Source: an uncultured Eubacteriales bacterium
Lineage (GTDB): Bacteria > Bacillota > Clostridia > Lachnospirales > Lachnospiraceae
Direction: 5' to 3'
NCBI GenBank assembly: GCA_900314555.1
Contig: OMVQ01000003.1
Span: 1 to 64,000, forward strand
Length of the DNA: 64,000 nucleotides
Part shown: positions 1 to 64,000 of the stretch, piece by piece
How positions within the stretch are numbered: the first letter of the stretch is position 1
How the letters are laid out: every line of letters starts with the position of its first letter
Translations under genes and position numbers: made by a program
Notes under the pieces: generated by a model
Told to the model about the DNA's origin: nothing
Seen by the model: only the letters and a program-made list of their open reading frames with translations
Databases searched by the model: none

Positions 1-9
1 AATATAGTA

Positions 10-834
10 ATGAAATTAAAATATCCGCTGGACTTTGATAATAATAAGAGTCCATGGGTTAAGGAACTACTTGATATAAAATGGATTGATGAATTGATTA
101 TGAGACATATCAGTAAAAATTACAGAAAGTATTACAAAATGGATATGTTTTTAAAATCTATAGTGTACAAATATAATGTTAAAGAATTTCTAATATGTCG
201 GCTTTTCAAAAGTATAGGTACGTTTATATTAAGTATGGTTCTGATTATAAGTATTGGAATATATAAAATTGGTATATTAGGTGGAGGTATTTCAATTTTG
301 CTTGTAGCTTGTGTGACGTTATGCACATATAATTATGAATATATGATGTTATTAATCAGAGAAAAACTGCTTAAGATAAGCAGAGAAGAAGAAATTGTCA
401 GATTTCAGTCGGTCATATTAATACTTATGTATATGGACAGGGTATCTATAGAAGTTATCTTAGAGTGGTTAGAAAGATTTGCAGTAGTATTTAAAAATAA
501 TATTGAAAAAATAGCAGATACACTTGTATACAAAGGAATAAAGGTATTTGATGATGCAAAGGATGATGTTTCATTTCTGCCTTTCGAGAGGCTTATGGAT
601 TGCTTTATTGCAAGTGACAGGATTGGAATAGAGAAATCTTTCTCAGATATTTTATCGGACAGGGCTTATTATGTGGAAAAGCATAAACAGGAGAATGATC
701 TGATTATTAATAATAAAGCTCTAATTGCTAAATTTATATCATTTATTCCAATATGTATTGTTATATGCTTTGTGTTAGTAGTACCTTTTGTATATCAGGG
801 ATTAAGGCAGATACAATCATTTACACTTATTTAG
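10..834 (+). CDS. TadC-like pilus-assembly membrane protein (probable)
   Basis: Probable inner-membrane platform protein of a Tad/Flp-type pilus. The 274-residue product has a basic cytosolic N-terminal part, two adjacent hydrophobic helices at about residues 66-107 around a GGG turn, a cytosolic domain of about 130 residues rich in charged helices, and a last helix at about 241-262 with a short tail. This layout and length resemble TadC/T2SS-F proteins more than the longer TadB. No diagnostic motif is visible, so recognition rests mainly on layout. The gene begins with the first ATG of the window, so its ribosome site and any upstream tadA/tadB lie outside. Four small anchored proteins follow on the same strand, which supports a surface-appendage locus. 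It could be an unrelated helical membrane protein. Confidence 0.5.
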   Translation: MKLKYPLDFDNNKSPWVKELLDIKWIDELIMRHISKNYRKYYKMDMFLKSIVYKYNVKEFLICRLFKSIGTFILSMVLIISIGIYKIGILGGGISILLVACVTLCTYNYEYMMLLIREKLLKISREEEIVRFQSVILILMYMDRVSIEVILEWLERFAVVFKNNIEKIADTLVYKGIKVFDDAKDDVSFLPFERLMDCFIASDRIGIEKSFSDILSDRAYYVEKHKQENDLIINNKALIAKFISFIPICIVICFVLVVPFVYQGLRQIQSFTLI

Positions 835-1151
835 ATATATATAGGTATATATTCGTAGGTAATTTGTGGTTAAAAGATGTCGGATAGTGCTGAATACAAA
901 TGAATATAGTTAGATTTAGATGGGTTTAAAGTGATTGAAGAATAGGTTATCTTTGAATAACAGATATTTAAGTGTAAAAAATTAGAGAAGACATTTATAA
1001 AATTAAAAAGAAAGGAACAGTAGTCTTAAAAATGCGGTATATATTGATTGTTTAATAGTATGGTAAGTTGCATAAAAGTGTAGATTAGATGATTAATAAT
1101 ATAAGATAACGGGATAGTATCATTTATATAAGACTATGTAAAGGTGAAAAT
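835..1151. other. Intergenic gap, nothing recognised
   Basis: 317 bases of very AT-rich sequence between the TadC-like gene and the next pilin-like gene. All frames are broken by stops within a few codons. I see no convincing small pilin gene, no strong hairpin and no consensus promoter. The only clear signal is the AAAGGTG ribosome site just before position 1152. Confidence 0.5.
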
Positions 1152-1601
1152 ATGGAGAATAGTTTAAAAGCATTAATTTTAGCAGCAGGAACAGTAATAA
1201 CTTGTGTTGTAATTACATTAGGATTTTATTTGTCTAAAGAGGCACAATCAACAGCAAGTACGGGGACAAGTAAAATTGGAAAAATTAATTCAGAGTTTGC
1301 GGAAAATGATAAGACAATGTATGACAATGTTACTGTATCAGGGAGTGAAGTAGTAAATGCAATCAAAAAATTAGATGGAGAATTTGTGGGTATAAACGTT
1401 ATTACAAATAATTCTAATGATTTCTATGGCTATCAGTTTGATATCTCATCGGGAGAAATAATGATGAAAAGTACTAAAAGTTACAGTCAGGCGATTTCAT
1501 CATCGGCTTCTAATTATATAAATCCATATGCGAGCTTCAAGGGAAAGGTTATCAGAAATGGAAACAATGTAATTACCGGGTTAAAATTCGAACAGGTATA
1601 A
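1152..1601 (+). CDS. Pilin-like anchored protein of the Tad-type locus
   Basis: Unrecognised 149-residue protein with a signal-anchor or pilin-like N-terminus: about eight polar residues, then a hydrophobic stretch at 8-28, then a polar extracellular part rich in Ser, Thr, Asn and Tyr. This is the layout of small pseudopilins and of secreted proteins coded next to Tad machinery. AAAGGTG lies just before the ATG. The neighbouring 53-codon gene begins with the same four residues (MENS), three bases after this stop, so the two were probably duplicated or are at least co-translated. I see no prepilin-peptidase glycine motif, so processing is uncertain. Assignment to the pilus rests on context only. 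Confidence 0.45.
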   Translation: MENSLKALILAAGTVITCVVITLGFYLSKEAQSTASTGTSKIGKINSEFAENDKTMYDNVTVSGSEVVNAIKKLDGEFVGINVITNNSNDFYGYQFDISSGEIMMKSTKSYSQAISSSASNYINPYASFKGKVIRNGNNVITGLKFEQV

Positions 1602-1603
1602 AT

Positions 1604-1765
1604 ATGGAGAATAGCATAAGAATGTTCTATCAGGCATTGGCTGTTATATTGTTTGTAATTGCATTAAGTATACTTTTTAATATTGACAGGCTTATGGAGA
1701 AAGAATACAGATATATTCAGTATTCTGATAGATATAGAGAGGTTAGAATAAGGCTTAAAGATTAG
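1604..1765 (+). CDS. 53-residue single-helix membrane protein
   Basis: Short gene: ATG at 1604, TAG at 1763-1765, 53 codons. The product has a polar start (MENSIRMFYQ), one hydrophobic helix at about residues 11-27, and a highly charged, tyrosine- and arginine-rich tail. It follows the previous stop by two bases and shares its first four residues with that gene, which suggests translational coupling. Its size and helix-then-charged-tail form resemble small Flp/TadE-like subunits, but no family motif is visible. The stop codon runs directly into the structured element at 1765-1882. Confidence 0.5.
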   Translation: MENSIRMFYQALAVILFVIALSILFNIDRLMEKEYRYIQYSDRYREVRIRLKD

Positions 1766-1882
1766 TGTGAAAAATAATAAAAATAATGTAAAAGCGTTTA
1801 TTTATACAAAGTTATTTGTTGCTGAGTAAAAACAAATAGTTCTTATAACAGATGATAAATTCGTCTATGCGAATTTATCATC
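1765..1882 (+). repeat. Multi-hairpin intergenic element, copy A
   Basis: Structured element related to those at 32043-32143 and 35476-35615. It begins GTGTGAAAAAT (as does the copy at 35476). It then has hairpin H1 (arms 1811-1820 and 1831-1840, loop containing CTGAG) and hairpin H2 (perfect 13-bp stem, arms 1851-1863 and 1870-1882, six-base loop TCTATG). It is followed within about 40 bases by the ribosome site and start of the next gene. H1 matches copy B at about 22 of 28 positions by hand alignment. H2 has a different stem sequence but keeps pairing and a similar loop. Confidence 0.65.
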
Positions 1883-1919
1883 AACTCTTTAGGATGGGCC
1901 ATTAAGAATGGAGATTAGT

Positions 1920-2402
1920 ATGGAGGAGATTTATTCAAAAGTTGTAGCTATTATTATAGGCTGTATAGCATTATTTATTGTTCCGGTAAAGATATTGTCA
2001 TGGAGACAGGATAATATGCAGCAGACATACATTTTAACAGAGACAATATGTTTTGTTGACAGTGTATGCAATAAGGGAATCTTATATAGTGATTTATATA
2101 TAGATTATCTCAATAAAATTCAAAAGTCAGATAAGATTTATAAAGTTAAGTTAGAACATATAAAGAATTCTGAGAATAGCATTGAAAAGTCCAATAATAG
2201 TTCTGAAAAATTAGATAGTGGAGTGGGTGATATAGATAATCAATTAACTGATATTGATTATACAGAGCAGATATTAGAAGAACTTAAGACAGATGGAAGT
2301 CATAAATTCTTAGAAAATGATATATTCAGAATTGAAGTAGTTGATAATAATGATAATGTGGTAGTGTTTTATGGAGGGTGTATAAAAGATGAAGATTACT
2401 GA
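1920..2402 (+). CDS. Anchored pilus-locus protein (hypothetical)
   Basis: Unrecognised 160-residue protein with an N-terminal signal anchor at about residues 4-24 and a polar, mostly charged extracellular part; an Asn/Ser/Asp-rich stretch lies near the middle. I prefer the ATG at 1920 over the in-frame ATG at 1908. GGAG at 1911-1914 then sits six bases upstream, and the context matches the ribosome sites that end the related elements before argC and argD. Its last codons overlap the next gene by 14 bases, so the two are probably co-translated. Context suggests a minor pilin or TadE/F/G-like subunit; sequence alone does not prove it. Confidence 0.5.
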   Translation: MEEIYSKVVAIIIGCIALFIVPVKILSWRQDNMQQTYILTETICFVDSVCNKGILYSDLYIDYLNKIQKSDKIYKVKLEHIKNSENSIEKSNNSSEKLDSGVGDIDNQLTDIDYTEQILEELKTDGSHKFLENDIFRIEVVDNNDNVVVFYGGCIKDEDY

Positions 2403-2976
2403 TTATGCGATACTATTTCTGGGAATTATATTATCTTTTTGTGTTATATATGAGTTTAAGGACCAGATGGCTTTCAAGAAGATTATCTGTGATGAAGAAA
2501 TTAATAAGGCGGTGGATAATTCTGTAGTAATGGCATTGCAAAGTGGATATACGAAAGATATAGATAATAAGTGTGTGATTGATTTAGAGATAACTAAAAA
2601 TGTATTAAGAAAATCATTATCAGAGATGTTATATGGAGATATTAAAGAATATCATAAAGACAGGATAACTAATAGAATAATTGCGTGTATATTAGTAGAT
2701 GATGATGGATATTATATATTAATTAACAATAAATGGAGTGATAAAAATATATTTGGCAGCAGTTCACATAGTGGAAAAGTGCAGGAAATTGAAGAGGTTT
2801 TGGAAGAGAAGCTGGATAATTACATATATAGAATACTTTTACCTGAAAATAGTGGAGAAATATTTGCACAGACAATATCAGATTATTCGTTATTAGTTGT
2901 ATATGAGACTCAGAGAATAGTATATGATGAAGTAATATATAGTGGGTGTATATTATCAGGTGCTGCGATAAAATAA
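2389..2976 (+). CDS. Anchored pilus-locus protein (hypothetical)
   Basis: Unrecognised 195-residue protein, last gene of the leading plus-strand cluster. It has a hydrophobic N-terminal helix at about residues 6-22, a cysteine-containing charged region, and a beta-rich C-terminal half. It overlaps the preceding gene by 14 bases and uses a GGAGGG ribosome site inside that gene. N-terminal anchor plus periplasmic-type domain, small size and position all resemble the minor pilins or TadE/TadG-like proteins at the end of Tad operons. No conserved motif was identified. A long hairpin follows the gene. Confidence 0.45.
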   Translation: MKITDYAILFLGIILSFCVIYEFKDQMAFKKIICDEEINKAVDNSVVMALQSGYTKDIDNKCVIDLEITKNVLRKSLSEMLYGDIKEYHKDRITNRIIACILVDDDGYYILINNKWSDKNIFGSSSHSGKVQEIEEVLEEKLDNYIYRILLPENSGEIFAQTISDYSLLVVYETQRIVYDEVIYSGCILSGAAIK

Positions 2977-3048
2977 ATATGTATATGTAATGCCCTAGCA
3001 ATTAATTTAATTAATAAAAAACATAGATTCAAACTATAAAAAAAATAA

Positions 3049-3121
3049 CCGATGAAATAACTAAAAATAACAATAAATTAGCAATAACTAATATTAGTTT
3101 ATTTTTAGTATATTTCATCGG
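3049..3121. terminator. Long hairpin between convergent genes
   Basis: The 11-base arms 3049-3059 (CCGATGAAATA) and 3111-3121 are perfect complements. Pairing continues inward with few interruptions for roughly 20 more bases, giving one long AT-rich stem. It lies between two convergent genes and is flanked by A-runs on the left and T/A on the right, so it can terminate both strands. Confidence 0.7.
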
Positions 3122-3134
3122 ATACTATATAAAA

Positions 3135-4412
3135 TTATTTGTCACTATTAGGCATAGCAGCAGGAGTGGAAATTGTAATTTCCACAGTATTGATTCTCAT
3201 TTTATCCATTGATATTACCTTAAGAGAGACATTGTCAATAATGATTTTATCTCCCGGTGTTGGAAAACGGTCAAGCTTCTCAATTATAAGACCACCGATT
3301 GAATCATATTCATCAGAATGTAACTTGAGTCCGAGACGGTCATTTAGATCTGAAATTTTAATGTGGCCTTCTATAAGATATTTGTTGGTTGATATTTCTC
3401 TTACATCATCTTCATCATCTAAATCGTATTCATCATGAATTTCACCGACTATTTCTTCTAAAAGGTCCTCAAGTGTAATAAGACCTGAAGTAACGCCGTA
3501 TTCATCAAGTACGATTACAATGTTGACAGAGGTTTTCTTCATCTCCATCATTAATTCGGAAATCTTTTTGCCCTCATATGTGAAGAAAGCAGAACGAAGA
3601 TAATTTCTGATATCAAATATATGTTCAGGATTATATAAAAGTAAATCCTTCATATTTATGATTCCGATTACGTTATCAGTAGTATCCTGATAAATAGGAA
3701 TTCTTGTATATTTTTCTTTTCTGAAAATTTGTATTAATTCATCATATGTACTATTTATATCTGCCATTGTCATATCGACTTTTGGAACCATTACATCTGA
3801 TGCAATTGCATCGCCAAAATCGAACACATTGTTAATCATCTGTTTTTCTTCTTTTTCGATAACACCCTCTTCGTGGCTGACATCAACAATTGTTCTTAAC
3901 TCTGTTTCTGTAATTGAAGAGGTTTTGGCATCAGGATTGACACCTAATAATCTCATTAGAGAATTGGCAAGAAAATTTATGACAAATATAAAAGGTGTTA
4001 ATATAAACATAAGCCAGTATATTACTTTGGCATAGGCTAAAGAAAGTTTTAATGAATTAATTGTGGCAAGTGACTTAGGTGTTATTTCACCAAAGATTAA
4101 AACAAGGATTGTAAGTATTCCGGTTGCAAAACTTATCGCATATTCGCCAAACATCTTCTGGGCAAGAAGTGTTGCAAGAGCTGAAGCGGAAATATTTACA
4201 AGGTTATTACCTATTAATATGGCACTTAGCATTTTTGATTTATTTTCTATTATCTTATTAACTAAGATTGCTTTTTTATTACCCTCTTCAATAAGCGAAC
4301 GTATTTTTATATTGCTTACGGTAATAAATGCCGTTTCTGCCGATGAGAAGAAAGCGGACAATAAAAGTAAAACGATTAAAACTAATAAAAGTGTTATTTC
4401 TGAACTGCTCAA
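3135..4412 (-). CDS. CNNM/CBS-domain CorC-HlyC family membrane protein
   Basis: Membrane protein of the hemolysin-C/CorC family, linked in relatives to magnesium or cobalt efflux. The 425-residue product has the usual order: four hydrophobic segments of the DUF21/CNNM domain in the first 150 or so residues (with the SAFFSSAETA motif near residue 20), a CBS pair at about 205-335 (DVMVPKVDM and VLDEYGVTSGLITLEDLLEE are typical), and a CorC_HlyC domain at about 350-420. The start is TTG, with AGGAG eight bases upstream; no in-frame ATG fits the conserved N-terminus. It is alone on the minus strand and ends against the long hairpin at 3049-3121. Family assignment is firm; the transported ion is not shown. 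Confidence 0.88.
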   Translation of the reverse strand: MSSSEITLLLVLIVLLLLSAFFSSAETAFITVSNIKIRSLIEEGNKKAILVNKIIENKSKMLSAILIGNNLVNISASALATLLAQKMFGEYAISFATGILTILVLIFGEITPKSLATINSLKLSLAYAKVIYWLMFILTPFIFVINFLANSLMRLLGVNPDAKTSSITETELRTIVDVSHEEGVIEKEEKQMINNVFDFGDAIASDVMVPKVDMTMADINSTYDELIQIFRKEKYTRIPIYQDTTDNVIGIINMKDLLLYNPEHIFDIRNYLRSAFFTYEGKKISELMMEMKKTSVNIVIVLDEYGVTSGLITLEDLLEEIVGEIHDEYDLDDEDDVREISTNKYLIEGHIKISDLNDRLGLKLHSDEYDSIGGLIIEKLDRFPTPGDKIIIDNVSLKVISMDKMRINTVEITISTPAAMPNSDK

Positions 4413-4727
4413 TTTTGATACTCCTTAACTTTTCTTTTTAAATTTAGATATATTTATATATAGATACAATTATATATCCATATATATGAATTAAACATAT
4501 TGAAATGTTCAAGGGAATTTTAACCTAAAATTATAAGGGTGTAAAGTGTTTTGTACTAATTTATGAAAATATGAAATATAATTATAGTAAATAAAACTAT
4601 AACAAATAAAACATATACATTTTGCCAGGGGATTGTAGTTACTATGCCAGACAAATGCAGGAATAGCCTTGATTTTTAGTAGTTAGAATTTTCAAAAGTT
4701 TTTAACAAATAGAATTTCAAAAGGAAC
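4413..4727. other. AT-rich intergenic region
   Basis: Spacer between the divergent CorC-like gene and the 58-codon gene. It holds runs of TA-rich sequence that could carry the promoter of the minus-strand gene, but I cannot pick one site. No open frame or strong hairpin was seen. Confidence 0.4.
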
Positions 4728-4756
4728 TTGTTAAAACACAGTAAATCCGCTATACT
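4728..4756 (+). promoter_or_regulatory. Sigma-A-type promoter
   Basis: TTGTTA at 4728-4733 and TATACT at 4751-4756 are separated by 17 bases, a near-consensus housekeeping promoter, 24 bases before the start of the 58-codon gene at 4780. Confidence 0.65.
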
Positions 4757-4779
4757 ATAATTAGAAAGGCGGTGGAAGG

Positions 4780-4956
4780 ATGGAAGAAATGACAGATAAA
4801 GAATTAATAACTGTGCTTATTGATAAATACACAGATTTACAACGTATTAAAAAGGCAAATAAGGATACACCTAATGAAGAATTAGAGTACCAGATTAAGA
4901 CAACCACTGCAAAATTATCTTCAATGGGTATAAATGTAGAAGATTTAACATTATAA
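4780..4956 (+). CDS. 58-residue hypothetical protein
   Basis: Small unrecognised cytosolic protein, very charged and helical in appearance, ending with VEDLTL. There is no signal sequence, cysteine or metal motif. It is supported as a gene by a well-placed promoter (TTGTTA, 17 bases, TATACT), a GGTGGAAGG ribosome site just before the ATG, and a hairpin right after the stop. It therefore appears to be a one-gene transcription unit. It lies between the CorC-like gene and the SCIFF cassette; no functional link to either is visible. Confidence 0.65.
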   Translation: MEEMTDKELITVLIDKYTDLQRIKKANKDTPNEELEYQIKTTTAKLSSMGINVEDLTL

Positions 4957-4966
4957 TGTATAGTTT

Positions 4967-4999
4967 GAAGAGCAGACCAAAGAAAATAGGCTGCTCTTC
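4967..4999 (+). terminator. Hairpin after the 58-codon gene
   Basis: Perfect 9-bp stem GAAGAGCAG (4967-4975) with CTGCTCTTC (4991-4999), 10 bases after the stop. The following sequence is TA-rich but lacks a clean T-run. Confidence 0.55.
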
Positions 5000-5129
5000 T
5001 ATGCTATAGACTATAATTGTTTAAAGCTAAAATAGGTGGTAAAAATAATTAGCTCAAAACAAATAAGCAGTTAAAATCAGAGGTTTAATAATTTAAAAAT
5101 AAAAGAGTTATTAATCAGGGGGAGAAAGC

Positions 5130-5489
5130 GTGAAAAATAAAATAATTCCTATAATCAAGACGATTGTTTTTATGGTTATAACTACAGCGGTTATGATTTT
5201 GTTAATGACATTATTGTTTTACAAAGCGGAAATTGATGAAAAGGGAATAAGAATAGGTGCTGTTATTACATATTTCATTACAACATTTATCGGAGGTTTT
5301 ATATTTGGAAAAGTAAATGAGAGTAAGAAGTATCTGTTTGGATTGATGATTGGAGCAGTATATTTTGTATTGTTAATAATATGTTCAGTGATGTTTGGAA
5401 GTGGTGGAAATATGTTTTCAGGCAGAATGGCTATTGCGATGATTAGCTGTCTGGCAGGAGGAATGTTAGGAGGAATGATTAGTAATTAA
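5130..5489 (+). CDS. TIGR04086-like four-helix membrane protein
   Basis: Small integral membrane protein of 119 residues, almost entirely hydrophobic, with four helices at about residues 8-28, 44-62, 67-87 and 92-115 and glycine-rich turns (GGFIFGK, GGMLGGM). This size, pattern and place directly before the SCIFF peptide fit the clostridial TIGR04086 family. The role of that family is unknown to me. The start is GTG at 5130 behind a strong AGGGGGAG site. An inferred link to SCIFF processing or export rests only on repeated neighbourhood. Confidence 0.65.
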   Translation: MKNKIIPIIKTIVFMVITTAVMILLMTLLFYKAEIDEKGIRIGAVITYFITTFIGGFIFGKVNESKKYLFGLMIGAVYFVLLIICSVMFGSGGNMFSGRMAIAMISCLAGGMLGGMISN

Positions 5490-5497
5490 AAAAAACT

Positions 5498-5525
5498 TTG
5501 AATTATTCGTGATTTATGTTATAAT
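5498..5525 (+). promoter_or_regulatory. Promoter of the SCIFF peptide gene
   Basis: TTGAAT (5498-5503), 16-base spacer, TATAAT (5520-5525), with TGT directly before the -10 forming an extended -10. It lies 34 bases before the peptide start, so the peptide has its own start signal. Confidence 0.65.
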
Positions 5526-5558
5526 GATTCAAGTTAAAGAATTAAAGGAGGATTTTCC

Positions 5559-5699
5559 ATGAAACACGTAAAGACTTTAAGCACAAGAACTTTAAAAGAG
5601 ACAATGAAAAAAGGTGGTTGTGGAGAATGTCAGACATCATGCCAGTCAGCATGTAAGACATCTTGTACAGTTGGAAATCAGAGCTGTGAAAATAAATAA
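5559..5699 (+). CDS. scfA: SCIFF six-cysteine precursor peptide
   Basis: Ribosomally made precursor of 46 residues (Six Cysteines In Forty-Five). It has a basic leader starting MKHVKTLSTRTLKETMKKGG. The core carries cysteines at 21, 24, 28, 32, 36 and 43. In the studied clostridial homologue CteA, the maturase joins Cys32 to Thr37 by a thioether; this peptide has Cys at 32 and Thr at 37 (ACKTSCT). AAAGGAGG lies nine bases before the ATG. The maturase gene starts 98 bases downstream beyond a hairpin. The final function of SCIFF peptides is not established. Confidence 0.95.
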   Translation: MKHVKTLSTRTLKETMKKGGCGECQTSCQSACKTSCTVGNQSCENK

Positions 5700-5736
5700 T
5701 TCACCTTATAAGGAATTATAAAAATGATAATTCTAA

Positions 5737-5770
5737 ATAACAGAGCCAGTGCTTGCATTGACTCTGTTAT
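5737..5770 (+). other. Hairpin between SCIFF peptide and maturase genes
   Basis: ATAACAGAG (5737-5745) pairs with CTCTGTTAT (5762-5770), and inner bases can pair further. There is no T-run after it, so it is more likely a processing or stability stem, or a partial attenuator that lets peptide mRNA exceed maturase mRNA. Confidence 0.55.
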
Positions 5771-5797
5771 CGTGCGTTAGAAAGGTAAGGTAATATT

Positions 5798-7159
5798 GTG
5801 ATTCATCAATATAAAAATAATGGATATAATATTGTATTAGATGTAAATAGTGGTTCTGTACATGTAGTAGATGATGCCTGTTATGATGTGGTTTCACTTT
5901 ATGAAGATAACTCTAAAGATGAGATTATGAATAAATTGAAAGACAGCTATTCAGAAGATGAGATTAGTGAAGCTTATGATGAGGTAAAAGAGTTAGCGGA
6001 CTCTGAGTTATTATTTACGGAAGATGTTTATAAACAATACATAACAGATTTTAAGAAGAGAAAGACAGTCGTAAAAGCGTTATGTCTTCATATAGCACAT
6101 GATTGTAACCTTGCATGCAAATATTGTTTTGCAGAAGAGGGAGAATATCATGGAAGAAGAGCCTTAATGAGCCTTGAGGTTGGTAAAAAGGCAATAGATT
6201 TCCTGATTGCTAATTCAGGAAACAGAAGAAATCTTGAAGTTGACTTCTTTGGAGGAGAACCTCTTATGAATTGGGAGGTTGTTAAAGAGATAGTCAGATA
6301 TGGACGTTCTAAAGAAGAAGAGTATAATAAGAATTTCAGATTTACATTGACAACTAATGGTGTATTACTTAATGATGAGGTAATGGAATTCGTTAATAAA
6401 GAGATGTCAAATGTTGTACTTAGTTTAGATGGTCGTAAAGAAGTAAATGATGAGATGAGACCATTCAGAAATGGCAAAGGAAGTTATGATTTAATCGTTC
6501 CTAAGTTCCAGAAACTTGCAGATAGCAGAAATCAGACAAATTATTATGTAAGAGGAACATTTACACATAATAATCTTGATTTTTCAAATGATGTAATTCA
6601 TTTTGCAGATTTAGGCTTTAAGCAGATGTCAATAGAGCCGGTTGTAGGCGAAGATGATGAGAAATATGCTATAAAAGAAGAAGATCTTCCAATAATAATG
6701 GAAGAATATGATAAGCTTGCGAAAGAATTTATCAAGAGAAAGAAAGAGGGAAATGGTTTTAATTTCTTCCATTTTATGATTGATTTAGAACAGGGGCCAT
6801 GTGTTGCAAAGAGATTGTCAGGCTGTGGTTCAGGAACAGAATATCTTGCAGTAACTCCATGGGGAGATTTGTATCCCTGTCATCAGTTTGTTGGACAAGA
6901 TGAGTTCCTTTTGGGAAATGTGTTCGAGGGAATCAAGAAACAGGAAATCTGTGACGAATTCAAAATGTGTAATGTATACGCTAAAGAGAAATGTCAGGAT
7001 TGTTTTGCAAGATATTATTGCAGTGGAGGTTGTGCAGCAAATTCATATAAATTCCATGGTTCAATTACTGATGCTTATGACATCGGTTGTGAGATGGAGA
7101 GAAAAAGAGTTGAATGTGCAATTATGATTAAAGCAGCATTAGCGGATGATTCAGAATAA
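5798..7159 (+). CDS. scfB: SCIFF radical-SAM maturase
   Basis: Radical SAM/SPASM enzyme that forms the thioether bond in the SCIFF peptide. The 453-residue protein has a peptide-binding N-terminal domain (about 1-90), the CxxxCxxC cluster that binds the SAM-cleaving 4Fe-4S site at C103, C107 and C110 (HDCNLACKYC), the FFGGEP motif after it, and a SPASM C-terminus with many cysteines (CGSGTEYLAVTPWGDLYPCH, CQDCFARYYCSGGC). These should hold two auxiliary clusters. The start is GTG with AAGGTAAGG upstream. Length and motif order match the TIGR03974 family. It is followed by secDF, the usual neighbour in clostridia. Confidence 0.95.
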   Translation: MIHQYKNNGYNIVLDVNSGSVHVVDDACYDVVSLYEDNSKDEIMNKLKDSYSEDEISEAYDEVKELADSELLFTEDVYKQYITDFKKRKTVVKALCLHIAHDCNLACKYCFAEEGEYHGRRALMSLEVGKKAIDFLIANSGNRRNLEVDFFGGEPLMNWEVVKEIVRYGRSKEEEYNKNFRFTLTTNGVLLNDEVMEFVNKEMSNVVLSLDGRKEVNDEMRPFRNGKGSYDLIVPKFQKLADSRNQTNYYVRGTFTHNNLDFSNDVIHFADLGFKQMSIEPVVGEDDEKYAIKEEDLPIIMEEYDKLAKEFIKRKKEGNGFNFFHFMIDLEQGPCVAKRLSGCGSGTEYLAVTPWGDLYPCHQFVGQDEFLLGNVFEGIKKQEICDEFKMCNVYAKEKCQDCFARYYCSGGCAANSYKFHGSITDAYDIGCEMERKRVECAIMIKAALADDSE

Positions 7160-7216
7160 AGTAATATAGAAAGAATAGAAAAATTCATAAAGGAAAATGA
7201 GAGAAAGGAAAAAGTG

Positions 7217-9508
7217 ATGAAACAGAGTAAAGCAAAAAGTACGGTCTTGTTTATTGTAACATTGATACTTATTGTTGCAGTAGGACTTGTATCGGGATTT
7301 GGTGTAGGCTCACATAACATCGGTGCAGCCAAAAACATAATACTTGGTCTCGACCTTAAGGGAGGCGTAAGTGTTACATATGAAGTAAAGGATAAAGACT
7401 TTACAAAAGAACAGTTAAACGATACTAAATATAAGTTAGAGAAGCGTGTAGCTCAATTTAGTACAGAATCAGAGGTTTATTCAGAGGGTGATGATAAAAT
7501 CACAGTTGATATTCCAGGTGCTTATGATGCACAGGCAGTATTAGAGGAACTTGGTAAACCTGGTTCATTAATGTTTGTTACAGAGGCTGATGACAGTTTC
7601 CAGGGTGATGATACATATCCTTTATATGAGACAAAAGATGGTAAGAGATATAAAGTATGGGTATCAGGTGATGAGATTGCAGATGCACAGGGACAGGCAA
7701 GATCATCTGACACAACTAATGCAACACAGTATGTAGTTACACTTTCAATGACAAAGAGTGGTACGACTAAATTTGCAGAAGCAACAAAAGAAAATTATGG
7801 TAAGACAATTTCTATTCTTTATGATGATGAAATAATCAGTTCACCAACAGTTAATGCTCAGATTACTGACGGTGAGGCAATAATAGAGGGACAGGAATCG
7901 ATGGAGGCAGCCAATAACCTTGCTTCAACAATAAGAATTGGTTCTCTTAGTCTTGAACTTGAAGAGATAAGTTCAAAAGTAGTTAGTGCAAAACTTGGTA
8001 ATGATGCTATTGAGACAAGCTTGATTGCCGGTTTAATTGGTTTAATAATCGTAATGGCATTTATGATTATCGTATACAGAATTCCTGGTGTAGTTTCAAG
8101 TATTGCTTTAGCATTATACACAATTATGGAATTACTTGTATTAAATGGTTTTGATTTAACACTTACATTACCTGGTATTGCAGGTATTATCTTATCAATC
8201 GGTATGGCGGTAGATGCTAACGTTATTATTTACGCAAGAATTAAGGAAGAGCTTGCTACAGGTAAGACAACAGATTCAGCTATAAAGATTGGTTTCAAGA
8301 AAGCAACTTCAGCAATCGTAGATGGTAACATTACTACATTTATAGCATCATTAGTGCTTATGTGGAAAGGTTCAGGTCCTGTTCAGGGATTTGCTAACAC
8401 ACTTGCAATTGGTATTGTTTTATCAATGTTTACAGCAATGGTAGTTTCAAGATTTATCTTATATCTTATGTATAATATGGGATTTAAGGATAAGAAATTC
8501 TACGGTATTCAGAAAGAAAGAAAAACAATTGATTTCCTTAAGAACAGAGTTATCTGGTTCGCTATTTCTATCGTAGTTATTATTGGTGGTTTAGGCTATA
8601 TGGCAATAAGCTCACATAATGGCGATGGAGCATTCAACTACAGTATCGAGTTCAAGGGTGGTACAGCTACAACAGTTGAATTCAAAGATGATTATACAGT
8701 TGATGACTTTAATAACAAGATTAAACCTGAGATTGCAAAGGTTATTGGTAGCGAAGATATTCAGGGTCAGAAAGAAACTAACTCTAATAAATTCGTTATT
8801 AAGACAACATTCTTAGATGATAATACAAGAGAAGAGATGAAGAATCTTCTTATTGAGAAATTTGGCGCTGTATTACAGGATGGTGAAAATGACTTTGAAG
8901 AAACTAACATAAGTTCAAGTGTCAGCGACCAGATGCAGAAAGATGCCATAATAGCAGTAGTGCTTGCAACAATATGTATGTTAATATATATCTGGTTAAG
9001 ATTTAAGAATCTTAGATTCGCAGGTAGTGCAGTAATAGCATTAATTCATGACGTTTTAGTTGTACTTGGTTTCTATGCAGTATCAAGAACAACAGTTGGT
9101 ACAACATTTATCGCTTGTATGCTTACAATCGTAGGTTACTCAATTAACGCAACAATCGTTATCTTCGACAGAATCAGAGAGAACCTTGCAGAGAAAGCAA
9201 ATGCAAGAGATGTTGATTTAAAACAGGTTGTTAATGACAGTATTACACAGACACTTACAAGAAGTATATATACTTCATTTACAACATTTGTAATGGTTGC
9301 TGTATTATACGTTTTAGGTGTTGCATCAATCAGAGAATTCGCATTACCAATTATGGTTGGTATCATCGCAGGTGGTTATTCTTCAGTATTTATTACAGGT
9401 TCATTATGGTATATGTTATCTAAGAATAAATATGGTAAGAAAACAGATGATAAAGCAACAGAGAAAAAAGCTGATAATAAGAAAGCAGCAAAAAAGAAAA
9501 CAAAATAG
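7217..9508 (+). CDS. secDF: SecDF fusion, protein translocase subunit
   Basis: Membrane partner of the Sec translocon that uses the ion gradient to finish export. The single chain of about 763 residues joins SecD (GLDLKGGVSV motif near residue 46, a large external P1 domain, then six helices at about 260-420) and SecF (EFKGGTATTVEF motif near residue 480, then six more helices to about 735). It ends in a Lys/Ala-rich tail. Two in-frame starts are possible: GTG at 7214 and ATG at 7217. AAAGGA sits seven bases from the ATG, so I use that. SecD-SecF fusion is common in Firmicutes. Position directly behind the SCIFF maturase is conserved in clostridia. Confidence 0.95.
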   Translation: MKQSKAKSTVLFIVTLILIVAVGLVSGFGVGSHNIGAAKNIILGLDLKGGVSVTYEVKDKDFTKEQLNDTKYKLEKRVAQFSTESEVYSEGDDKITVDIPGAYDAQAVLEELGKPGSLMFVTEADDSFQGDDTYPLYETKDGKRYKVWVSGDEIADAQGQARSSDTTNATQYVVTLSMTKSGTTKFAEATKENYGKTISILYDDEIISSPTVNAQITDGEAIIEGQESMEAANNLASTIRIGSLSLELEEISSKVVSAKLGNDAIETSLIAGLIGLIIVMAFMIIVYRIPGVVSSIALALYTIMELLVLNGFDLTLTLPGIAGIILSIGMAVDANVIIYARIKEELATGKTTDSAIKIGFKKATSAIVDGNITTFIASLVLMWKGSGPVQGFANTLAIGIVLSMFTAMVVSRFILYLMYNMGFKDKKFYGIQKERKTIDFLKNRVIWFAISIVVIIGGLGYMAISSHNGDGAFNYSIEFKGGTATTVEFKDDYTVDDFNNKIKPEIAKVIGSEDIQGQKETNSNKFVIKTTFLDDNTREEMKNLLIEKFGAVLQDGENDFEETNISSSVSDQMQKDAIIAVVLATICMLIYIWLRFKNLRFAGSAVIALIHDVLVVLGFYAVSRTTVGTTFIACMLTIVGYSINATIVIFDRIRENLAEKANARDVDLKQVVNDSITQTLTRSIYTSFTTFVMVAVLYVLGVASIREFALPIMVGIIAGGYSSVFITGSLWYMLSKNKYGKKTDDKATEKKADNKKAAKKKTK

Positions 9509-9531
9509 TATAACTTAAATATTATATGAAT

Positions 9532-9566
9532 TTAAAGCCATTCAAATTAATCTTGAATGGCTTTAA
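9532..9566 (+). terminator. Hairpin terminator after secDF
   Basis: 14-base arms TTAAAGCCATTCAA (9532-9545) and 9553-9566 pair perfectly with a seven-base loop. The tail ATATTTGAT is only moderately T-rich. Confidence 0.7.
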
Positions 9567-9681
9567 TATTTGATAAAGAAGTATAATATAAAGGAAATGC
9601 GATAAAGCAGGGTAGCGAAATTAGCAAAGCTGCCATTCAATTTTTAATATTTGACATAAGAAGATAATAAAGGAGTTCGCC

Positions 9682-11535
9682 ATGGAAAAATGGTTAATTC
9701 AAGCCAAGAAAGCAGATTTTAACAGATTAGGTAATAAATTTAATATAAGTCCTGTAATAGCAAGAATCATCAGAAACAGAGATATTATAAGTGAAGAGGA
9801 ATTTAAGGAATATCTTAATGCGGATATAGAAGAATTATATTCGCCCTTTCTATTAAAGGGAATGGAAGAAACAGTAAGAATTATCGTAGCTGCCATTAAT
9901 GATAGAAAGAAAATCAGGGTTATCGGAGATTATGATATTGATGGGATATGTTCAGGTTATATATTGACAACAGGAATCGAAAGATTAGGCGGGATAGTTG
10001 ATTTCGATGTGCCTGAGCGTATTGTAGATGGATATGGTCTAAATGAAAGACTGATTAGAAAGGCATATAATGATGGGATAGAGCTTATAATAACCTGTGA
10101 TAACGGAATTGCAGCATCAGCACAGGTTAAATTAGCTAAACAGTTAGGAATAAATATAGTGGTTACAGACCACCATGAGGTTCCATTTGAGATTACTGAG
10201 GGAGGAAAGAAATATATACTTCCTGAAGCTGATGCAGTGATAGACCAGAAACAGCCTGATTGTACATATCCATTCAAAGAATTATGTGGTGCAGGAATTA
10301 CCTATAAGGTAATTGATGCAATATATGAATCAGTTTATTTGAATGGAACATATACAATAAATGTCGCAAACGATGTGATGAGAACAGAGAATTTAATGCC
10401 TAAAGAAGAATTTATGCGTGAATTTCTTGTATTTGCGGCAATTGCGACTGTGGGTGATATTGTTGACTTAGTAAGTGAGAACCGTACAATTGTTAAAAAT
10501 GGATTAAAACATATAAATGATATTGATAATAAAGGGCTTAAGGCATTAATTGAAGCTAATGAATTAACAGGCAAGGTTATTAACAGTTACCATATATCAT
10601 TTATAATAGGACCATGTATAAATGCAGGTGGACGCTTAGATACGGCGAGAAAAGCATTTGAATTATTCAGATGTACATCGGAAAAAGAAGCGGTAATAAA
10701 AGCTGTTGATTTGAAGAATATTAATGATGAACGTAAGGATATGACAGCATTTTATACAGAAAAGGCATTAGATATTCTTAAAAATGATGATAGATATTCA
10801 AATCAGAATGTAATAGTTGTATATCTTCCTGATTGTCACGAAAGTCTTGCAGGAATTATAGCGGGAAGAATTAAGGAAATATATTATAAACCTGTATTTG
10901 TGCTTACGGACTGTGAGGAGGGTGTTAAAGGTTCAGGACGTTCTATAGAGGGATATTCCATGTATGAAGAAATGGTTAAGGCAGATACCAGATTCAGACA
11001 GGAAAATGCGACAGATGAGCATTTATTTATAAAATATGGCGGACATAAGATGGCAGCAGGCTTATCCATTGATAAAGACAGAATAGATATTTTCAGGGAA
11101 TATCTTAATTCGAGTGATGGAATTACTGAGGATATGTTAGTTGAGAAAGTATGGATAGACGTGGCATTGCCATTTGAATATCTGTCTTTCGATTTTATAG
11201 AGCAGCTTGATATATTAGAGCCATTTGGAAGAGCTAATGAGAGACCTGTATTTGCAGAGAAATGCAGGATAAACAGAATAAGGGTATTCGGTAAAAACAG
11301 AAATGTCATATCATTAAGTGTCAGAAATGAGGCAGGAACAACGATTGATGCAACCTGCTTCGAAGAGGAAGAAGTATTTATGGGCTATTTAGAGAATAAA
11401 TTCTCTAAAACCGATGTAGATAATGCATTAAATGGAAGAGAAAATAATATCAGATTGAGCATAATTTATTATCCAGAGATAAATGAATATCGTGGTTTCA
11501 AGAATATTAGAGTTGTTATTAAACGTTATTCGTGA
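9682..11535 (+). CDS. recJ: Single-stranded-DNA exonuclease RecJ
   Basis: 5'-3' exonuclease acting on single-stranded DNA in recombination and mismatch repair. The 617-residue protein carries the DHH-superfamily metal motifs: DYDIDG at 83-88 (family form DYDADG), CDNGI at 139-143, TDHHEVP at 162-168, then the DHHA1-type GGHKMAAG motif near 453 and an OB-type C-terminal domain. Start ATG at 9682 with AAAGGAG nine bases upstream. The secDF-recJ-apt order is standard in clostridia. Catalytic motifs look complete. Confidence 0.93.
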   Translation: MEKWLIQAKKADFNRLGNKFNISPVIARIIRNRDIISEEEFKEYLNADIEELYSPFLLKGMEETVRIIVAAINDRKKIRVIGDYDIDGICSGYILTTGIERLGGIVDFDVPERIVDGYGLNERLIRKAYNDGIELIITCDNGIAASAQVKLAKQLGINIVVTDHHEVPFEITEGGKKYILPEADAVIDQKQPDCTYPFKELCGAGITYKVIDAIYESVYLNGTYTINVANDVMRTENLMPKEEFMREFLVFAAIATVGDIVDLVSENRTIVKNGLKHINDIDNKGLKALIEANELTGKVINSYHISFIIGPCINAGGRLDTARKAFELFRCTSEKEAVIKAVDLKNINDERKDMTAFYTEKALDILKNDDRYSNQNVIVVYLPDCHESLAGIIAGRIKEIYYKPVFVLTDCEEGVKGSGRSIEGYSMYEEMVKADTRFRQENATDEHLFIKYGGHKMAAGLSIDKDRIDIFREYLNSSDGITEDMLVEKVWIDVALPFEYLSFDFIEQLDILEPFGRANERPVFAEKCRINRIRVFGKNRNVISLSVRNEAGTTIDATCFEEEEVFMGYLENKFSKTDVDNALNGRENNIRLSIIYYPEINEYRGFKNIRVVIKRYS

Positions 11536-11624
11536 TAAAATTATAATAGTGTGCTAAAAACATTTTTAGAAATTACAGACAATTGCAAAAATGCATAAAT
11601 ATAAGTTGAAAGGAAGTAAACGCT

Positions 11625-12149
11625 ATGAAAAAAATTGAAGAATATGTAAGAAGTATTAATGATTTTCCGGAAGAAGGAATCATTTTCAGAGATGTAACCA
11701 GTGTATTACAGGATGCAGATGGATTACATTTAGCAATAGATAGTATGCAGGACCTTATCAAAGACATTGACTTTGATGTAGTAGTAGGACCTGAATCAAG
11801 AGGCTTTATATTTGGAGTGCCTATCGCATATAATTTAAACAAGGCATTTGTACCTGTCCGTAAAAAGGGTAAACTTCCATGTGAGACAATTTCAATGGAT
11901 TATGATTTAGAGTACGGCAAGGCTACTATTGAGATGCATAAAGATTCTATTAAGCCTGGACAGAAAGTTGTAATTATCGATGATTTAATTGCAACAGGCG
12001 GAACAATAGAAGCTATTATTAAGTTAGTAGAGCAGCTTGGCGGTGAAGTTGCAGGAATCTGCTTCCTTATGGAATTACAGGGACTTAACGGAAGAGATAA
12101 GCTTGATGGATATAGAGTAGAATCTGTAATTAAATACGATGGCAAATAA
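11625..12149 (+). CDS. apt: Adenine phosphoribosyltransferase
   Basis: Purine-salvage enzyme making AMP from adenine and PRPP. The 174-residue chain is the normal length and has the PRPP-binding motif VVIIDDLIATGGT at about 115-127 and the FPEEGIIFRD start typical of Apt. GAAAGGAAG precedes the ATG. It follows recJ by 89 bases and the carboxypeptidase gene starts 17 bases after its stop. Confidence 0.95.
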   Translation: MKKIEEYVRSINDFPEEGIIFRDVTSVLQDADGLHLAIDSMQDLIKDIDFDVVVGPESRGFIFGVPIAYNLNKAFVPVRKKGKLPCETISMDYDLEYGKATIEMHKDSIKPGQKVVIIDDLIATGGTIEAIIKLVEQLGGEVAGICFLMELQGLNGRDKLDGYRVESVIKYDGK

Positions 12150-12166
12150 GAGGGGCATTAAATAAA

Positions 12167-13348
12167 ATGGCATCAGACAGACGAGTATCAAAAAGACGGG
12201 CATCAGGCTATGGAACATCAAGGAGAATGTCATCAAGACAATACAGACGATTAAAACGCAGAATACAATGTGTAATAAGATGTACGATTTTACTACTTAT
12301 ATTGATAGGAATAATTCTTGGAATAGTATTTGGAATAAAAGGTTGTACATCAAAACACAAGAGTAATAAGTCAAAAGATGTAAAAGCTGCGACAAGTGGT
12401 GAAATTGCTGATAAATCAGAGGATAATAATGCTGTTAATGCTGATAATCCAGAAGCTGATAATGCCTTGGCAAATGCAGTTAAATATCCTGAGAAATCTG
12501 AAAACTATACAGAATTAACATCTGCTGAACTTCTAAGTCCATATATAGCTGTAATTGATGTGACTAATAATAAGCTTGTAGCGGGAAGAAATGCAGAAAC
12601 AAGAATATATCCTGCTTCTATGACAAAGGTAATGACATTAATTGTGGCAGTGGAAAATGTTAAAAGTATGGACGATAAATTCACAATGACAAGTGAAATT
12701 ATAGATCCGTTATATAGAGACAGTGCTTCAAGAGCAGGCTTTGAGCCGGGCGAAGAGGTAACAGCAAGAGACTTAATGTATGGATTAATTCTTCCGTCAG
12801 GTGCAGACGGTGCAGTAGGTTTAGCGCAGATGATAGCAGGAAGTGAAGATGCATTTGTCGAGCTTATGAACAAGAAGTGTGAGGAGCTTGGACTTAAGAA
12901 TACACATTTTACGAATACTTCAGGATTACATAATGAGAATCACTATACAACCCCTGTAGAAATGGCGATGATACTTGAATATGCAATGAATAATGAGACA
13001 TGTGCAAAGATATTATCAACATATCAGTATACAACCGAAGTCACAGAGAAACACCCGGAAGGAATACTTCTTACAAGCACGATGTTTAGCAGAATGTATG
13101 GTAATGAAGTTCCGGGAGTTGAGATAAAAGCAGGAAAAACCGGATATACACAGGAAGCAAAGCATTGCCTTGTAAGCTACGCAGAAAGTGATGGCAATAA
13201 ATACATAGCAGTTACTGCAGGAGCTGAGGGCAAATGGAATGTAATATATGACGATTTCAAGCTTTATGGAGATTTCTGTAAAGGTGCAGGTAAAGAAGCA
13301 GAAACGACTGGAGAAACAGAATCGCAGTCACAGGCGGCACAGTCATAG
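12167..13348 (+). CDS. D-alanyl-D-alanine carboxypeptidase (peptidase S11)
   Basis: Penicillin-binding DD-carboxypeptidase that trims the peptidoglycan pentapeptide. The 393-residue protein begins with a very basic cytosolic segment (about 1-36) and one membrane helix (about 37-57), so it is anchored by its N-terminus rather than by the usual C-terminal helix. A low-complexity linker (about 62-118) follows. The S11 domain has SxxK as S151-M-T-K154 and KTG at 324-326. The second motif reads S211-G-A instead of the classical SGN, a variant I believe is seen in other clostridia. A terminator-like hairpin follows. Confidence 0.9.
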   Translation: MASDRRVSKRRASGYGTSRRMSSRQYRRLKRRIQCVIRCTILLLILIGIILGIVFGIKGCTSKHKSNKSKDVKAATSGEIADKSEDNNAVNADNPEADNALANAVKYPEKSENYTELTSAELLSPYIAVIDVTNNKLVAGRNAETRIYPASMTKVMTLIVAVENVKSMDDKFTMTSEIIDPLYRDSASRAGFEPGEEVTARDLMYGLILPSGADGAVGLAQMIAGSEDAFVELMNKKCEELGLKNTHFTNTSGLHNENHYTTPVEMAMILEYAMNNETCAKILSTYQYTTEVTEKHPEGILLTSTMFSRMYGNEVPGVEIKAGKTGYTQEAKHCLVSYAESDGNKYIAVTAGAEGKWNVIYDDFKLYGDFCKGAGKEAETTGETESQSQAAQS

Positions 13349-13390
13349 AAAATGCAGCCACAGAAGAAATGTAGCTACAATAGAAATAAA

Positions 13391-13442
13391 AAAGGTCGAT
13401 ACAATATCACATTTAAGTAAATTGCATATTGTACCGGCCTTT
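13391..13442. terminator. Bidirectional hairpin between convergent genes
   Basis: Arms 13391-13407 (AAAGGTCGATACAATAT) and 13426-13442 pair over 17 positions with one G-U-type pair and one mismatch. It lies 43 bases after the carboxypeptidase stop and 12 bases before the end of the minus-strand PHP gene. Confidence 0.7.
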
Positions 13443-13453
13443 AAAATATAAAT

Positions 13454-14383
13454 TTAATCATTTAAAATATTAGAAAGCAGTTCCTCAGGGACTTTGAGGT
13501 CACCATATCCAACACCTAAATCTAATGTAGGTTTTGCAAGTCCATGGAAATCAGAACCGCCTGTTATAAATAAATCATATTTTTTAGCAAGCTGTTTCAT
13601 TCGGCTCTCATCATTCCATTTATTAGAGGAATAGATAGCTTCTATACCCTGTAAGCCATTCTCTTTTAATAAGGCAACAAGAGAATCTAATTCTGCCTCG
13701 CTAAGATGATATAGAAGTGGGTGTGCAAGTACTGCCTTACCATTTGCTAAATGTATTAGTGAAATGGCATCTATAACATTTATTCGTGTTCGTGGAACAT
13801 AACATGGACAACCGGGATTTAAGTATTTCTTAAAAGCGATGTCCTTATCTTTGACATAACCATATTCAACAAGCATAATTGCAAAATGCGCTCTTGTTAT
13901 TACTGCATCTTTAAAACGTTCTTTTAACTGTTCTTCTGTAATCTTAAAGCCCTGTTTATTAAGAAGTTCAATCATTTTAATATTTCTCTCGGCTCTTATA
14001 TTTCTAAAATATTCAATTCTCTCCTGAAATTCCTTATTACGATAGTCGATGTTAAGACCAAGAATATGAATATCTTTACCTTTATATTCAGCGGATAATT
14101 CAATTCCGGGAATAACCCTTATGGTAGTATTAGCAGGGCTAGTTTCATTAACTATGTTATTAGAAGAATTATTTTTACAAGAAGTATTTATAGAAACATT
14201 ATTTGTAGAGGAACCATTTATTAAGTCAGCTTCGTTAAGAGCCTCGTCAATTCCTGCGGTTGTATCGTGGTCTGTAAGTGCGAAAGCAATAAGACCTTTT
14301 TCGGTTGCATAACGTACAAGCTCTGATGGAGTGTAAGAACCATCAGAGGCTGTTGAGTGTACATGTAAATCAATATAATTCAT
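13454..14383 (-). CDS. PHP-domain phosphoesterase with Asn/Ser-rich insertion
   Basis: Metal-dependent phosphoesterase of the PHP family, related to YciV/TrpH-type RNase AM or nucleotide phosphatases. The 309-residue protein shows the metal motifs HVHSTASDG (7-15), TDHDTTAG (38-45), PGIELSAEYKGKDIHILG (93-110), HP at the VLAHPLLYH segment, and GGSDFHG near the end. An insertion of about 30 residues, almost only Ser, Asn, Thr and Ile (about 57-87), sits where relatives have a short loop. Its ATG shares one base with the stop of the upstream ABC-F gene (TAATG), so translation is probably coupled. The substrate is unknown. Confidence 0.88.
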   Translation of the reverse strand: MNYIDLHVHSTASDGSYTPSELVRYATEKGLIAFALTDHDTTAGIDEALNEADLINGSSTNNVSINTSCKNNSSNNIVNETSPANTTIRVIPGIELSAEYKGKDIHILGLNIDYRNKEFQERIEYFRNIRAERNIKMIELLNKQGFKITEEQLKERFKDAVITRAHFAIMLVEYGYVKDKDIAFKKYLNPGCPCYVPRTRINVIDAISLIHLANGKAVLAHPLLYHLSEAELDSLVALLKENGLQGIEAIYSSNKWNDESRMKQLAKKYDLFITGGSDFHGLAKPTLDLGVGYGDLKVPEELLSNILND

Positions 14384-16017
14384 TAATTATCACTATCCTG
14401 TTCGTCTGTAGAATAAACCTGACGTTTTCTTGCCATTTCATCACTTTCAAGATATTCGTCATAAGTTGTAATCTTGTCAATTAATTTACCATTTACGATT
14501 TCCATAATTCTGTTAGCAGTAGTCTGTACTATCTGGTGGTCTCTTGAAGAGAAGAGGATAACACCTGAGAATTTAGTAAGACCATTGTTAAGTGCTGTAA
14601 TTGATTCCATATCTAAGTGGTCAGTTGGCTCATCAAGAATAAGGACGTTAGCACCACTAATCATCATCTTAGATAATAAGCAACGAACTTTTTCACCACC
14701 GGATAATACCTTGACACGTTTCATACCGTCATCACCGGCAAATAACATTCTTCCTAAGAAACCACGTACATATGTGGCATCTTTAATCTCTGAATATCCT
14801 GTAAGCCAGTCAACGATTGTATCATCAGTATCGAATTCCTTAGTGCTGTCTTTAGGGAAATATGCCTGAGTTGTTGTAATTCCCCATTTATAGTTACCTT
14901 CATCAGGTTCCATTTCGCCTGTAAGAATCTTGAATAAAGTAGTTTTAGCGGCTTCATTTGCACCGACGAAAGCAACTTTATCTTCACGTCCGATAATAAA
15001 TGAGATATCATCAAGGACTTTTACACCATCAATAGTCTTAGATAAATGTTCAACAGTAAGAACTTCGTTACCGATTTCACGATTAGGACGGAAATCAATA
15101 TAAGGATATTTTCTGCTTGATGGTTTAATATCATCTAATTCGATTTTCTCAAGGGCTCTCTTTCTTGAAGTAGCCTGTTTAGATTTAGAAGCATTAGCGC
15201 TGAAACGCTGGATGAAGTCCTGTAATTCCTTGATTTTCTCTTCTTTCTTCTTGTTAGCTTCTTTCATCTGCTTGATAAGTAACTGGCTTGATTCATACCA
15301 GAAGTCATAGTTACCAGCGTATAACTGAATCTTACCATAATCTATATCTGCAATCTGTGTGCAGACTTTATTTAAGAAATATCTGTCATGAGATACAACA
15401 ATTACTGTATTCTCAAAATTAATCAAGAACTCTTCTAACCATGCAATTGCATCTAAGTCAAGGTGGTTAGTAGGCTCATCGAGAAGAAGAATATCAGGAT
15501 TACCAAATAATGCCTGTGCAAGTAATACTTTGACTTTCTCACTACCTTTTAATTCTTTAAGATATTTGTAATGGAGGTCTGTTTCGATTCCAAGACCATT
15601 AAGTAAAGTAGCTGCATCAGATTCAGCTTCCCAACCGTTTAAAGTTGCAAATTCCTCTTCTAATTTACCGGCTTTAATACCATCTTCCTCTGTAAAATCT
15701 TCTTTAGCATAGATAGCATCTTTTTCTTTCATTATTTCATAAAGACGCGCATTACCCATAATAACCGTATCTAAAACAGGGTATTCATCATATTTGAAGT
15801 GATCCTGCTGTAAAAATGAAAGACGCTGACCCGGTGTAATGACGATTTCACCATTAGTAGATTCTAACTGTCCTGATAAAATCTTAAGGAAAGTAGACTT
15901 TCCGGCACCATTTGCACCAATAAGCCCATAGCAATTGCCTTCTGTAAATTTAATGTTTACATCTTCGAAAAGAGCTTTTTTACCAATTCGAAGGGTAATG
16001 TTATTTGCACTAATCAT
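14383..16017 (-). CDS. ABC-F family ATPase (YkpA/YbiT-like)
   Basis: Soluble tandem ABC ATPase of the ABC-F class, acting on or near the ribosome rather than in transport. The 544-residue chain has no membrane segment. The first cassette has Walker A GANGAGKST near residue 35, an atypical signature (LKGSEKVKVLLAQ) and LLLDEPTNHLD. A charged linker follows at about 240-300. The second cassette has a degenerate Walker A (GANEAAKTT, lysine kept), LSGGEKVRC and LILDEPTDHLD. Length and the odd motifs resemble the YkpA/YbiT subgroup rather than antibiotic-resistance ABC-Fs. It is translationally coupled to the PHP gene. Confidence 0.9.
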   Translation of the reverse strand: MISANNITLRIGKKALFEDVNIKFTEGNCYGLIGANGAGKSTFLKILSGQLESTNGEIVITPGQRLSFLQQDHFKYDEYPVLDTVIMGNARLYEIMKEKDAIYAKEDFTEEDGIKAGKLEEEFATLNGWEAESDAATLLNGLGIETDLHYKYLKELKGSEKVKVLLAQALFGNPDILLLDEPTNHLDLDAIAWLEEFLINFENTVIVVSHDRYFLNKVCTQIADIDYGKIQLYAGNYDFWYESSQLLIKQMKEANKKKEEKIKELQDFIQRFSANASKSKQATSRKRALEKIELDDIKPSSRKYPYIDFRPNREIGNEVLTVEHLSKTIDGVKVLDDISFIIGREDKVAFVGANEAAKTTLFKILTGEMEPDEGNYKWGITTTQAYFPKDSTKEFDTDDTIVDWLTGYSEIKDATYVRGFLGRMLFAGDDGMKRVKVLSGGEKVRCLLSKMMISGANVLILDEPTDHLDMESITALNNGLTKFSGVILFSSRDHQIVQTTANRIMEIVNGKLIDKITTYDEYLESDEMARKRQVYSTDEQDSDN

Positions 16018-16177
16018 TGTAACCTCATTTCTGAATTATATACGAATTCCTATTTAATAATCTTATATGACAAAAAGCCATTCAGTACCTATTTTACAGT
16101 AAATCAGCCAATTTGCAAGCCAATTTTAAAAAATATACGCTTAAACACTACAAATTAATAGATTATTCTAAAAATTA

Positions 16178-16186
16178 TGGTATAAT
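16178..16186 (+). promoter_or_regulatory. Extended -10 promoter
   Basis: TGG directly before TATAAT (16181-16186) gives the extended -10 form TGnTATAAT; no clear -35 is present. It lies about 100 bases before the GH13-like gene and in the right orientation. Confidence 0.5.
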
Positions 16187-16286
16187 GTACATAATTAGAG
16201 ACAATATCAGAGAAAATGATGGAAGAAAAATTCCTGGTTATGGATTAGTCAGGACAAATATAGGTTAGTTAAGTTGGAGGCTCGAA

Positions 16287-18176
16287 ATGACAAAATCATA
16301 TGAAATAGACTACAAAGTTAAAGTAGGAATTCCAATGCCATTAGGTGCAATGAAAACAAATGACGGAATTAACTTTGCAGTTATGGTGCCAGGAAAAGAA
16401 GATACAAGGTGTTCGGTAATATTATATAGAAAAGGGACATTAGAAATCGTAACGGAGATAGTATTTACTGATGAGATGAAGTTTGGCAGGGTATATGCAA
16501 TGTGTATACAGGGAATTGCAATTTCAGAATTTGATTATAATTACCGTATTGGTAATAAAGTAATTACTGATCCATATGCGAAAATGATTAACGGAACTAA
16601 GATATTTGGTGAAAATGATAATAAAGTTAAGACTTCAGCAGTATATAATGATAAATTCAACTGGGAGGGTGACGTAAAACCTGCAATAGAATTCTCAGAC
16701 AGCCTTATATATAAGCTGCATGTAAGAGGTTTTACGAAGCATAGATATTCAAAAGTCAGGAAAAAGGGTACATTTGCGGGAATTGTTGAACGAATTGACT
16801 ACCTTAAGAGCCTTGGAGTAACAATGGTAGAGCTTATGCCTGCGTATGAATTTAACGAGAATTCACATATGAAGAACGGTAAAGTCAATTACTGGGGATA
16901 TACAGATGCAGATTATCTTATGCCAAAGGTTGCTTATTCTTCTAAAAAGGACGGAAAGAGTGCAATCTATGAATTTAAGTCAATGGTTAAGGAATTGCAT
17001 AAGAATAATATAGAAGTATGTATGGAATTCTCATTTGATAAGGATATAACACCGAATTATATGATTGATTGTTTCAGACATTGGGTTATAAATTATCATA
17101 TTGACGGAATACATTGTAATATGAGCGATGATATAAGAGGTGCGATAAGTTCAGATCCATATTTAGCTGATACGAAAATCATTAGTTATGGCTTTGAAAA
17201 TGATGATTTTTCAACACATAAGCATTTAGGAGAATCTAATAGGGTATTTATGAATATTGCCAGAAAGTTCTTAAAGGGTGATGAGGGACAGGTAAATGAT
17301 ATGGCTTTCAGAATTCGCTATAATAAAGATTTTGCCGCACCGGTTAATTATTTCGCAAGCAACGATACATTTACAATGATGGATATGGTATCGTATGCAG
17401 TTAAACATAATGAGGAAAATGGTGAATATAATAAAGACGGTATAGAGGAAAACTATAGCTGGAATTGTGGATATGAAGGTGAAACTAAGAGAAAATCTGT
17501 GGTTAATTTAAGATGGAGACAGCTTAAAAATGCGATATGTCTGTTAATGCTTAGTCAGGGAACGCCTATGATTTATGCAGGAGATGAGTTTGGCAATTCG
17601 TGTGGAGGCAATAATAATCCATATTGTCAGGATAATGATATATCATATATTGACTGGAGATTAGCAAAGAAGAATGAAAAATTCTTAGAATTTGTAAAAA
17701 AAGTCATAGAATTCAGAAAGACACATAATATTTTACATATGGAGAAACCTATGCAGTTAAAGGATTACCGTTCACTTGGTATGCCTGATATGTCATTTCA
17801 TTCAGATAAGACATGGAGTTTAGAATATGATGTATTAAGACGACAGTTTGGGGTAATGCTATATGGAAAATATTGTAAAATAGCAGGAAAAGAACCTGAA
17901 GAAAATATATATATGGCATTCAATATGCATTGGGAGACAAAGCATTTAGGACTTCCAACAGCAGGTAAGAATAAGGAGTGGAAACAGGCATTTTGCACTG
18001 ATGAGGAATATAGTGCCGAGATAGAAGATGGTAAAACGAAGCTTGCAAGAACTATAAAAGTTCCGCCAAGATGTGTACTTGTACTTGTAAGTGAGGACGC
18101 TCCTGAAACCGAGAAAACTGAAATAAAAGGTTATAAAAATTATGGAAGAAAAAAAGCAGAGACTAAAAATATTTAA
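16287..18176 (+). CDS. Degenerate GH13 (isoamylase/GlgX-like) protein, probably inactive
   Basis: Homologue of glycogen-debranching GH13 enzymes, 629 residues, with an N-terminal beta domain (about 1-125) and a TIM-barrel part (about 135-470). The scaffold is clear: DPYAKMINGTKIFG, NYWGY, MIYAGDEFGNS, NNPYCQDNDISYIDW. The catalytic sites are not. Region I DVVFNH is replaced by CMEFSFD (245-251). Region II GFRFDLA reads GIHCNMS (274-280), so the nucleophile Asp is Asn278. Region III EPW reads YGF, so the acid/base Glu aligns with Tyr301. Region IV CHDG reads SNDT (358-361), with only Asp360 kept. The nearby gene at 62860 has intact motifs. It may be a glucan-binding or regulatory pseudoenzyme. 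GGAGG precedes the ATG. Confidence 0.88.
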   Translation: MTKSYEIDYKVKVGIPMPLGAMKTNDGINFAVMVPGKEDTRCSVILYRKGTLEIVTEIVFTDEMKFGRVYAMCIQGIAISEFDYNYRIGNKVITDPYAKMINGTKIFGENDNKVKTSAVYNDKFNWEGDVKPAIEFSDSLIYKLHVRGFTKHRYSKVRKKGTFAGIVERIDYLKSLGVTMVELMPAYEFNENSHMKNGKVNYWGYTDADYLMPKVAYSSKKDGKSAIYEFKSMVKELHKNNIEVCMEFSFDKDITPNYMIDCFRHWVINYHIDGIHCNMSDDIRGAISSDPYLADTKIISYGFENDDFSTHKHLGESNRVFMNIARKFLKGDEGQVNDMAFRIRYNKDFAAPVNYFASNDTFTMMDMVSYAVKHNEENGEYNKDGIEENYSWNCGYEGETKRKSVVNLRWRQLKNAICLLMLSQGTPMIYAGDEFGNSCGGNNNPYCQDNDISYIDWRLAKKNEKFLEFVKKVIEFRKTHNILHMEKPMQLKDYRSLGMPDMSFHSDKTWSLEYDVLRRQFGVMLYGKYCKIAGKEPEENIYMAFNMHWETKHLGLPTAGKNKEWKQAFCTDEEYSAEIEDGKTKLARTIKVPPRCVLVLVSEDAPETEKTEIKGYKNYGRKKAETKNI

Positions 18177-18843
18177 TTCATTTCATTTAAAATTAATAGC
18201 CGTAATCACAATGACGATAGACCATATTGGGGCAGTTTTGCTGCCACAGTATGGTTTTTTGAGGATTATAGGAAGAATTGCATTTCCGATATATTGTTTT
18301 ATGTTAGTAAATGGTTTCTTCTATACGAAGAATGTAAGAAAATACATTGGAAGAATGTTAATATTTGCAGTTATATCAGAACCGTTTTTCGACTGGGCAA
18401 TTTTCGGGAAAATATATGTAAAATCATATCAGAATATCTATTTTACACTATTAACAGGCTTAATAATGTTAGAATGTATTGAATTCATAAGGAAACACCA
18501 GTTTAAAGAACTTAAACTTATTTCATATGTATTAGAGGGAATAATTGTAATATTAGCCTGTGGAGTTGCGATATTTATAAGAAGTGACTATGAATTCTAT
18601 GGAATATTGATGATATATTGGTTCTATGCATTGAGATTTAATAAGGTATTAATGGGATTATTTGAAGCATATACAAATATGGAATTAATCGGAGGAGTAC
18701 AGGGATTTGCTGTACTCTCACTAATTCCAATATATATGTATAACGGTAAAAAGGGCTATAATAAAAGTAAGTGGTTATTCTATGCGTATTATCCGTTACA
18801 TTTATTAATTATCGGATTAATAAGGCAGATTTTATTCTTCTAA
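18142..18843 (+). CDS. TraX-family membrane protein
   Basis: Polytopic membrane protein of 233 residues with about seven or eight hydrophobic helices, of the TraX family (named after the F-plasmid pilin acetylase). Diagnostic features are the early KLIAVITMTIDHIGAV segment (about 17-32), the GRIAFPIYCFMLVNGF segment (about 44-59) and the late YAYYPLHLLIIGLI segment (about 214-227), which also recall acyltransferase-3 proteins. The reading frame overlaps the GH13-like gene by 35 bases, so the two are surely one transcript. No conjugation genes are nearby; most chromosomal TraX-family genes in Firmicutes have no known transfer role. The acyl substrate is unknown. Confidence 0.85.
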   Translation: MEEKKQRLKIFNSFHLKLIAVITMTIDHIGAVLLPQYGFLRIIGRIAFPIYCFMLVNGFFYTKNVRKYIGRMLIFAVISEPFFDWAIFGKIYVKSYQNIYFTLLTGLIMLECIEFIRKHQFKELKLISYVLEGIIVILACGVAIFIRSDYEFYGILMIYWFYALRFNKVLMGLFEAYTNMELIGGVQGFAVLSLIPIYMYNGKKGYNKSKWLFYAYYPLHLLIIGLIRQILFF

Positions 18844-18845
18844 TA

Positions 18846-20108
18846 CTACGAATGAGTTATAGTGCCGTCATAATCAAACGTTACATTAAAGGATACTCTG
18901 TTAAGAAAATCATAGAATTCCTTAACGCCGGCCTCGTCAGTTTCTGAGGTGTAGTAGCTTTTACTTCCACAGGGAAGAAATGCAATCTCGCAGGTATTAT
19001 CCTCTTTAATCTTACAGGTAAGAACGGTAGTGCGTGAATAATAATTGCTGAATAAAAAGTTACCCATACTGTAGACGATAGGAACATTGTTATAGAATTC
19101 CACGCCCTGCATAACGTGAGGGTGACTTCCTATTACCAAATCTGCACCTGAATTAATGTAGTCGTATGCCATATTTCTCTGGTAATCAGCAGCGACCTCC
19201 TGACGTTCAATTCCCCAATGTGCATATACAATTACGAAATCACATATTTCCTTGGCTTTTCTTATCTCTTCGCAAAGTGCAGTATCATCATAAGTTGTAA
19301 ATACTCCCGGTCTTGCCGCATGGTCAGAAGTTTCATTAAGAGCATACCAGCCTCCATTTGGGACAACCCTAGAAGCTGCGAGAAAACCGATGGTTTTACC
19401 ATTAACCTTATAAGTAATCAGCTTTTTAGCACGTTCTAAATCTTTACCGGCACCAATATAATCAATTCCATATTCATCAAGTGTAGAAAATGTATCAACC
19501 AATGCATCTTGTCCGTAATCTAATATGTGATTATTAGATATTGAAACTATATCAACTCCCATATCATTGAAAATCTTTGCCCGTTCAGGTGGGACACAGT
19601 AAGTATATTCTTTGCCAGCCTCAGGAGTTCCACGATTACTAAATGGAAATTCTTCATTTATAAATGTTATATCAGCATTTTTAAGAATATCTGCTATCTT
19701 AGGCGAGATAAAGCCTGTAACACCCGATTGTAAATAAGCATTATAGAGATTGTCAGCTAAAAGAATATCTCCTGTAAATGCAAGATTTATGTCTGTATAT
19801 GGTTTATCCGGCTTAGAATCATTATCTGACTGATTAGGAATATCAGTTGAAGTGGTATTATCTGCAACATTTTTGTCAGTGCTATTATTGTCAGAAATAT
19901 TAGTATCAAAACTGTTGTTATCGGAATTATTTCCATTGATAACAATTTCGTTATTAGTTGAATTAGCATTATCTGAATTAATGGAAGATGCTTCATCAGT
20001 ATCTTTAACTGTTGAATTACGATTAACCTTTACATCTTTAAGAAATATCATAAATAATATGATAATCAGGATAGTTATAATGGCAATAATATTTTGTCTT
20101 TTACTCAT
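18846..20108 (-). CDS. CapA family protein (PgsA-like metallophosphatase fold)
   Basis: Membrane-anchored protein of 420 residues from the CapA/PGA_cap family, linked in some bacteria to poly-gamma-glutamate capsule. An N-terminal helix (about 6-24) is followed by a low-complexity Asn/Ser/Asp linker of about 75 residues and then the enzyme-like domain with FTGDILLADNLY, NNHILDYG, YAHWGIE and GSHPHVMQG motifs. I start at 20108 because AAAGGAG lies eight bases before that ATG; the frame stays open further upstream without a ribosome site. No capB/capC genes are nearby, so capsule synthesis cannot be claimed. Its 3' end faces traX with only two bases between stops. Confidence 0.87.
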   Translation of the reverse strand: MSKRQNIIAIITILIIILFMIFLKDVKVNRNSTVKDTDEASSINSDNANSTNNEIVINGNNSDNNSFDTNISDNNSTDKNVADNTTSTDIPNQSDNDSKPDKPYTDINLAFTGDILLADNLYNAYLQSGVTGFISPKIADILKNADITFINEEFPFSNRGTPEAGKEYTYCVPPERAKIFNDMGVDIVSISNNHILDYGQDALVDTFSTLDEYGIDYIGAGKDLERAKKLITYKVNGKTIGFLAASRVVPNGGWYALNETSDHAARPGVFTTYDDTALCEEIRKAKEICDFVIVYAHWGIERQEVAADYQRNMAYDYINSGADLVIGSHPHVMQGVEFYNNVPIVYSMGNFLFSNYYSRTTVLTCKIKEDNTCEIAFLPCGSKSYYTSETDEAGVKEFYDFLNRVSFNVTFDYDGTITHS

Positions 20109-20288
20109 ACAGTTTTCTCCTTTGGGAATGTTAAGTGTCAGGTTTAAAAATGCCTGTATCTGTATGTATAATAACATATGGCAGGGGGATTTAAAAGCAT
20201 ATAATTATGTTTACTAATTATCATATTTGTTGTAAAATAAAGCTGATTTATGATAAAAATATTGAATTATATTCGGAATGGAGCATAT

Positions 20289-21119
20289 ATGTCGCATAAC
20301 AATCAGAAGAAAATTGCAGTAATTAATGATTTCACAGGATTTGGTAAATGTTCAATAGCTGTATCATTACCGGTTATTTCGGCACTCAAGGTACAATGTT
20401 GTCTTGTGCCTACATCTATTTTCTCAAACCACACTGCTTATCCTGAATATTTTTTTGATGATTATACAGATAAGATGGAAGAATATATTGATAACTGGAA
20501 GAAGTTAGGCTTAGAGTTTGAGGGAATTTCAACAGGTTTCTTAGGTGATGCAAAACAGATTGAGATAGTTAAAAGCTTTATCAGATATTTTAAGAAAGAT
20601 AATACTGTAGTGATAGTTGATCCTGTTATGGGCGATTATGGCGTTAAATATGCAACATATACTGATGATTTGTGCAGACGTATGAAAGAATTAGTTGAGC
20701 AGGCAGACATTGTAACACCGAATGTTACGGAGGCATGCATTTTAACCGGAAATGATTACAATAAAGTTATAAATGATGATGTAGAAATTGCTAAAATGGC
20801 AGAAAAAATATCTGCATCAGGACCAAAGAAAGTTGTAATTACGGGAATTAACAGAGAAAATTATATTTGTGATTATGTATATGAGAAAAATGTAACGAAC
20901 GAATTTCTTAAGAGTGAAAAAGTCGGTGGAGAGCGTTCGGGAACAGGCGATATATTTTCGGCAATTATATCGGCAGATGCCGTAAATAATGTAGAATTTA
21001 AGACTTCGGTGGAAAAGGCTTCCAAATTCATAAGAGAATGTCTGGTTATATCGGAGGAAAGAGATATTCCTAAAGAGGATGGAGTATGTTTCGAGGACAT
21101 ACTAACCACATTGAGATAG
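20289..21119 (+). CDS. Pyridoxamine/pyridoxal kinase family (PfkB superfamily)
   Basis: Ribokinase-superfamily vitamin kinase, 276 residues, most like PdxY/PdxK pyridoxal-type kinases. Features: INDFTGFGKCS start, the pocket around VPTSIFSNHTAYPE, VDPVMGDYG in mid-chain, TPNVTEACILTG, and the C-terminal anion-hole motif GERSGTGDIFSA with the catalytic Asp. I start at ATG 20289, with GGAG six to nine bases upstream, rather than at the earlier in-frame ATG without a ribosome site. It probably makes pyridoxal 5'-phosphate by salvage. A hydroxymethylpyrimidine kinase role is possible. Confidence 0.82.
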   Translation: MSHNNQKKIAVINDFTGFGKCSIAVSLPVISALKVQCCLVPTSIFSNHTAYPEYFFDDYTDKMEEYIDNWKKLGLEFEGISTGFLGDAKQIEIVKSFIRYFKKDNTVVIVDPVMGDYGVKYATYTDDLCRRMKELVEQADIVTPNVTEACILTGNDYNKVINDDVEIAKMAEKISASGPKKVVITGINRENYICDYVYEKNVTNEFLKSEKVGGERSGTGDIFSAIISADAVNNVEFKTSVEKASKFIRECLVISEERDIPKEDGVCFEDILTTLR

Positions 21120-21182
21120 TGATAAATTATCAGGAAATGTAAAGAATCATAAATGGAAATAGAAGTAGAAAGGATAAATTTT

Positions 21183-22457
21183 ATGATAGATATTATACTT
21201 GCATCAAAGTCACCAAGACGTAAGGAATTACTTGAACAAATTGGTATACAGTTCAGATGCATGCCAAGTTCGAAAGAAGAGATAATAACAAAGGTTGTAC
21301 CGGAAGAGGTAGTCAAGGAATTATCAGAGCAGAAAGCAAGAGATATAGAAAGCCAGATTGAGATAAAAGGTGATACAGTTATTATAGGTGCAGATACAAT
21401 AGTTGCCTTTGATGATAAAATTCTTGGAAAGCCATCTGATAAGGAAGATGCAGTTAATATGCTTAGTTCCATATCAGGTCATAAGCATCAGGTATATACA
21501 GGCGTTACGATGATATATTTATCAGGAAATATCAGAAAAGAGATTACATTTGAAGAAAAGACAGATGTATTTGTAAGAAATTTATCTAAAGAAGATATTC
21601 TTGAATATGTGGCTACAGATGAACCTATGGATAAGGCAGGAAGTTACGGTATTCAGGGCAAATTCGCTAAATACGTTGAGAAAATAAATGGTGATTATAA
21701 CAACGTGGTTGGTTTACCGGTTTCAAGATTATTTAATGAAGCAAGAGAACATTTTGGAATTGATTTAGTAACAGGAAGAAGAAAACCTATGGATAAGGTG
21801 TGTGGTGCAATATTTGATTTGGATGGAACTACACTTGATACGGTCGAATCTATAGGTGTCACATTGAATAAAGTCCTAAAAGAGTTAGGATTAAAGGAAC
21901 ACCCTATCGAAGCATTTAAGATATTTGCAGGTGACGGACAGATTGAATTAGTAAAAAGAGCATTGATTGCATCGGGTGATACAGAACTTAAATATTTTGA
22001 AAAAGCAATGCCAAGATATATTGAATTATTCAAAGAAGGCTGTACATATAATGTCAAGCCATATGATGGTATAAGAGAGTTATTCGATTATTTTAAGCAA
22101 AATGGAATAAAGATTGCTATTTTCTCAAATAAAGAACATATAAATGTCGTAAGTATATTAGATTTATTATTTGGCGAAAATTACTTCGATGCTGTGTTAG
22201 GACAGAGACCTGACCATCAGAAGAAACCATCAGGTGAGGGAATAGATATAATTCTTGGTAAGTGGTCAGTTTCACCAGAGAATTGTATCTATGTAGGCGA
22301 TACTAATACAGATATGTTGACAGGTAAGAATTATGGCCTGTATACAATCGGTGTTACGTGGGGCTTTAGAACGAGACAGGAGCTTATAGATGCAAATGCT
22401 GACTGCATAGCCGAACACCCATTAGACATTAAAGATATAGCAAATGACAGATATTAA
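21183..22457 (+). CDS. Maf nucleotide pyrophosphatase fused to a HAD phosphatase
   Basis: Two-domain protein of 424 residues. Residues 1-190 are a Maf-type nucleoside-triphosphate pyrophosphatase (ILASKSPRRKELL start, GADTIV near 69, AGSYGIQG near 151), a housecleaning enzyme for dTTP/UTP or modified nucleotides. Residues 205-424 are a HAD hydrolase of the phosphoglycolate-phosphatase type, with FDLDGTTLDT (catalytic D212 and D214), the IFSNKEH motif and VGDTNTDM. Fusion puts a pyrophosphatase and a phosphomonoesterase in one chain, suggesting sequential NTP to NMP to nucleoside removal (inference). AGAAAGGA lies eight bases before ATG 21183, which matches the conserved Maf N-terminus. Confidence 0.88.
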   Translation: MIDIILASKSPRRKELLEQIGIQFRCMPSSKEEIITKVVPEEVVKELSEQKARDIESQIEIKGDTVIIGADTIVAFDDKILGKPSDKEDAVNMLSSISGHKHQVYTGVTMIYLSGNIRKEITFEEKTDVFVRNLSKEDILEYVATDEPMDKAGSYGIQGKFAKYVEKINGDYNNVVGLPVSRLFNEAREHFGIDLVTGRRKPMDKVCGAIFDLDGTTLDTVESIGVTLNKVLKELGLKEHPIEAFKIFAGDGQIELVKRALIASGDTELKYFEKAMPRYIELFKEGCTYNVKPYDGIRELFDYFKQNGIKIAIFSNKEHINVVSILDLLFGENYFDAVLGQRPDHQKKPSGEGIDIILGKWSVSPENCIYVGDTNTDMLTGKNYGLYTIGVTWGFRTRQELIDANADCIAEHPLDIKDIANDRY

Positions 22458-22606
22458 TATTATTAGAATGATATTAAATAATATTTGTGAACCACAACAT
22501 AGTATAGAAATTTAAGATAATACGAAATAATTGTGAAAAATAATGATAGTATAGTGTGAAAAAATATGCTTGTGCAATTGAAAATTATGCATGGTATGGA
22601 GGAAAA

Positions 22607-23653
22607 ATGAGAAAAAAATTAGTTAAAGTTATAGCAGTTACATTAAGTGCTTCAATGCTTTTATGTGGCTGTAGTATAGGTGGTAAGAAAATATTTTTAT
22701 CAACGGGCTTGTCTGATAAAGAATTATTTAAGATAGATGGAAGCGTATTTAGTGTGTCTGAAGCAATGTTATATCTTACAACAGAGAAGAACAGATATGA
22801 GCAGTCATATGGCACAGATATATGGAATAAAGATATCTGCGGTGTAACTTTAGAAGATTATGTTAAAGACAATGTCAAAAACCAGTTAGCTGAAATTAAA
22901 GCACTTGATTTATTAGCTAAGAAAAATAAGATAAAATTATCAGAAAATGAAAAAGAAAAGGTAAAGGAAGATGCTGAAAAATACTTCAATGCACTTACAG
23001 ATGCCGAGAAAAAATATATGAATGTAACATTAGATGATGTTAAAAAAGCATATTCAGATTATAAACTTGCTAATAAAGTCTATACAGAGCTTACTAAGGA
23101 TATCAATCCTGAAATAAGTGATGCCGATGCTAAAGTAATAAAAGTGGCAAGTATCTATTCTAAGACATATACATTAGATTCTAAGGGAAACAGAGTAGAA
23201 TATACAGATGAAGAAAAAGAAAAATCTAAAAAAGAGATGCAAAAGCTCTTAGATTCCATAAATAATGGAGAAGATTTTATGGAGTTAGCAGCTAATAATA
23301 CCGATGCCGACAAAGTAGAATATGAATTTGGCAAAGGTGAAATGATACAGGAATTTGAAGATGCGGCATATGCATTAAAGACAGATGAAGTAAGTGGTAT
23401 CGTAGAGACACCTGACGGATATTATATCATAAAATGCATAAGCGACTATCTTCAGGATAAAACCCAGACTCATAAAGAAGAGATGATAAAAGAAGAAAAG
23501 GATAAGCACTTTAAAGAAATCTATGATCCATTTATAGAGGCGGTATCATCTGAATTCAATGATGATGTATGGAAAAATATAAAATTTGAAGATATGAAAG
23601 ATATAAATGTATCGAATTTCTATACGTGTATGACTGAAGATGCGGCGGAATAG
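22607..23653 (+). CDS. PrsA-like peptidyl-prolyl isomerase lipoprotein
   Basis: Exported foldase lipoprotein, 348 residues. The signal peptide has a basic start, a hydrophobic core and lipobox LLCGC with Cys22. A charged helical SurA_N/PrsA-like region follows. The parvulin PPIase domain lies at about 190-300 (KEMQKLLDSINNGEDFMELA, FGKGEMIQEFEDAAYAL, VETPDGYYIIKC), and a C-terminal charged helix ends the protein. I use ATG 22607, eight bases after TATGGAGG, because the upstream in-frame residues do not look like a signal peptide. It probably helps fold proteins leaving the Sec translocon. Confidence 0.85.
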   Translation: MRKKLVKVIAVTLSASMLLCGCSIGGKKIFLSTGLSDKELFKIDGSVFSVSEAMLYLTTEKNRYEQSYGTDIWNKDICGVTLEDYVKDNVKNQLAEIKALDLLAKKNKIKLSENEKEKVKEDAEKYFNALTDAEKKYMNVTLDDVKKAYSDYKLANKVYTELTKDINPEISDADAKVIKVASIYSKTYTLDSKGNRVEYTDEEKEKSKKEMQKLLDSINNGEDFMELAANNTDADKVEYEFGKGEMIQEFEDAAYALKTDEVSGIVETPDGYYIIKCISDYLQDKTQTHKEEMIKEEKDKHFKEIYDPFIEAVSSEFNDDVWKNIKFEDMKDINVSNFYTCMTEDAAE

Positions 23654-24034
23654 ATGAATATAAGGCGGTTAATAAATCGAAATTTGATTGAGAAGTGATA
23701 GATTTATATTAGATAATCCTTTAAAAATGAATTAGACAAATTCCAGTTTAATGGAGTGTCAAATTTCAATATATAGAACAGTTTAATAATTTTGAAAATT
23801 GAAGAGTTAAGTATTGGTCTAAGACACAAGAATTTATTGATTATATGGAACAGCATTAGTTATACAAATTAGTAATGTTCTACCAGAATGATATGTATAA
23901 GATTTTTTAAACTTCCAGTTTATAGATACTTATCTTAATTTGACAAGTGCAAATAGTAAGTATAAATAAGGTTTATTCGGTCGTCACAGAGTATAGGTCT
24001 ATGTTCTTATACTGGAAAAGGAGATGATTTATAA
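23654..24034. other. Intergenic region before the nitrilase gene
   Basis: 381 bases without a credible gene. A TTGACA (23940-23945) and TATAAA (23961-23966) pair has a short 15-base spacer and could drive the next gene. AGTATA (about 23992) and TATACT (about 24010) form a small hairpin just upstream of the AAGGAG ribosome site. The phrase TTCCAGTTTA occurs twice (near 23741 and 23910). I see no clear gene remnant. Confidence 0.4.
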
Positions 24035-24802
24035 ATGAGAATTGGAGCATATCAATTTGCAGTATCCGGAAATATATATGATAATTATAATGAAATAGAA
24101 AGAGCGATATATTTAGCAAAACATAAAGGTGTTCAATTATTAATCTTTCCAGAATGTTCATTAACAGGCTATCCTTCCAGAGATATATTAAATTCATTAA
24201 GTGTCGATTTTAATATTGTGAGGTCAATGTGTGATAAACTTCAGGCAATAGCTGACAAAAACGATATTTCTTTTATTGTAGGAACCATATTTAAAGAAAA
24301 AGAAATATACAATAGAGCATTGTTATTTCAGCCTAATAAACAAATTAAGTTTTATGATAAGTGTGCTTTATGGGGATGGGATAATGATAATTTCACAAAG
24401 GGAGATAAAGATGGAATATTTGAAATAGATGGGGTTGTATTTGGAATTAGAATTTGTTTTGAAATTAGATTTCCTGAATTTTTCAGAGAATTGTATAAAA
24501 GGAATACAGATGTAAATGTAATTTTATTTTATGATGTAGCGGATATGGATGATAAGGAACGATATAGTATGATTAGAGGTCATCTACAAACTCGTGCAGT
24601 CGAAAATGTTACTACGACTATTTCAGTAAACGCTACTTCGCCTTTTCAGACAGCACCGACAATGGTTTTTGGAAAATCTGGTCAGTGTATTAAGAAATGT
24701 GTTAGAAATAAAACTGAATTATTGATTTATGATTTTGAAAAAACAATTAATGATTTCGGGGAAAATGGAAGTATATCAATATCTGATTCACTAATTAAGT
24801 AA
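24035..24802 (+). CDS. Carbon-nitrogen hydrolase (nitrilase superfamily)
   Basis: Amidase/nitrilase-superfamily enzyme of 255 residues. The catalytic triad is visible as Glu40 (FPECSLTGYPSRD), Lys109 (FYDKCALWGWD) and Cys141 (GIRICFEIRFPE), and the fold-typical GHLQTRAVENVTTTISVNAT segment follows. AAAGGAGA precedes the ATG. It is a monocistronic gene at the left edge of a small accessory patch. Its family includes omega-amidases, N-carbamoyl hydrolases and NAD-synthetase glutaminase domains; the sequence does not say which substrate is used. Confidence 0.83.
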   Translation: MRIGAYQFAVSGNIYDNYNEIERAIYLAKHKGVQLLIFPECSLTGYPSRDILNSLSVDFNIVRSMCDKLQAIADKNDISFIVGTIFKEKEIYNRALLFQPNKQIKFYDKCALWGWDNDNFTKGDKDGIFEIDGVVFGIRICFEIRFPEFFRELYKRNTDVNVILFYDVADMDDKERYSMIRGHLQTRAVENVTTTISVNATSPFQTAPTMVFGKSGQCIKKCVRNKTELLIYDFEKTINDFGENGSISISDSLIK

Positions 24803-24880
24803 GATACAATTAGTATTGTATATAAGCAAAAAGATTCATTTAATGAAATTTGTTTGACTGTTAAAAAGACTTTAATATAA

Positions 24881-25144
24881 CTTGATAATGTTGTTCAAAG
24901 GAATTATAAAAAGTGTTGTAAAAATTCTCAAAAATATTATAAAGAGCGTTATAATATTGATGATTTTGAAGATAATTTGGTAATTGTTTATATTTATGAA
25001 CCAAACATAATTACATTTGAGTATTGGGGTGCAAGAGAAAATACACAATATCTTGTTGAGTTTGAAGAAATTGATGACAAATTTATTTTAAAGAGTTTTG
25101 GCTCGGTTGAGGATATTCCTGCTGACTGGGATGAGATAAATTAG
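24881..25144 (+). pseudogene. C-terminal remnant of an unrecognised gene
   Basis: An 87-codon open frame ends at TAG 25142-25144 but contains no ATG, GTG or TTG with a ribosome site near its beginning; it follows an in-frame TAA at 24878-24880. The decoded text is acidic and protein-like (for example ITFEYWGARENTQYLVEFEE and SVEDIPADWDEIN at the end). It looks like the C-terminal part of a small cytosolic protein, perhaps an immunity-type protein, that lost its 5' end. I do not recognise the family. Confidence 0.45.
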
Positions 25145-25212
25145 GGAGAGCAGACAGACGTGTCTGTGCTAGCTATAGCGGGTGTAGTTGCTTATAAGGT
25201 AATGCACTAAAA

Positions 25213-25240
25213 AAGGAACCCGCATAAAAACAGATTCCTT
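25213..25240 (-). terminator. Terminator of the toxin-antitoxin pair
   Basis: Read on the minus strand, AAGGAA, a 16-base loop and TTCCTT are followed by a T-run (complement of 25207-25212). The stem overlaps the toxin stop codon. Confidence 0.55.
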
Positions 25241-25574
25241 AAATGAGGGAAAGTCCCTGTCGAAGAATGGAAGTCCAGTTACTTTTCTGATAGAGAAAAC
25301 GGACGATGATTACAGTCTGTTTTTCTTCATTAATCGTATAAAAGGCAAGGTAATTATTGATTATCACAAAACGAATGCCCCAGCCTGCAAGTACCGGATC
25401 ATCTACCAGACGAAATTTCTGTGGAAGGTCGGCTAATGAGCCTATCTGCTCGGTTACAGCATCTAGCAGATTATCTGTGGCATCGGGATTTTTGAGGGTA
25501 AATTCGATATAATGCGCAGCACGCATAATATCGTGTTCTGCGGTGGAAGTGATATGAACCTGATAACTCATCAA
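25239..25574 (-). CDS. ParE/RelE-family toxin
   Basis: Type II toxin of 111 residues. It has the compact RelE/ParE layout: two N-terminal helices (TSTAEHDIMRAAHYIEFTL), then a beta sheet (KFRLVDDP, IRFVIINNYLAFYTINEEKQTVIIVRFLYQ). It overlaps the antitoxin gene by four bases (ATGA type), the normal arrangement for a Phd/YefM-ParE pair. The local base composition is clearly more GC-rich than its surroundings, which suggests recent arrival. Whether it inhibits gyrase (ParE-like) or cuts mRNA (RelE-like) cannot be told from the sequence. Confidence 0.85.
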   Translation of the reverse strand: MMSYQVHITSTAEHDIMRAAHYIEFTLKNPDATDNLLDAVTEQIGSLADLPQKFRLVDDPVLAGWGIRFVIINNYLAFYTINEEKQTVIIVRFLYQKSNWTSILRQGLSLI

Positions 25575-25831
25575 CTGCGACGACTCCTGATATCAGCGAT
25601 AGCTTCGGAAAATGGTCGGGTGTTGCCTGTGGCAATATCGTCCATTCCTTCCTTAATCTGGCTGTAAAGTTCAAAGCGGCTGGTCAGTTCCTCGTAGGTT
25701 TCAATGCTCATAACAGCAAGATCACCTTTTCCATTCTTCGTAATAAAAACCGGTTCAGGATAATTATGACAAAATGTAGAAATTTCATTGTAATTATTCC
25801 TTAAATCAGCACTTGATTTGATTGTTGGCAT
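25571..25831 (-). CDS. Phd/YefM-family antitoxin
   Basis: Antitoxin of 86 residues. The N-terminal Phd/YefM DNA-binding fold is recognisable from SSADLRNNYNEISTFC and the PVFITKNGKGDLAVMSIETYEEL segment (about 27-49); the C-terminal tail (RPFSEAIADIRSRRS) should wrap the toxin. The minus-strand start is preceded by GGAGGTG. It is the first gene of the pair and likely represses its own promoter, located just right of 25831. GC content is raised as in the toxin gene. Confidence 0.87.
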   Translation of the reverse strand: MPTIKSSADLRNNYNEISTFCHNYPEPVFITKNGKGDLAVMSIETYEELTSRFELYSQIKEGMDDIATGNTRPFSEAIADIRSRRS

Positions 25832-25877
25832 AAAAACACCTCCCTATTCGATAACAAAATTATACATAAATTTTACT

Positions 25878-25982
25878 ATGAAGTCAAGAAAAATGAAACC
25901 GCAAGGAAGAAACTGTTTGCGAGATGAAGCACCGGCACAAAGACCAAGAAAAGATTTCTCAGAAGTTGTGGAATTTCAATAA
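25878..25982 (+). pseudogene. 34-codon fragment of a GC-richer gene (doubtful)
   Basis: Short open frame on the plus strand, ATG 25878 to TAA 25980-25982. The product is very basic and proline-containing (includes PQGRNCLRDEAPAQRPRK). It lacks a good ribosome site, but its composition differs from the AT-rich surroundings and it ends just before a very strong terminator. I read it as the tail of a lost transferred gene whose terminator remains. It may be spurious. Confidence 0.3.
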
Positions 25983-25985
25983 TAT

Positions 25986-26036
25986 ACGGTCCGGTAAATC
26001 AACGTACTTTAGTTAAACGTTGATTTACCGGACCGT
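25986..26036. terminator. Perfect 19-bp terminator stem
   Basis: Arms 25986-26004 (ACGGTCCGGTAAATCAACG) and 26018-26036 are perfect complements around a 13-base loop. TTCTTTT follows on the plus strand; on the minus strand it lies downstream of the GtrA-YfhO gene, so it may stop both directions. Confidence 0.8.
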
Positions 26037-26075
26037 TCTTTTACTTATGCGGTATTTGTTTAATTAATATCTTAT

Positions 26076-29069
26076 CTATTCTGCAATATCTATAGTTTTA
26101 CGACGTTTATTTTTCGCATTATTCATCACCACTATAATTATGAAGATTATCGTTGATAATGAAGTTAATATAATTCCCTGCTTAAAGCCTACAGGTGAAT
26201 ATTTGAATTCAATATTGTGGCTTCCCTCTGTTAAGTATATTGAGAGAAGTGCATCTTTAAATGCGTGAGTCTTTACTTCTTTACCATCTACATATACGCT
26301 CCAACCTTTGTCATAAGGAATAGATGTATATAATAATCCGTCTTTTGAAGCTTCTACAGCACCTTTAAGCTTATTATCAGAGAAATAAGTAAGTTCCATT
26401 GGATTGCTATTTAATGTATTAAATGTATCATAGAATACATCAGAGTCAAAGCTATAAGCATATAACTGGATAAGGCTTACTTCAGAATCGGTAGATGATA
26501 CTGAAACTGTTGAACCTGAAGTAACATTTCCGATATCTAATATATGGCGGTGTGTCATTGAATTATAATTCTTAGAGGATACTTCGCCATTGCTGTTTGT
26601 AATTGATACGTTAATTGAATCTAATGAAGTTGTTACATATATAAATAAATGCATATCAGAATCAATATCAATGTCGTTCTGTTCACCCATCGTAGTTACA
26701 TTAAGTCTTGTATACATAGGTGTTTCGTTGCCTGTGATTGTAGTACAAAGATTATTCTGTACTGTAAAAGGATTAGCATCTTTATTATCCCATTTCTCTT
26801 CAATATCATCCGGCATCATAAATGCAAGAGGTAAAACGTAATTATTCTTGTACATATAATATGAACGTTCACCGGTTAATTTGTTATCAATGTAGTTTGT
26901 TACATTGTAAGTAGTATTTGCAAATGCTGATAAGAATTCAGTTTCTTTTAATTCGCTGTTACTAAGGACATATTTAATTGAAAACATAGCTTCAGTAAGA
27001 GGTGTATGACCATAGTAAGCATAAGCATTTGTAGATTCTTCAAAACCTAATGAGCCATAATATTTACTAAGACCTGAATTAGCAGTTGAAGAGAAAGTAG
27101 AAGCACCGCGGTAATTATTCCATGCGGCATCATTCTTAGTACGTCTATCGGCTTTCTCAATTCTGAAGAAATTATCGCCCTCAGCTTCATTTGCCTGTTC
27201 AACCAAGGTATCAATTGCTGTATTATCATTAAGATAATAAGAACGTGTGCAGGTGCTTAAGGAAGTAGCTTCTGCGTTAATAAATGCTTCGGCACTAACA
27301 ATAATTAATAAAAGATAAGTTACAAAGTTCTGTTTATAATTATTATTTCTAAGCAATGATATAACTATCAGGTAGAATATTAAAAATACTATACTTATAT
27401 ATATTGTAAGTGAACTGTAGGTATCAGATACATATAATTTCTCAATCAGTAAGATTAATGCAATCGCACCGGCAAAACAGCCGGCAAGTTGTTTTAGTGA
27501 TACTTCCTTAATCTTAATTAATGCCTCATAACTTATGGCAAGAATAAGGAAGATATATATAAATGATTCTCTTGCAGGCAGGCTGTTTGGATAATGGAAG
27601 CCATGCCATATATAGTTAAGTACATTCGTATTAAAGCTTACTAACATAAATGCAAGAAGTGAAATCTTAGCAATCTTTTCTTTTAATTTAATCTTAGGAT
27701 TAATTGCATATAGCGGAACTAGTAGAAATACAGCAACCGTACAATAAAGGTTAGGATCGTGTGCTGAGAATACAGCGACATCTACATTAATCAATGATCT
27801 TGATAACATATCAAGAACTGAGAAATAAGTAATTATTGTCTTAGGAAATTCAAAATCTCCTGAAGCAGTAGAACTAAGTGCATAATATGCAGGAAGTACG
27901 GTAATTGCCGCAAAACCACCGGCTAAAAGCGAGTAAATCGCAAAGTTCTTACATTTTGTAATATAGTATTTAAGGTTCTTCTTAGCTGAATCACTATATA
28001 TAAGTGCAATGTAGTAAAGTACACAGAATATACAAATCATAATTGCTATATAGTAATTAGATAGAATTGCAAAACCTAATGAAATTGCGTATAAGTAACA
28101 TTTATCCTCTTTAACAAGTCTTTCAAGACCAAGAATAATAAGTGGAAGAAGCACTAAACAGTCTAACCACATAAGATTCCAGTTAAATGCACAGATATAA
28201 GAAGAAAGTGCATAGAATACTGAAAGAGATGCAATAGACATCTTCTTAGTATGGAAATGTTTACTTAGATAATATGCAAATGTCAAGCTGCATAAAGCAG
28301 TCTTAACAACGATAAATAAATTCATTGCTTCAGGAATATGGTTAGGCGTAACTAAGCCGATAAACCAGTTGACAGGGCTTGCAAGGTAATATGCATAGAG
28401 CGAACTAAAGTTAACTCCAAGACCGATATTCCATGAATAAGTCAGGCTGCCTCCGTTAGTAAGCTTGTTATACAACTCTTTCATAAATGGTGCATACTGG
28501 TGGTAGCAGTCGCTTCTAAGATAAGTATTATCGCCAAATGGATAAATCTTTCTCATATAATAGATAATTACAAGTATTACTAAAGGTATAATAAATGAAA
28601 GTATAAGTGAAAGATTATTATAGATAAAATCTATAAAAGAAATCTTATTATTCTTCGAATTATCCTTAAAAATATAGAATTTACTAAGTACATAATTAAT
28701 TATAACCACGAATACTGATGAAAGTATCTTGGCAATTAAATCATTAGTACCTAACAGAGTTACCATACCATAGATAAATACAAGACTGAATATCAGTGAA
28801 AACAGTCTGGCACTTACGAAACTAAGTATTTCGTCAATTAAGACCTCTTTCTTAGTTGATTTACTGTTGAATACAAAGATTTTATTCGTAACATATGCAA
28901 ATATTACTGCAAATATCCATGAGATAACATTTGCAAACATATAATTCACTGACAGGTGTGTAAGTACAATGTATGTCAGAAAGTCAACAACTGTTGTAAG
29001 TACGCCAAATACGAGATACGAAAATGTCTCCTTATTAATTAGCTTTTTTAGTTTATTCATTTCTATCAT
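26076..29069 (-). CDS. GtrA-YfhO fusion membrane glycosyltransferase
   Basis: Large membrane protein of 997 residues made of two families. Residues about 8-140 are a GtrA-type four-helix domain (FSYLVFGVLTTVVDFLTYIV and the ANVISWIFAVIFAYVTNKIF segment), a family thought to flip polyprenyl-linked sugars. Residues about 150-990 are YfhO-like: a GT-C fold with a dozen or so helices, an early external loop (FGDNTYLRSDCYHQYAPFM, with the acidic pair typical of the family), a soluble domain at about 620-960 and a last helix near 965-985. In Bacillus and Listeria, YfhO with a CsbB/GtrA pair adds sugars to lipoteichoic acid. Its start overlaps the GT2 gene by 17 bases. The acceptor here is inferred, not shown. 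Confidence 0.85.
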   Translation of the reverse strand: MIEMNKLKKLINKETFSYLVFGVLTTVVDFLTYIVLTHLSVNYMFANVISWIFAVIFAYVTNKIFVFNSKSTKKEVLIDEILSFVSARLFSLIFSLVFIYGMVTLLGTNDLIAKILSSVFVVIINYVLSKFYIFKDNSKNNKISFIDFIYNNLSLILSFIIPLVILVIIYYMRKIYPFGDNTYLRSDCYHQYAPFMKELYNKLTNGGSLTYSWNIGLGVNFSSLYAYYLASPVNWFIGLVTPNHIPEAMNLFIVVKTALCSLTFAYYLSKHFHTKKMSIASLSVFYALSSYICAFNWNLMWLDCLVLLPLIILGLERLVKEDKCYLYAISLGFAILSNYYIAIMICIFCVLYYIALIYSDSAKKNLKYYITKCKNFAIYSLLAGGFAAITVLPAYYALSSTASGDFEFPKTIITYFSVLDMLSRSLINVDVAVFSAHDPNLYCTVAVFLLVPLYAINPKIKLKEKIAKISLLAFMLVSFNTNVLNYIWHGFHYPNSLPARESFIYIFLILAISYEALIKIKEVSLKQLAGCFAGAIALILLIEKLYVSDTYSSLTIYISIVFLIFYLIVISLLRNNNYKQNFVTYLLLIIVSAEAFINAEATSLSTCTRSYYLNDNTAIDTLVEQANEAEGDNFFRIEKADRRTKNDAAWNNYRGASTFSSTANSGLSKYYGSLGFEESTNAYAYYGHTPLTEAMFSIKYVLSNSELKETEFLSAFANTTYNVTNYIDNKLTGERSYYMYKNNYVLPLAFMMPDDIEEKWDNKDANPFTVQNNLCTTITGNETPMYTRLNVTTMGEQNDIDIDSDMHLFIYVTTSLDSINVSITNSNGEVSSKNYNSMTHRHILDIGNVTSGSTVSVSSTDSEVSLIQLYAYSFDSDVFYDTFNTLNSNPMELTYFSDNKLKGAVEASKDGLLYTSIPYDKGWSVYVDGKEVKTHAFKDALLSIYLTEGSHNIEFKYSPVGFKQGIILTSLSTIIFIIIVVMNNAKNKRRKTIDIAE

Positions 29070-30009
29070 TATTTCCTTTCATATAAAGATTAGTATCTTT
29101 AGTAATAAATATAGGGCGGTTTTTGCTTTCTATATATATATGCCCGATATATTCCCCAAGGACACCGATGGAAAATTCTATTATCCCGCCTAAGAACAGA
29201 ACAGCAGAAAGTGTTGTTACATAGCCCGGAACATCAATTCCAAAAGCGAGTGTCTGAATAATTGTAATTATAATGTATATAAATGCACCAAGAGATATCG
29301 TAAAACCGCAACAGGTAACAATTCTTAACGGAGTAACGGAAAAAGCAGTAATACCATCAATGGCATATTTGAATAATCCCCAGAAACTCCATTTTGTTGT
29401 TCCGACAGTACGCTCTACATTTTCATAAGGAAGCCATTTAGTCTTAAAGCCAACCCATTCAAAAATTCCCTTAGAGAATCTCTGAACCTCTGATAGTTTA
29501 AGAACAGCATCAACCATCTGTCTTGACATAATTCTGTAATCCACAGCACCATGTACAAGATTAATATCTGTCATCTTGTTACTTAATTTATAAAAGCTGC
29601 GTGAAAACAGACTTCTTACAGGTGCTTCACCCTTACGATTGGTTCGTCTGGCAGCAACACAGTCATATCCCTCTTCAATCCCTTTAATCATATGTGGTAT
29701 TAAAGCGGGCGGGTGTTGCAGGTCAGCATCCATAATTATTACATAATCGGCAGTTGAGTAGGTAAGACCGGCATACATACCGGCTTCCTTACCGAAATTC
29801 CTTGAGAAAGAGACATATTTAACATCATTATGTGCTTTCGCAAGTTCTAATATCTTCTTATAAGTATTATCTTTACTTCCATCATCTATAAATATATATC
29901 TAAATGAATAATTTGGAATTGTATTTACGACTTTTGAAGTTTCATCATAAAACATACTAAGTCCCTCTTCCTCGTTATAGCAGGGAACTATTATATCTAC
30001 AGTATGCAT
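29053..30009 (-). CDS. GT2 polyprenyl-phosphate glycosyltransferase (CsbB/GtrB-like)
   Basis: Family 2 glycosyltransferase of 318 residues. The catalytic half has VDIIVPCYNEEEGL at the start, the nucleotide/metal motif MDADLQHPP, and the later GAVDYRIMSRQ segment. The C-terminal part has two helices (about 225-295), the form of DPM1/GtrB/CsbB enzymes that load a sugar onto undecaprenyl phosphate. GGAGG lies six bases before ATG 30009; the frame continues upstream without support. It overlaps the GtrA-YfhO gene and should supply the lipid-linked sugar that the second protein flips and transfers. Confidence 0.88.
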   Translation of the reverse strand: MHTVDIIVPCYNEEEGLSMFYDETSKVVNTIPNYSFRYIFIDDGSKDNTYKKILELAKAHNDVKYVSFSRNFGKEAGMYAGLTYSTADYVIIMDADLQHPPALIPHMIKGIEEGYDCVAARRTNRKGEAPVRSLFSRSFYKLSNKMTDINLVHGAVDYRIMSRQMVDAVLKLSEVQRFSKGIFEWVGFKTKWLPYENVERTVGTTKWSFWGLFKYAIDGITAFSVTPLRIVTCCGFTISLGAFIYIIITIIQTLAFGIDVPGYVTTLSAVLFLGGIIEFSIGVLGEYIGHIYIESKNRPIFITKDTNLYMKGNNDRNE

Positions 30010-30297
30010 ATTTCCTCCATTCTTAAGCATATATCTGCTCGTATGCCGACAAAAATGCCGCATAATATTTGATAAATTTATTAGAGTTATAAGACAAAAT
30101 GTATTGATGACTAATCAAAGTTATCAAACATTTAGTCCTACAGCACTTTATTTAATAATAAGGATTAGAGTGTCATAAGACATTATCTAATCAGGCATAA
30201 AAACCTAACATATATAATACTAAATCATAGGGGTATTTGCAAGTTAAAGAAATGTAAGGATGTAGTAAATTATTTTAAGAATTGAATTATAAAAAAT

Positions 30298-30338
30298 ACG
30301 GTGCCAACCCACTAATAATATAAGTGGATTGACACCGT
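30298..30338 (-). terminator. Terminator after argG
   Basis: Interrupted stem: ACGGTG at 30298-30303 with CACCGT at 30333-30338, and CCACT (30309-30313) with AGTGG (30323-30327). On the minus strand it is followed by ATTTTTTATAA. The gap 30010-30358 holds nothing else that I recognise. Confidence 0.7.
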
Positions 30339-30358
30339 ATCTGTGTATCAGTTATTTA

Positions 30359-31594
30359 TTATTTCATATATTTGTTTTCGATTCCTGCTTCATTCCATTT
30401 CATTGCTCTAACCTTGAGTGGAAGACCAAATAATGTGATGAATCCGCTTGCATCATGGTGGTCATATAAGTCACCTGTTGTAAAGCTTGCTAATGATTCG
30501 CTGTATAATGAATATGGAGAAGTTGTTCCGGCTTTAATGATATTACCTTTGTAAAGTTTGAATTTAACTTCACCTGTTACATATTCCTGAGTAGATTCAA
30601 TGAATGCCTGGATAGCTTCACGAAGTGGAGTAAACCATTTTCCTTCGTATACGATCTGGGCAAATTTGTTACCCATATCTTTCTTAACGTCCATTGTAGC
30701 ACGGTCAAGAACGAGTTCTTCAAGCTGTGCATGAGCTTCCATAAGGATTGTTCCACCTGGAGTTTCATATACACCACGAGATTTCATACCAACAACACGG
30801 TTTTCAACGATATCAACGATACCGATACCATGTTTTCCGCCTAATTCATTTAACTTTCTGATAATGTCAGAAACTTTCATCTTTTCGCCATTAACACTTG
30901 TAGGAACACCTTTTTCAAATGTCATTGTTACATATTCGCCTTCTTCAGGAGCTTTTTCAGGAGAAACGCCAAGAACTAATAAGTGGTCATAATTTGGTTC
31001 GTTAGCAGGATCTTCAAGTTCAAGTCCTTCATGGCTGATGTGCCATAAGTTACGATCACGGCTGTAGCTTGAATCTGCTGAGAATGGAAGATCGATACCA
31101 TGCTGTTTGCAATATTCGATTTCTTCTTCACGAGACTGCATTGTCCATACATCTGTCATTCTCCAAGGAGCGATAATCTTAAGGTCTGGAGCAAGTGCTT
31201 TGATACCAAGTTCGAAACGAATCTGGTCATTTCCTTTACCTGTAGCACCATGGCAGATAGCAGTAGCGCCTTCTTTACGTGCAATTTCAACTAATCTCTT
31301 TGCGATACCTGGACGAGCCATTGATGTTCCTAATAAATATTTGTTTTCATATACGGCACCTGCCTGTACACATGGAACGATATAGTCATCACAGAATTCA
31401 TCTGTAATATCTTCGATATATAATTTTGTTGCACCTGAAAGTTTTGCTCTTTCTTCAAGACCATCTAATTCGTTGCCCTGTCCACAGTCTATACAGCAAC
31501 AGATAACTTCATAATCAAAGTTCTCCTTTAACCAAGGAATAATAGCAGTTGTATCCAAACCGCCTGAGTATGCTAAGATAACTTTTTCTTTCAT
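30359..31594 (-). CDS. argG: Argininosuccinate synthase
   Basis: Joins citrulline and aspartate with ATP in arginine synthesis. The 411-residue protein has the PP-loop AYSGGLDTT at 8-16 and the class-typical [15 protein letters not shown] and [14 protein letters not shown] segments; length is normal. AGGAGGA lies eight bases before the ATG. It is transcribed away from argC-J-B-D; argH is not in the window. A TTGATT-17-TATATT promoter with an ATGCAT palindrome in its spacer lies upstream, suggesting arginine-responsive control. Confidence 0.95.
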
Positions 31595-31661
31595 TTGAAA
31601 AATCCTCCTATTTAATATGTAATATTATGTATAAAACGATTCATATGTGTATTTATGTCAG

Positions 31662-31701
31662 ATTATGCATAATAAACACCAAGTGAATGAATATTTATGC
31701 A
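31662..31701. promoter_or_regulatory. ARG-box-like operators
   Basis: ATTATGCATAAT at 31662-31673 is a perfect palindrome. TGAATATTTATGCA at 31688-31701 matches the ArgR/AhrC ARG box (TGAAT, four A/T, ATTCA) with one mismatch. They sit between argG and its promoter, in the leader of the argG transcript. Confidence 0.5.
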
Positions 31702-31744
31702 AATGAATAACACACAAATACATATCTTTGAATTCATTGATAAC

Positions 31745-31773
31745 AATATACATCATTATGCATAAAAAATCAA
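31745..31773 (-). promoter_or_regulatory. argG promoter with operator-like palindrome
   Basis: On the minus strand TTGATT (complement of 31768-31773), 17 bases, TATATT (complement of 31745-31750). The spacer contains the palindrome TTATGCATAA (31756-31765), a candidate repressor site. Confidence 0.55.
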
Positions 31774-31870
31774 TCGAAAATTGAAAAAATATAAAGTATT
31801 TTTTGAGATACATAACGAAATAAGTGAAATTACCTTATTTATATAATAATGAAATAAATAAAAAAACGAC

Positions 31871-31899
31871 TTGCATATTATGCAATAAAAATGTATAAT
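31871..31899 (+). promoter_or_regulatory. argCJBD promoter with overlapping palindrome
   Basis: TTGCAT (31871-31876), 17 bases, TATAAT (31894-31899). The -35 is part of the inverted repeat TTGCATATTATGCAA (31871-31885), so a bound ArgR-type protein would block polymerase. It leaves a leader of about 240 bases before argC. Confidence 0.6.
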
Positions 31900-32042
31900 T
31901 ATAAAAAGTTTCAATTTTTTGTTGCAAATATGAGAAATTGATTATATTATATGAATAAAGTGTCAAAAGTTAATTCATTATGTATGACATTATCGTGGCA
32001 GAAAGATTACATTTTGACAAATTATTCTTAATAAAAAAGTAT

Positions 32043-32143
32043 ACCAATTTGTTACAGAGCGAAGACAAATGGTAAGGAATGACAGATAGAAAATATTTGC
32101 AGGATATCTGCTTAAAACAAGGCGTTCAGAAAAGAGGATTAAT
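32043..32143 (+). repeat. Multi-hairpin leader element before argC, copy E
   Basis: Related to the elements at 1765 and 35476. H1 arms are ACCAATTTGT (32043-32052) and ACAAATGGT (32065-32073), with the shared loop text GAGCGAA; about 21 of 28 positions match copy B by hand alignment. A weaker second stem pairs CAGATA (32083-32088) with TATCTG (32105-32110). It ends with TTCAGAAAAGAGGATTAAT directly before the argC ATG, closely like the sequence before argD. Confidence 0.5.
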
Positions 32144-33184
32144 ATGATAAAAGCAGGAATAATTGGTTCAACAGGATATGCAGGAGCTGAGATAGTAAGA
32201 TTATTATTACAGCATAAAGATGTGGAAATTGCGTGGTATGGTTCAAGAAGCTATATAGATAAAAAGTATTACGAAGTATTTCAGAATATGTTCCAGTTAG
32301 TTGATGCAAAATGTATGGACGATAATATGGAAGAATTAGCAAACAGTGTAGATGTAATATTCACAGCTACTCCACAGGGCTTATGTGCATCACTTGTAAA
32401 TGAAGATATATTAAATAAGGTAAAGATAATTGATCTGAGTGCAGATTTCCGTATTAAAGATGTTAAAACATATGAAGAATGGTATGGAATAGAACACAAG
32501 AGTCCACAGTTTATAGACGAAGCTGTATATGGTTTATGTGAGATAAACAGAGATAAAGTAAAAGGTGCAAGACTTATTGCTAATCCGGGCTGTTATCCAA
32601 CATGTACAACTCTTAGCATTTATCCTTTATTAAAAGAGGGACTTATAGAGCCATCAAGTATAATAGTAGATGCTAAATCAGGAACTTCAGGAGCAGGAAG
32701 AGGCGCTAAGGTTAATAATTTATTCTGTGAAGTGAATGAAAATATTAAGGCGTATGGCGTTGCAACACACAGACATACTCCTGAGATAGAGGAACAGTTA
32801 GGATATGCTGCAGGTGAAAAGGTACTTATTAACTTTACACCACATCTTGTACCAATGAACAGAGGTATCTTAGTAACTGCATATGCAACTCTTAAGAAAG
32901 ATGTATCTTATGAAGAAGTAAAGGCTGTATATGATAAATATTATGATAAAGAGCAGTTTGTAAGAGTATTAGATAAAGATGTTCCACCTGAGACTAGATG
33001 GGTAGAGGGAAGTAACTATGTAGATGTTAACTTCAAGATTGATAAACGTACAAACCGAATTATTATGATGGGTGCAATGGATAACCTTATTAAAGGTGCA
33101 GCAGGACAGGCAGTACAGAATATGAATATTATGTTCGGTTTCCCTGAAAATGAGGGCTTAGTACAGGTACCTATGTTCCCATAG
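32144..33184 (+). CDS. argC: N-acetyl-gamma-glutamyl-phosphate reductase
   Basis: Third step of ornithine synthesis: NADPH reduction of N-acetylglutamyl phosphate. The 346-residue protein has the dinucleotide motif GSTGYAGAEIVRLL at 8-21 and the active-site NPGCYPTC segment near residue 148, with a conserved HRHTPEIEEQLG segment. It is of normal length. AGAGG six bases before the ATG belongs to the structured element above. First gene of argC-J-B-D. Confidence 0.95.
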   Translation: MIKAGIIGSTGYAGAEIVRLLLQHKDVEIAWYGSRSYIDKKYYEVFQNMFQLVDAKCMDDNMEELANSVDVIFTATPQGLCASLVNEDILNKVKIIDLSADFRIKDVKTYEEWYGIEHKSPQFIDEAVYGLCEINRDKVKGARLIANPGCYPTCTTLSIYPLLKEGLIEPSSIIVDAKSGTSGAGRGAKVNNLFCEVNENIKAYGVATHRHTPEIEEQLGYAAGEKVLINFTPHLVPMNRGILVTAYATLKKDVSYEEVKAVYDKYYDKEQFVRVLDKDVPPETRWVEGSNYVDVNFKIDKRTNRIIMMGAMDNLIKGAAGQAVQNMNIMFGFPENEGLVQVPMFP

Positions 33185-33228
33185 AATTAAAAAAATAGAA
33201 GATAAATACAACGGAAATGAGGATTATT

Positions 33229-34470
33229 ATGAATAAAGAAATTATACAGACAGAGGGCGGTGTATGTGCCGCTAAAGGTTTTAAAGCAACAGGTCTTGTT
33301 GTTGGTATTAAGAAATTAGATTCAACTAAGAAAGATATGGCAATGATTTATAGTGATGTCGTATGTAAGGCAGCAGGTACATTTACAAGTAATCTTGTTA
33401 AGGCTGCTCCTGTTAAATGGGATAAAAAAGTCATCGCAGAATCAGATGGAATAAGAGCAGTTGTAGTCAACAGTGGAATAGCAAATGCCTGCACAGGTAC
33501 TAAAGGACTTGAATATTGTGGCGAAATTGCTAAAGAGGTAGCTAAGGTAGCAGGTGTTAAAGAAGATGAAGTTCTTACAGCTTCAACAGGTGTTATTGGT
33601 AAACAGCTTCCTATAGATAAGATAAAAGAAGGTATTGATAAATTGTATCCTGCGCTTGGAAATGGTACAGAGGATGCCACATTAGCGGCAGAAGCCATTA
33701 TGACAACAGATACCGTATCTAAACAGGTTGCAGTTAAGACTACAATCGGTGGTAAAGAAGTTACAATCGGTGGAATGTGTAAAGGTTCCGGAATGATACA
33801 TATAAATATGTGTACAATGCTTGGATTTATAACAAGTGATGTGAATATCTCTAAGGAAATGCTTCAGTTGGCATTAAGTGAAACTATACCTGATACATTT
33901 AATATGGTATCGGTTGATGGTGATACATCTACAAATGATACAGTTATAGCACTTGCTAACGGACTTGCAGAAAATGAGTGTATTACAGAGAAGAATGACG
34001 ATTATTATACATTTAAGCTTGCTTTGGAAGAAGTGTGCAGGACACTTGCTAAGAAGATTGCAGCAGATGGCGAGGGTGCAACAGCTTTATTCGAGGTTAA
34101 AACAGTAAATGCAGCATCAAAAGCAGATGCGGTTACACTTAGTAAATCAGTTGTTACATCAACACTTACTAAGGCTGCAATATTTGGTCATGACGCAAAC
34201 TGGGGAAGAATTTTATGTGCAATGGGATATTCAGGTGTACAGTTTGATCCTGAAAAAGTTGATATCTATTTCGAAAGCAAAGCAGGAAAGATTAAGATAG
34301 TAGAAGACGGAACTGCTACAGATTACAGCGAAGAAGAAGCTACAAAGATTCTCTCAGAGAAAGAGGTAACAGCTTTATTAGATGTTAAGATGGGTGATAA
34401 GACAGCAACAGCATGGGGCTGTGACCTTACATATGATTATGTTAAAATTAATGCAGATTACCGTTCATAA
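33229..34470 (+). CDS. argJ: Glutamate N-acetyltransferase / amino-acid acetyltransferase
   Basis: Self-cleaving enzyme that moves the acetyl group from acetylornithine to glutamate. The protein is 413 residues from ATG 33229, chosen because GAGG lies seven bases upstream; an ATG 12 bases earlier overlaps that site. The autocleavage motif KGSGMIHINMCTMLG (185-199) contains the N-terminal nucleophile Thr196. NSGIANACTG and GHDANWGRI segments are typical. Presence of argJ indicates the cyclic acetyl pathway. Confidence 0.95.
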   Translation: MNKEIIQTEGGVCAAKGFKATGLVVGIKKLDSTKKDMAMIYSDVVCKAAGTFTSNLVKAAPVKWDKKVIAESDGIRAVVVNSGIANACTGTKGLEYCGEIAKEVAKVAGVKEDEVLTASTGVIGKQLPIDKIKEGIDKLYPALGNGTEDATLAAEAIMTTDTVSKQVAVKTTIGGKEVTIGGMCKGSGMIHINMCTMLGFITSDVNISKEMLQLALSETIPDTFNMVSVDGDTSTNDTVIALANGLAENECITEKNDDYYTFKLALEEVCRTLAKKIAADGEGATALFEVKTVNAASKADAVTLSKSVVTSTLTKAAIFGHDANWGRILCAMGYSGVQFDPEKVDIYFESKAGKIKIVEDGTATDYSEEEATKILSEKEVTALLDVKMGDKTATAWGCDLTYDYVKINADYRS

Positions 34471-34550
34471 ATAATTGCAATTATAAATATCTGATTTATA
34501 ATGATTAAGTTAAAAAGAACAGGTGATTTAGAGAAAGGATTTACTCAACT

Positions 34551-35456
34551 ATGGAAAAAGGAATGGAAAAATATTTAGAAAAAGCTAATGTTCTTATAGA
34601 GGCGTTGCCATACATACAGAGATTTAACAGAAAAATTATCGTTGTTAAATACGGTGGAAGCGCAATGGTAGATGAAGAATTAAAGAAGAATGTAATTAAA
34701 GATGTTACACTTCTTAAATTAGTTGGTTTCAAACCAATAATCGTACATGGCGGCGGTAAGGAAATCAGCAAATGGGTAGAGAAATCAGGAATGGAAGCAA
34801 AGTTCGTCAACGGACTCAGGGTAACTGATGCAAATACTATGGAAATTGCTGAAATGGTACTTGGAAGAGTCGGCAAATCACTTGTAACAATGGTTGAGGA
34901 ATTAGGCGTTAAAGCTGTAAGTATAAGTGGTAAAGATGGACAATTACTTAAATGTAAGAAGAAATTATCTAACGGAGAGGATATAGGCTTCGTTGGAGAT
35001 GTAACAGAGGTTAATCCGGGTGTATTATTTGATTTATTGGAAAATGATTATCTTCCAATCGTATGCCCTATCGGTCTTGATGATGAATTTAATTCATACA
35101 ACATAAATGCAGATGATGCAGCATGTGCAATTGCAAGAGCTGTTAATGCTGAAAAACTTGCATTTTTAACAGATATTGAAGGAGTATATAAAAATCCTGA
35201 TGATAAAGATACATTAATATCAGAGCTTCATGTTTCAGAAGCACGTAAATTAATCGAGGACGGTTATATAGGTGGTGGTATGTTACCAAAACTTAATAAC
35301 TGTATCGAAGCAATCGATAATGGTGTTTCAAGAGTGCATATCTTAGACGGAAGAATTCCACATTGCCTCTTACTTGAAATCTTTACTAATAAAGGTATTG
35401 GTACAGCAATTTTAGGAGATAACGAAGTTAGATTCTATAATGAAAAAAATGATTAG
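34551..35456 (+). CDS. argB: Acetylglutamate kinase
   Basis: Phosphorylates N-acetylglutamate. The 301-residue protein shows VVKYGGSAM near residue 28, the HGGGKEIS acetylglutamate loop, and the [13 protein letters not shown] and LTDIEGVY segments of the amino-acid-kinase fold. AAAGGA lies 11 bases upstream of the ATG; an ATG four codons later is also possible. It is the gene just before the structured element that separates it from argD. Confidence 0.94.
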
Positions 35457-35475
35457 AATTAAAGAAATGAAGATA

Positions 35476-35615
35476 GTGTGAAAAATCGAATCGATATGTC
35501 GATTTTTCACACAGCTATTTGCTTCTGAGCGAAAGCAAATAGCCTTTATGGCAAGTCAGAAATCGCCTATGCGAATTTCTGACTGCCTCTTCGCGAATAA
35601 ATCGCTCAGAAATGA
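35476..35615 (+). repeat. Multi-hairpin element between argB and argD, copy B
   Basis: Three successive hairpins. H0: perfect 14 bp (35476-35489 with 35499-35512). H1: 11 bp (35514-35524 with 35533-35543), loop with CTGAGCG. H2: AGTCAGAAAT-CGC (35554-35566) with 35571-35584, one bulge, loop CTAT. The element then runs through TCGCTCAGAAATGAGG, whose GAGG is the argD ribosome site. H1 stem bases differ from copy A in a paired way, so structure is conserved while sequence drifts. Confidence 0.7.
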
Positions 35616-35622
35616 GGATATT

Positions 35623-36810
35623 ATGACAACAAAGGAATATATAGAAGAAGCAGAAAGTTCATTACTGCATACATATAACAGATACCAGATTGTATTAGAA
35701 AAAGGAGACGGAGCATATCTCTATGATACAGATGGCAAGAAATATCTTGATTTTGCAGCAGGAATTGCAGTATTTGCATTTGGCTACAATAATAAAGAAT
35801 ACAATGATGCATTAAAAGCACAGATTGATAAGATAATACATACATCTAACTTATATTATAATGTTCCTGCATCAACAGCAGCTAAGAGACTTACTAAGTT
35901 AGCAGGAATGGACAGAGTGTTCTTTACAAATAGTGGAACAGAAGCTATCGAGGGTGCAATTAAGACAGTCAGAAAATATGCATATAATAAAGATGGTAAG
36001 AATGACCATGAGATAATTGCAATGAATCATTCGTTCCATGGAAGAAGTATGGGAGCATTATCAGTTACAGGTAATGTCAAATATCAGGAGGCATTCAAGC
36101 CATTAATCGGTGGAGTTAAATTCGCAGATTATAATGATTTAGAAAGTGTAAAAGCATTAGTTACAGATAAGACCTGTGCGATTATTCTTGAGCCTGTACA
36201 GGGCGAGGGTGGAATTTATCCTGCATCAGAAGAATTTATTAAAGGTGTAAGAGAAATCTGTGATAAAAATGATATTTTACTTATATTTGATGAGATTCAG
36301 TGTGGTATGGGAAGAACAGGAAAGATGTTTGCACATGAATATTATGGAGTAAAACCTGATATACTTACACTTGCTAAGGCATTAGGTTGTGGAATACCTG
36401 TAGGTGCTTTCCTTACTAACGAAAAAGCGGCTGTTTTAGTTCCGGGAGACCATGGAACAACATATGGCGGTAATCCACTTGCTACTGCAGCAATCAATAA
36501 AGTATTAGATTTATTTGAAGAGACAGATGTTTTAGAAAATGTCTGCGAAGTAGGTAAATATTTAGAGAGTAAATTAGATGAAATCTGTGATAAATTCGCT
36601 TGTGCCAAGGAACATCGTGGCAAAGGACTTATGCAGGGACTCGTTCTTGATGTACCTGTAGGCGAAGTTATTAACAAAGCTATGGATAAGGGACTTTTAG
36701 TTATAAGTGCAGGAGGTAATGTTCTTAGAATGGTACCACCACTTATTATTACAAAAGAAAATGTTGATGAAATGATAAATATTTTAACAGATGTATTAAG
36801 CACATTTTAA
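35623..36810 (+). CDS. argD: Acetylornithine aminotransferase
   Basis: PLP enzyme of class III that makes N-acetylornithine; 395 residues. Features: YLDFAAGIAV near the start, the FTNSGTEAIEGAIKTVRKYA segment, FDEIQCGMGRTGKMFAHEYYG, and the PLP-lysine region DILTLAKALGCGIPVGAF. I start at ATG 35623, seven bases after GAGG, matching the usual argD N-terminus. The frame stays open for 25 codons upstream, but those codons only read through the structured element. It completes argC-J-B-D. Confidence 0.95.
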   Translation: MTTKEYIEEAESSLLHTYNRYQIVLEKGDGAYLYDTDGKKYLDFAAGIAVFAFGYNNKEYNDALKAQIDKIIHTSNLYYNVPASTAAKRLTKLAGMDRVFFTNSGTEAIEGAIKTVRKYAYNKDGKNDHEIIAMNHSFHGRSMGALSVTGNVKYQEAFKPLIGGVKFADYNDLESVKALVTDKTCAIILEPVQGEGGIYPASEEFIKGVREICDKNDILLIFDEIQCGMGRTGKMFAHEYYGVKPDILTLAKALGCGIPVGAFLTNEKAAVLVPGDHGTTYGGNPLATAAINKVLDLFEETDVLENVCEVGKYLESKLDEICDKFACAKEHRGKGLMQGLVLDVPVGEVINKAMDKGLLVISAGGNVLRMVPPLIITKENVDEMINILTDVLSTF

Positions 36811-36836
36811 GTACATTTTAAGGCAGATGATTTGTA

Positions 36837-38105
36837 ATGTTTGACAGAATTAAAGAAAATAAAAAAGTAATACTTGAGAGACTTACAGAGATAATCATAA
36901 TGGTTATCTCTGTAAGTATTATTATTTTAGTGGCAGATAACAGCGAGACATTTAATCGCAGTGAGAAAGAAGCAGAAGATGACGGACTCACATTATGGTA
37001 TAACGACCAGAGATATGATGAGTATTTCACTAATCTTGCAGCAGATTATGAAAAAGTTAAGGGCATTAAGGTAAATGTAAAATATATGTCTGATATTGAT
37101 TATTTAGAAAATATAAATAAGGCAAATAAACAGACAGATGATACACTCGGAAAAGCCCCTGACATATATCTGTTAGATTCTGATGAATTAGAAGCGGCTT
37201 ACGGATATGGACTGGCTAAAGAAAATGAGAGTTCTTATTATAATTTAGAGAATTATTCGCCTACAGCCATTAATGCAATAACTTATAAGGGAAAGAAAGT
37301 TGCTTATCCACTTACATTTGATACAGAATTTATGATATATAATGATGAATATTTTAAGTCTGTACCGGTTAATTTTCAGGCTATAATTAATTATTCTAAG
37401 AACTTTAAATTCAGTGAAAATAAAGATGTAAAATACATTATGTACTGGAATGTTGAAGATATCTACCATAATTATGGTTTCGTTGGAAAATATATGAACA
37501 TAGGTGGTGGAGCAGGAGATGATAAAACTAAGATAGATGTAAATACAGATGAAGTTAAGAAAGCATTTAGCTTCTATACAGAGTTATCGAAAGATTTTGG
37601 CATAAATATAAGTGATGATTTTGGCGGATTAGCTAAAGCATTTATGAATGGCGAAATAATAGCTTCGATTGTTACTATGGACGAATATAACGAATTAAAG
37701 GACTTAGATAATCCTAAGAAAATATCTTATAATGTATGTGGATTGCCTGACTTAAATGACGAATCAGGAACAAAACCACTGTCACGTACAGAGACTTTAG
37801 TCGTTAATTATATGTCAGATAAAGATAAGGAAGCTGAAGAATTAGCTAAATATGCAACCTATGACAGAACCGACTTAATCTATTCACAGACAGGCTTGTT
37901 TTCAACAAAACATACAGACTATGCAAATGCTGATTATGCCGTTATACAGGAGCAATACGATAATTCCTGCATATTACCTAAGATGCTTGTTACCGGAGAT
38001 TACTTCGCTCAGGTACAATCAGTGTTAAATAAAGCGTGGAATGGCGAAAATGTTGAGGATAAGTTAAATGCAATGTATGAAACCTATAAAACCCGTTTAC
38101 AATAA
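36837..38105 (+). CDS. Extracellular solute-binding protein, N-terminally anchored
   Basis: Family-1-type ABC solute-binding protein of 422 residues, probably for a sugar or oligosaccharide (GLTLWYNDQRYDEYFTNLAADYEK, PDIYLLDSDELEAAYGYGL, FMNGEIIASIVTMDEYNELK). The start is a signal anchor (about 18-37) without a lipobox cysteine, so it should stay membrane-attached uncleaved. No permease or ATPase genes adjoin it. It starts 26 bases after argD and may share its transcript. A perfect 14-bp inverted repeat falls in codons of the anchor (36881-36917). Confidence 0.8.
   Translation: MFDRIKENKKVILERLTEIIIMVISVSIIILVADNSETFNRSEKEAEDDGLTLWYNDQRYDEYFTNLAADYEKVKGIKVNVKYMSDIDYLENINKANKQTDDTLGKAPDIYLLDSDELEAAYGYGLAKENESSYYNLENYSPTAINAITYKGKKVAYPLTFDTEFMIYNDEYFKSVPVNFQAIINYSKNFKFSENKDVKYIMYWNVEDIYHNYGFVGKYMNIGGGAGDDKTKIDVNTDEVKKAFSFYTELSKDFGINISDDFGGLAKAFMNGEIIASIVTMDEYNELKDLDNPKKISYNVCGLPDLNDESGTKPLSRTETLVVNYMSDKDKEAEELAKYATYDRTDLIYSQTGLFSTKHTDYANADYAVIQEQYDNSCILPKMLVTGDYFAQVQSVLNKAWNGENVEDKLNAMYETYKTRLQ
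36881..36917. repeat. Perfect 14-bp inverted repeat inside the solute-binding gene
   Basis: ACTTACAGAGATAA (36881-36894) and its exact complement (36904-36917) around a nine-base loop, about 45-80 bases after the ATG and followed by ATTATTATTTTAG. On RNA it forms a stable hairpin that could pause or attenuate expression of the gene relative to argD. Confidence 0.7.
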
Positions 38106-38144
38106 TACCATATAGACAATGTCTGGGTATTTGCGAAAACTTTA

Positions 38145-38275
38145 GTTACAGGGTATATATTTTAGCACCTTGCGACTTTAGGCGAACAATTTAGGGTTAT
38201 TTGTACGATGAAAGCGAACAAATAATCATAAATTGTCCGACTAATGGAGTGAAAGCAAAATATATACCCTGTAAC
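38145..38275. repeat. Large nested inverted repeat (MITE-like or structured RNA)
   Basis: Terminal arms of 19 bases, 38145-38163 and 38257-38275, are perfect inverted repeats (GTTACAGGGTATATATTTT). Inside them, 38183-38204 and 38218-38239 form a second imperfect stem (ACAATTT, TTATTTGT) around a 13-base loop. Weaker similarity continues outwards (ATTTGCGAAAAC at left against GTTTTGCAAAT-type sequence at right). It has no open frame and lies between the solute-binding and DUF606 genes. Confidence 0.75.
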
Positions 38276-38323
38276 TTTTCTTTTGCAAATGTGCAGATAA
38301 TTGAGCATATGGAGGTTGTAAAG

Positions 38324-38752
38324 ATGGGATATATAATTGCGTTGATATCGGGTGCATTAATGAGTATTCAGGGTGTATTTAATACAGGAGTTACGAAGAA
38401 TACCAGTATGTGGGTCTGTAACTGTTTTGTGCAGTTTACGGCTCTTTTAGCAGGTCTTGTTATGTGGTTTTTTGCCGACCGAAGCAGTTTTATGGGGATA
38501 ACGAAAGTTAGTCCTAAATATATGCTGTTAGGTGGAATAATAGGAACAGCAATAACTTATACGGTTGTAAAAAGTATGGCTTCTTTAGGTCCTGCTAAAT
38601 CTGTTATGGTTATCGTGGTATCGCAGGTGGTTGTTGCATATGTTATAGAATTACTTGGAATATTCGGAGTTGAGAAAGCAGATTTCGAAATGAAAAAGGT
38701 AATTGGCGTTTTGCTTGCGATAGGTGGTATCATCTTATTTAAGTGGGAATGA
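38324..38752 (+). CDS. DUF606/YdcZ-type DMT membrane transporter
   Basis: Small drug/metabolite-type membrane protein, 142 residues with five hydrophobic helices, of the YdcZ/DUF606 half-size family. The start MGYIIALISGALMSIQGVFNTGV and the later GPAKSVMVIVVSQVVVAY segment are characteristic. I use ATG 38324 with GGAGG eight bases upstream; the open frame before it runs back through the large inverted repeat and has no ribosome site. Half-size members usually work as dimers. The substrate is unknown. Confidence 0.83.
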   Translation: MGYIIALISGALMSIQGVFNTGVTKNTSMWVCNCFVQFTALLAGLVMWFFADRSSFMGITKVSPKYMLLGGIIGTAITYTVVKSMASLGPAKSVMVIVVSQVVVAYVIELLGIFGVEKADFEMKKVIGVLLAIGGIILFKWE

Positions 38753-38787
38753 AAGTAAGAATTAAAAATAAGTATGAAAAAGAAAAT

Positions 38788-38844
38788 AAAAAGTGAAAAT
38801 GAGAACAGGAATAATAAAGGGATAAAAAAGTGAAAATGAGAACA
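38788..38844 (+). repeat. 20-bp direct repeat pair
   Basis: AAAAAGTGAAAATGAGAACA occurs at 38788-38807 and again at 38825-38844, 37 bases apart, in the very A-rich spacer between the transporter and comEA genes. A diverged third copy (ATGAAAATGGGAA) follows. Confidence 0.6.
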
Positions 38845-39046
38845 TAAATGAAAATGGGAATAAAAATATAGTTTAAAAATATATTAAAAACAGGTTGTAA
38901 ATCTTAAAAATTTTATGTAGAATGAATATGACATTCTATAATCTCTCTGAAATATTAAAATGAATTAATATTTAGATTATTATTTAGTTATTTAATATTT
39001 AATTTAATATTAAACTTAAATATTTAATAGAAGAGGAGAGATTTTT

Positions 39047-39760
39047 ATGAACAGATTTTCAGATAAAAAAGTAAATAAGTTAATGTTAATGATTATATGT
39101 CTGGTTATGTTATCAGGCTGTAATGGTAAGAATAATGTAAAGGTCTATAATGATAAGGCAGATACGATTTCAGAAGATGATGCATTTTCAGAGAATGATT
39201 CAAAGAAAGCTTCAGGTCAACAGGAAAATGAATCAGAAAGTGAGCCAGCGAAGAATAAAGAAGTATATGTCCAGCTTTGTGGTGCAGTAAAAGCACCGGG
39301 TGTATACAAGATTTCAAGTGCCAGCAGAGTCTTTGAGGCAATAGAGTTAGCAGGAGGAGCTACCGAAGAGGCAGATGTTGATTCGGTTAATCTTGCAAGA
39401 CCTGTTGCTGATGAGATGAAGATTTATGTCCCAACTAAGGAAGAAGTCGAAAATAGTAATGGCGATTATTTCTGGGAATATAATGATAAAACATTTGAAA
39501 ATGAAGCTTCTGATAGTGAAGATTTTTATAATAATTCCGATGGCGGAGATTCTTATGGTAAAGATGACGGACTTATTAACATTAATGAAGCAACAAAAGA
39601 AAAGCTTATGGAATTGCCCGGAATAGGTGAGGCAAAAGCAGAGGCTATAATTAATTACAGAGAAGAAAATGGCAGCTTTAATGATATTTCAGATATAATG
39701 AATATAAGTGGAATTAAAGAAGCTGCATTTGATAAGATTAAAGATTTAATTAAGATATAA
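39047..39760 (+). CDS. comEA: ComEA-like DNA-binding competence lipoprotein
   Basis: Surface DNA receptor of natural transformation, 237 residues. Lipobox LSGC with Cys25 rather than the simple anchor of Bacillus ComEA. An acidic linker follows, then an SLBB domain (about 80-130: VYVQLCGAVKAPGVYKI), a second Asp/Ser/Gly-rich linker, and a C-terminal helix-hairpin-helix pair (about 178-235: ININEATKEKLMELPGIGEAKAEAIINYR). GAGGAGAG precedes the ATG. Located three genes upstream of comEC, interrupted by a two-component system and a GerMN lipoprotein. Confidence 0.9.
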   Translation: MNRFSDKKVNKLMLMIICLVMLSGCNGKNNVKVYNDKADTISEDDAFSENDSKKASGQQENESESEPAKNKEVYVQLCGAVKAPGVYKISSASRVFEAIELAGGATEEADVDSVNLARPVADEMKIYVPTKEEVENSNGDYFWEYNDKTFENEASDSEDFYNNSDGGDSYGKDDGLININEATKEKLMELPGIGEAKAEAIINYREENGSFNDISDIMNISGIKEAAFDKIKDLIKI

Positions 39761-39844
39761 AAGATATAGACAGTCAAAATATTATTGAAAGGAAGCCTAG
39801 AATTGACTGTGAAGAAAGGGCATATATACATAGGTGATGTGAAT

Positions 39845-40534
39845 ATGGGAAACAGAATATTAGTTGTAGATGATGAAAAGCTAATTGTTAAAGGAATTAA
39901 ATTCAGTTTAGAACAGGACGGAATGGAAGTTGACTGTGCATATGACGGAGAAGAGGCAGTTAATTTAGCAAAACAGGTAGAATATGACATCGTGTTATTA
40001 GATGTTATGCTCCCGGTATATGATGGTTTTGAAGTTCTTAGCAGAATAAGGGAATTTAGTTCTATGCCTGTAATTATGCTCACAGCCAAAGGCGATGATA
40101 TGGATAAGATTCTTGGACTAGAATATGGTGCAGATGATTATATTACCAAACCTTTTAATATATTAGAAGTCAAGGCAAGAATTAAAGCCATAATGAGAAG
40201 AAGTAAGAAAGAGGCATCTAACAGCAGACCTAATAAGATGATTGTTAAAGGCGACCTTAAGTTAGATGTTGAAGGCAGAAATGTTAAAATCGGTGATAAA
40301 GAGATAAATCTTACAGCTAAAGAATTTGATTTATTAGAATTATTACTTACTAACCCTAATAAAGTATACAGTCGTGAGAAGCTTTTAAGTATCGTATGGG
40401 GATACGAGTATCCGGGTGATGTCCGTACAGTTGATGTTCACATCAGACGTCTGAGAGAAAAGATTGAGAGTAATCCTAGTGAACCTAAATATGTATTTAC
40501 AAAATGGGGTGTCGGTTATTTCTTTAAAGAATAA
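39845..40534 (+). CDS. OmpR/PhoB-family response regulator
   Basis: Two-component regulator of 229 residues. The receiver domain has DD (9-10), phosphoacceptor Asp53 (IVLLDVMLP), the conserved Thr and Lys (MLTAKGDD, YITKPFN), and a C-terminal winged-helix domain with TAKEFDLLELLL and RTVDVHIRRLREKIE. I use ATG 39845, with GGTGATG eight or so bases upstream, because the conserved receiver starts immediately after. Its partner kinase begins 15 bases after its stop. Targets unknown. Confidence 0.92.
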   Translation: MGNRILVVDDEKLIVKGIKFSLEQDGMEVDCAYDGEEAVNLAKQVEYDIVLLDVMLPVYDGFEVLSRIREFSSMPVIMLTAKGDDMDKILGLEYGADDYITKPFNILEVKARIKAIMRRSKKEASNSRPNKMIVKGDLKLDVEGRNVKIGDKEINLTAKEFDLLELLLTNPNKVYSREKLLSIVWGYEYPGDVRTVDVHIRRLREKIESNPSEPKYVFTKWGVGYFFKE

Positions 40535-40549
40535 CATTAAGGAGCCTGT

Positions 40550-42031
40550 ATGTTAGATAAGATTAAAGACCACAGATTTTACAGAAGCTTAAAAAGATAT
40601 ATCGGCTTAACCGGAAAAGTACTTAGAAGTATGAAGTTTCGAATATTTATCATACTTTTGCTGATAGGAATTGTGCCTATAACAATTTTTCAGGGTGTAG
40701 TAAGAATACCTATTGAAAATGCAATGGTTAATACGAAGATAGACAGACTTTTGAGCCAGTGTAATATATTGAAGAACCATATAATAAGCGAAAATTATAT
40801 GGAGACGAAAGAATCGCCTGCCATTGATGCGGAACTGTCGCAGTTATCGGCTATGTATGACGGTCGTGTTATGCTGATAGATAATAATTTTATGATTATA
40901 AAAGATACATATGTGATGGACGAAGAGAAAACAACTGTATCTGAAGAGATTATTAAATGTTATAAAGGCAAGAACGTTTCATATTACGATTCTAAGAAGC
41001 AGTATATTAAGATTATCTCATCTATTTCAAAGGATAATAAGAACGTATCAGGAATAATGTATGTAACATTTTCAACGAAAGATGTTGAGTATGCCATAGA
41101 TAAAGTAGCCGAGAAAATGTATATTATTCAGACAATTTTAGCACTTGTGGTTGTTATATTTGCATTTTTCTGGTCAAGAAAATTAGTAAAACCATTCGAT
41201 GAAATCGGTAATTCTTTTGAGAAAGTGTCGTTTGGATATTTTGATAATGAATTATCATTAAACGGATATACAGAGACAGAGAAACTGGCACAGGCATTTA
41301 ACAGTATGCTTGGACGAATGAAGAAAATCGATGATTCGAGACAGGAATTCGTGTCAAATGTGTCGCATGAATTAAAGACACCTATTACATCTATAAAGGT
41401 TTTAGCTGATTCACTGATGATGCAGGAAGATGTACCAAATGAGATATATAAGGAATTCTTCGGTGATATTGTCAATGAAATCGACAGAGAGAATGAGATT
41501 ATAACAGATTTACTTACACTTGTAAGGCTAGATAAGAAGAATACTAACTTAAATATTTCGCAGGTAAATATAAATGAGTTAGTGGAAATGATTCTTAAGA
41601 GATTAAAGCCTATCGCTGCTAAGAATAATATCGAACTCGTATTAGAGAGTTTCAGACCAATTCTTGCAGAAGTCGATGAAGTTAAGATAACAAGTGCAAT
41701 AACTAATCTTGTGGAAAATGCAATCAAATACAATGTAATGGATGGCTGGGTAAGAGTTACATTGAATGCCGACCATAAATATTTCTTCATTAAAGTAGCT
41801 GATTCGGGAATAGGTATTCCTGATGAGTCACAGGAAATGGTATTTGAGCGTTTCTACAGAGTAGATAAGACAAGGGCAAGAGAGACCGGAGGTACAGGTT
41901 TAGGACTTGCCATTACTAAGAATATTATTATGCTTCATAACGGAGCAATCAAGGTATACAGTAAAGAGGGTGAGGGAACAACCTTTACTGTAAGAATTCC
42001 TCTTAATTATGTGAATGAGGAAAACAGATAG
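40550..42031 (+). CDS. Membrane sensor histidine kinase
   Basis: Sensor kinase of 493 residues, partner of the preceding regulator. Two helices (about 29-47 and 188-207) flank a periplasmic sensor of about 140 residues of PAS-like size. A HAMP segment follows, then HisKA with His273 (SNVSHELKTPITSIK) and HATPase with NLVENAIKYN, DSGIGIP and GGTGLGLAI. Layout and length match the PhoR/WalK-like group. Located inside the competence cluster, so a signal tied to envelope or DNA uptake is a tempting but unproven inference. Confidence 0.92.
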   Translation: MLDKIKDHRFYRSLKRYIGLTGKVLRSMKFRIFIILLLIGIVPITIFQGVVRIPIENAMVNTKIDRLLSQCNILKNHIISENYMETKESPAIDAELSQLSAMYDGRVMLIDNNFMIIKDTYVMDEEKTTVSEEIIKCYKGKNVSYYDSKKQYIKIISSISKDNKNVSGIMYVTFSTKDVEYAIDKVAEKMYIIQTILALVVVIFAFFWSRKLVKPFDEIGNSFEKVSFGYFDNELSLNGYTETEKLAQAFNSMLGRMKKIDDSRQEFVSNVSHELKTPITSIKVLADSLMMQEDVPNEIYKEFFGDIVNEIDRENEIITDLLTLVRLDKKNTNLNISQVNINELVEMILKRLKPIAAKNNIELVLESFRPILAEVDEVKITSAITNLVENAIKYNVMDGWVRVTLNADHKYFFIKVADSGIGIPDESQEMVFERFYRVDKTRARETGGTGLGLAITKNIIMLHNGAIKVYSKEGEGTTFTVRIPLNYVNEENR

Positions 42032-42045
42032 GAATGATTTAGAAT

Positions 42046-42981
42046 ATGAAACACAGATTAAAATTAAAAAGAGTATTTTCCTTAGTATTGATACTAATTA
42101 TGATTATCTGTACATTTTCAGGTTGTTCAAAGAGCAGTAAACTCAAAAAAAACGGAGAAATTTATCTGTATTATACTAATAAAGACAGAACGAAGCTGAT
42201 TTCTAAGACGTATAAGCCTGAAGGTGATGATACGATAGCGCAGGTAGAGGAAGTCTTAAATCAGATGAATACTCCGGTGAAAAAGAAGAACTTCATTACA
42301 GCCAAGCCTGAAAGCGTAGAGATATCAGGATATACATTATATGATAAGACAGTTAATATTGATTTTAGTTCATCATATTACGAGATGAGCAAGGTTACGG
42401 AATTATTATGCCGTTCAGCCATTGTGCTTAGTATTACACAGTTAAAAGGTGTTGATTATGTAATATTTACGGTAAACAGCCAGCCTCTTGTACTAGATGG
42501 TAATAATGAAATAGGAAGTATGAAGGCTGAAGATTTCGTGGCAGGAGAAGAATCGAATATTAATTCATTTCAGAATCTTAACATTGTAGTATATTATGCA
42601 GATAAAGACGGTAAAAATCTTGTAGCTGAGGAATATTCAGGTGTATATGATACAAATACTTCAGTAGAGAAGCTGATACTTGACAAGCTTATTAGCGGAC
42701 CTGAATTAAACCAATATCAGAGAACAATACCATCTAACGTAAAGTTACTTAGTGTTATGACGAAAGATGGAATATGTTATGTGAATTTTGATAATTCATT
42801 TCTGACGGAGAGTACAGACGTATCACCGGAATTAGAGATTTATTCAATAGTCAATTCTCTTTGTGAATTAAGCTATATTAATAAAGTCCAGATAAGTATT
42901 AATGGTGAAACAAATGTTAAATTTAAAGATTCAATATCGTTAGAGTATACATTTACAAGGAATTTAGATATTGTAAAGTAG
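42046..42981 (+). CDS. GerMN-domain lipoprotein
   Basis: Lipoprotein of 311 residues with lipobox FSGC (Cys27) and two GerMN domains, about 50-160 and 185-305, each with the strand-helix pattern ending in VNFDSS/YVNFDNSF-like motifs. GerM is a spore-germination protein in Bacillus; GerMN lipoproteins also follow two-component pairs (LpqB-like in actinobacteria), as here. Its stop codon overlaps the ribosome site of comEC. The function is best described as an envelope partner of the adjacent kinase or of sporulation. Confidence 0.82.
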   Translation: MKHRLKLKRVFSLVLILIMIICTFSGCSKSSKLKKNGEIYLYYTNKDRTKLISKTYKPEGDDTIAQVEEVLNQMNTPVKKKNFITAKPESVEISGYTLYDKTVNIDFSSSYYEMSKVTELLCRSAIVLSITQLKGVDYVIFTVNSQPLVLDGNNEIGSMKAEDFVAGEESNINSFQNLNIVVYYADKDGKNLVAEEYSGVYDTNTSVEKLILDKLISGPELNQYQRTIPSNVKLLSVMTKDGICYVNFDNSFLTESTDVSPELEIYSIVNSLCELSYINKVQISINGETNVKFKDSISLEYTFTRNLDIVK

Positions 42982-43014
42982 AGGTGAGATAAAATAAAAC
43001 GGCCACTTGTTATA

Positions 43015-45516
43015 ATGGCCGCAGCCTTGATAATTGGAGAATCAGCGGGAAGATTAACAGAAGCTAAAATGGGGTTAATAATTATTATAGAAATATGTAT
43101 TATAGCCACCGGTTTACTGGTGGCTTTTGTAATTAACAGAATTAGCAGGATTAACAGACATTTCCTTAGGAGAAAAGTACGTTTAATTATTGTATACACA
43201 GGTATATTATGCCTTATAGTTAATATAGGTTTTGTTAAATATAGGAATTATAATGATAAGCTGCATAGTTTGGAAAATGGGTTAAGAGCACATGAAAGAG
43301 TGAGAGTATGCGGAAAGATAACTAAGTCAGAGGAAAAGAGCAATGGAATATATTATTACCTTGAAGATGCATACGTGTCAGGGAAGAATTATCAAAATAG
43401 TAATGTCAATATAATATTATATGTTAAAGATGAGGAAATAGAGGGTATTACAGGAGAGACGATAGATGCATATGCTAAGTATGACAGTTACAAAGTAGCA
43501 AGGAATAAAGGCGGATTTAATGAAAGAAAGTATTATTATGAATTAGGTATTGCGGGAAGATTTATTAAGGAAAATGATGATGAAGCATTTATAATTTCTA
43601 AAAGGGATATAGTAAGCACAGGATTATACAGATTAAAATGTCATTGCATAAATATACTTGATAAAATTACTCCTGCAAAGTATTTAGGTATCTACAAGGG
43701 AATATTGTTAGGTGATAAGTCTGATATAGAAAGTGATACGAGGTCACTTTATAAGATGGCAGGAATATCACATCTGTTAGCAATTTCTGGCTTACATATA
43801 TCGCTTATAGGTTATTTTGTATACAAAACTTTAAGAAAGATAATGGGTTTATATCCATCAGGAATACTCACATTTACTATAATATTGTGCTATGGAAATA
43901 TGATAGGTGAAAATATATCAGCTAAAAGAGCAATAATAATGTTTGGAGTCAGTCTGCTTGCCAAATTAATTGGAAGAACCTATGATATATTATCTGCTCT
44001 TACACTGGCATTTATAATAATAATATATACTAATCCGTTAGCAATATTTAATTCGGGTATGCTATTGTCATTCGGTGCAATTCTTGGAATTATATTACTT
44101 CACACGCCTTTAATGAGATTTCTTAAAATAAATAATAAGCTTATATCGTCATTTATGGCAAGCGAGATGATTAATACTGTCATAAGACCGATGTCAGCAT
44201 ATTTCTACTACGAGATATCAATGTATTCATCAGTTATCAATATAATCATAATTCCGTTTATGGGAATAATCGTGGTGTGTGGAATATTAGGAATAATACT
44301 AGGAAGTATAAGTATACATCTTGGCAGTGCTGTCATATGGATTGGGTGCAGAGTGCTTCAATTCTATGATTTTGTATGCAGGTTATTCCTAAAAATGCCA
44401 TATGCAACGAGAATAGTCGGAATACCGGGGAATCTTAGGCTTGTGATATATTTTGGCTTATTGATTATAGCTGTGATATTATTGCATATTTATTTAATTA
44501 GATATGATGAAGCAGACAAAAATTATAAAGCAGATAGCTGTGATAAAACGCATAAATTTGATAATGGTATTAGAAATGATAAAACTTATATGAATAATAA
44601 TGACTATAATACAGTGAATTATGAAGATATCGACACGTTTAAGGTCAGAAATATAAAGAGAATATCAGTATGTATGGTGCTTATACTTCTTAATGTTATC
44701 CTGTTATCTAACAATGTTAAAGGCGTCAGGATTAATATGCTTGATGTAGGTCAGGGAGACAGCATTTGTATTAATAATGCCGGAAATACCTTATTAGTTG
44801 ATGCAGGCAGCAGTAGTGAGAAAGATATTACTAAATATACAATTCTTCCGTTTCTTAAGGCGAGTGGAATTGAGTGTGTGGATTATCTTATTATGACACA
44901 TTCAGATATGGACCATATAAGTGGAATGAATGATTTAATGGAGTACAAATATAATGGCAGAAATTACGTGAAAAACATTATTGTTCCAAAGATTAGCGAA
45001 ATAGTAATTGATGAAAACTATAGAAATATTATTTCCAAGGCTGAGAAAGAGAAGATAAATGTAATATATCTTGGTAAAGGAGATATTATTCAAATGAAAG
45101 GTATGCAGATAAGATGTCTGTGGCCTGAAGATAACAGAAAGCTTGATAAAAATGATTTATCCTTAACATTTTATCTTTCGGTATCTGAATCAGATTTTCG
45201 TATGTTATTTACCGGAGATTTGGGTGTGGAGGGTGAAAAAATGCTTATTAAATCAGGAATATCAGATAAGATAAACGTTTTAAAAACCGGTCATCATGGC
45301 TCTAATAATTCATCATCAGCAGAGTTTCTAAAGGCATTATCACCAGAGGTAAGTATCATTTCCTGTGGTGTTAATAACAGATATGGACACCCGGGACAAG
45401 ACGCATTAAAGAGGCTTAAAGATATAGCTTCTGATATCTATGTGACTAAAGATACAGGAGAGATAGATATTCACGTAAATGAAAGAGGTTTTAAGGTTGA
45501 AACTTTTCTACATTAA
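43015..45516 (+). CDS. comEC: ComEC/Rec2 DNA-uptake channel
   Basis: Membrane channel that passes single-stranded DNA in transformation, 833 residues from the first ATG. It has an N-terminal DUF4131-type region with two helices, a Competence domain of about eight helices (GILLGDKSDIESDTRSLYKMAGISHLLAISGLHISLIGY region near 230-265), an Asn/Asp/Lys-rich linker (about 495-550) and a C-terminal metallo-beta-lactamase-like domain (VGQGDSICI, THSDMDHISG, TGHHGSNNSSS). The ATG has no ribosome site and lies in the 3' arm of a hairpin (CGGCCA with TGGCCG). GAGGTGAG at 42981-42988 points instead to AUA at 42994, giving the natural-looking start (M)KRPLVIMAAA. Confidence 0.93.
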   Translation: MAAALIIGESAGRLTEAKMGLIIIIEICIIATGLLVAFVINRISRINRHFLRRKVRLIIVYTGILCLIVNIGFVKYRNYNDKLHSLENGLRAHERVRVCGKITKSEEKSNGIYYYLEDAYVSGKNYQNSNVNIILYVKDEEIEGITGETIDAYAKYDSYKVARNKGGFNERKYYYELGIAGRFIKENDDEAFIISKRDIVSTGLYRLKCHCINILDKITPAKYLGIYKGILLGDKSDIESDTRSLYKMAGISHLLAISGLHISLIGYFVYKTLRKIMGLYPSGILTFTIILCYGNMIGENISAKRAIIMFGVSLLAKLIGRTYDILSALTLAFIIIIYTNPLAIFNSGMLLSFGAILGIILLHTPLMRFLKINNKLISSFMASEMINTVIRPMSAYFYYEISMYSSVINIIIIPFMGIIVVCGILGIILGSISIHLGSAVIWIGCRVLQFYDFVCRLFLKMPYATRIVGIPGNLRLVIYFGLLIIAVILLHIYLIRYDEADKNYKADSCDKTHKFDNGIRNDKTYMNNNDYNTVNYEDIDTFKVRNIKRISVCMVLILLNVILLSNNVKGVRINMLDVGQGDSICINNAGNTLLVDAGSSSEKDITKYTILPFLKASGIECVDYLIMTHSDMDHISGMNDLMEYKYNGRNYVKNIIVPKISEIVIDENYRNIISKAEKEKINVIYLGKGDIIQMKGMQIRCLWPEDNRKLDKNDLSLTFYLSVSESDFRMLFTGDLGVEGEKMLIKSGISDKINVLKTGHHGSNNSSSAEFLKALSPEVSIISCGVNNRYGHPGQDALKRLKDIASDIYVTKDTGEIDIHVNERGFKVETFLH

Positions 45517-45566
45517 CATTATAATCTTAAGTATGGATAAATCTTAAATCGGAGGAAGATTCTTAA

Positions 45567-46544
45567 ATGAAGAATATAATCAAAGATATAGAAAAGGGTG
45601 AGATTAAAAGGGCATATCTTATATATGGCGAAGAGAAGTATTTAGTCAGAAATATCAAGGATAAACTTATAAATGCTATCGTAAATGATGGAGATAATAT
45701 GAATTTCTCTAAATTCTCAGGAAAAGATTGTAACGAAAAGCAGATAATTGACCTGGCAGAGACACTTCCATTCTTAGCACAGTACAGAGTTATACTTATG
45801 GAGGATACGGGGTGGTTTAAGTCTGCAAATGAAGATATGGCTAATTATATCGCCGAAATTCCTGAAGATACGGTATTAGTATTTATAGAAAATGAGGTTG
45901 ATAAGCGTAATCGTTTGTATAAACAGGTTAAAAGTAATGGATATGTATGCGAATGTAGCAGAATGAATAAATCTGACCTTAGTAAATGGATACTGGTAAG
46001 GTTAAAGAAAGAAAATAAGAATATTACCAGAGACAATATGGATTATCTGTTAGATAAGCTTGGAGACGATATGGATAATATCACAAGCGAATTGGATAAA
46101 TTGCTTAGTTATACGCTTAATAAGGACGTAATTACAAGAGAAGATATTGATAAGGTATGTATAAGCGAAATCAGTGGTAAAATATTCGAGATGGTCGATG
46201 CGATTGGTAATAAGAAGCAGAAAAAGGCACTTGATTTATACTATGATTTGATAGCTGTAAGAGAAGCCCCGATGAAGATTCTGTATATGTTAGCCAGACA
46301 GTTTAATATAATGTTACAGGTTAAGGAAATGCTTAATAACAGAGAAGCGGCAGCAGTAATAGCTAAAAATATGGGTATGCAGAATTTCGTGGTTAATAAG
46401 GCGATAGGACAGTGCAAGAATTTCACTTTACCTGTTATTAAAGATGCAGTTAATTATTGTCTTGAATTAGAAGAAGCTGTAAAACTTGGAAATATGAATG
46501 ATAAAATGGCAGTTGAATTAATTATTGTTAAATATAGTGCTTAA
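45567..46544 (+). CDS. holA: DNA polymerase III delta subunit
   Basis: Clamp-loader delta subunit that opens the sliding clamp. The 325-residue protein begins with the typical YLIYGEEKYLVRNIKDKL segment (about 18-35) and has a central AAA+-like lid and a C-terminal helical collar (KAIGQCKNFTLPVIKDAVNYCLELEEAVKLG). GGAGGAAG lies eight bases before the ATG. The comEC-holA-rpsT order is conserved in clostridia. A strong terminator follows. Confidence 0.9.
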   Translation: MKNIIKDIEKGEIKRAYLIYGEEKYLVRNIKDKLINAIVNDGDNMNFSKFSGKDCNEKQIIDLAETLPFLAQYRVILMEDTGWFKSANEDMANYIAEIPEDTVLVFIENEVDKRNRLYKQVKSNGYVCECSRMNKSDLSKWILVRLKKENKNITRDNMDYLLDKLGDDMDNITSELDKLLSYTLNKDVITREDIDKVCISEISGKIFEMVDAIGNKKQKKALDLYYDLIAVREAPMKILYMLARQFNIMLQVKEMLNNREAAAVIAKNMGMQNFVVNKAIGQCKNFTLPVIKDAVNYCLELEEAVKLGNMNDKMAVELIIVKYSA

Positions 46545-46560
46545 TTATGTTTAAAACTAA

Positions 46561-46607
46561 AGACCGGTACGATAAATCTTAGCTTTGATTTATCATACCG
46601 GCCTTTT
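46561..46607 (+). terminator. Rho-independent terminator after holA
   Basis: AGACCGGTACGATAAATC (46561-46578) pairs, with small mismatches, with 46587-46603, followed by TTTT. It closes the comEA-holA group. Confidence 0.8.
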
Positions 46608-46747
46608 AACATTATAATCTGGACATTATGTAAATAAAATAATATTGAAATTTGCGATTGTAGTTTATGGATGTATTTTAAAATAATCTATTTTTAGCTG
46701 AATATTATTCTTTATTACTTCTGTATTCATCAATAGATAGAATAAAA

Positions 46748-46780
46748 AACTGCCATACTACAAATAGCAGTATAGCAGTT
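46748..46780 (-). terminator. Terminator after rpsT
   Basis: On the minus strand AACTGCTATACT and AGTATGGCAGTT arms are followed by a TTTTTT run (complement of 46744-46749). It lies 27 bases beyond the rpsT stop. Confidence 0.75.
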
Positions 46781-46806
46781 CTGAATTCATATATTATAAG
46801 TACTAA

Positions 46807-47070
46807 TTAAGAAAGTTTGTTAACAGCTGTTGCTAAACGAGAAACTTTTCTTGAAGCATTGTTCTTATGGTAAACACCTTTTGTACAAGCTTTATCGATT
46901 TCAACTGTAGCAGCGTTTAATGCAGCTAAAGCAGCTTCTTTATCGTTAGCATCGATAGCAGAGTAAACTTTCTTTACAGAAGTTTTAACCTTTGATCTGA
47001 TAGCCTTGTTTCTTGCTGTTTTTGTTTCAGTAACTAAAATTCTTTTTTTTGCAGATTTAATATTAGCCAA
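46807..47070 (-). CDS. rpsT: Ribosomal protein S20
   Basis: Small-subunit ribosomal protein of 87 residues: ANIKSAKKRILVTETKT start, very basic, helical, ending SRLATAVNKLS. The conserved N-terminus begins exactly at a TTG codon (complement of 47068-47070) with GGAGGTGG at a normal distance upstream (complement of 47076-47083). The in-frame ATG five codons earlier overlaps that ribosome site. UUG initiation of S20 is also known in E. coli, where it takes part in autogenous control. Monocistronic, with its own terminator. Confidence 0.95.
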   Translation of the reverse strand: MANIKSAKKRILVTETKTARNKAIRSKVKTSVKKVYSAIDANDKEAALAALNAATVEIDKACTKGVYHKNNASRKVSRLATAVNKLS

Positions 47071-47194
47071 TCTGTCCACCTCCAAAATATATTCTGTTAT
47101 TAGTATTTTGACTCTTTGAGAGAGAGTTAGGAGTCAATATCTATGCTTTACATCTTATAAGACGCGGACGTGTCAAATGTAAACATACTAATAT

Positions 47195-47223
47195 AGTGTA
47201 TAGTATAACTATATTTTTGTCAA
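47195..47223 (-). promoter_or_regulatory. Probable rpsT promoter
   Basis: On the minus strand TTGACA (complement of 47218-47223), 17 bases, TACACT (complement of 47195-47200). It would give a leader of about 120 bases that contains a TTGACTC/GAGTCAA hairpin (47108-47114 with 47131-47137). The rest of the gap to gpr shows nothing else. Confidence 0.5.
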
Positions 47224-47390
47224 TAAGTATTTTGGTATATTTTAACGTATTTTTACAAAGAATAATTAAAAGTAAGTTAAATGTGTAGCAGGCGTTAGAA
47301 TATAGCTTTTATCACAGGGCAGAATATGAAATTTTGTCTGCAATATTTTTTACATTTATAACGTTATAAGCCTGCAGAATGGAGAGTAAA

Positions 47391-48347
47391 GTGGCAGAAT
47401 TCAAGATTAGAACAGACCTTGCCGTAGAATTAAAAGACGGAGTAAAGAGCAATAGGGATATTGAGGGAATAAGCATAGATGAAGAATATTTAGAAAATGG
47501 AAGTGTTAAAGTTACAAAGGTAGTAGTGGAAGATGAAAATGGAGCAAGATATATAGGAAAGCCAATGGGTAATTATATAACACTTGAAGCAAAGGAATTA
47601 GGAGAGGCAGACGATTCTTATCACAGAAATATTTCTAAATTACTTGCTAAATATTTAAAAGAAATATTACCCTGCAGAAATGGTGGAAAGGTATTAGTGG
47701 TTGGATTAGGAAACAGGGAGGCGACACCTGATTCGTTAGGACCAAGGGTAGTAGACAATATTTTCATTACAAGAAATATGAATGAATTATATGCACCGAG
47801 AGAAAAATTAGATAAATGTACAAGATTTGAAGTGAGTGGAATTGCACCGGGGGTTATGGCACAGACTGGTATGGAATCGGCTGAGATAGTCAAGGGTATT
47901 GTTAAGGAAATTAAGCCTGATGTGATTATAGCCATAGATTCGCTTGCGGCACGAAGTACAAGCAGATTAAATACTACGATACAGATTTCCGATGCAGGAA
48001 TAAATCCCGGTTCAGGTGTAGGAAATCACAGGAGGGGACTTACAAGAGAAACGGTGGGCGTTCCGGTAATCGCAATAGGCATACCGACTGTAGTTGATGC
48101 TGCCACGATTGTTAACGATACAATGGAAAATCTTATGGAAATATTTGAAATGTCTGATAAACTTGTAAGTCTTGCAAAGACACTTAAGAATTTCTCTAAC
48201 GAAGAAAAATACCAGCTTATCAAAGAAGTATTAGAGCCGGCTACCAGAGTAATGTATGTTACACCTAAAGATGTAGATGAAACAATCAAATATATTAGTT
48301 ATACAATATCAGAGGGATTGAATATTATATGGAGTGGGAACATATAA
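47391..48347 (+). CDS. gpr: Spore germination protease GPR
   Basis: Aspartic-type endopeptidase that degrades small acid-soluble spore proteins during germination. It is about 318 residues, with the EFKIRTDLAVE start and the GLGNREATPDSLGPRVVDN, MAQTGMESAEIVKGI and IAIDSLAARSTSRLNTTIQISDAGINPG motifs of the family. I start at GTG 47391 with GGAG upstream; the ATG at 47379 includes that site in its own codons and has none of its own. It is strong evidence that the organism can form spores. spoIIP follows. Confidence 0.93.
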   Translation: MAEFKIRTDLAVELKDGVKSNRDIEGISIDEEYLENGSVKVTKVVVEDENGARYIGKPMGNYITLEAKELGEADDSYHRNISKLLAKYLKEILPCRNGGKVLVVGLGNREATPDSLGPRVVDNIFITRNMNELYAPREKLDKCTRFEVSGIAPGVMAQTGMESAEIVKGIVKEIKPDVIIAIDSLAARSTSRLNTTIQISDAGINPGSGVGNHRRGLTRETVGVPVIAIGIPTVVDAATIVNDTMENLMEIFEMSDKLVSLAKTLKNFSNEEKYQLIKEVLEPATRVMYVTPKDVDETIKYISYTISEGLNIIWSGNI

Positions 48348-48405
48348 TGATTAGAGGACAAAGGTGTATTTCTAAATAATAAAAGTGGTAAGAGGCAAGA
48401 GGGGA

Positions 48406-49788
48406 ATGAAAGGTAGGAAAAGTTATGTACTAACCATAATTATATATGGGTTAATTATATATATTATATTTAATTTCATTAATATGGGGACGAAGAAAAT
48501 ATTTTCTGACAGTATGCTTGAAAATATCGTGAAGAAATTCGCAAAAGAAAGCATATTGTCAGTGGGTTACATAACAAAAACGGATAATGATATACTGAAT
48601 GAGAGCAATAAGGAGTTGACATTTTTATCGAAAATCATAAATGTATCAGCATATGATTATGCAAATGAGAAAATTGCAGTAAATACAGCGGAAAGCTTAG
48701 ATATACGATGCTTTAGTTTAGAAAATACCAGAGAAGAAAGCAATATTGATAATGAAAATGATATAAATAATGATACTAATGACGGTAATAATGGCAAAAA
48801 TAATAGCAATAATAATGGAAATAATAGTAGTAATAGTGGCAATAATAGCAATGATAAAAGTAATGGTAAAAGTGATAACGGAAATGATAACAATGGTAAT
48901 ACAAATGGAGATGGCCAGGGGAATACCACAGATAAAATAACAGATTCAAACGGACAGGATACCAATCAATCTGATAATAGTGTTGAGACAGCGGGACAGG
49001 AATTTAAGAAGCTACAGGATATTAAGACAGAGGACCTGACTTATGAGTATCTTATGAGTAAATTTTATACAGTTGTTTCAAGTACGACATTATATCCGGA
49101 AGATATTGATGCTAACAAATTAATGGCAATGGATATGAAGATGCAGACAGCAAGTAATATGCCTCAGATATTAATTTATCATACACATGGACAGGAGGCA
49201 TTTGCAGACAGTGTAAGTGGAGATGTGAGCACTACTATAATAGGTGTTGGGGATTATCTTACGAAATTACTGACGGAAACATACGGTTATAATGTTATAC
49301 ATCTTAAAGATTCCTTTGATTATGTAAATGGTGTGCTTGACAGACATAAAGCTTATGATTATGCATATGAAAGAGTTGCACAGGTATTAGCAGAGAATCC
49401 TAGTATAGAAGTGGTAATAGATTTACATAGGGATGGTGTGAATGATAATCTGCATCTGGTTACGGAGGTCAATGGTAAGCAGACCGCTAAAATTATGTTC
49501 TTCAATGGAATAAGCAGGCTTAACAGTATTGGCGAAATAGGATATCTGTATAATCCGTATCGTGAACAAAATCTTGCTTTTAGTTTGCAGATGAAAGTTT
49601 TAGCTGAAGAGTATTTCACAGGGTTTACAAGGAAGAATTATATACAGGCATACCAGTATAATCTGCATTTAAGACCTAAATCAATGCTTATAGAGGCCGG
49701 AGCACAGACTAATACGGTTCAGGAGGAGTTAAATGCAATGGAACCTTTAGCGAAGTTATTAGATTTAGAATTAAAAGGTGAGAGATAA
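48406..49788 (+). CDS. spoIIP: Stage II sporulation protein P
   Basis: Cell-wall amidase/endopeptidase that dissolves septal peptidoglycan during engulfment. It has an N-terminal helix (about 7-26), a first region, then about 80 residues made almost only of Asn, Asp, Gly, Ser and Lys (about 110-190), and the catalytic domain with IYHTHGQEAF near 253, VVIDLHRDGV and LRPKSMLIEAGAQTNT near the end. Start ATG 48406 with AGAGG about nine bases upstream; an earlier GTG is possible. The polar linker is much longer than in Bacillus SpoIIP. It follows gpr, a conserved order. Confidence 0.9.
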   Translation: MKGRKSYVLTIIIYGLIIYIIFNFINMGTKKIFSDSMLENIVKKFAKESILSVGYITKTDNDILNESNKELTFLSKIINVSAYDYANEKIAVNTAESLDIRCFSLENTREESNIDNENDINNDTNDGNNGKNNSNNNGNNSSNSGNNSNDKSNGKSDNGNDNNGNTNGDGQGNTTDKITDSNGQDTNQSDNSVETAGQEFKKLQDIKTEDLTYEYLMSKFYTVVSSTTLYPEDIDANKLMAMDMKMQTASNMPQILIYHTHGQEAFADSVSGDVSTTIIGVGDYLTKLLTETYGYNVIHLKDSFDYVNGVLDRHKAYDYAYERVAQVLAENPSIEVVIDLHRDGVNDNLHLVTEVNGKQTAKIMFFNGISRLNSIGEIGYLYNPYREQNLAFSLQMKVLAEEYFTGFTRKNYIQAYQYNLHLRPKSMLIEAGAQTNTVQEELNAMEPLAKLLDLELKGER

Positions 49789-49833
49789 GAAGAGATTTTT
49801 ATATAACTCAAATTTTGTATACATTCAACAGAT

Positions 49834-49906
49834 ATATACTTAAGGCGAGATGTCAGTCTATGCGCTCTATGACACACGCTTTCATATTCCTTAAGTCTGA
49901 GTATAT
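49834..49906. other. Branched hairpin region
   Basis: CTTAAGG (49839-49845) pairs with CCTTAAG (49889-49895) and ATATAC with GTATAT across a small bulge. An inner TGTCA/TGACA stem (49851-49855, 49870-49874) has a loop with GTCTATGCG, the same text as in the H2 loop of the element at 1765. It may be a worn copy or a terminator part. Confidence 0.4.
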
Positions 49907-49911
49907 AAAAA

Positions 49912-49960
49912 ACAGTTCATATACATCTTATGAATAAGGAAATCATTGTATATGAACTGT
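49912..49960. terminator. Bidirectional terminator between spoIIP and dut
   Basis: Perfect 14-bp stem ACAGTTCATATACA (49912-49925) with 49947-49960. It is flanked on the left by AAAAAA (a T-run on the minus strand) and on the right by AATATTTTAGTTTTT, so it fits both convergent genes. Confidence 0.75.
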
Positions 49961-49966
49961 AATATT

Positions 49967-50401
49967 TTAGTTTTTACCAGTGCTTCCGATACCACCGCGG
50001 TCAGCATTTTCTAATCTTTCAACTTCTTCAAATACTATCTGTGGCTGGTGTTTCTCAATTCTGAACTGGCATATTCTGTCGTTTGGCTCAATTACTGTGT
50101 CTCTGAGTGCGATAGCAGGGAAATAGAACCAGTCATTAGGACCGCAATAAGATTCATCTACGATACCCATTGAATTAGCCTGAATAATTCCAAAATTCTT
50201 AAATGTACTGCTGCGTGGAAGAATATGAGCTTCGTATCCGTCAGGAAGCTGCATTGCAACTCCGAGATGGATAAGCTTAAATTCACCTGCTTTTAATTCA
50301 ACGCGTTCTGCTGAACGTAAATCTATCCAGTCAGACTTACCATCTATATATTCAAGCTTCTTGATATCATCATTTAAGTATTGTATTTTTATCTTTTCCA
50401 T
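49967..50401 (-). CDS. dut: dUTP diphosphatase
   Basis: Trimeric-type dUTPase of 144 residues that removes dUTP and supplies dUMP. Conserved motifs: [11 protein letters not shown] (motif 2, near 61-71), [15 protein letters not shown] (motif 3, near 76-90), the [10 protein letters not shown] segment (motif 4), and the C-terminal [10 protein letters not shown] arm (motif 5). The minus-strand ATG follows a GAGGTCAC site. It lies downstream of nrdG-nrdD on the same strand, so these nucleotide-pool genes may share a transcript. Confidence 0.9.
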
Positions 50402-50450
50402 AAGTGACCTCGTTTCCTATATAATTTCAAAGTAATATTGTAGTATTTTA

Positions 50451-50987
50451 TTAATATTTATTCTCAGGTGGTGTCCAGAGGACGATTTCACCTTTTTGTA
50501 AAGATTCCTGTACCATAATGGTTCTCTGGTTAGAAGAACCCTTGAATACAAGACTTACACTTTTAAGTTCTTCCATAAATTTACCGTCTACCATTACATC
50601 GAATCTGGCAAGTAATTCCTTAGTCTCAGGAATCTTGTCATACATTTTGCCTAGAATATCATCATCGAATCTAAAACCTGTGAAGCACCAGATGGTTTTG
50701 TCAGGATAAGTATCCTTAACACGTTTAACCAGTGGAAGAAGTGCTTTCTGGTTAACAGGCTCCATTGGTTCGCCACCAAGGAGTGTTAAGCCTGCGATAT
50801 GAGGACTGTTAAGATATTCTATAATTGTATCAATTGTTTCATCAGTAAATGGTTTGCCGTAATTAAAATCCCACGCTTCTTCGTTAAAGCAGCCTTTACA
50901 ATGATGATTACAGCCACTTACGAATAAAGAGATTCGTATTCCGGGACCATTTGCAACATCATATTGTTTTATATCTGCATAATTCAT
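50451..50987 (-). CDS. nrdG: Anaerobic ribonucleotide reductase activase
   Basis: Radical SAM enzyme that makes the glycyl radical in NrdD, 178 residues. The cluster motif CNHHCKGC is at 27-34 (CxxxCxxC), with GPGIRISLFVSG before it and TLLGGEPMEP (GGE motif) after it. AAAGGTT precedes the ATG. It follows nrdD by 73 bases on the minus strand. The pair shows an anaerobic deoxynucleotide pathway. Confidence 0.94.
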   Translation of the reverse strand: MNYADIKQYDVANGPGIRISLFVSGCNHHCKGCFNEEAWDFNYGKPFTDETIDTIIEYLNSPHIAGLTLLGGEPMEPVNQKALLPLVKRVKDTYPDKTIWCFTGFRFDDDILGKMYDKIPETKELLARFDVMVDGKFMEELKSVSLVFKGSSNQRTIMVQESLQKGEIVLWTPPENKY

Positions 50988-51060
50988 AATACATTTAACC
51001 TTTCTAAAGCTTAAGAATCAGATATCTTATATTTTAGATATAATTATAATTTTAGATATA

Positions 51061-53187
51061 TTAGATATGAAGAACTCTTGCATTAATTTCCTTAGTCTTA
51101 CCGACATTCCAGAAATTTTCACCAAGATATCCACATGTACGTCTTGTAACATTCATCTTAGAATGGTCTTTGTTGTGACATTGTGGACATTCCCATTCTA
51201 AATCATCATTAATTATAATTTCGCCATCAAAACCGCATACGTGACAGTAGTCAGATTTGGTATTAAATTCAGCATATTGTATATTATCGTAGATAAATTT
51301 AACGATTTCTTCTAATGCCTGTAAGTTGTTACGCATATTTGGTATCTCAACGTAAGAAATAGCACCACCAGAAGAAATCTTCTGGAACTGGCTTTCAAAT
51401 TTGAATTTAGAAAATGCATCGATTTTCTCGCGGACATCAACGTGATAAGAGTTAGTGTAGTAACCTTTATCAGTAACATCTGGAATATCACCGTATTTCT
51501 GTTTATCAATTCTTGCAAATCTATAGCAGAGACTTTCAGCAGGAGTTCCATATAGACCAAAGCCGATACCTGTATTTTCTTTCCAGGTGTCTGTAGCTGC
51601 ACGAAGTCTGTTCATTACTTTAAGTGCGAATTCAAGCCCTTTTGGATCAGTATGTGACACACCTGTCATTAACTTAGTTACTTCGTATAAACCGATGTAG
51701 CCAAGAGAAATAGTAGAATATCCGTCATGTAATAATTTATCAATAGGTTCGTCTTTATCAAGTCTTGCAATAGCACCATACTGCCAGTGAATTGGGCTTA
51801 CATTAGATAAAGTACCCTCTAATGCATGGTGTCTGCACATTAATGCTTCAAAACAAAGAGATAATCTCTCTTCCATTAATTGCCAGAATACTTCCTCGTC
51901 ACCATTTGCAATTATACCTATCTGAGGAAGATTAAGACTTACAACACCCTGATTAAATCTTCCCTCCCATTTATAGTTGCCATTTTCATCTTTCCATGGA
52001 CTTAAGAAGCTTCGGCACCCCATACAGCTAAATACATTGCCTTCATAATTTTCACGCATTTTCTTAGCTGAAATGTAGTCAGGATAAAGTCGTTTAGAAG
52101 AACATTTTACAGCTAATTTGGTAATGTAATCATATTTACCGCCTTTAAGACAGTTATGCTCGTCTAATACATATATTAATTTAGGAAATGCAGGAGTAAC
52201 ATATACGCCTTTTTCATTTTTAATTCCCTCAAGGCGCTGTTTTAAAATCTCTTCTATAATCATTGCATTTTCTTCGATATATTCATCATCTTTATCAAGG
52301 TTAAGGAACAGAGTAACGAATGGTGACTGGCCGTTAGTAGTCATCAATGTGTTAATCTGGTACTGTATAGTCTGCACACCTGAACGTAATTCATCATATA
52401 ATCTGTCGTTAATGAACTGCTCCATAAGTTCAGGAGATATCTTACCGGCATATTTAGATTCGTAATGTTTCTTATATTTTTCACGACTTTTGCGTAAATA
52501 TTTACCTAAATGTCTTATATCAACAGATTGTCCGCCATACTGGCTTGAAGCAACAGCAGAGATAATCTGTGTCATAACAGTACAAGCAACCTGAAAGCTC
52601 TTTGGACTCTCGATTAATTTAGCATTCATAACTGTACCATTATCAAGCATATCTCCTATATTAATAAGGCAGCAGTTAAAGATTGACTGAAGAAAATAAT
52701 CAGCATCATGGAAATGTAATACACCATCTTCGTGAGCTTTTACAATCTTCTCAGGAAGAAGTACACGTTTAGTTAAGTCTTTAGATACTTCACCGGCAAT
52801 CAAATCTCTCTGTGTAGAGGCAATAATTGCATTTTTGTTGGAATTTTCTTCCATAACATCTTTATTACTATTCTTAATAAGGCTTAGAATTGATTCATCG
52901 GTTGTATTAGCCTTACGAACCATTTCTCTTGTATAACGGTAAATAATATATGTTTTAGCAAGAACGAATTTCTTCTCCTGCATAAGTTTCTGTTCAATGA
53001 TATCCTGGATATCTTCGACCTGCATCTCTGCTAAACCACGATTTTCAATAGAAGCAACTATGTTATAAATTTTGTCTTCTGAAATCTGCTCATATGGTTC
53101 AACTTCGTCATTTGCTTTCTGAATGGCAATAACAATTTTGTTGCGGTCATAATCGACATGTCTGCCGTCTCGCTTAATTACCTTCAT
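51061..53187 (-). CDS. nrdD: Anaerobic ribonucleoside-triphosphate reductase (class III)
   Basis: Reduces NTPs to dNTPs without oxygen, 708 residues. It has an N-terminal ATP-cone (about 1-90: MKVIKRDGRHVDYDRNKI), the catalytic barrel, a zinc site of four Cys near the end (CHVCGFDG and CPQC), and the glycyl-radical loop RRTCGYLGENFW with the radical Gly at about 686. GGAGGAAC lies seven bases before the ATG. It heads a minus-strand group with nrdG and dut. All expected motifs are present. Confidence 0.95.
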   Translation of the reverse strand: MKVIKRDGRHVDYDRNKIVIAIQKANDEVEPYEQISEDKIYNIVASIENRGLAEMQVEDIQDIIEQKLMQEKKFVLAKTYIIYRYTREMVRKANTTDESILSLIKNSNKDVMEENSNKNAIIASTQRDLIAGEVSKDLTKRVLLPEKIVKAHEDGVLHFHDADYFLQSIFNCCLINIGDMLDNGTVMNAKLIESPKSFQVACTVMTQIISAVASSQYGGQSVDIRHLGKYLRKSREKYKKHYESKYAGKISPELMEQFINDRLYDELRSGVQTIQYQINTLMTTNGQSPFVTLFLNLDKDDEYIEENAMIIEEILKQRLEGIKNEKGVYVTPAFPKLIYVLDEHNCLKGGKYDYITKLAVKCSSKRLYPDYISAKKMRENYEGNVFSCMGCRSFLSPWKDENGNYKWEGRFNQGVVSLNLPQIGIIANGDEEVFWQLMEERLSLCFEALMCRHHALEGTLSNVSPIHWQYGAIARLDKDEPIDKLLHDGYSTISLGYIGLYEVTKLMTGVSHTDPKGLEFALKVMNRLRAATDTWKENTGIGFGLYGTPAESLCYRFARIDKQKYGDIPDVTDKGYYTNSYHVDVREKIDAFSKFKFESQFQKISSGGAISYVEIPNMRNNLQALEEIVKFIYDNIQYAEFNTKSDYCHVCGFDGEIIINDDLEWECPQCHNKDHSKMNVTRRTCGYLGENFWNVGKTKEINARVLHI

Positions 53188-53632
53188 TTTTTCTGTTCCT
53201 CCTTGAAATATGTCTGTAAATTTTTCTTTTCATTTTACAATACAGTATAAAATATATGTTTTATATAGTTATATTTTCGGAATTATTAATAAATATATAC
53301 GAAAATATAATGTGGTAATTATTAAAAAATATTGTATTTTCGCCCGATGCGACGAAACGTATTAATTATAGCATTAGTAAAATAATTTGTCTATAACAAA
53401 ACACTAAATATTGATTAACATAAAAATGCAGATACAAGATATTGTATATAAAATGTAAACCAGAAGAATAACGTAATATCGGGGAAAATGCGTATAAGTG
53501 CAATAAGTGGTATGGTTAAAAAGATAAAAACTGGCTATTTAAAAAAAGACATTTTATGATATTCTTTAAAAAATAAATAATACATATAACTAAGTTACGG
53601 AATAACTAAGTTAAGGATTGGAGAGAAAATAT
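53188..53632. other. Divergent control region between nrdD and the ECF gene
   Basis: About 445 bases without a gene. TATATTTTCG (53270-53279) and CGAAAATATA (53300-53309) form a perfect 10-bp inverted repeat, and a third ATTTTCG lies at about 53335-53341. Such a pair could bind a regulator of nrdD. It does not match the NrdR box well, so I name none. No riboswitch was recognised upstream of the ECF gene. Confidence 0.4.
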
Positions 53633-54187
53633 ATGGAAAACATTGCTAAAAAAGAAAAAAGTGTTTCAACAACATCTGAGAAGATAAGAGAACTGGCTAT
53701 TGATGCGGTATTTATCGCACTTACTTATGTATTTACTGCATTTATTAACATTAAGCTTCCTATAGCAGCTAATGGCGGACTTATCCACCTTGGAAATATT
53801 CCGCTCTTTATAGCAGCTATTGTATTTGGCTGGAAAACAGGTATGATTGCAGGTGGAATTGGTATGGGACTTTTTGATATGATATCAGGTTTCTGGGCTA
53901 CATGGGCTCCATTTACACTTGTTATCGTTGGTTTAATGGGATTTGCAGTTGGTAAGATTACAGAGAAACGTAATTCGTATGTTGTAAACCTTATTGCAAT
54001 TATCGTGGCAGCAGTTATCAAGGTTGTTGGATATTACATTGCAGAAGGCGTTATCTATGGAAACTGGGTTGCACCTGTAAGCTCAATTCCTGGAAACCTT
54101 GTCCAGATAGGTGTGGCAGCAATTATTGTACTTCCTATATCTGTAAGACTTAAAAAAGCAGCAGCCAAAATATTTGCTACAAAATAG
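53633..54187 (+). CDS. ECF transporter substrate-binding (S) component
   Basis: Membrane S component of an energy-coupling-factor vitamin transporter, 184 residues with five or six helices. Features: IDAVFIALTYVFTAFINIKLP near the start, the GGLIHLGNIPLFIAAIVFGWKTGMIAGGIGMGLFD region and the lower-loop DMISGF text common to the riboflavin-like/DUF1393 S-component group. Start ATG 53633 behind GGAGAG. The EcfA/EcfT module is not here, as usual for group II ECF systems. The vitamin carried cannot be read from sequence; the adjacent PLP enzyme makes a B6-type vitamer a weak guess. Confidence 0.82.
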   Translation: MENIAKKEKSVSTTSEKIRELAIDAVFIALTYVFTAFINIKLPIAANGGLIHLGNIPLFIAAIVFGWKTGMIAGGIGMGLFDMISGFWATWAPFTLVIVGLMGFAVGKITEKRNSYVVNLIAIIVAAVIKVVGYYIAEGVIYGNWVAPVSSIPGNLVQIGVAAIIVLPISVRLKKAAAKIFATK

Positions 54188-54312
54188 GAAAAATAATAAG
54201 CTGACAAAACATAGATTATGATAACAGCGAAAATGATAGTGGAAAATATTATCTAGCAGTGCTTCAGCACTAATAAAAATAACGAGCGACAGGCTTAGAA
54301 AAGAGGAATTCT

Positions 54313-55389
54313 ATGTATAAGATTATGACTCCCGGACCAACACAGGTTGCCGAGAATGTAAGAATGGCAAGAATGAAAGAATGTACCAACCCTGATTTGG
54401 ATACATCATTTTGTGAATTTTATAAAGAAACATGTGAACTTATAAGTGAACTTCTTGGAACTAAGAATGAAACATTAATTCTCGGTGGAGAGGGAATCTT
54501 AGGCTTAGAAGCAGCGTGTGCAAGCCTTACAGAACCGGGCGATAAAGTATTAGTTATCGACAATGGTCTGTATGGAAATGGTTTTAAAGATTTTGTTACA
54601 ATGTATGGCGGAGTACCTACAATGTACACAGTTGATTATAAAAACACAATTAATATAGAAGATTTAGAAAAATTCTTAGAGAAAAATCATGATTTTAAAT
54701 ATGCTACAGTAGTGCATTGTGATACACCAAGTGGTATGTTAAATGACATTTCAAGAATTTGCCCTCTATTAAAGAAATACGGAATAATGACAGTAGTAGA
54801 TTCGGTATCGGCAATGTTTGGCGAATATGTAAATGTTGATGAATTCCAGATTGATTTACTGTGTGGCGGCTCCCAGAAAGCAGTATCAGCACCTCCGGGA
54901 CTTACATTTGTGGTAATAAGTGATGATGCTAAAAAGGCAATGCATAACAGAAAGACACCGATTGCCGCATTTTATGCTAATCTTACAATATTTGACGGAT
55001 ATTATGAAAAGAAATGGTTCCCTTATACAATGCCAATAAGTGATATATATGGACTAAGAGTGGCATTTGATAATATCAAGAATGATAAAGATATTTTAAA
55101 GAGACACGCACAGGTAGCTGATAAGGTAAGAACAACTCTTAAGGAAGCAGGCTTTACATTCTATCAGAATTCAGGATTTTCTAATACAGTAACAGTATTT
55201 AATGTGCCGGAGGGAATGACAGCAGATTATATATTAGAAGAAATGAAGAAAAGATATGGTATTATGCTTGCCGGTTCGTTTGGCGAATTCGAGGGAAAAG
55301 TAATAAGAATCGGACATATGGGTGAAAATGCTTATATGGATAAAGCCGATGAAGTTCTTAAGGGAATTATGGAGATTTGTGGAAAGTAG
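54313..55389 (+). CDS. Class V PLP-dependent aminotransferase
   Basis: Aminotransferase of the serine/alanine-glyoxylate group, 358 residues. It begins MTPGPTQV; Asp163 (VVDSVSAMFGEY) contacts the PLP ring and Lys189 (CGGSQKAVSAPPG) is the Schiff-base lysine. The substrate could be alanine or serine with glyoxylate, or a phosphonate-related amine. AAGAGG lies seven bases before the ATG. It stands in one direction with the ECF S component, 125 bases apart, and is closed by a clear terminator. Confidence 0.87.
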   Translation: MYKIMTPGPTQVAENVRMARMKECTNPDLDTSFCEFYKETCELISELLGTKNETLILGGEGILGLEAACASLTEPGDKVLVIDNGLYGNGFKDFVTMYGGVPTMYTVDYKNTINIEDLEKFLEKNHDFKYATVVHCDTPSGMLNDISRICPLLKKYGIMTVVDSVSAMFGEYVNVDEFQIDLLCGGSQKAVSAPPGLTFVVISDDAKKAMHNRKTPIAAFYANLTIFDGYYEKKWFPYTMPISDIYGLRVAFDNIKNDKDILKRHAQVADKVRTTLKEAGFTFYQNSGFSNTVTVFNVPEGMTADYILEEMKKRYGIMLAGSFGEFEGKVIRIGHMGENAYMDKADEVLKGIMEICGK

Positions 55390-55407
55390 TAAGTAAATAG
55401 ATGATTT

Positions 55408-55445
55408 AAGCCGAGTTATTCAGTTGGTGAGTAACTTGGCTTTTT
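55408..55445 (+). terminator. Rho-independent terminator after the aminotransferase
   Basis: AAGCCGAGTTA (55408-55418) pairs with TAACTTGGCTT (55432-55442), one G-U pair, followed by TTTTT within a few bases. Confidence 0.85.
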
Positions 55446-55646
55446 GTATCTCAAAAGGCTAAATAATATAAAACGCAAAAAAGAGGCTTGTAAATATTTT
55501 ATAAATGATATTAGTATAATGAAAAAAGAAAATTCTTGATATTTATAAATAAAAATGCTAGAGTCTATTGTGAAAATTCTGGAATTGCAGGAAGAGAAAT
55601 ATTATACAGATTAATATATAGAAAATGAAGAATAGGAGGCTGCATA

Positions 55647-55782
55647 ATGAAAAACAATATTATTTATCATGGAAGTAATGTAGAAGTACCTAATCCAAAG
55701 ATTCTTGCCTACTCATCAGATTGTATTCTGTACAGAAGAGGCATTACAGACATTGCATTTTGAAGGGAGTGTAACATTATGA
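55647..55782 (+). pseudogene. DUF3990 (ART-toxin-like) gene reduced to its ends
   Basis: The frame begins with a good ribosome site (AGGAGG) and ATG 55647 and reads MKNNIIYHGSNVEVPNPKIL, the N-terminus typical of DUF3990 proteins, members of the ADP-ribosyltransferase fold. After about 22 codons the frame shifts by +1. The sequence then reads QIVFCTEEALQTLHFEGSVTL, the typical C-terminus, and stops at TGA 55780-55782. That stop overlaps the ATG of the next gene as ATGA. An internal deletion therefore removed the catalytic middle. In the first frame the product stops after only 38 codons. Confidence 0.75.
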
Positions 55783-56249
55783 CAAATATATATTTCCCTG
55801 ATGAAAAAATAAAGATAAATGATTTATATTTTATATGTTATATGATTGAGCGTGTTGCACGTAGAATTCATCAGAAAAATAAATATGTAGTGAATACTAT
55901 TGGTAAGGAAGCATTAGAGCATCTGATTAGTGTGGCTAATGTTCTTCATTGCGAAAACCCTTTACAGATAGAGGATGACTGGATAGAGGAATATCATTTG
56001 GTGGAGGGTGACTTTGATATTACAGCGGTTGATAAAGAATTAGCAGAGAGAATACCGACAGCCTTGGAAATGGGTAAAGTATATCAAAGACTCATCTCTG
56101 ATACAGCAATTCCTGGTGAGGATTACGTTGACGGAATTATCAGAGTATATAATAATGAAATTTGCGATACCATTGATAATTACAATTGTAGTGCATTTTA
56201 CGAACCATCATATGTAATTGCAAGAGCTTACCAAAATGGTGGATTTTAA
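55779..56249 (+). CDS. Partner gene of a DUF3990-type locus (hypothetical)
   Basis: Unrecognised soluble protein of 156 residues, mostly helical, with the segment LYFICYMIERVARRIHQKNKYVVNTIG near the start and acidic residues throughout. Its ATG lay inside the stop of the ancestral DUF3990 gene, so it was made together with the ART-like protein. In relatives I recall similar proteins following DUF3791-DUF3990 gene pairs, which would make it a toxin partner or antitoxin. It is intact although the presumed toxin is dead. GGGAG lies upstream of the ATG. Confidence 0.6.
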   Translation: MTNIYFPDEKIKINDLYFICYMIERVARRIHQKNKYVVNTIGKEALEHLISVANVLHCENPLQIEDDWIEEYHLVEGDFDITAVDKELAERIPTALEMGKVYQRLISDTAIPGEDYVDGIIRVYNNEICDTIDNYNCSAFYEPSYVIARAYQNGGF

Positions 56250-56274
56250 TATTAGAGAAAGAAGGCAAAGAAAT

Positions 56275-57255
56275 ATGGCTTGGAATGATTTAGTGGAGTT
56301 ACTAAAGGGGCATAAGACTTATTTACAGACACATAATTTCCCGGATCCTGATGCGATAGCGAGTGCATTTGGTATGCAGCAGTTCCTAAAGAAACATGGT
56401 GTTGAGACAACATTATGCTATTGTGGGGCAATTGACAAGATATCGACAAAGAAGATGCTTACGGAATTCGGAATTGATATTAAGGAATACAGTCAGATTA
56501 CTGATATGCAGGAAGAGGATTATATAGTAACAATTGACGGACAGAAATATAATTCGAATTTCACTGATTTACCGGGAGATGAAGTAGCCTGTATAGACCA
56601 TCATCCAACCTTTATAGAATGTACTTATAGATATAAAGATGTAAGAATAGTCGGTTCGTGTGCAACATTAGTAACCGAATATTATGTAGAAAGCGGAACG
56701 CCAATGGATAGAAATGTTGCATCAGCATTAATGTATGGACTTAGAATGGATACAGCTTCACTTACAAGAGGTGTAACAGAATTAGATATAGAAATGTTTG
56801 GATACTTATATAAATATGCTGATAATGACAAGATAACCAAATTCTACATTAATAATATGGAAATGTCTGATTTAAAAGCATATGGTGCTGCAATTGAGAA
56901 CATAAACGTTATTAACGGAATTGGCTTTGCTCATATTCCATTTGATTGTAATGATGGACTTATAGCTATGATTTCAGATTTTATCTTATCTTTAAATGAG
57001 GTGAGCGTCTGTATAGTATATGCTGACAGGAATGGCGGATATAAGTTATCAGTACGAAGCGTTGATGAAAATGTACATTCGGGCAAGCTTACAGCAGAAG
57101 CATTGAAAGGAATCGGTGACGGAGGAGGACATTCATTTATGGCAGGTGGAGTTATCTATAGTGACATAGATGAACATATAAAAGATAATATAGAAGCAGA
57201 AGTTCAAAAGAGATTTTTAAATGCAGTAAATAAAGGCTGCGAAAATGTAAGATAA
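56275..57255 (+). CDS. DHH/DHHA1 phosphoesterase (NrnA-like)
   Basis: Nano-RNase/pAp-phosphatase or cyclic-dinucleotide-breakdown family enzyme, 326 residues. DHH-domain motifs: HNFPDPDAIASA near 22-33, TIDGQ, and CIDHHPTF near 104-111. The C-terminal DHHA1 domain has GIGDGGGHSFMAGG near 279-292. I start at ATG 56275, with AGAAGG nine bases upstream; the frame extends further up over the previous gene's end. It is of normal length for NrnA. Substrate could be short RNA, pAp or pApA; sequence does not separate these. Confidence 0.85.
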   Translation: MAWNDLVELLKGHKTYLQTHNFPDPDAIASAFGMQQFLKKHGVETTLCYCGAIDKISTKKMLTEFGIDIKEYSQITDMQEEDYIVTIDGQKYNSNFTDLPGDEVACIDHHPTFIECTYRYKDVRIVGSCATLVTEYYVESGTPMDRNVASALMYGLRMDTASLTRGVTELDIEMFGYLYKYADNDKITKFYINNMEMSDLKAYGAAIENINVINGIGFAHIPFDCNDGLIAMISDFILSLNEVSVCIVYADRNGGYKLSVRSVDENVHSGKLTAEALKGIGDGGGHSFMAGGVIYSDIDEHIKDNIEAEVQKRFLNAVNKGCENVR

Positions 57256-57304
57256 ACGAAAAATAATAAAAAATAATAAATATAAAATTTTTTTAAAATT
57301 GGTG

Positions 57305-57333
57305 TTGACAAATGAAAACTCAAGTGCTATCTT
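57305..57333 (+). promoter_or_regulatory. Heat-shock operon promoter
   Basis: Consensus TTGACA (57305-57310), 17-base spacer, TATCTT (57328-57333), just upstream of the CIRCE operator and directed at hrcA. Confidence 0.8.
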
Positions 57334-57348
57334 ATGGATATGAAGTAA

Positions 57349-57375
57349 TTAGCACTCTAATCGAGTGAGTGCTAA
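57349..57375 (+). promoter_or_regulatory. CIRCE operator
   Basis: TTAGCACTC (57349-57357), nine bases, GAGTGCTAA (57367-57375): an exact match to the CIRCE consensus bound by HrcA. It lies right after the promoter, so HrcA represses its own operon and releases it on heat stress. Confidence 0.97.
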
Positions 57376-57423
57376 TAACAAACATCATAACACATGAAAT
57401 GCATCATGAAAGGAACGGTGTAC

Positions 57424-58482
57424 ATGGAACTTGATGAAAGAAAACTCAAGATACTTAATGCAGTTATCAAAAGTTATCTTAATACCGGAGAGCCGGTTGG
57501 TTCAAGAACAATATCTAAAGAGACAGATTTGAATCTGAGTTCAGCAACCATTAGAAATGAAATGGCAGACTTAGAGGAGATGGGTTACATTGTTCAGCCA
57601 CATACATCTTCGGGAAGAATTCCAACCGATGCAGGCTATCGACTATATGTTGATAAACTTATGGAAGATAAGGCAAATGAATTAGACTTAAAAGAGAAAA
57701 ATCTCAATGATATGAAAGATTTTCTTAATGAAAAAGTCGAAAAGGTCGAGGAATTACTACAGAATACAGCAAAGCTTTTAGCTACGAATACTAATTATGC
57801 GACGATGATTACGACACCGGTTGCAAGAAATTCCAGAAAGCTAAAGTTTGTACAGTTATCTTTAATTGAAGAAGATAAATTGTTATGTGTAGTGGTAACT
57901 GAAGGCAACATAATTAAGAATAGAATTATCACTCTCAAGGAAAGCTTAGATAGTGAGACGATATTAAAACTTAATATTTTGTTTAACAGTAGTCTTAACG
58001 GATTGGCACTTGAAGAGATGAACATTGGTTTGATTTCTAAGATGACAGGAAGTGCACCGGAACATATGGAATTAGTAAGAGACATAATAGATGCAATTGG
58101 TTTAGCTCTTGCTAATGAAGATGATTTCAAGATATATACAAGTGGTGCAACGAACATTTTCAAATATCCTGAGCTTAGCGAAAGCAGTACAGCGAGTGAG
58201 ATAATAAGTACATTTGAAGAAAAACAACTGCTTACAAGTCTTATAGATAAAAATGATGAGACAGATGATAAGAAAGAAATTCAGGTATACATTGGAAATG
58301 AGACTCCGGTACAGACTATGAAAGATTGCAGTGTAGTAACCGCAACCTATGAAATAGAAGATGGAGTCAGAGGAACAATCGGTATTATCGGTCCGAAGAG
58401 AATGGATTACGAAAAAGTAGTTGAAACTCTTAAGACTGTTAAAACACAATTAGATGAGAAATTCAAAAAGCAAAATGAATAG
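57424..58482 (+). CDS. hrcA: Heat-inducible transcription repressor HrcA
   Basis: Repressor that binds CIRCE, 352 residues from ATG 57424 (AAAGGA upstream; an earlier in-frame ATG adds ten atypical residues). The N-terminal winged helix has LDERKLKILNAVIKSYLNTGEPVGSRT and LSSATIRNEMADLEEMGYI; the DNA-contact segment PHTSSGRIPTDAGYRLYVD follows, with the GAF-like and dimerisation parts behind it. First gene of hrcA-grpE-dnaK-dnaJ. Confidence 0.96.
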   Translation: MELDERKLKILNAVIKSYLNTGEPVGSRTISKETDLNLSSATIRNEMADLEEMGYIVQPHTSSGRIPTDAGYRLYVDKLMEDKANELDLKEKNLNDMKDFLNEKVEKVEELLQNTAKLLATNTNYATMITTPVARNSRKLKFVQLSLIEEDKLLCVVVTEGNIIKNRIITLKESLDSETILKLNILFNSSLNGLALEEMNIGLISKMTGSAPEHMELVRDIIDAIGLALANEDDFKIYTSGATNIFKYPELSESSTASEIISTFEEKQLLTSLIDKNDETDDKKEIQVYIGNETPVQTMKDCSVVTATYEIEDGVRGTIGIIGPKRMDYEKVVETLKTVKTQLDEKFKKQNE

Positions 58483-58501
58483 GAAAGGTGGTATATAATA
58501 A

Positions 58502-59158
58502 GTGGCAGATAATAAAATAGATAAAGATAATATAGATAAAACAGAGGAAGTGGTTGAAGAAACAGCAGAAGATGTAACAGAAGAAGTTACAGATGATGTG
58601 ACAAATGAAACTGAGAATCCTGGAGCAGAAGCTGTAGAAAATGAAACAGCAGATGAAGATAACAGCCAGGATTCAAAAGAGGGTGAAAAGAAAGGATTCT
58701 TCAAAAAAGATAAGAAGAAAGATAAAAAAGATGAATTAATTGAAGAACTTACTGATAAATACAAGAGAACATTTGCAGAGTTTGATAACTTCCGTAAACG
58801 TTCAGAAAAAGAAAAATCAGCTATGTATGAAGTCGGAGCAAAAGATGTGATTGAAAAGATTTTACCTGTAGTTGATAACTTTGAAAGAGGTTTCAAAGCA
58901 GTTTCAGAAGAAGAATTAGCAACACCTTTTGCAGAAGGAATGGATAAGATTTACAAACAGTTATTAAAGACTTTAGAAGACCTTGGTGTTAAAGAAATCG
59001 AAGCCGAGGGCAGTGAATTTGATCCTAATCTTCATAATGCGGTAATGCATGTAGAAGATGAAGAGTTAGGTGAGAATGTTGTAGCTGAAGTATTACAGAA
59101 AGGCTATATGTATAGAGATTCAGTAGTACGCCACAGTATGGTTAAGGTTGCAAACTAA
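58502..59158 (+). CDS. grpE: Nucleotide exchange factor GrpE
   Basis: DnaK co-chaperone of 218 residues. It has a long acidic N-terminal tail (Glu/Asp-rich to about 60), a Lys-rich stretch, the long dimer coiled coil (KYKRTFAEFDNFRKRSEKEK), and the C-terminal beta domain (VRHSMVKVAN end). GTG start at 58502 with GGTGG upstream at slightly long spacing. It sits 19 bases after hrcA. The acidic tail is longer than in many GrpE proteins. Confidence 0.95.
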   Translation: MADNKIDKDNIDKTEEVVEETAEDVTEEVTDDVTNETENPGAEAVENETADEDNSQDSKEGEKKGFFKKDKKKDKKDELIEELTDKYKRTFAEFDNFRKRSEKEKSAMYEVGAKDVIEKILPVVDNFERGFKAVSEEELATPFAEGMDKIYKQLLKTLEDLGVKEIEAEGSEFDPNLHNAVMHVEDEELGENVVAEVLQKGYMYRDSVVRHSMVKVAN

Positions 59159-59302
59159 ACAGACAATTGCAAAATATAATGGCTTAGAATTAATTTGATA
59201 ATAGCATAGCAGATACATTATCTGACAGGTATTTTGCAAATAATATATAGATTATTAAAGACATTAACACAATTTTAGAAAATCAGAAAATTCATTATTT
59301 AG

Positions 59303-61177
<1,875 letters not shown>

Positions 61178-61191
61178 TTAGAATAAGCAGG

Positions 61192-61220
61192 TCTGGCAGG
61201 GTATTTAATACCATGCCAGA
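61192..61220 (+). other. Hairpin between dnaK and dnaJ
   Basis: TCTGGCAGGGTATT and AATACCATGCCAGA arms (61192-61220) pair almost perfectly with a one-base bulge, followed by TTTCTTAGTTTC. It may partly terminate so that dnaK is made in excess of dnaJ. Confidence 0.65.
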
Positions 61221-61252
61221 TTTCTTAGTTTCGCTTTGGAATGGAGAGAATT

Positions 61253-62425
61253 ATGGCAGATAAAAGAGATTACTATGAAGTGCTTGGCGTTGACAAGAAT
61301 GCTGATGATGCAGCGATAAAGAAAGCGTATCGAGTACTTGCTAAGAAGTATCATCCGGATACTAATCCCGGTGATAAAGAAGCTGAAGCAAAGTTTAAAG
61401 AGGCAAGTGAGGCATATGCAGTTCTTAGTGACCACGAAAAGAGACAGAAGTATGACCAGTTTGGCCATGCAGCATTTGATGGCTCAGGTGGTGCAGGAGC
61501 AGGTGGCTTTGACTTCAATTTCGAAGATATGGGAGATATTTTCGGTGATATATTCGGAGGAATGTTTGGTGGCGGAAGAAGCCAGCGAAACAGCAATGGA
61601 CCACAGAAAGGTGCTAACTTAAGAACAAGTGTAAGAGTTACATTTGAAGAGGCAGCATTTGGATGTGAAAAAGAGATAGAACTCACATTGAAAGATGAAT
61701 GTACAACTTGCCATGGAACAGGAGCGAAAGCAGGAACAACACCTGTTACATGTACAAAATGTGGTGGTAAAGGTCAGATTGTATTTACCCAGCAGTCATT
61801 ATTCGGAATGGTGAGAAACGTACAGCCTTGTCCTGAATGTAAAGGAAAAGGTAAGATAATTAAAGAAAAATGTCCTGATTGTTACGGTACAGGATATAAG
61901 AGCAGCAGAAAGAAGATTCAGGTTTCTGTTCCTGCCGGTATTGATAATGGTCAGAGTATCAGAATCAGAGGAAAAGGTGAACCAGGAATTAATGGTGGTG
62001 AAAGAGGCGATTTATTAGTAGAAGTAGTTGTATCACGTCACCCTATATTTGAAAGACAGGATTACACAATTTATTCAACCTCTCCAATTACTTTTGCACA
62101 GGCTGCAATGGGTGGAGATGTAAGAATTAAGACAATTGATGGTGACGTCTTATTTAACATTAAACCGGGTACACAGACTAATACAAAGATTAGATTAAAA
62201 GGCAAAGGTATACCTACTCTTAGAAATAAACAGGTACGTGGTGACCATATTGTTACACTTATAGTTCAGGTACCTGAGAGAATGACAGCAGAACAGAAAG
62301 AAGCTCTTAAAGCATTTGATGATGCGATGGGCGGAAGTCTTAATGTTGGCAAGGAAGAAAAAGATAAGACCAAAGAAGAAAAGAAGAAAAAAGGTATATT
62401 TGATAAAATAAAAGATTCACTGTAA
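61253..62425 (+). CDS. dnaJ: Chaperone DnaJ (Hsp40)
   Basis: Class I J-protein of 390 residues. J domain (about 4-70) with the HPD motif in [11 protein letters not shown], a Gly/Phe region with [11 protein letters not shown], four zinc repeats ([32 protein letters not shown]), and a C-terminal substrate domain with a Lys/Glu-rich tail. Start ATG 61253 with GGAGAG six bases upstream; four codons upstream are open but contain that site. Last gene of the heat-shock operon. Confidence 0.97.
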
Positions 62426-62464
62426 GAGATATAACATAAGAAATATAATTATAATAACAATGAG

Positions 62465-62491
62465 AGTCCATATATGATGCATATATGGGCT
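62465..62491 (+). terminator. Terminator after dnaJ
   Basis: AGTCCATATATG (62465-62476) pairs with CATATATGGGCT (62480-62491), 12 bp with one G-U pair and a three-base loop, followed by TTCTTGTGTT. Confidence 0.7.
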
Positions 62492-62540
62492 TTCTTGTGT
62501 TAAAAATATGGTTGTTTGTTTCATGTGAAAGTGGATAATA

Positions 62541-62580
62541 TTTATGGCAGATGAGAATTCGCTTGCGTGAATTCTTATCT
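62541..62580 (+). repeat. Partial copy C of the multi-hairpin element (H2 only)
   Basis: TTTATGGC then a 14-bp stem AGATGAGAATTCGC (62549-62562) with 62567-62580, two G-U pairs, loop TTGC. The lead-in TTTATGGCA also precedes H2 at 35554. A clear H1 is missing, so it is a fragment or distant relative. The rest of the 62426-62859 gap holds only the dnaJ terminator and a possible -10 (TATAAT at 62675-62680). Confidence 0.45.
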
Positions 62581-62859
62581 TTACAATAAATTAGCCGTAA
62601 ATACTTACAAATATGACTATATATGTGTTTGATTAAAATAAATGGTTTGCAATGGCTTTTTCTTTGTGTTAAAGTATAATAATGGCGAAAGAATCATTAA
62701 ATTTATGATTGAATTACGAAAAGTGATAAGATATACACATTTTCGAGCAGAAAATGTATGATAAATCTAAATAAATCTTTCAAGATATAAGTTTGGTGAT
62801 TACGAATAGAGGAAAAGAAAATACGAAAGGAATAGTCTGTTACAGACAGATAATCAGTT

Positions 62860-64000
62860 ATGGAAAAAGTAGAAAACAGATACGTGGTTGGTGGCAAGGT
62901 TGATATGAATAAAGTTCATATGAGACCGATTGATGAGGTTAACGGATACCAGATCAGACCGGGTTTATATGAAATGTATGGAGCGACGGCGATTCCGGGC
63001 GGCGTTAATTTTACTGTGCAGTCAACTAATGCGACTTCTTGTGAGTTGTTGCTTTTTAAACCTAGGGAAAGTGAACCATTTGCAACGATTAAGTTTCCAG
63101 AGAAATATAAAATCGGAAATGTATATTCAATGATAGTATTTAAGTTAAATATTGAAGATTTTGAATATGCATACAGGTTAGATGGACCATACGAACCTAA
63201 TAAGGGAATTATTTTCGATAAGAGTAAATTCTTATTAGACCCTTATGCAAAGGCTGTAACAGGACAGAGCGTATGGGGAAGTCCTGTTGGAGATAACTGC
63301 TATAAAGCAAGAGTAGTTAAAGACGACTTTGACTGGGGAGACTTTGCTAATCCATTGATTCCTATGGACGATTTAATTATATATGAGTTGCATGTGCGTG
63401 GCTTTAGTAAAGATGCTTCATCAGGAATTGACGAGAAAGAGAGAGGAACTTTTGAAGCATTAAGAAAGAAGATTCCATATCTGAAAGAATTAGGTATAAA
63501 TGCGGTTGAACTTATGCCGATATTTGAATTCGATGAGACAAGAGACAGAAGAGAAGTTAACGGAGAAGTATTATTAGATTATTGGGGATATAATCCTATA
63601 AGTTTCTTTGCACCTAATACAAGCTATTCTTCAAAATTAGAATTCAACAGAGAGGGTAATGAATTAAAGAAACTTATTAAAGAAATGAATGAAAATGGCA
63701 TAGAAGTATTCTTAGATGTTGTATTTAACCATACGGCAGAGGGAAATGAAAAAGGACCATATATTTCATTTAAAGGTTTTGATAATAATATATACTATAT
63801 GTTAACACCTGACGGATATTATTATAACTTTAGCGGTTGTGGCAACACACTTAACTGTAATAATCCTATTGTACAGCAGATGATACTTGAATGTCTGAGA
63901 TATTGGGTTATCAATTACAGAATCGATGGTTTCAGATTCGACCTTGCTACAATTCTTGGTAGAAATGAAGATGGCTCACCTATGAGTAAGCCACCGCTTT
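62860..64000 (+). CDS. Glycogen debranching enzyme GlgX-type GH13 (5' part)
   Basis: Isoamylase-type debranching enzyme, cut by the window edge after about 380 codons. N-terminal CBM48-like domain (IRPGLYEMYGATAIPGGVNF, ATSCELLLF), then the GH13 barrel with LDPYAKAVTG, IYELHVRGFS, DYWGYNP, intact region I DVVFNHT (from residue 286) and region II GFRFDLA with nucleophile Asp361. The first ATG (62860) has a weak ribosome site; an ATG at 62905 behind AAGGT is an alternative. The sequence is a true paralogue of the degenerate protein at 16287 and shows what the latter has lost. Confidence 0.9.
   Translation, partial: MEKVENRYVVGGKVDMNKVHMRPIDEVNGYQIRPGLYEMYGATAIPGGVNFTVQSTNATSCELLLFKPRESEPFATIKFPEKYKIGNVYSMIVFKLNIEDFEYAYRLDGPYEPNKGIIFDKSKFLLDPYAKAVTGQSVWGSPVGDNCYKARVVKDDFDWGDFANPLIPMDDLIIYELHVRGFSKDASSGIDEKERGTFEALRKKIPYLKELGINAVELMPIFEFDETRDRREVNGEVLLDYWGYNPISFFAPNTSYSSKLEFNREGNELKKLIKEMNENGIEVFLDVVFNHTAEGNEKGPYISFKGFDNNIYYMLTPDGYYYNFSGCGNTLNCNNPIVQQMILECLRYWVINYRIDGFRFDLATILGRNEDGSPMSKPPL

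Follow-up and report, generated by a model that had tools for sequence, protein, structure and literature searches.

The window, that is, the whole 64,000-nt stretch analyzed here, carries four copies (A to D) of one folded repeat, all in the same orientation (Table 1). An earlier note had described three leader sites with a common hairpin H1 (stem TATTTG with CAAATA, GAG in the loop), in part followed by a hairpin H2 with a CTATG loop on a different stem. Both hairpins were present at 1811-1882 and within 35476-35618, while at the third site (32017-32138) H1 was present and H2 was worn. The whole window was scored with the covariance model R1, which had been trained on 32 copies from the same genome with A, B, and C left out. 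R1 returned these three leaders and copy D. The hairpin leaders are copies of one uncatalogued folded DNA repeat of roughly 140 bases. The match of copy B, recovered again with filters off, terminates in a AGAAAAGAGGA SD, followed by ATG 32144 of argC, which encodes an argC-type semialdehyde dehydrogenase (Pfam). Position 1765 is the exact left end of the element, GTGTGAAA, in copy A. The TAG stop codon of the preceding ORF ends on this same base (window 1760-1770), which means that the insertion either adjoins the 3′ end of that gene or has changed it.

Table 1. Copies of the repeat and adjoining features in the 64,000-nt window
Feature	Position	Strand	Evidence or remark
Copy A	1765..1914	+	R1 match 1774-1914, 62.0 bits, E 7e-17
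Parts of copy A	H0 (degraded) 1765-1808; H1 1811-1840; H2 1851-1882; then right end and SD		
Copy A, worn left flank repeat (AAGATTA)	1758..1764	+	sequence and family flank statistics
Copy A, right-hand SD repeat (AATGGAGATTAGT), before ATG 1920	1907..1919	+	sequence and spacing rule
Gene 3′ of copy A	1920..2402	+	pilus-like locus according to the earlier note; no Pfam match
Copy B, strongly worn	32017..32138	+	R1 21.5 bits, E 9e-5 for the window
Copy C, type I and intact	35476..35618	+	R1 159.9 bits, E 4e-46; fold z -7.9
Parts of copy C	H0 35476-35512; H1 from 35514, loop TCTGAGCGA; H2; right end TCGCTCAG		
Copy C, left flank repeat (AAATGAAGATA)	35465..35475	+	10/11 identical to 35610-35620
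Copy C, right-hand SD repeat (AAATGAGGATA)	35610..35620	+	2 nt 5′ of argD ATG 35623
Copy D, worn, SD and start codon gone	62474..62603	+	R1 31.3 bits, E 1e-7; previously unreported

Across the genome of the window, at least 143 R1 matches were found (150 candidates scored). Using copy C as a DNA query against this genome retrieved at least about 40 dispersed copies with 79-92% identity. Copy C folded far better than shuffled sequences (z -7.9), and copies A and B modestly better (z -2.3 and -2.1, respectively). Chance hairpins or independently evolved leaders could have been suspected from copies A and B, which are AT-rich and worn. The E-values of R1 and the more than 140 copies refute this explanation, leaving it a negligible probability. 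The closest pair of copies in the genome was 96% identical; with no near-identical pair among them, the copies give no sign of recent movement there.

The element was also searched for in other genomes. One congener carried 25 copies and three others carried 1-3. In a sample of the window's own family, 35 of 299 genomes carried the element, and in a class-wide sample 3 of 391 genomes were positive, all three within the window's own family. Named carriers include Eisenbergiella, Acetatifactor, and unclassified Lachnospiraceae. The element is so far confined to one bacterial family, Lachnospiraceae judging by these named carriers. The exact H1 pattern was not found in viral contigs. Searching Rfam at gathering and relaxed thresholds gave chance-level matches only, with no riboswitch or other known family. 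Among open-licence papers, a weak basis for a negative result, no report of SD-targeting repeats or of Lachnospiraceae repeats of this type was found.

Aligned copies have a common layout: an SD-bearing left flank, H0, H1, H2 (H3), the right end, a second SD, about 5 nt, and the start codon. H0 (GTGTGAAA..TTTCACAC), which is degraded in copies A and B, starts roughly where a start codon would otherwise be expected. Two subfamilies in the genome of the window have H0 in common and differ in the H1 loop and the right end. Type I has the loop TCNGAGCGA and the right end TCGCTCAG, and type II has the loop CGCAGACG or CGCAGGCA and the right end CGTCTGCGG or TGCCTGCGG. Variants in other genera include CCGGAGCG with CGCTCCGG and CCGAAGCG with CGCTTCGG. 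A candidate decoy ORF at the left end, the start-stop GTGTGA, was dropped since it is not kept in other genera.

The last approximately 9 bases of the element pair with the H1 loop, forming a pseudoknot. Covariation was evaluated with 40 copies, mostly from other genera. Over H0, H1, H2, and the pairing of loop and right end, 94.2% of pairs were standard and 28 of 42 pairs had changed on both sides. None of 500 shuffles was as good, and slid versions of the fold reached 32-49%. The pseudoknot alone was 95.6% paired, compared to 20-39% for slid versions, and both partners had changed in 6 of its 9 pairs. Reshuffling loops and right ends among 153 copies lowered their complementarity from 7.06 to a mean of 4.89 (0 of 10,000 shuffles as high). 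H3, a local alternative for these 3′ bases, covaries as well (91%), although it is weaker by pair-type count. The tail of the element thus has two mutually exclusive conserved partners, the H1 loop or the H3 strand. The conserved pairing with the H1 loop suggests that the tail pairing most likely defines the right end of the element. The expectation that a covariance model would reveal further copies and covariation was borne out strongly on both counts. The idea of a repeat that spreads and is retained for its fold has gained support from the copies in this genome, the covariation, and the occurrence in other genera. New relative to that description are H0, the pairing of loop and right end, the direct repeat with the SD on either side, and the more than 140 additional copies.

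Of 122 non-tandem copies, 108 were located in sense orientation directly 5′ of an ORF start (ORFs of at least 60 codons, or 40 where the ORF leaves the fetched stretch). The distance from the model end to the start codon was exactly 5 nt in 65 of these 108 copies and 4 nt in 15. On the other side, a same-strand ORF ended no more than 400 nt upstream of 98 of 130 copies, many within 50 nt. The ORF positions on both sides suggest that the element inserts on the sense strand, a few bases 5′ of start codons, and mostly within operons. The near-fixed spacing between SD and start across the family also supports the proposed start of the gene 3′ of copy A. The spacing of GGAGATTAGT to ATG 1920 fits the family, and the alternative ATG 1908 falls within the copy of the SD.

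The left and right flanks match copy by copy over approximately 8-12 bases, SD included. The longest match between them was 8.85 for type I (6.17 when shuffled) and 9.30 for type II (7.06 when shuffled), with 0 of 10,000 shuffles as high in each case. In 48 of 129 copies, the SD was spanned by an in-register repeat of 10 bp or more, compared to 9.8 copies by shuffling; the longest was 18 bp. The excess identity did not extend beyond approximately -1 to +12 relative to the SD. Rare variants occurred on both flanks of single copies, for example TGCAGATTGGAGAATAGT at C67:1542 and AGAATAGAGGAT at C18:18886, which indicates more than a shared SD consensus. The target site duplication expected of a MITE appears in these flank statistics with variable length; a fixed-length duplication is thus not demonstrated. 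An SD-core base was unequal between the flanks in 56 of 129 copies, a count that takes in register misses, tandem copies, and old copies. Such loss of the match in many copies would be expected if selection keeps the downstream SD only. In an independent sample of named genomes, the flank match was weak (z 2.5, 87 of 10,000 shuffles). One copy in front of a lumazine-binding-domain gene (L140, C97:25647-25786) has a right end that mismatches its own H1 loop and instead repeats 21 bp of the left flank; either a hybrid origin or a longer duplication may explain it.

Three genes were compared with their counterparts in congeners. The element was absent from the argB-argD interval of all eight congeners, and none was seen upstream of prmA in eight or upstream of cmk in seven. 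The neighbor gene upstream of prmA or cmk was the same one in nearly all congeners compared. The position of the element is therefore not conserved between orthologs at argD, prmA, or cmk. In congeners, the argB-argD gap was about 1-25 nt in five genomes and roughly 70-130 nt of unrelated sequence in three. In the window it is 166 nt, from the argB stop ending at 35456 to the argD ATG, of which about 12-22 nt remain once the element and one repeat are taken away. With ArgD identity of about 80%, the congeners are distant, and the exact pre-insertion sequence is inferred.

These empty sites bear on whether the element is a cis-regulatory RNA, the other option raised in the earlier note. Here, the tail would toggle between H3 and the H1-loop pseudoknot just 5′ of the SD, tuning ribosome access, and the element would have spread by some other route and been retained for regulation. 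Both tail pairings are conserved and covarying, copies are always sense and adjoin an SD, and their operon-internal placement makes transcription likely. However, neither pairing encloses the SD, and many copies are worn. The downstream genes have no common function: a survey of 30 genes, downstream of copies or in the window, included flagellin, IPP transferase, cytidylate kinase, PrmA, ZnuA, Rrf2, and a lumazine-binding protein, among others. With argD, prmA, and cmk also empty in congeners, we consider this explanation unlikely. The repeat half of the earlier proposal was supported, and its RNA half was weakened by the unrelated genes and the congeners lacking the element at these three positions. 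Regulation by the element, as judged from its sequence, is possible and could be a by-product of mobility.

The best reading, and in our judgment the probable one, is a non-autonomous mobile element of approximately 130-150 bp that inserts at SDs and duplicates the SD. Insertion would copy about 8-12 bp containing the SD, leaving one SD on the left and placing the other on the right beside the start codon. As an SD copy is retained, the invaded gene would still be translated. The mobilizing enzyme most likely recognizes a folded single strand of DNA or RNA; this enzyme would act in trans and may have been lost. More tentatively, we propose that a folded strand with a two-state 3′ end enters specifically at translation initiation regions, restoring the ribosome-binding site with every insertion, through a kind of enzyme new to small repeats; this is a possibility that we hold with some doubt.

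Tandem copies offer a view of how the element might enter. Just past the window, a type I and a type II element stand in tandem before prmA with one SD between them (L007, C58:64999-65280). Seven further tandem pairs were found in the genome, mostly with type I upstream, and the H0 of tandem partners were more alike than those of random pairs (p 0.0002). A sub-variant of the mobile reading would explain the flank similarity and such arrays without a staggered-cut target duplication, by a circle with SD-like sequence that enters by homologous or site-specific recombination at an SD, similar to tandem att-site insertions, with arrays forming by the same circle route. The single shared SD junction and the similar H0 in tandem arrays keep this route open. 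The prevalent order of type I before type II also agrees with it, as do left flanks that at times extend into right-end-like sequence (e.g., TGCGG). On the other hand, locus-specific rare variants on both flanks are what duplication predicts, as is the confinement of the excess identity to the SD region. An obligatory recombination overlap would, however, look alike. We regard the circle route as rather improbable.

The enzyme that would mobilize the element was searched for in several ways. All 45 exact H0 sites in the genome of the window fall in known copies, giving neither an autonomous copy nor a parent IS with the same ends there. A coding insert was sought through the right-end distance at 120 named loci and none was found, as nearly all right ends were within 140 bp. 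There were no terminal inverted repeats: the left end GTGTGAAA and the right ends GCTCAG, CTGCGG, or CTCCGG are not inverted copies. The Y1 transposase PF01797 was absent from the genome of the window and was rarer among carriers, occurring in 11 of the 35 genomes with the element and in 153 of the 264 without it. The IS110 DEDD transposase PF01548 was absent from this genome and from 10 of 16 element-rich genomes. The H1 loop was also considered as a target guide, but its pairing with the left flank (3.66) showed no excess over shuffled pairs (3.74); by that test the fold is no target guide. A SINE-like route, in which the folded RNA would be reverse transcribed at nicked SDs with target priming and variable-length duplications, would agree with the varying repeat length, the conserved fold, and the missing H0 end in some copies. 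We consider it very unlikely overall. RVT_1 was missing from 8 of 16 element-rich genomes and was represented by a single gene in the genome of the window.

Among known systems, YPAL and the BCR repeats appear closest to the element in kind, as judged from their descriptions. YPAL (RU-2) of Yersinia is about 168 bp, with internal inverted repeats, no TA termini, and target duplications of 3-26 bp (PMC2229807). It resembles the element, in kind only, by its lack of terminal inverted repeats and its variable-length duplications. However, YPAL belongs to another host group and targets sites at or beside dyad symmetry rather than ribosome-binding sites, and a loop-to-end pseudoknot is not described for it in that review (PMC2229807). 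The BCR repeats bcr1-bcr18 of the Bacillus cereus group are 100-400 bp, with up to 130 copies of bcr1 per genome. They show mobile-element features, and their TTTAT motif repeats have been tied to a mechanism like site-specific recombination (PMC6542083). By description, they differ from the element in using the short TTTAT motif instead of the SD and in being limited to the B. cereus group (PMC6542083).

Other small repeats share fewer features with the element. ERIC, RUP, and Correia/NEMIS are small, non-autonomous, strongly base-paired, interspersed, and target-duplicating, and ERIC is co-transcribed with its neighbors (PMC2229807). These have terminal inverted repeats and 5′-TA-3′ ends (PMC2229807), whereas our element has no such repeats and duplicates the SD. 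REP sequences with their RAYT enzymes (IS200/IS605-related) are likewise hairpin DNA, high in copy number, and intergenic. REPs are 20-40 bp (PMC3733652), shorter than the element, and the genome of the window is without Y1 transposase. TAACTGA repeats of marine Beggiatoaceae are similar only in position, just 5′ of the start codons of unrelated genes (PMC4679880). They are tandem 7-mers, and the ORFs that follow them mostly lack an obvious SD (PMC4679880), in contrast to the duplicated SD of the element.

If the mobile reading is correct, this family would prefer ribosome-binding sites and spare the invaded gene through duplication of the site, a neat way of living inside operons. The 5′ leaders of more than 100 genes per genome would have been rewritten in common gut-type bacteria, and start-codon annotation would be shifted by the element. 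The covarying pseudoknot beside the SD would be a directly testable candidate for effects on translation, and the missing mobilizing enzyme would be a concrete search target.

The hairpins of the element appear modular. Copies in named Lachnospiraceae genomes (L249, L279, L281, and L324) have an extra or replaced hairpin of the AAACGAAG..CTTCGTTT type between H0 and H1. In the genome of the window, one copy (C35:13664-13794) has H0 swapped for an unrelated perfect hairpin, GGGTACAAATTGAAAC..GTTTCAATTTGTACCC.
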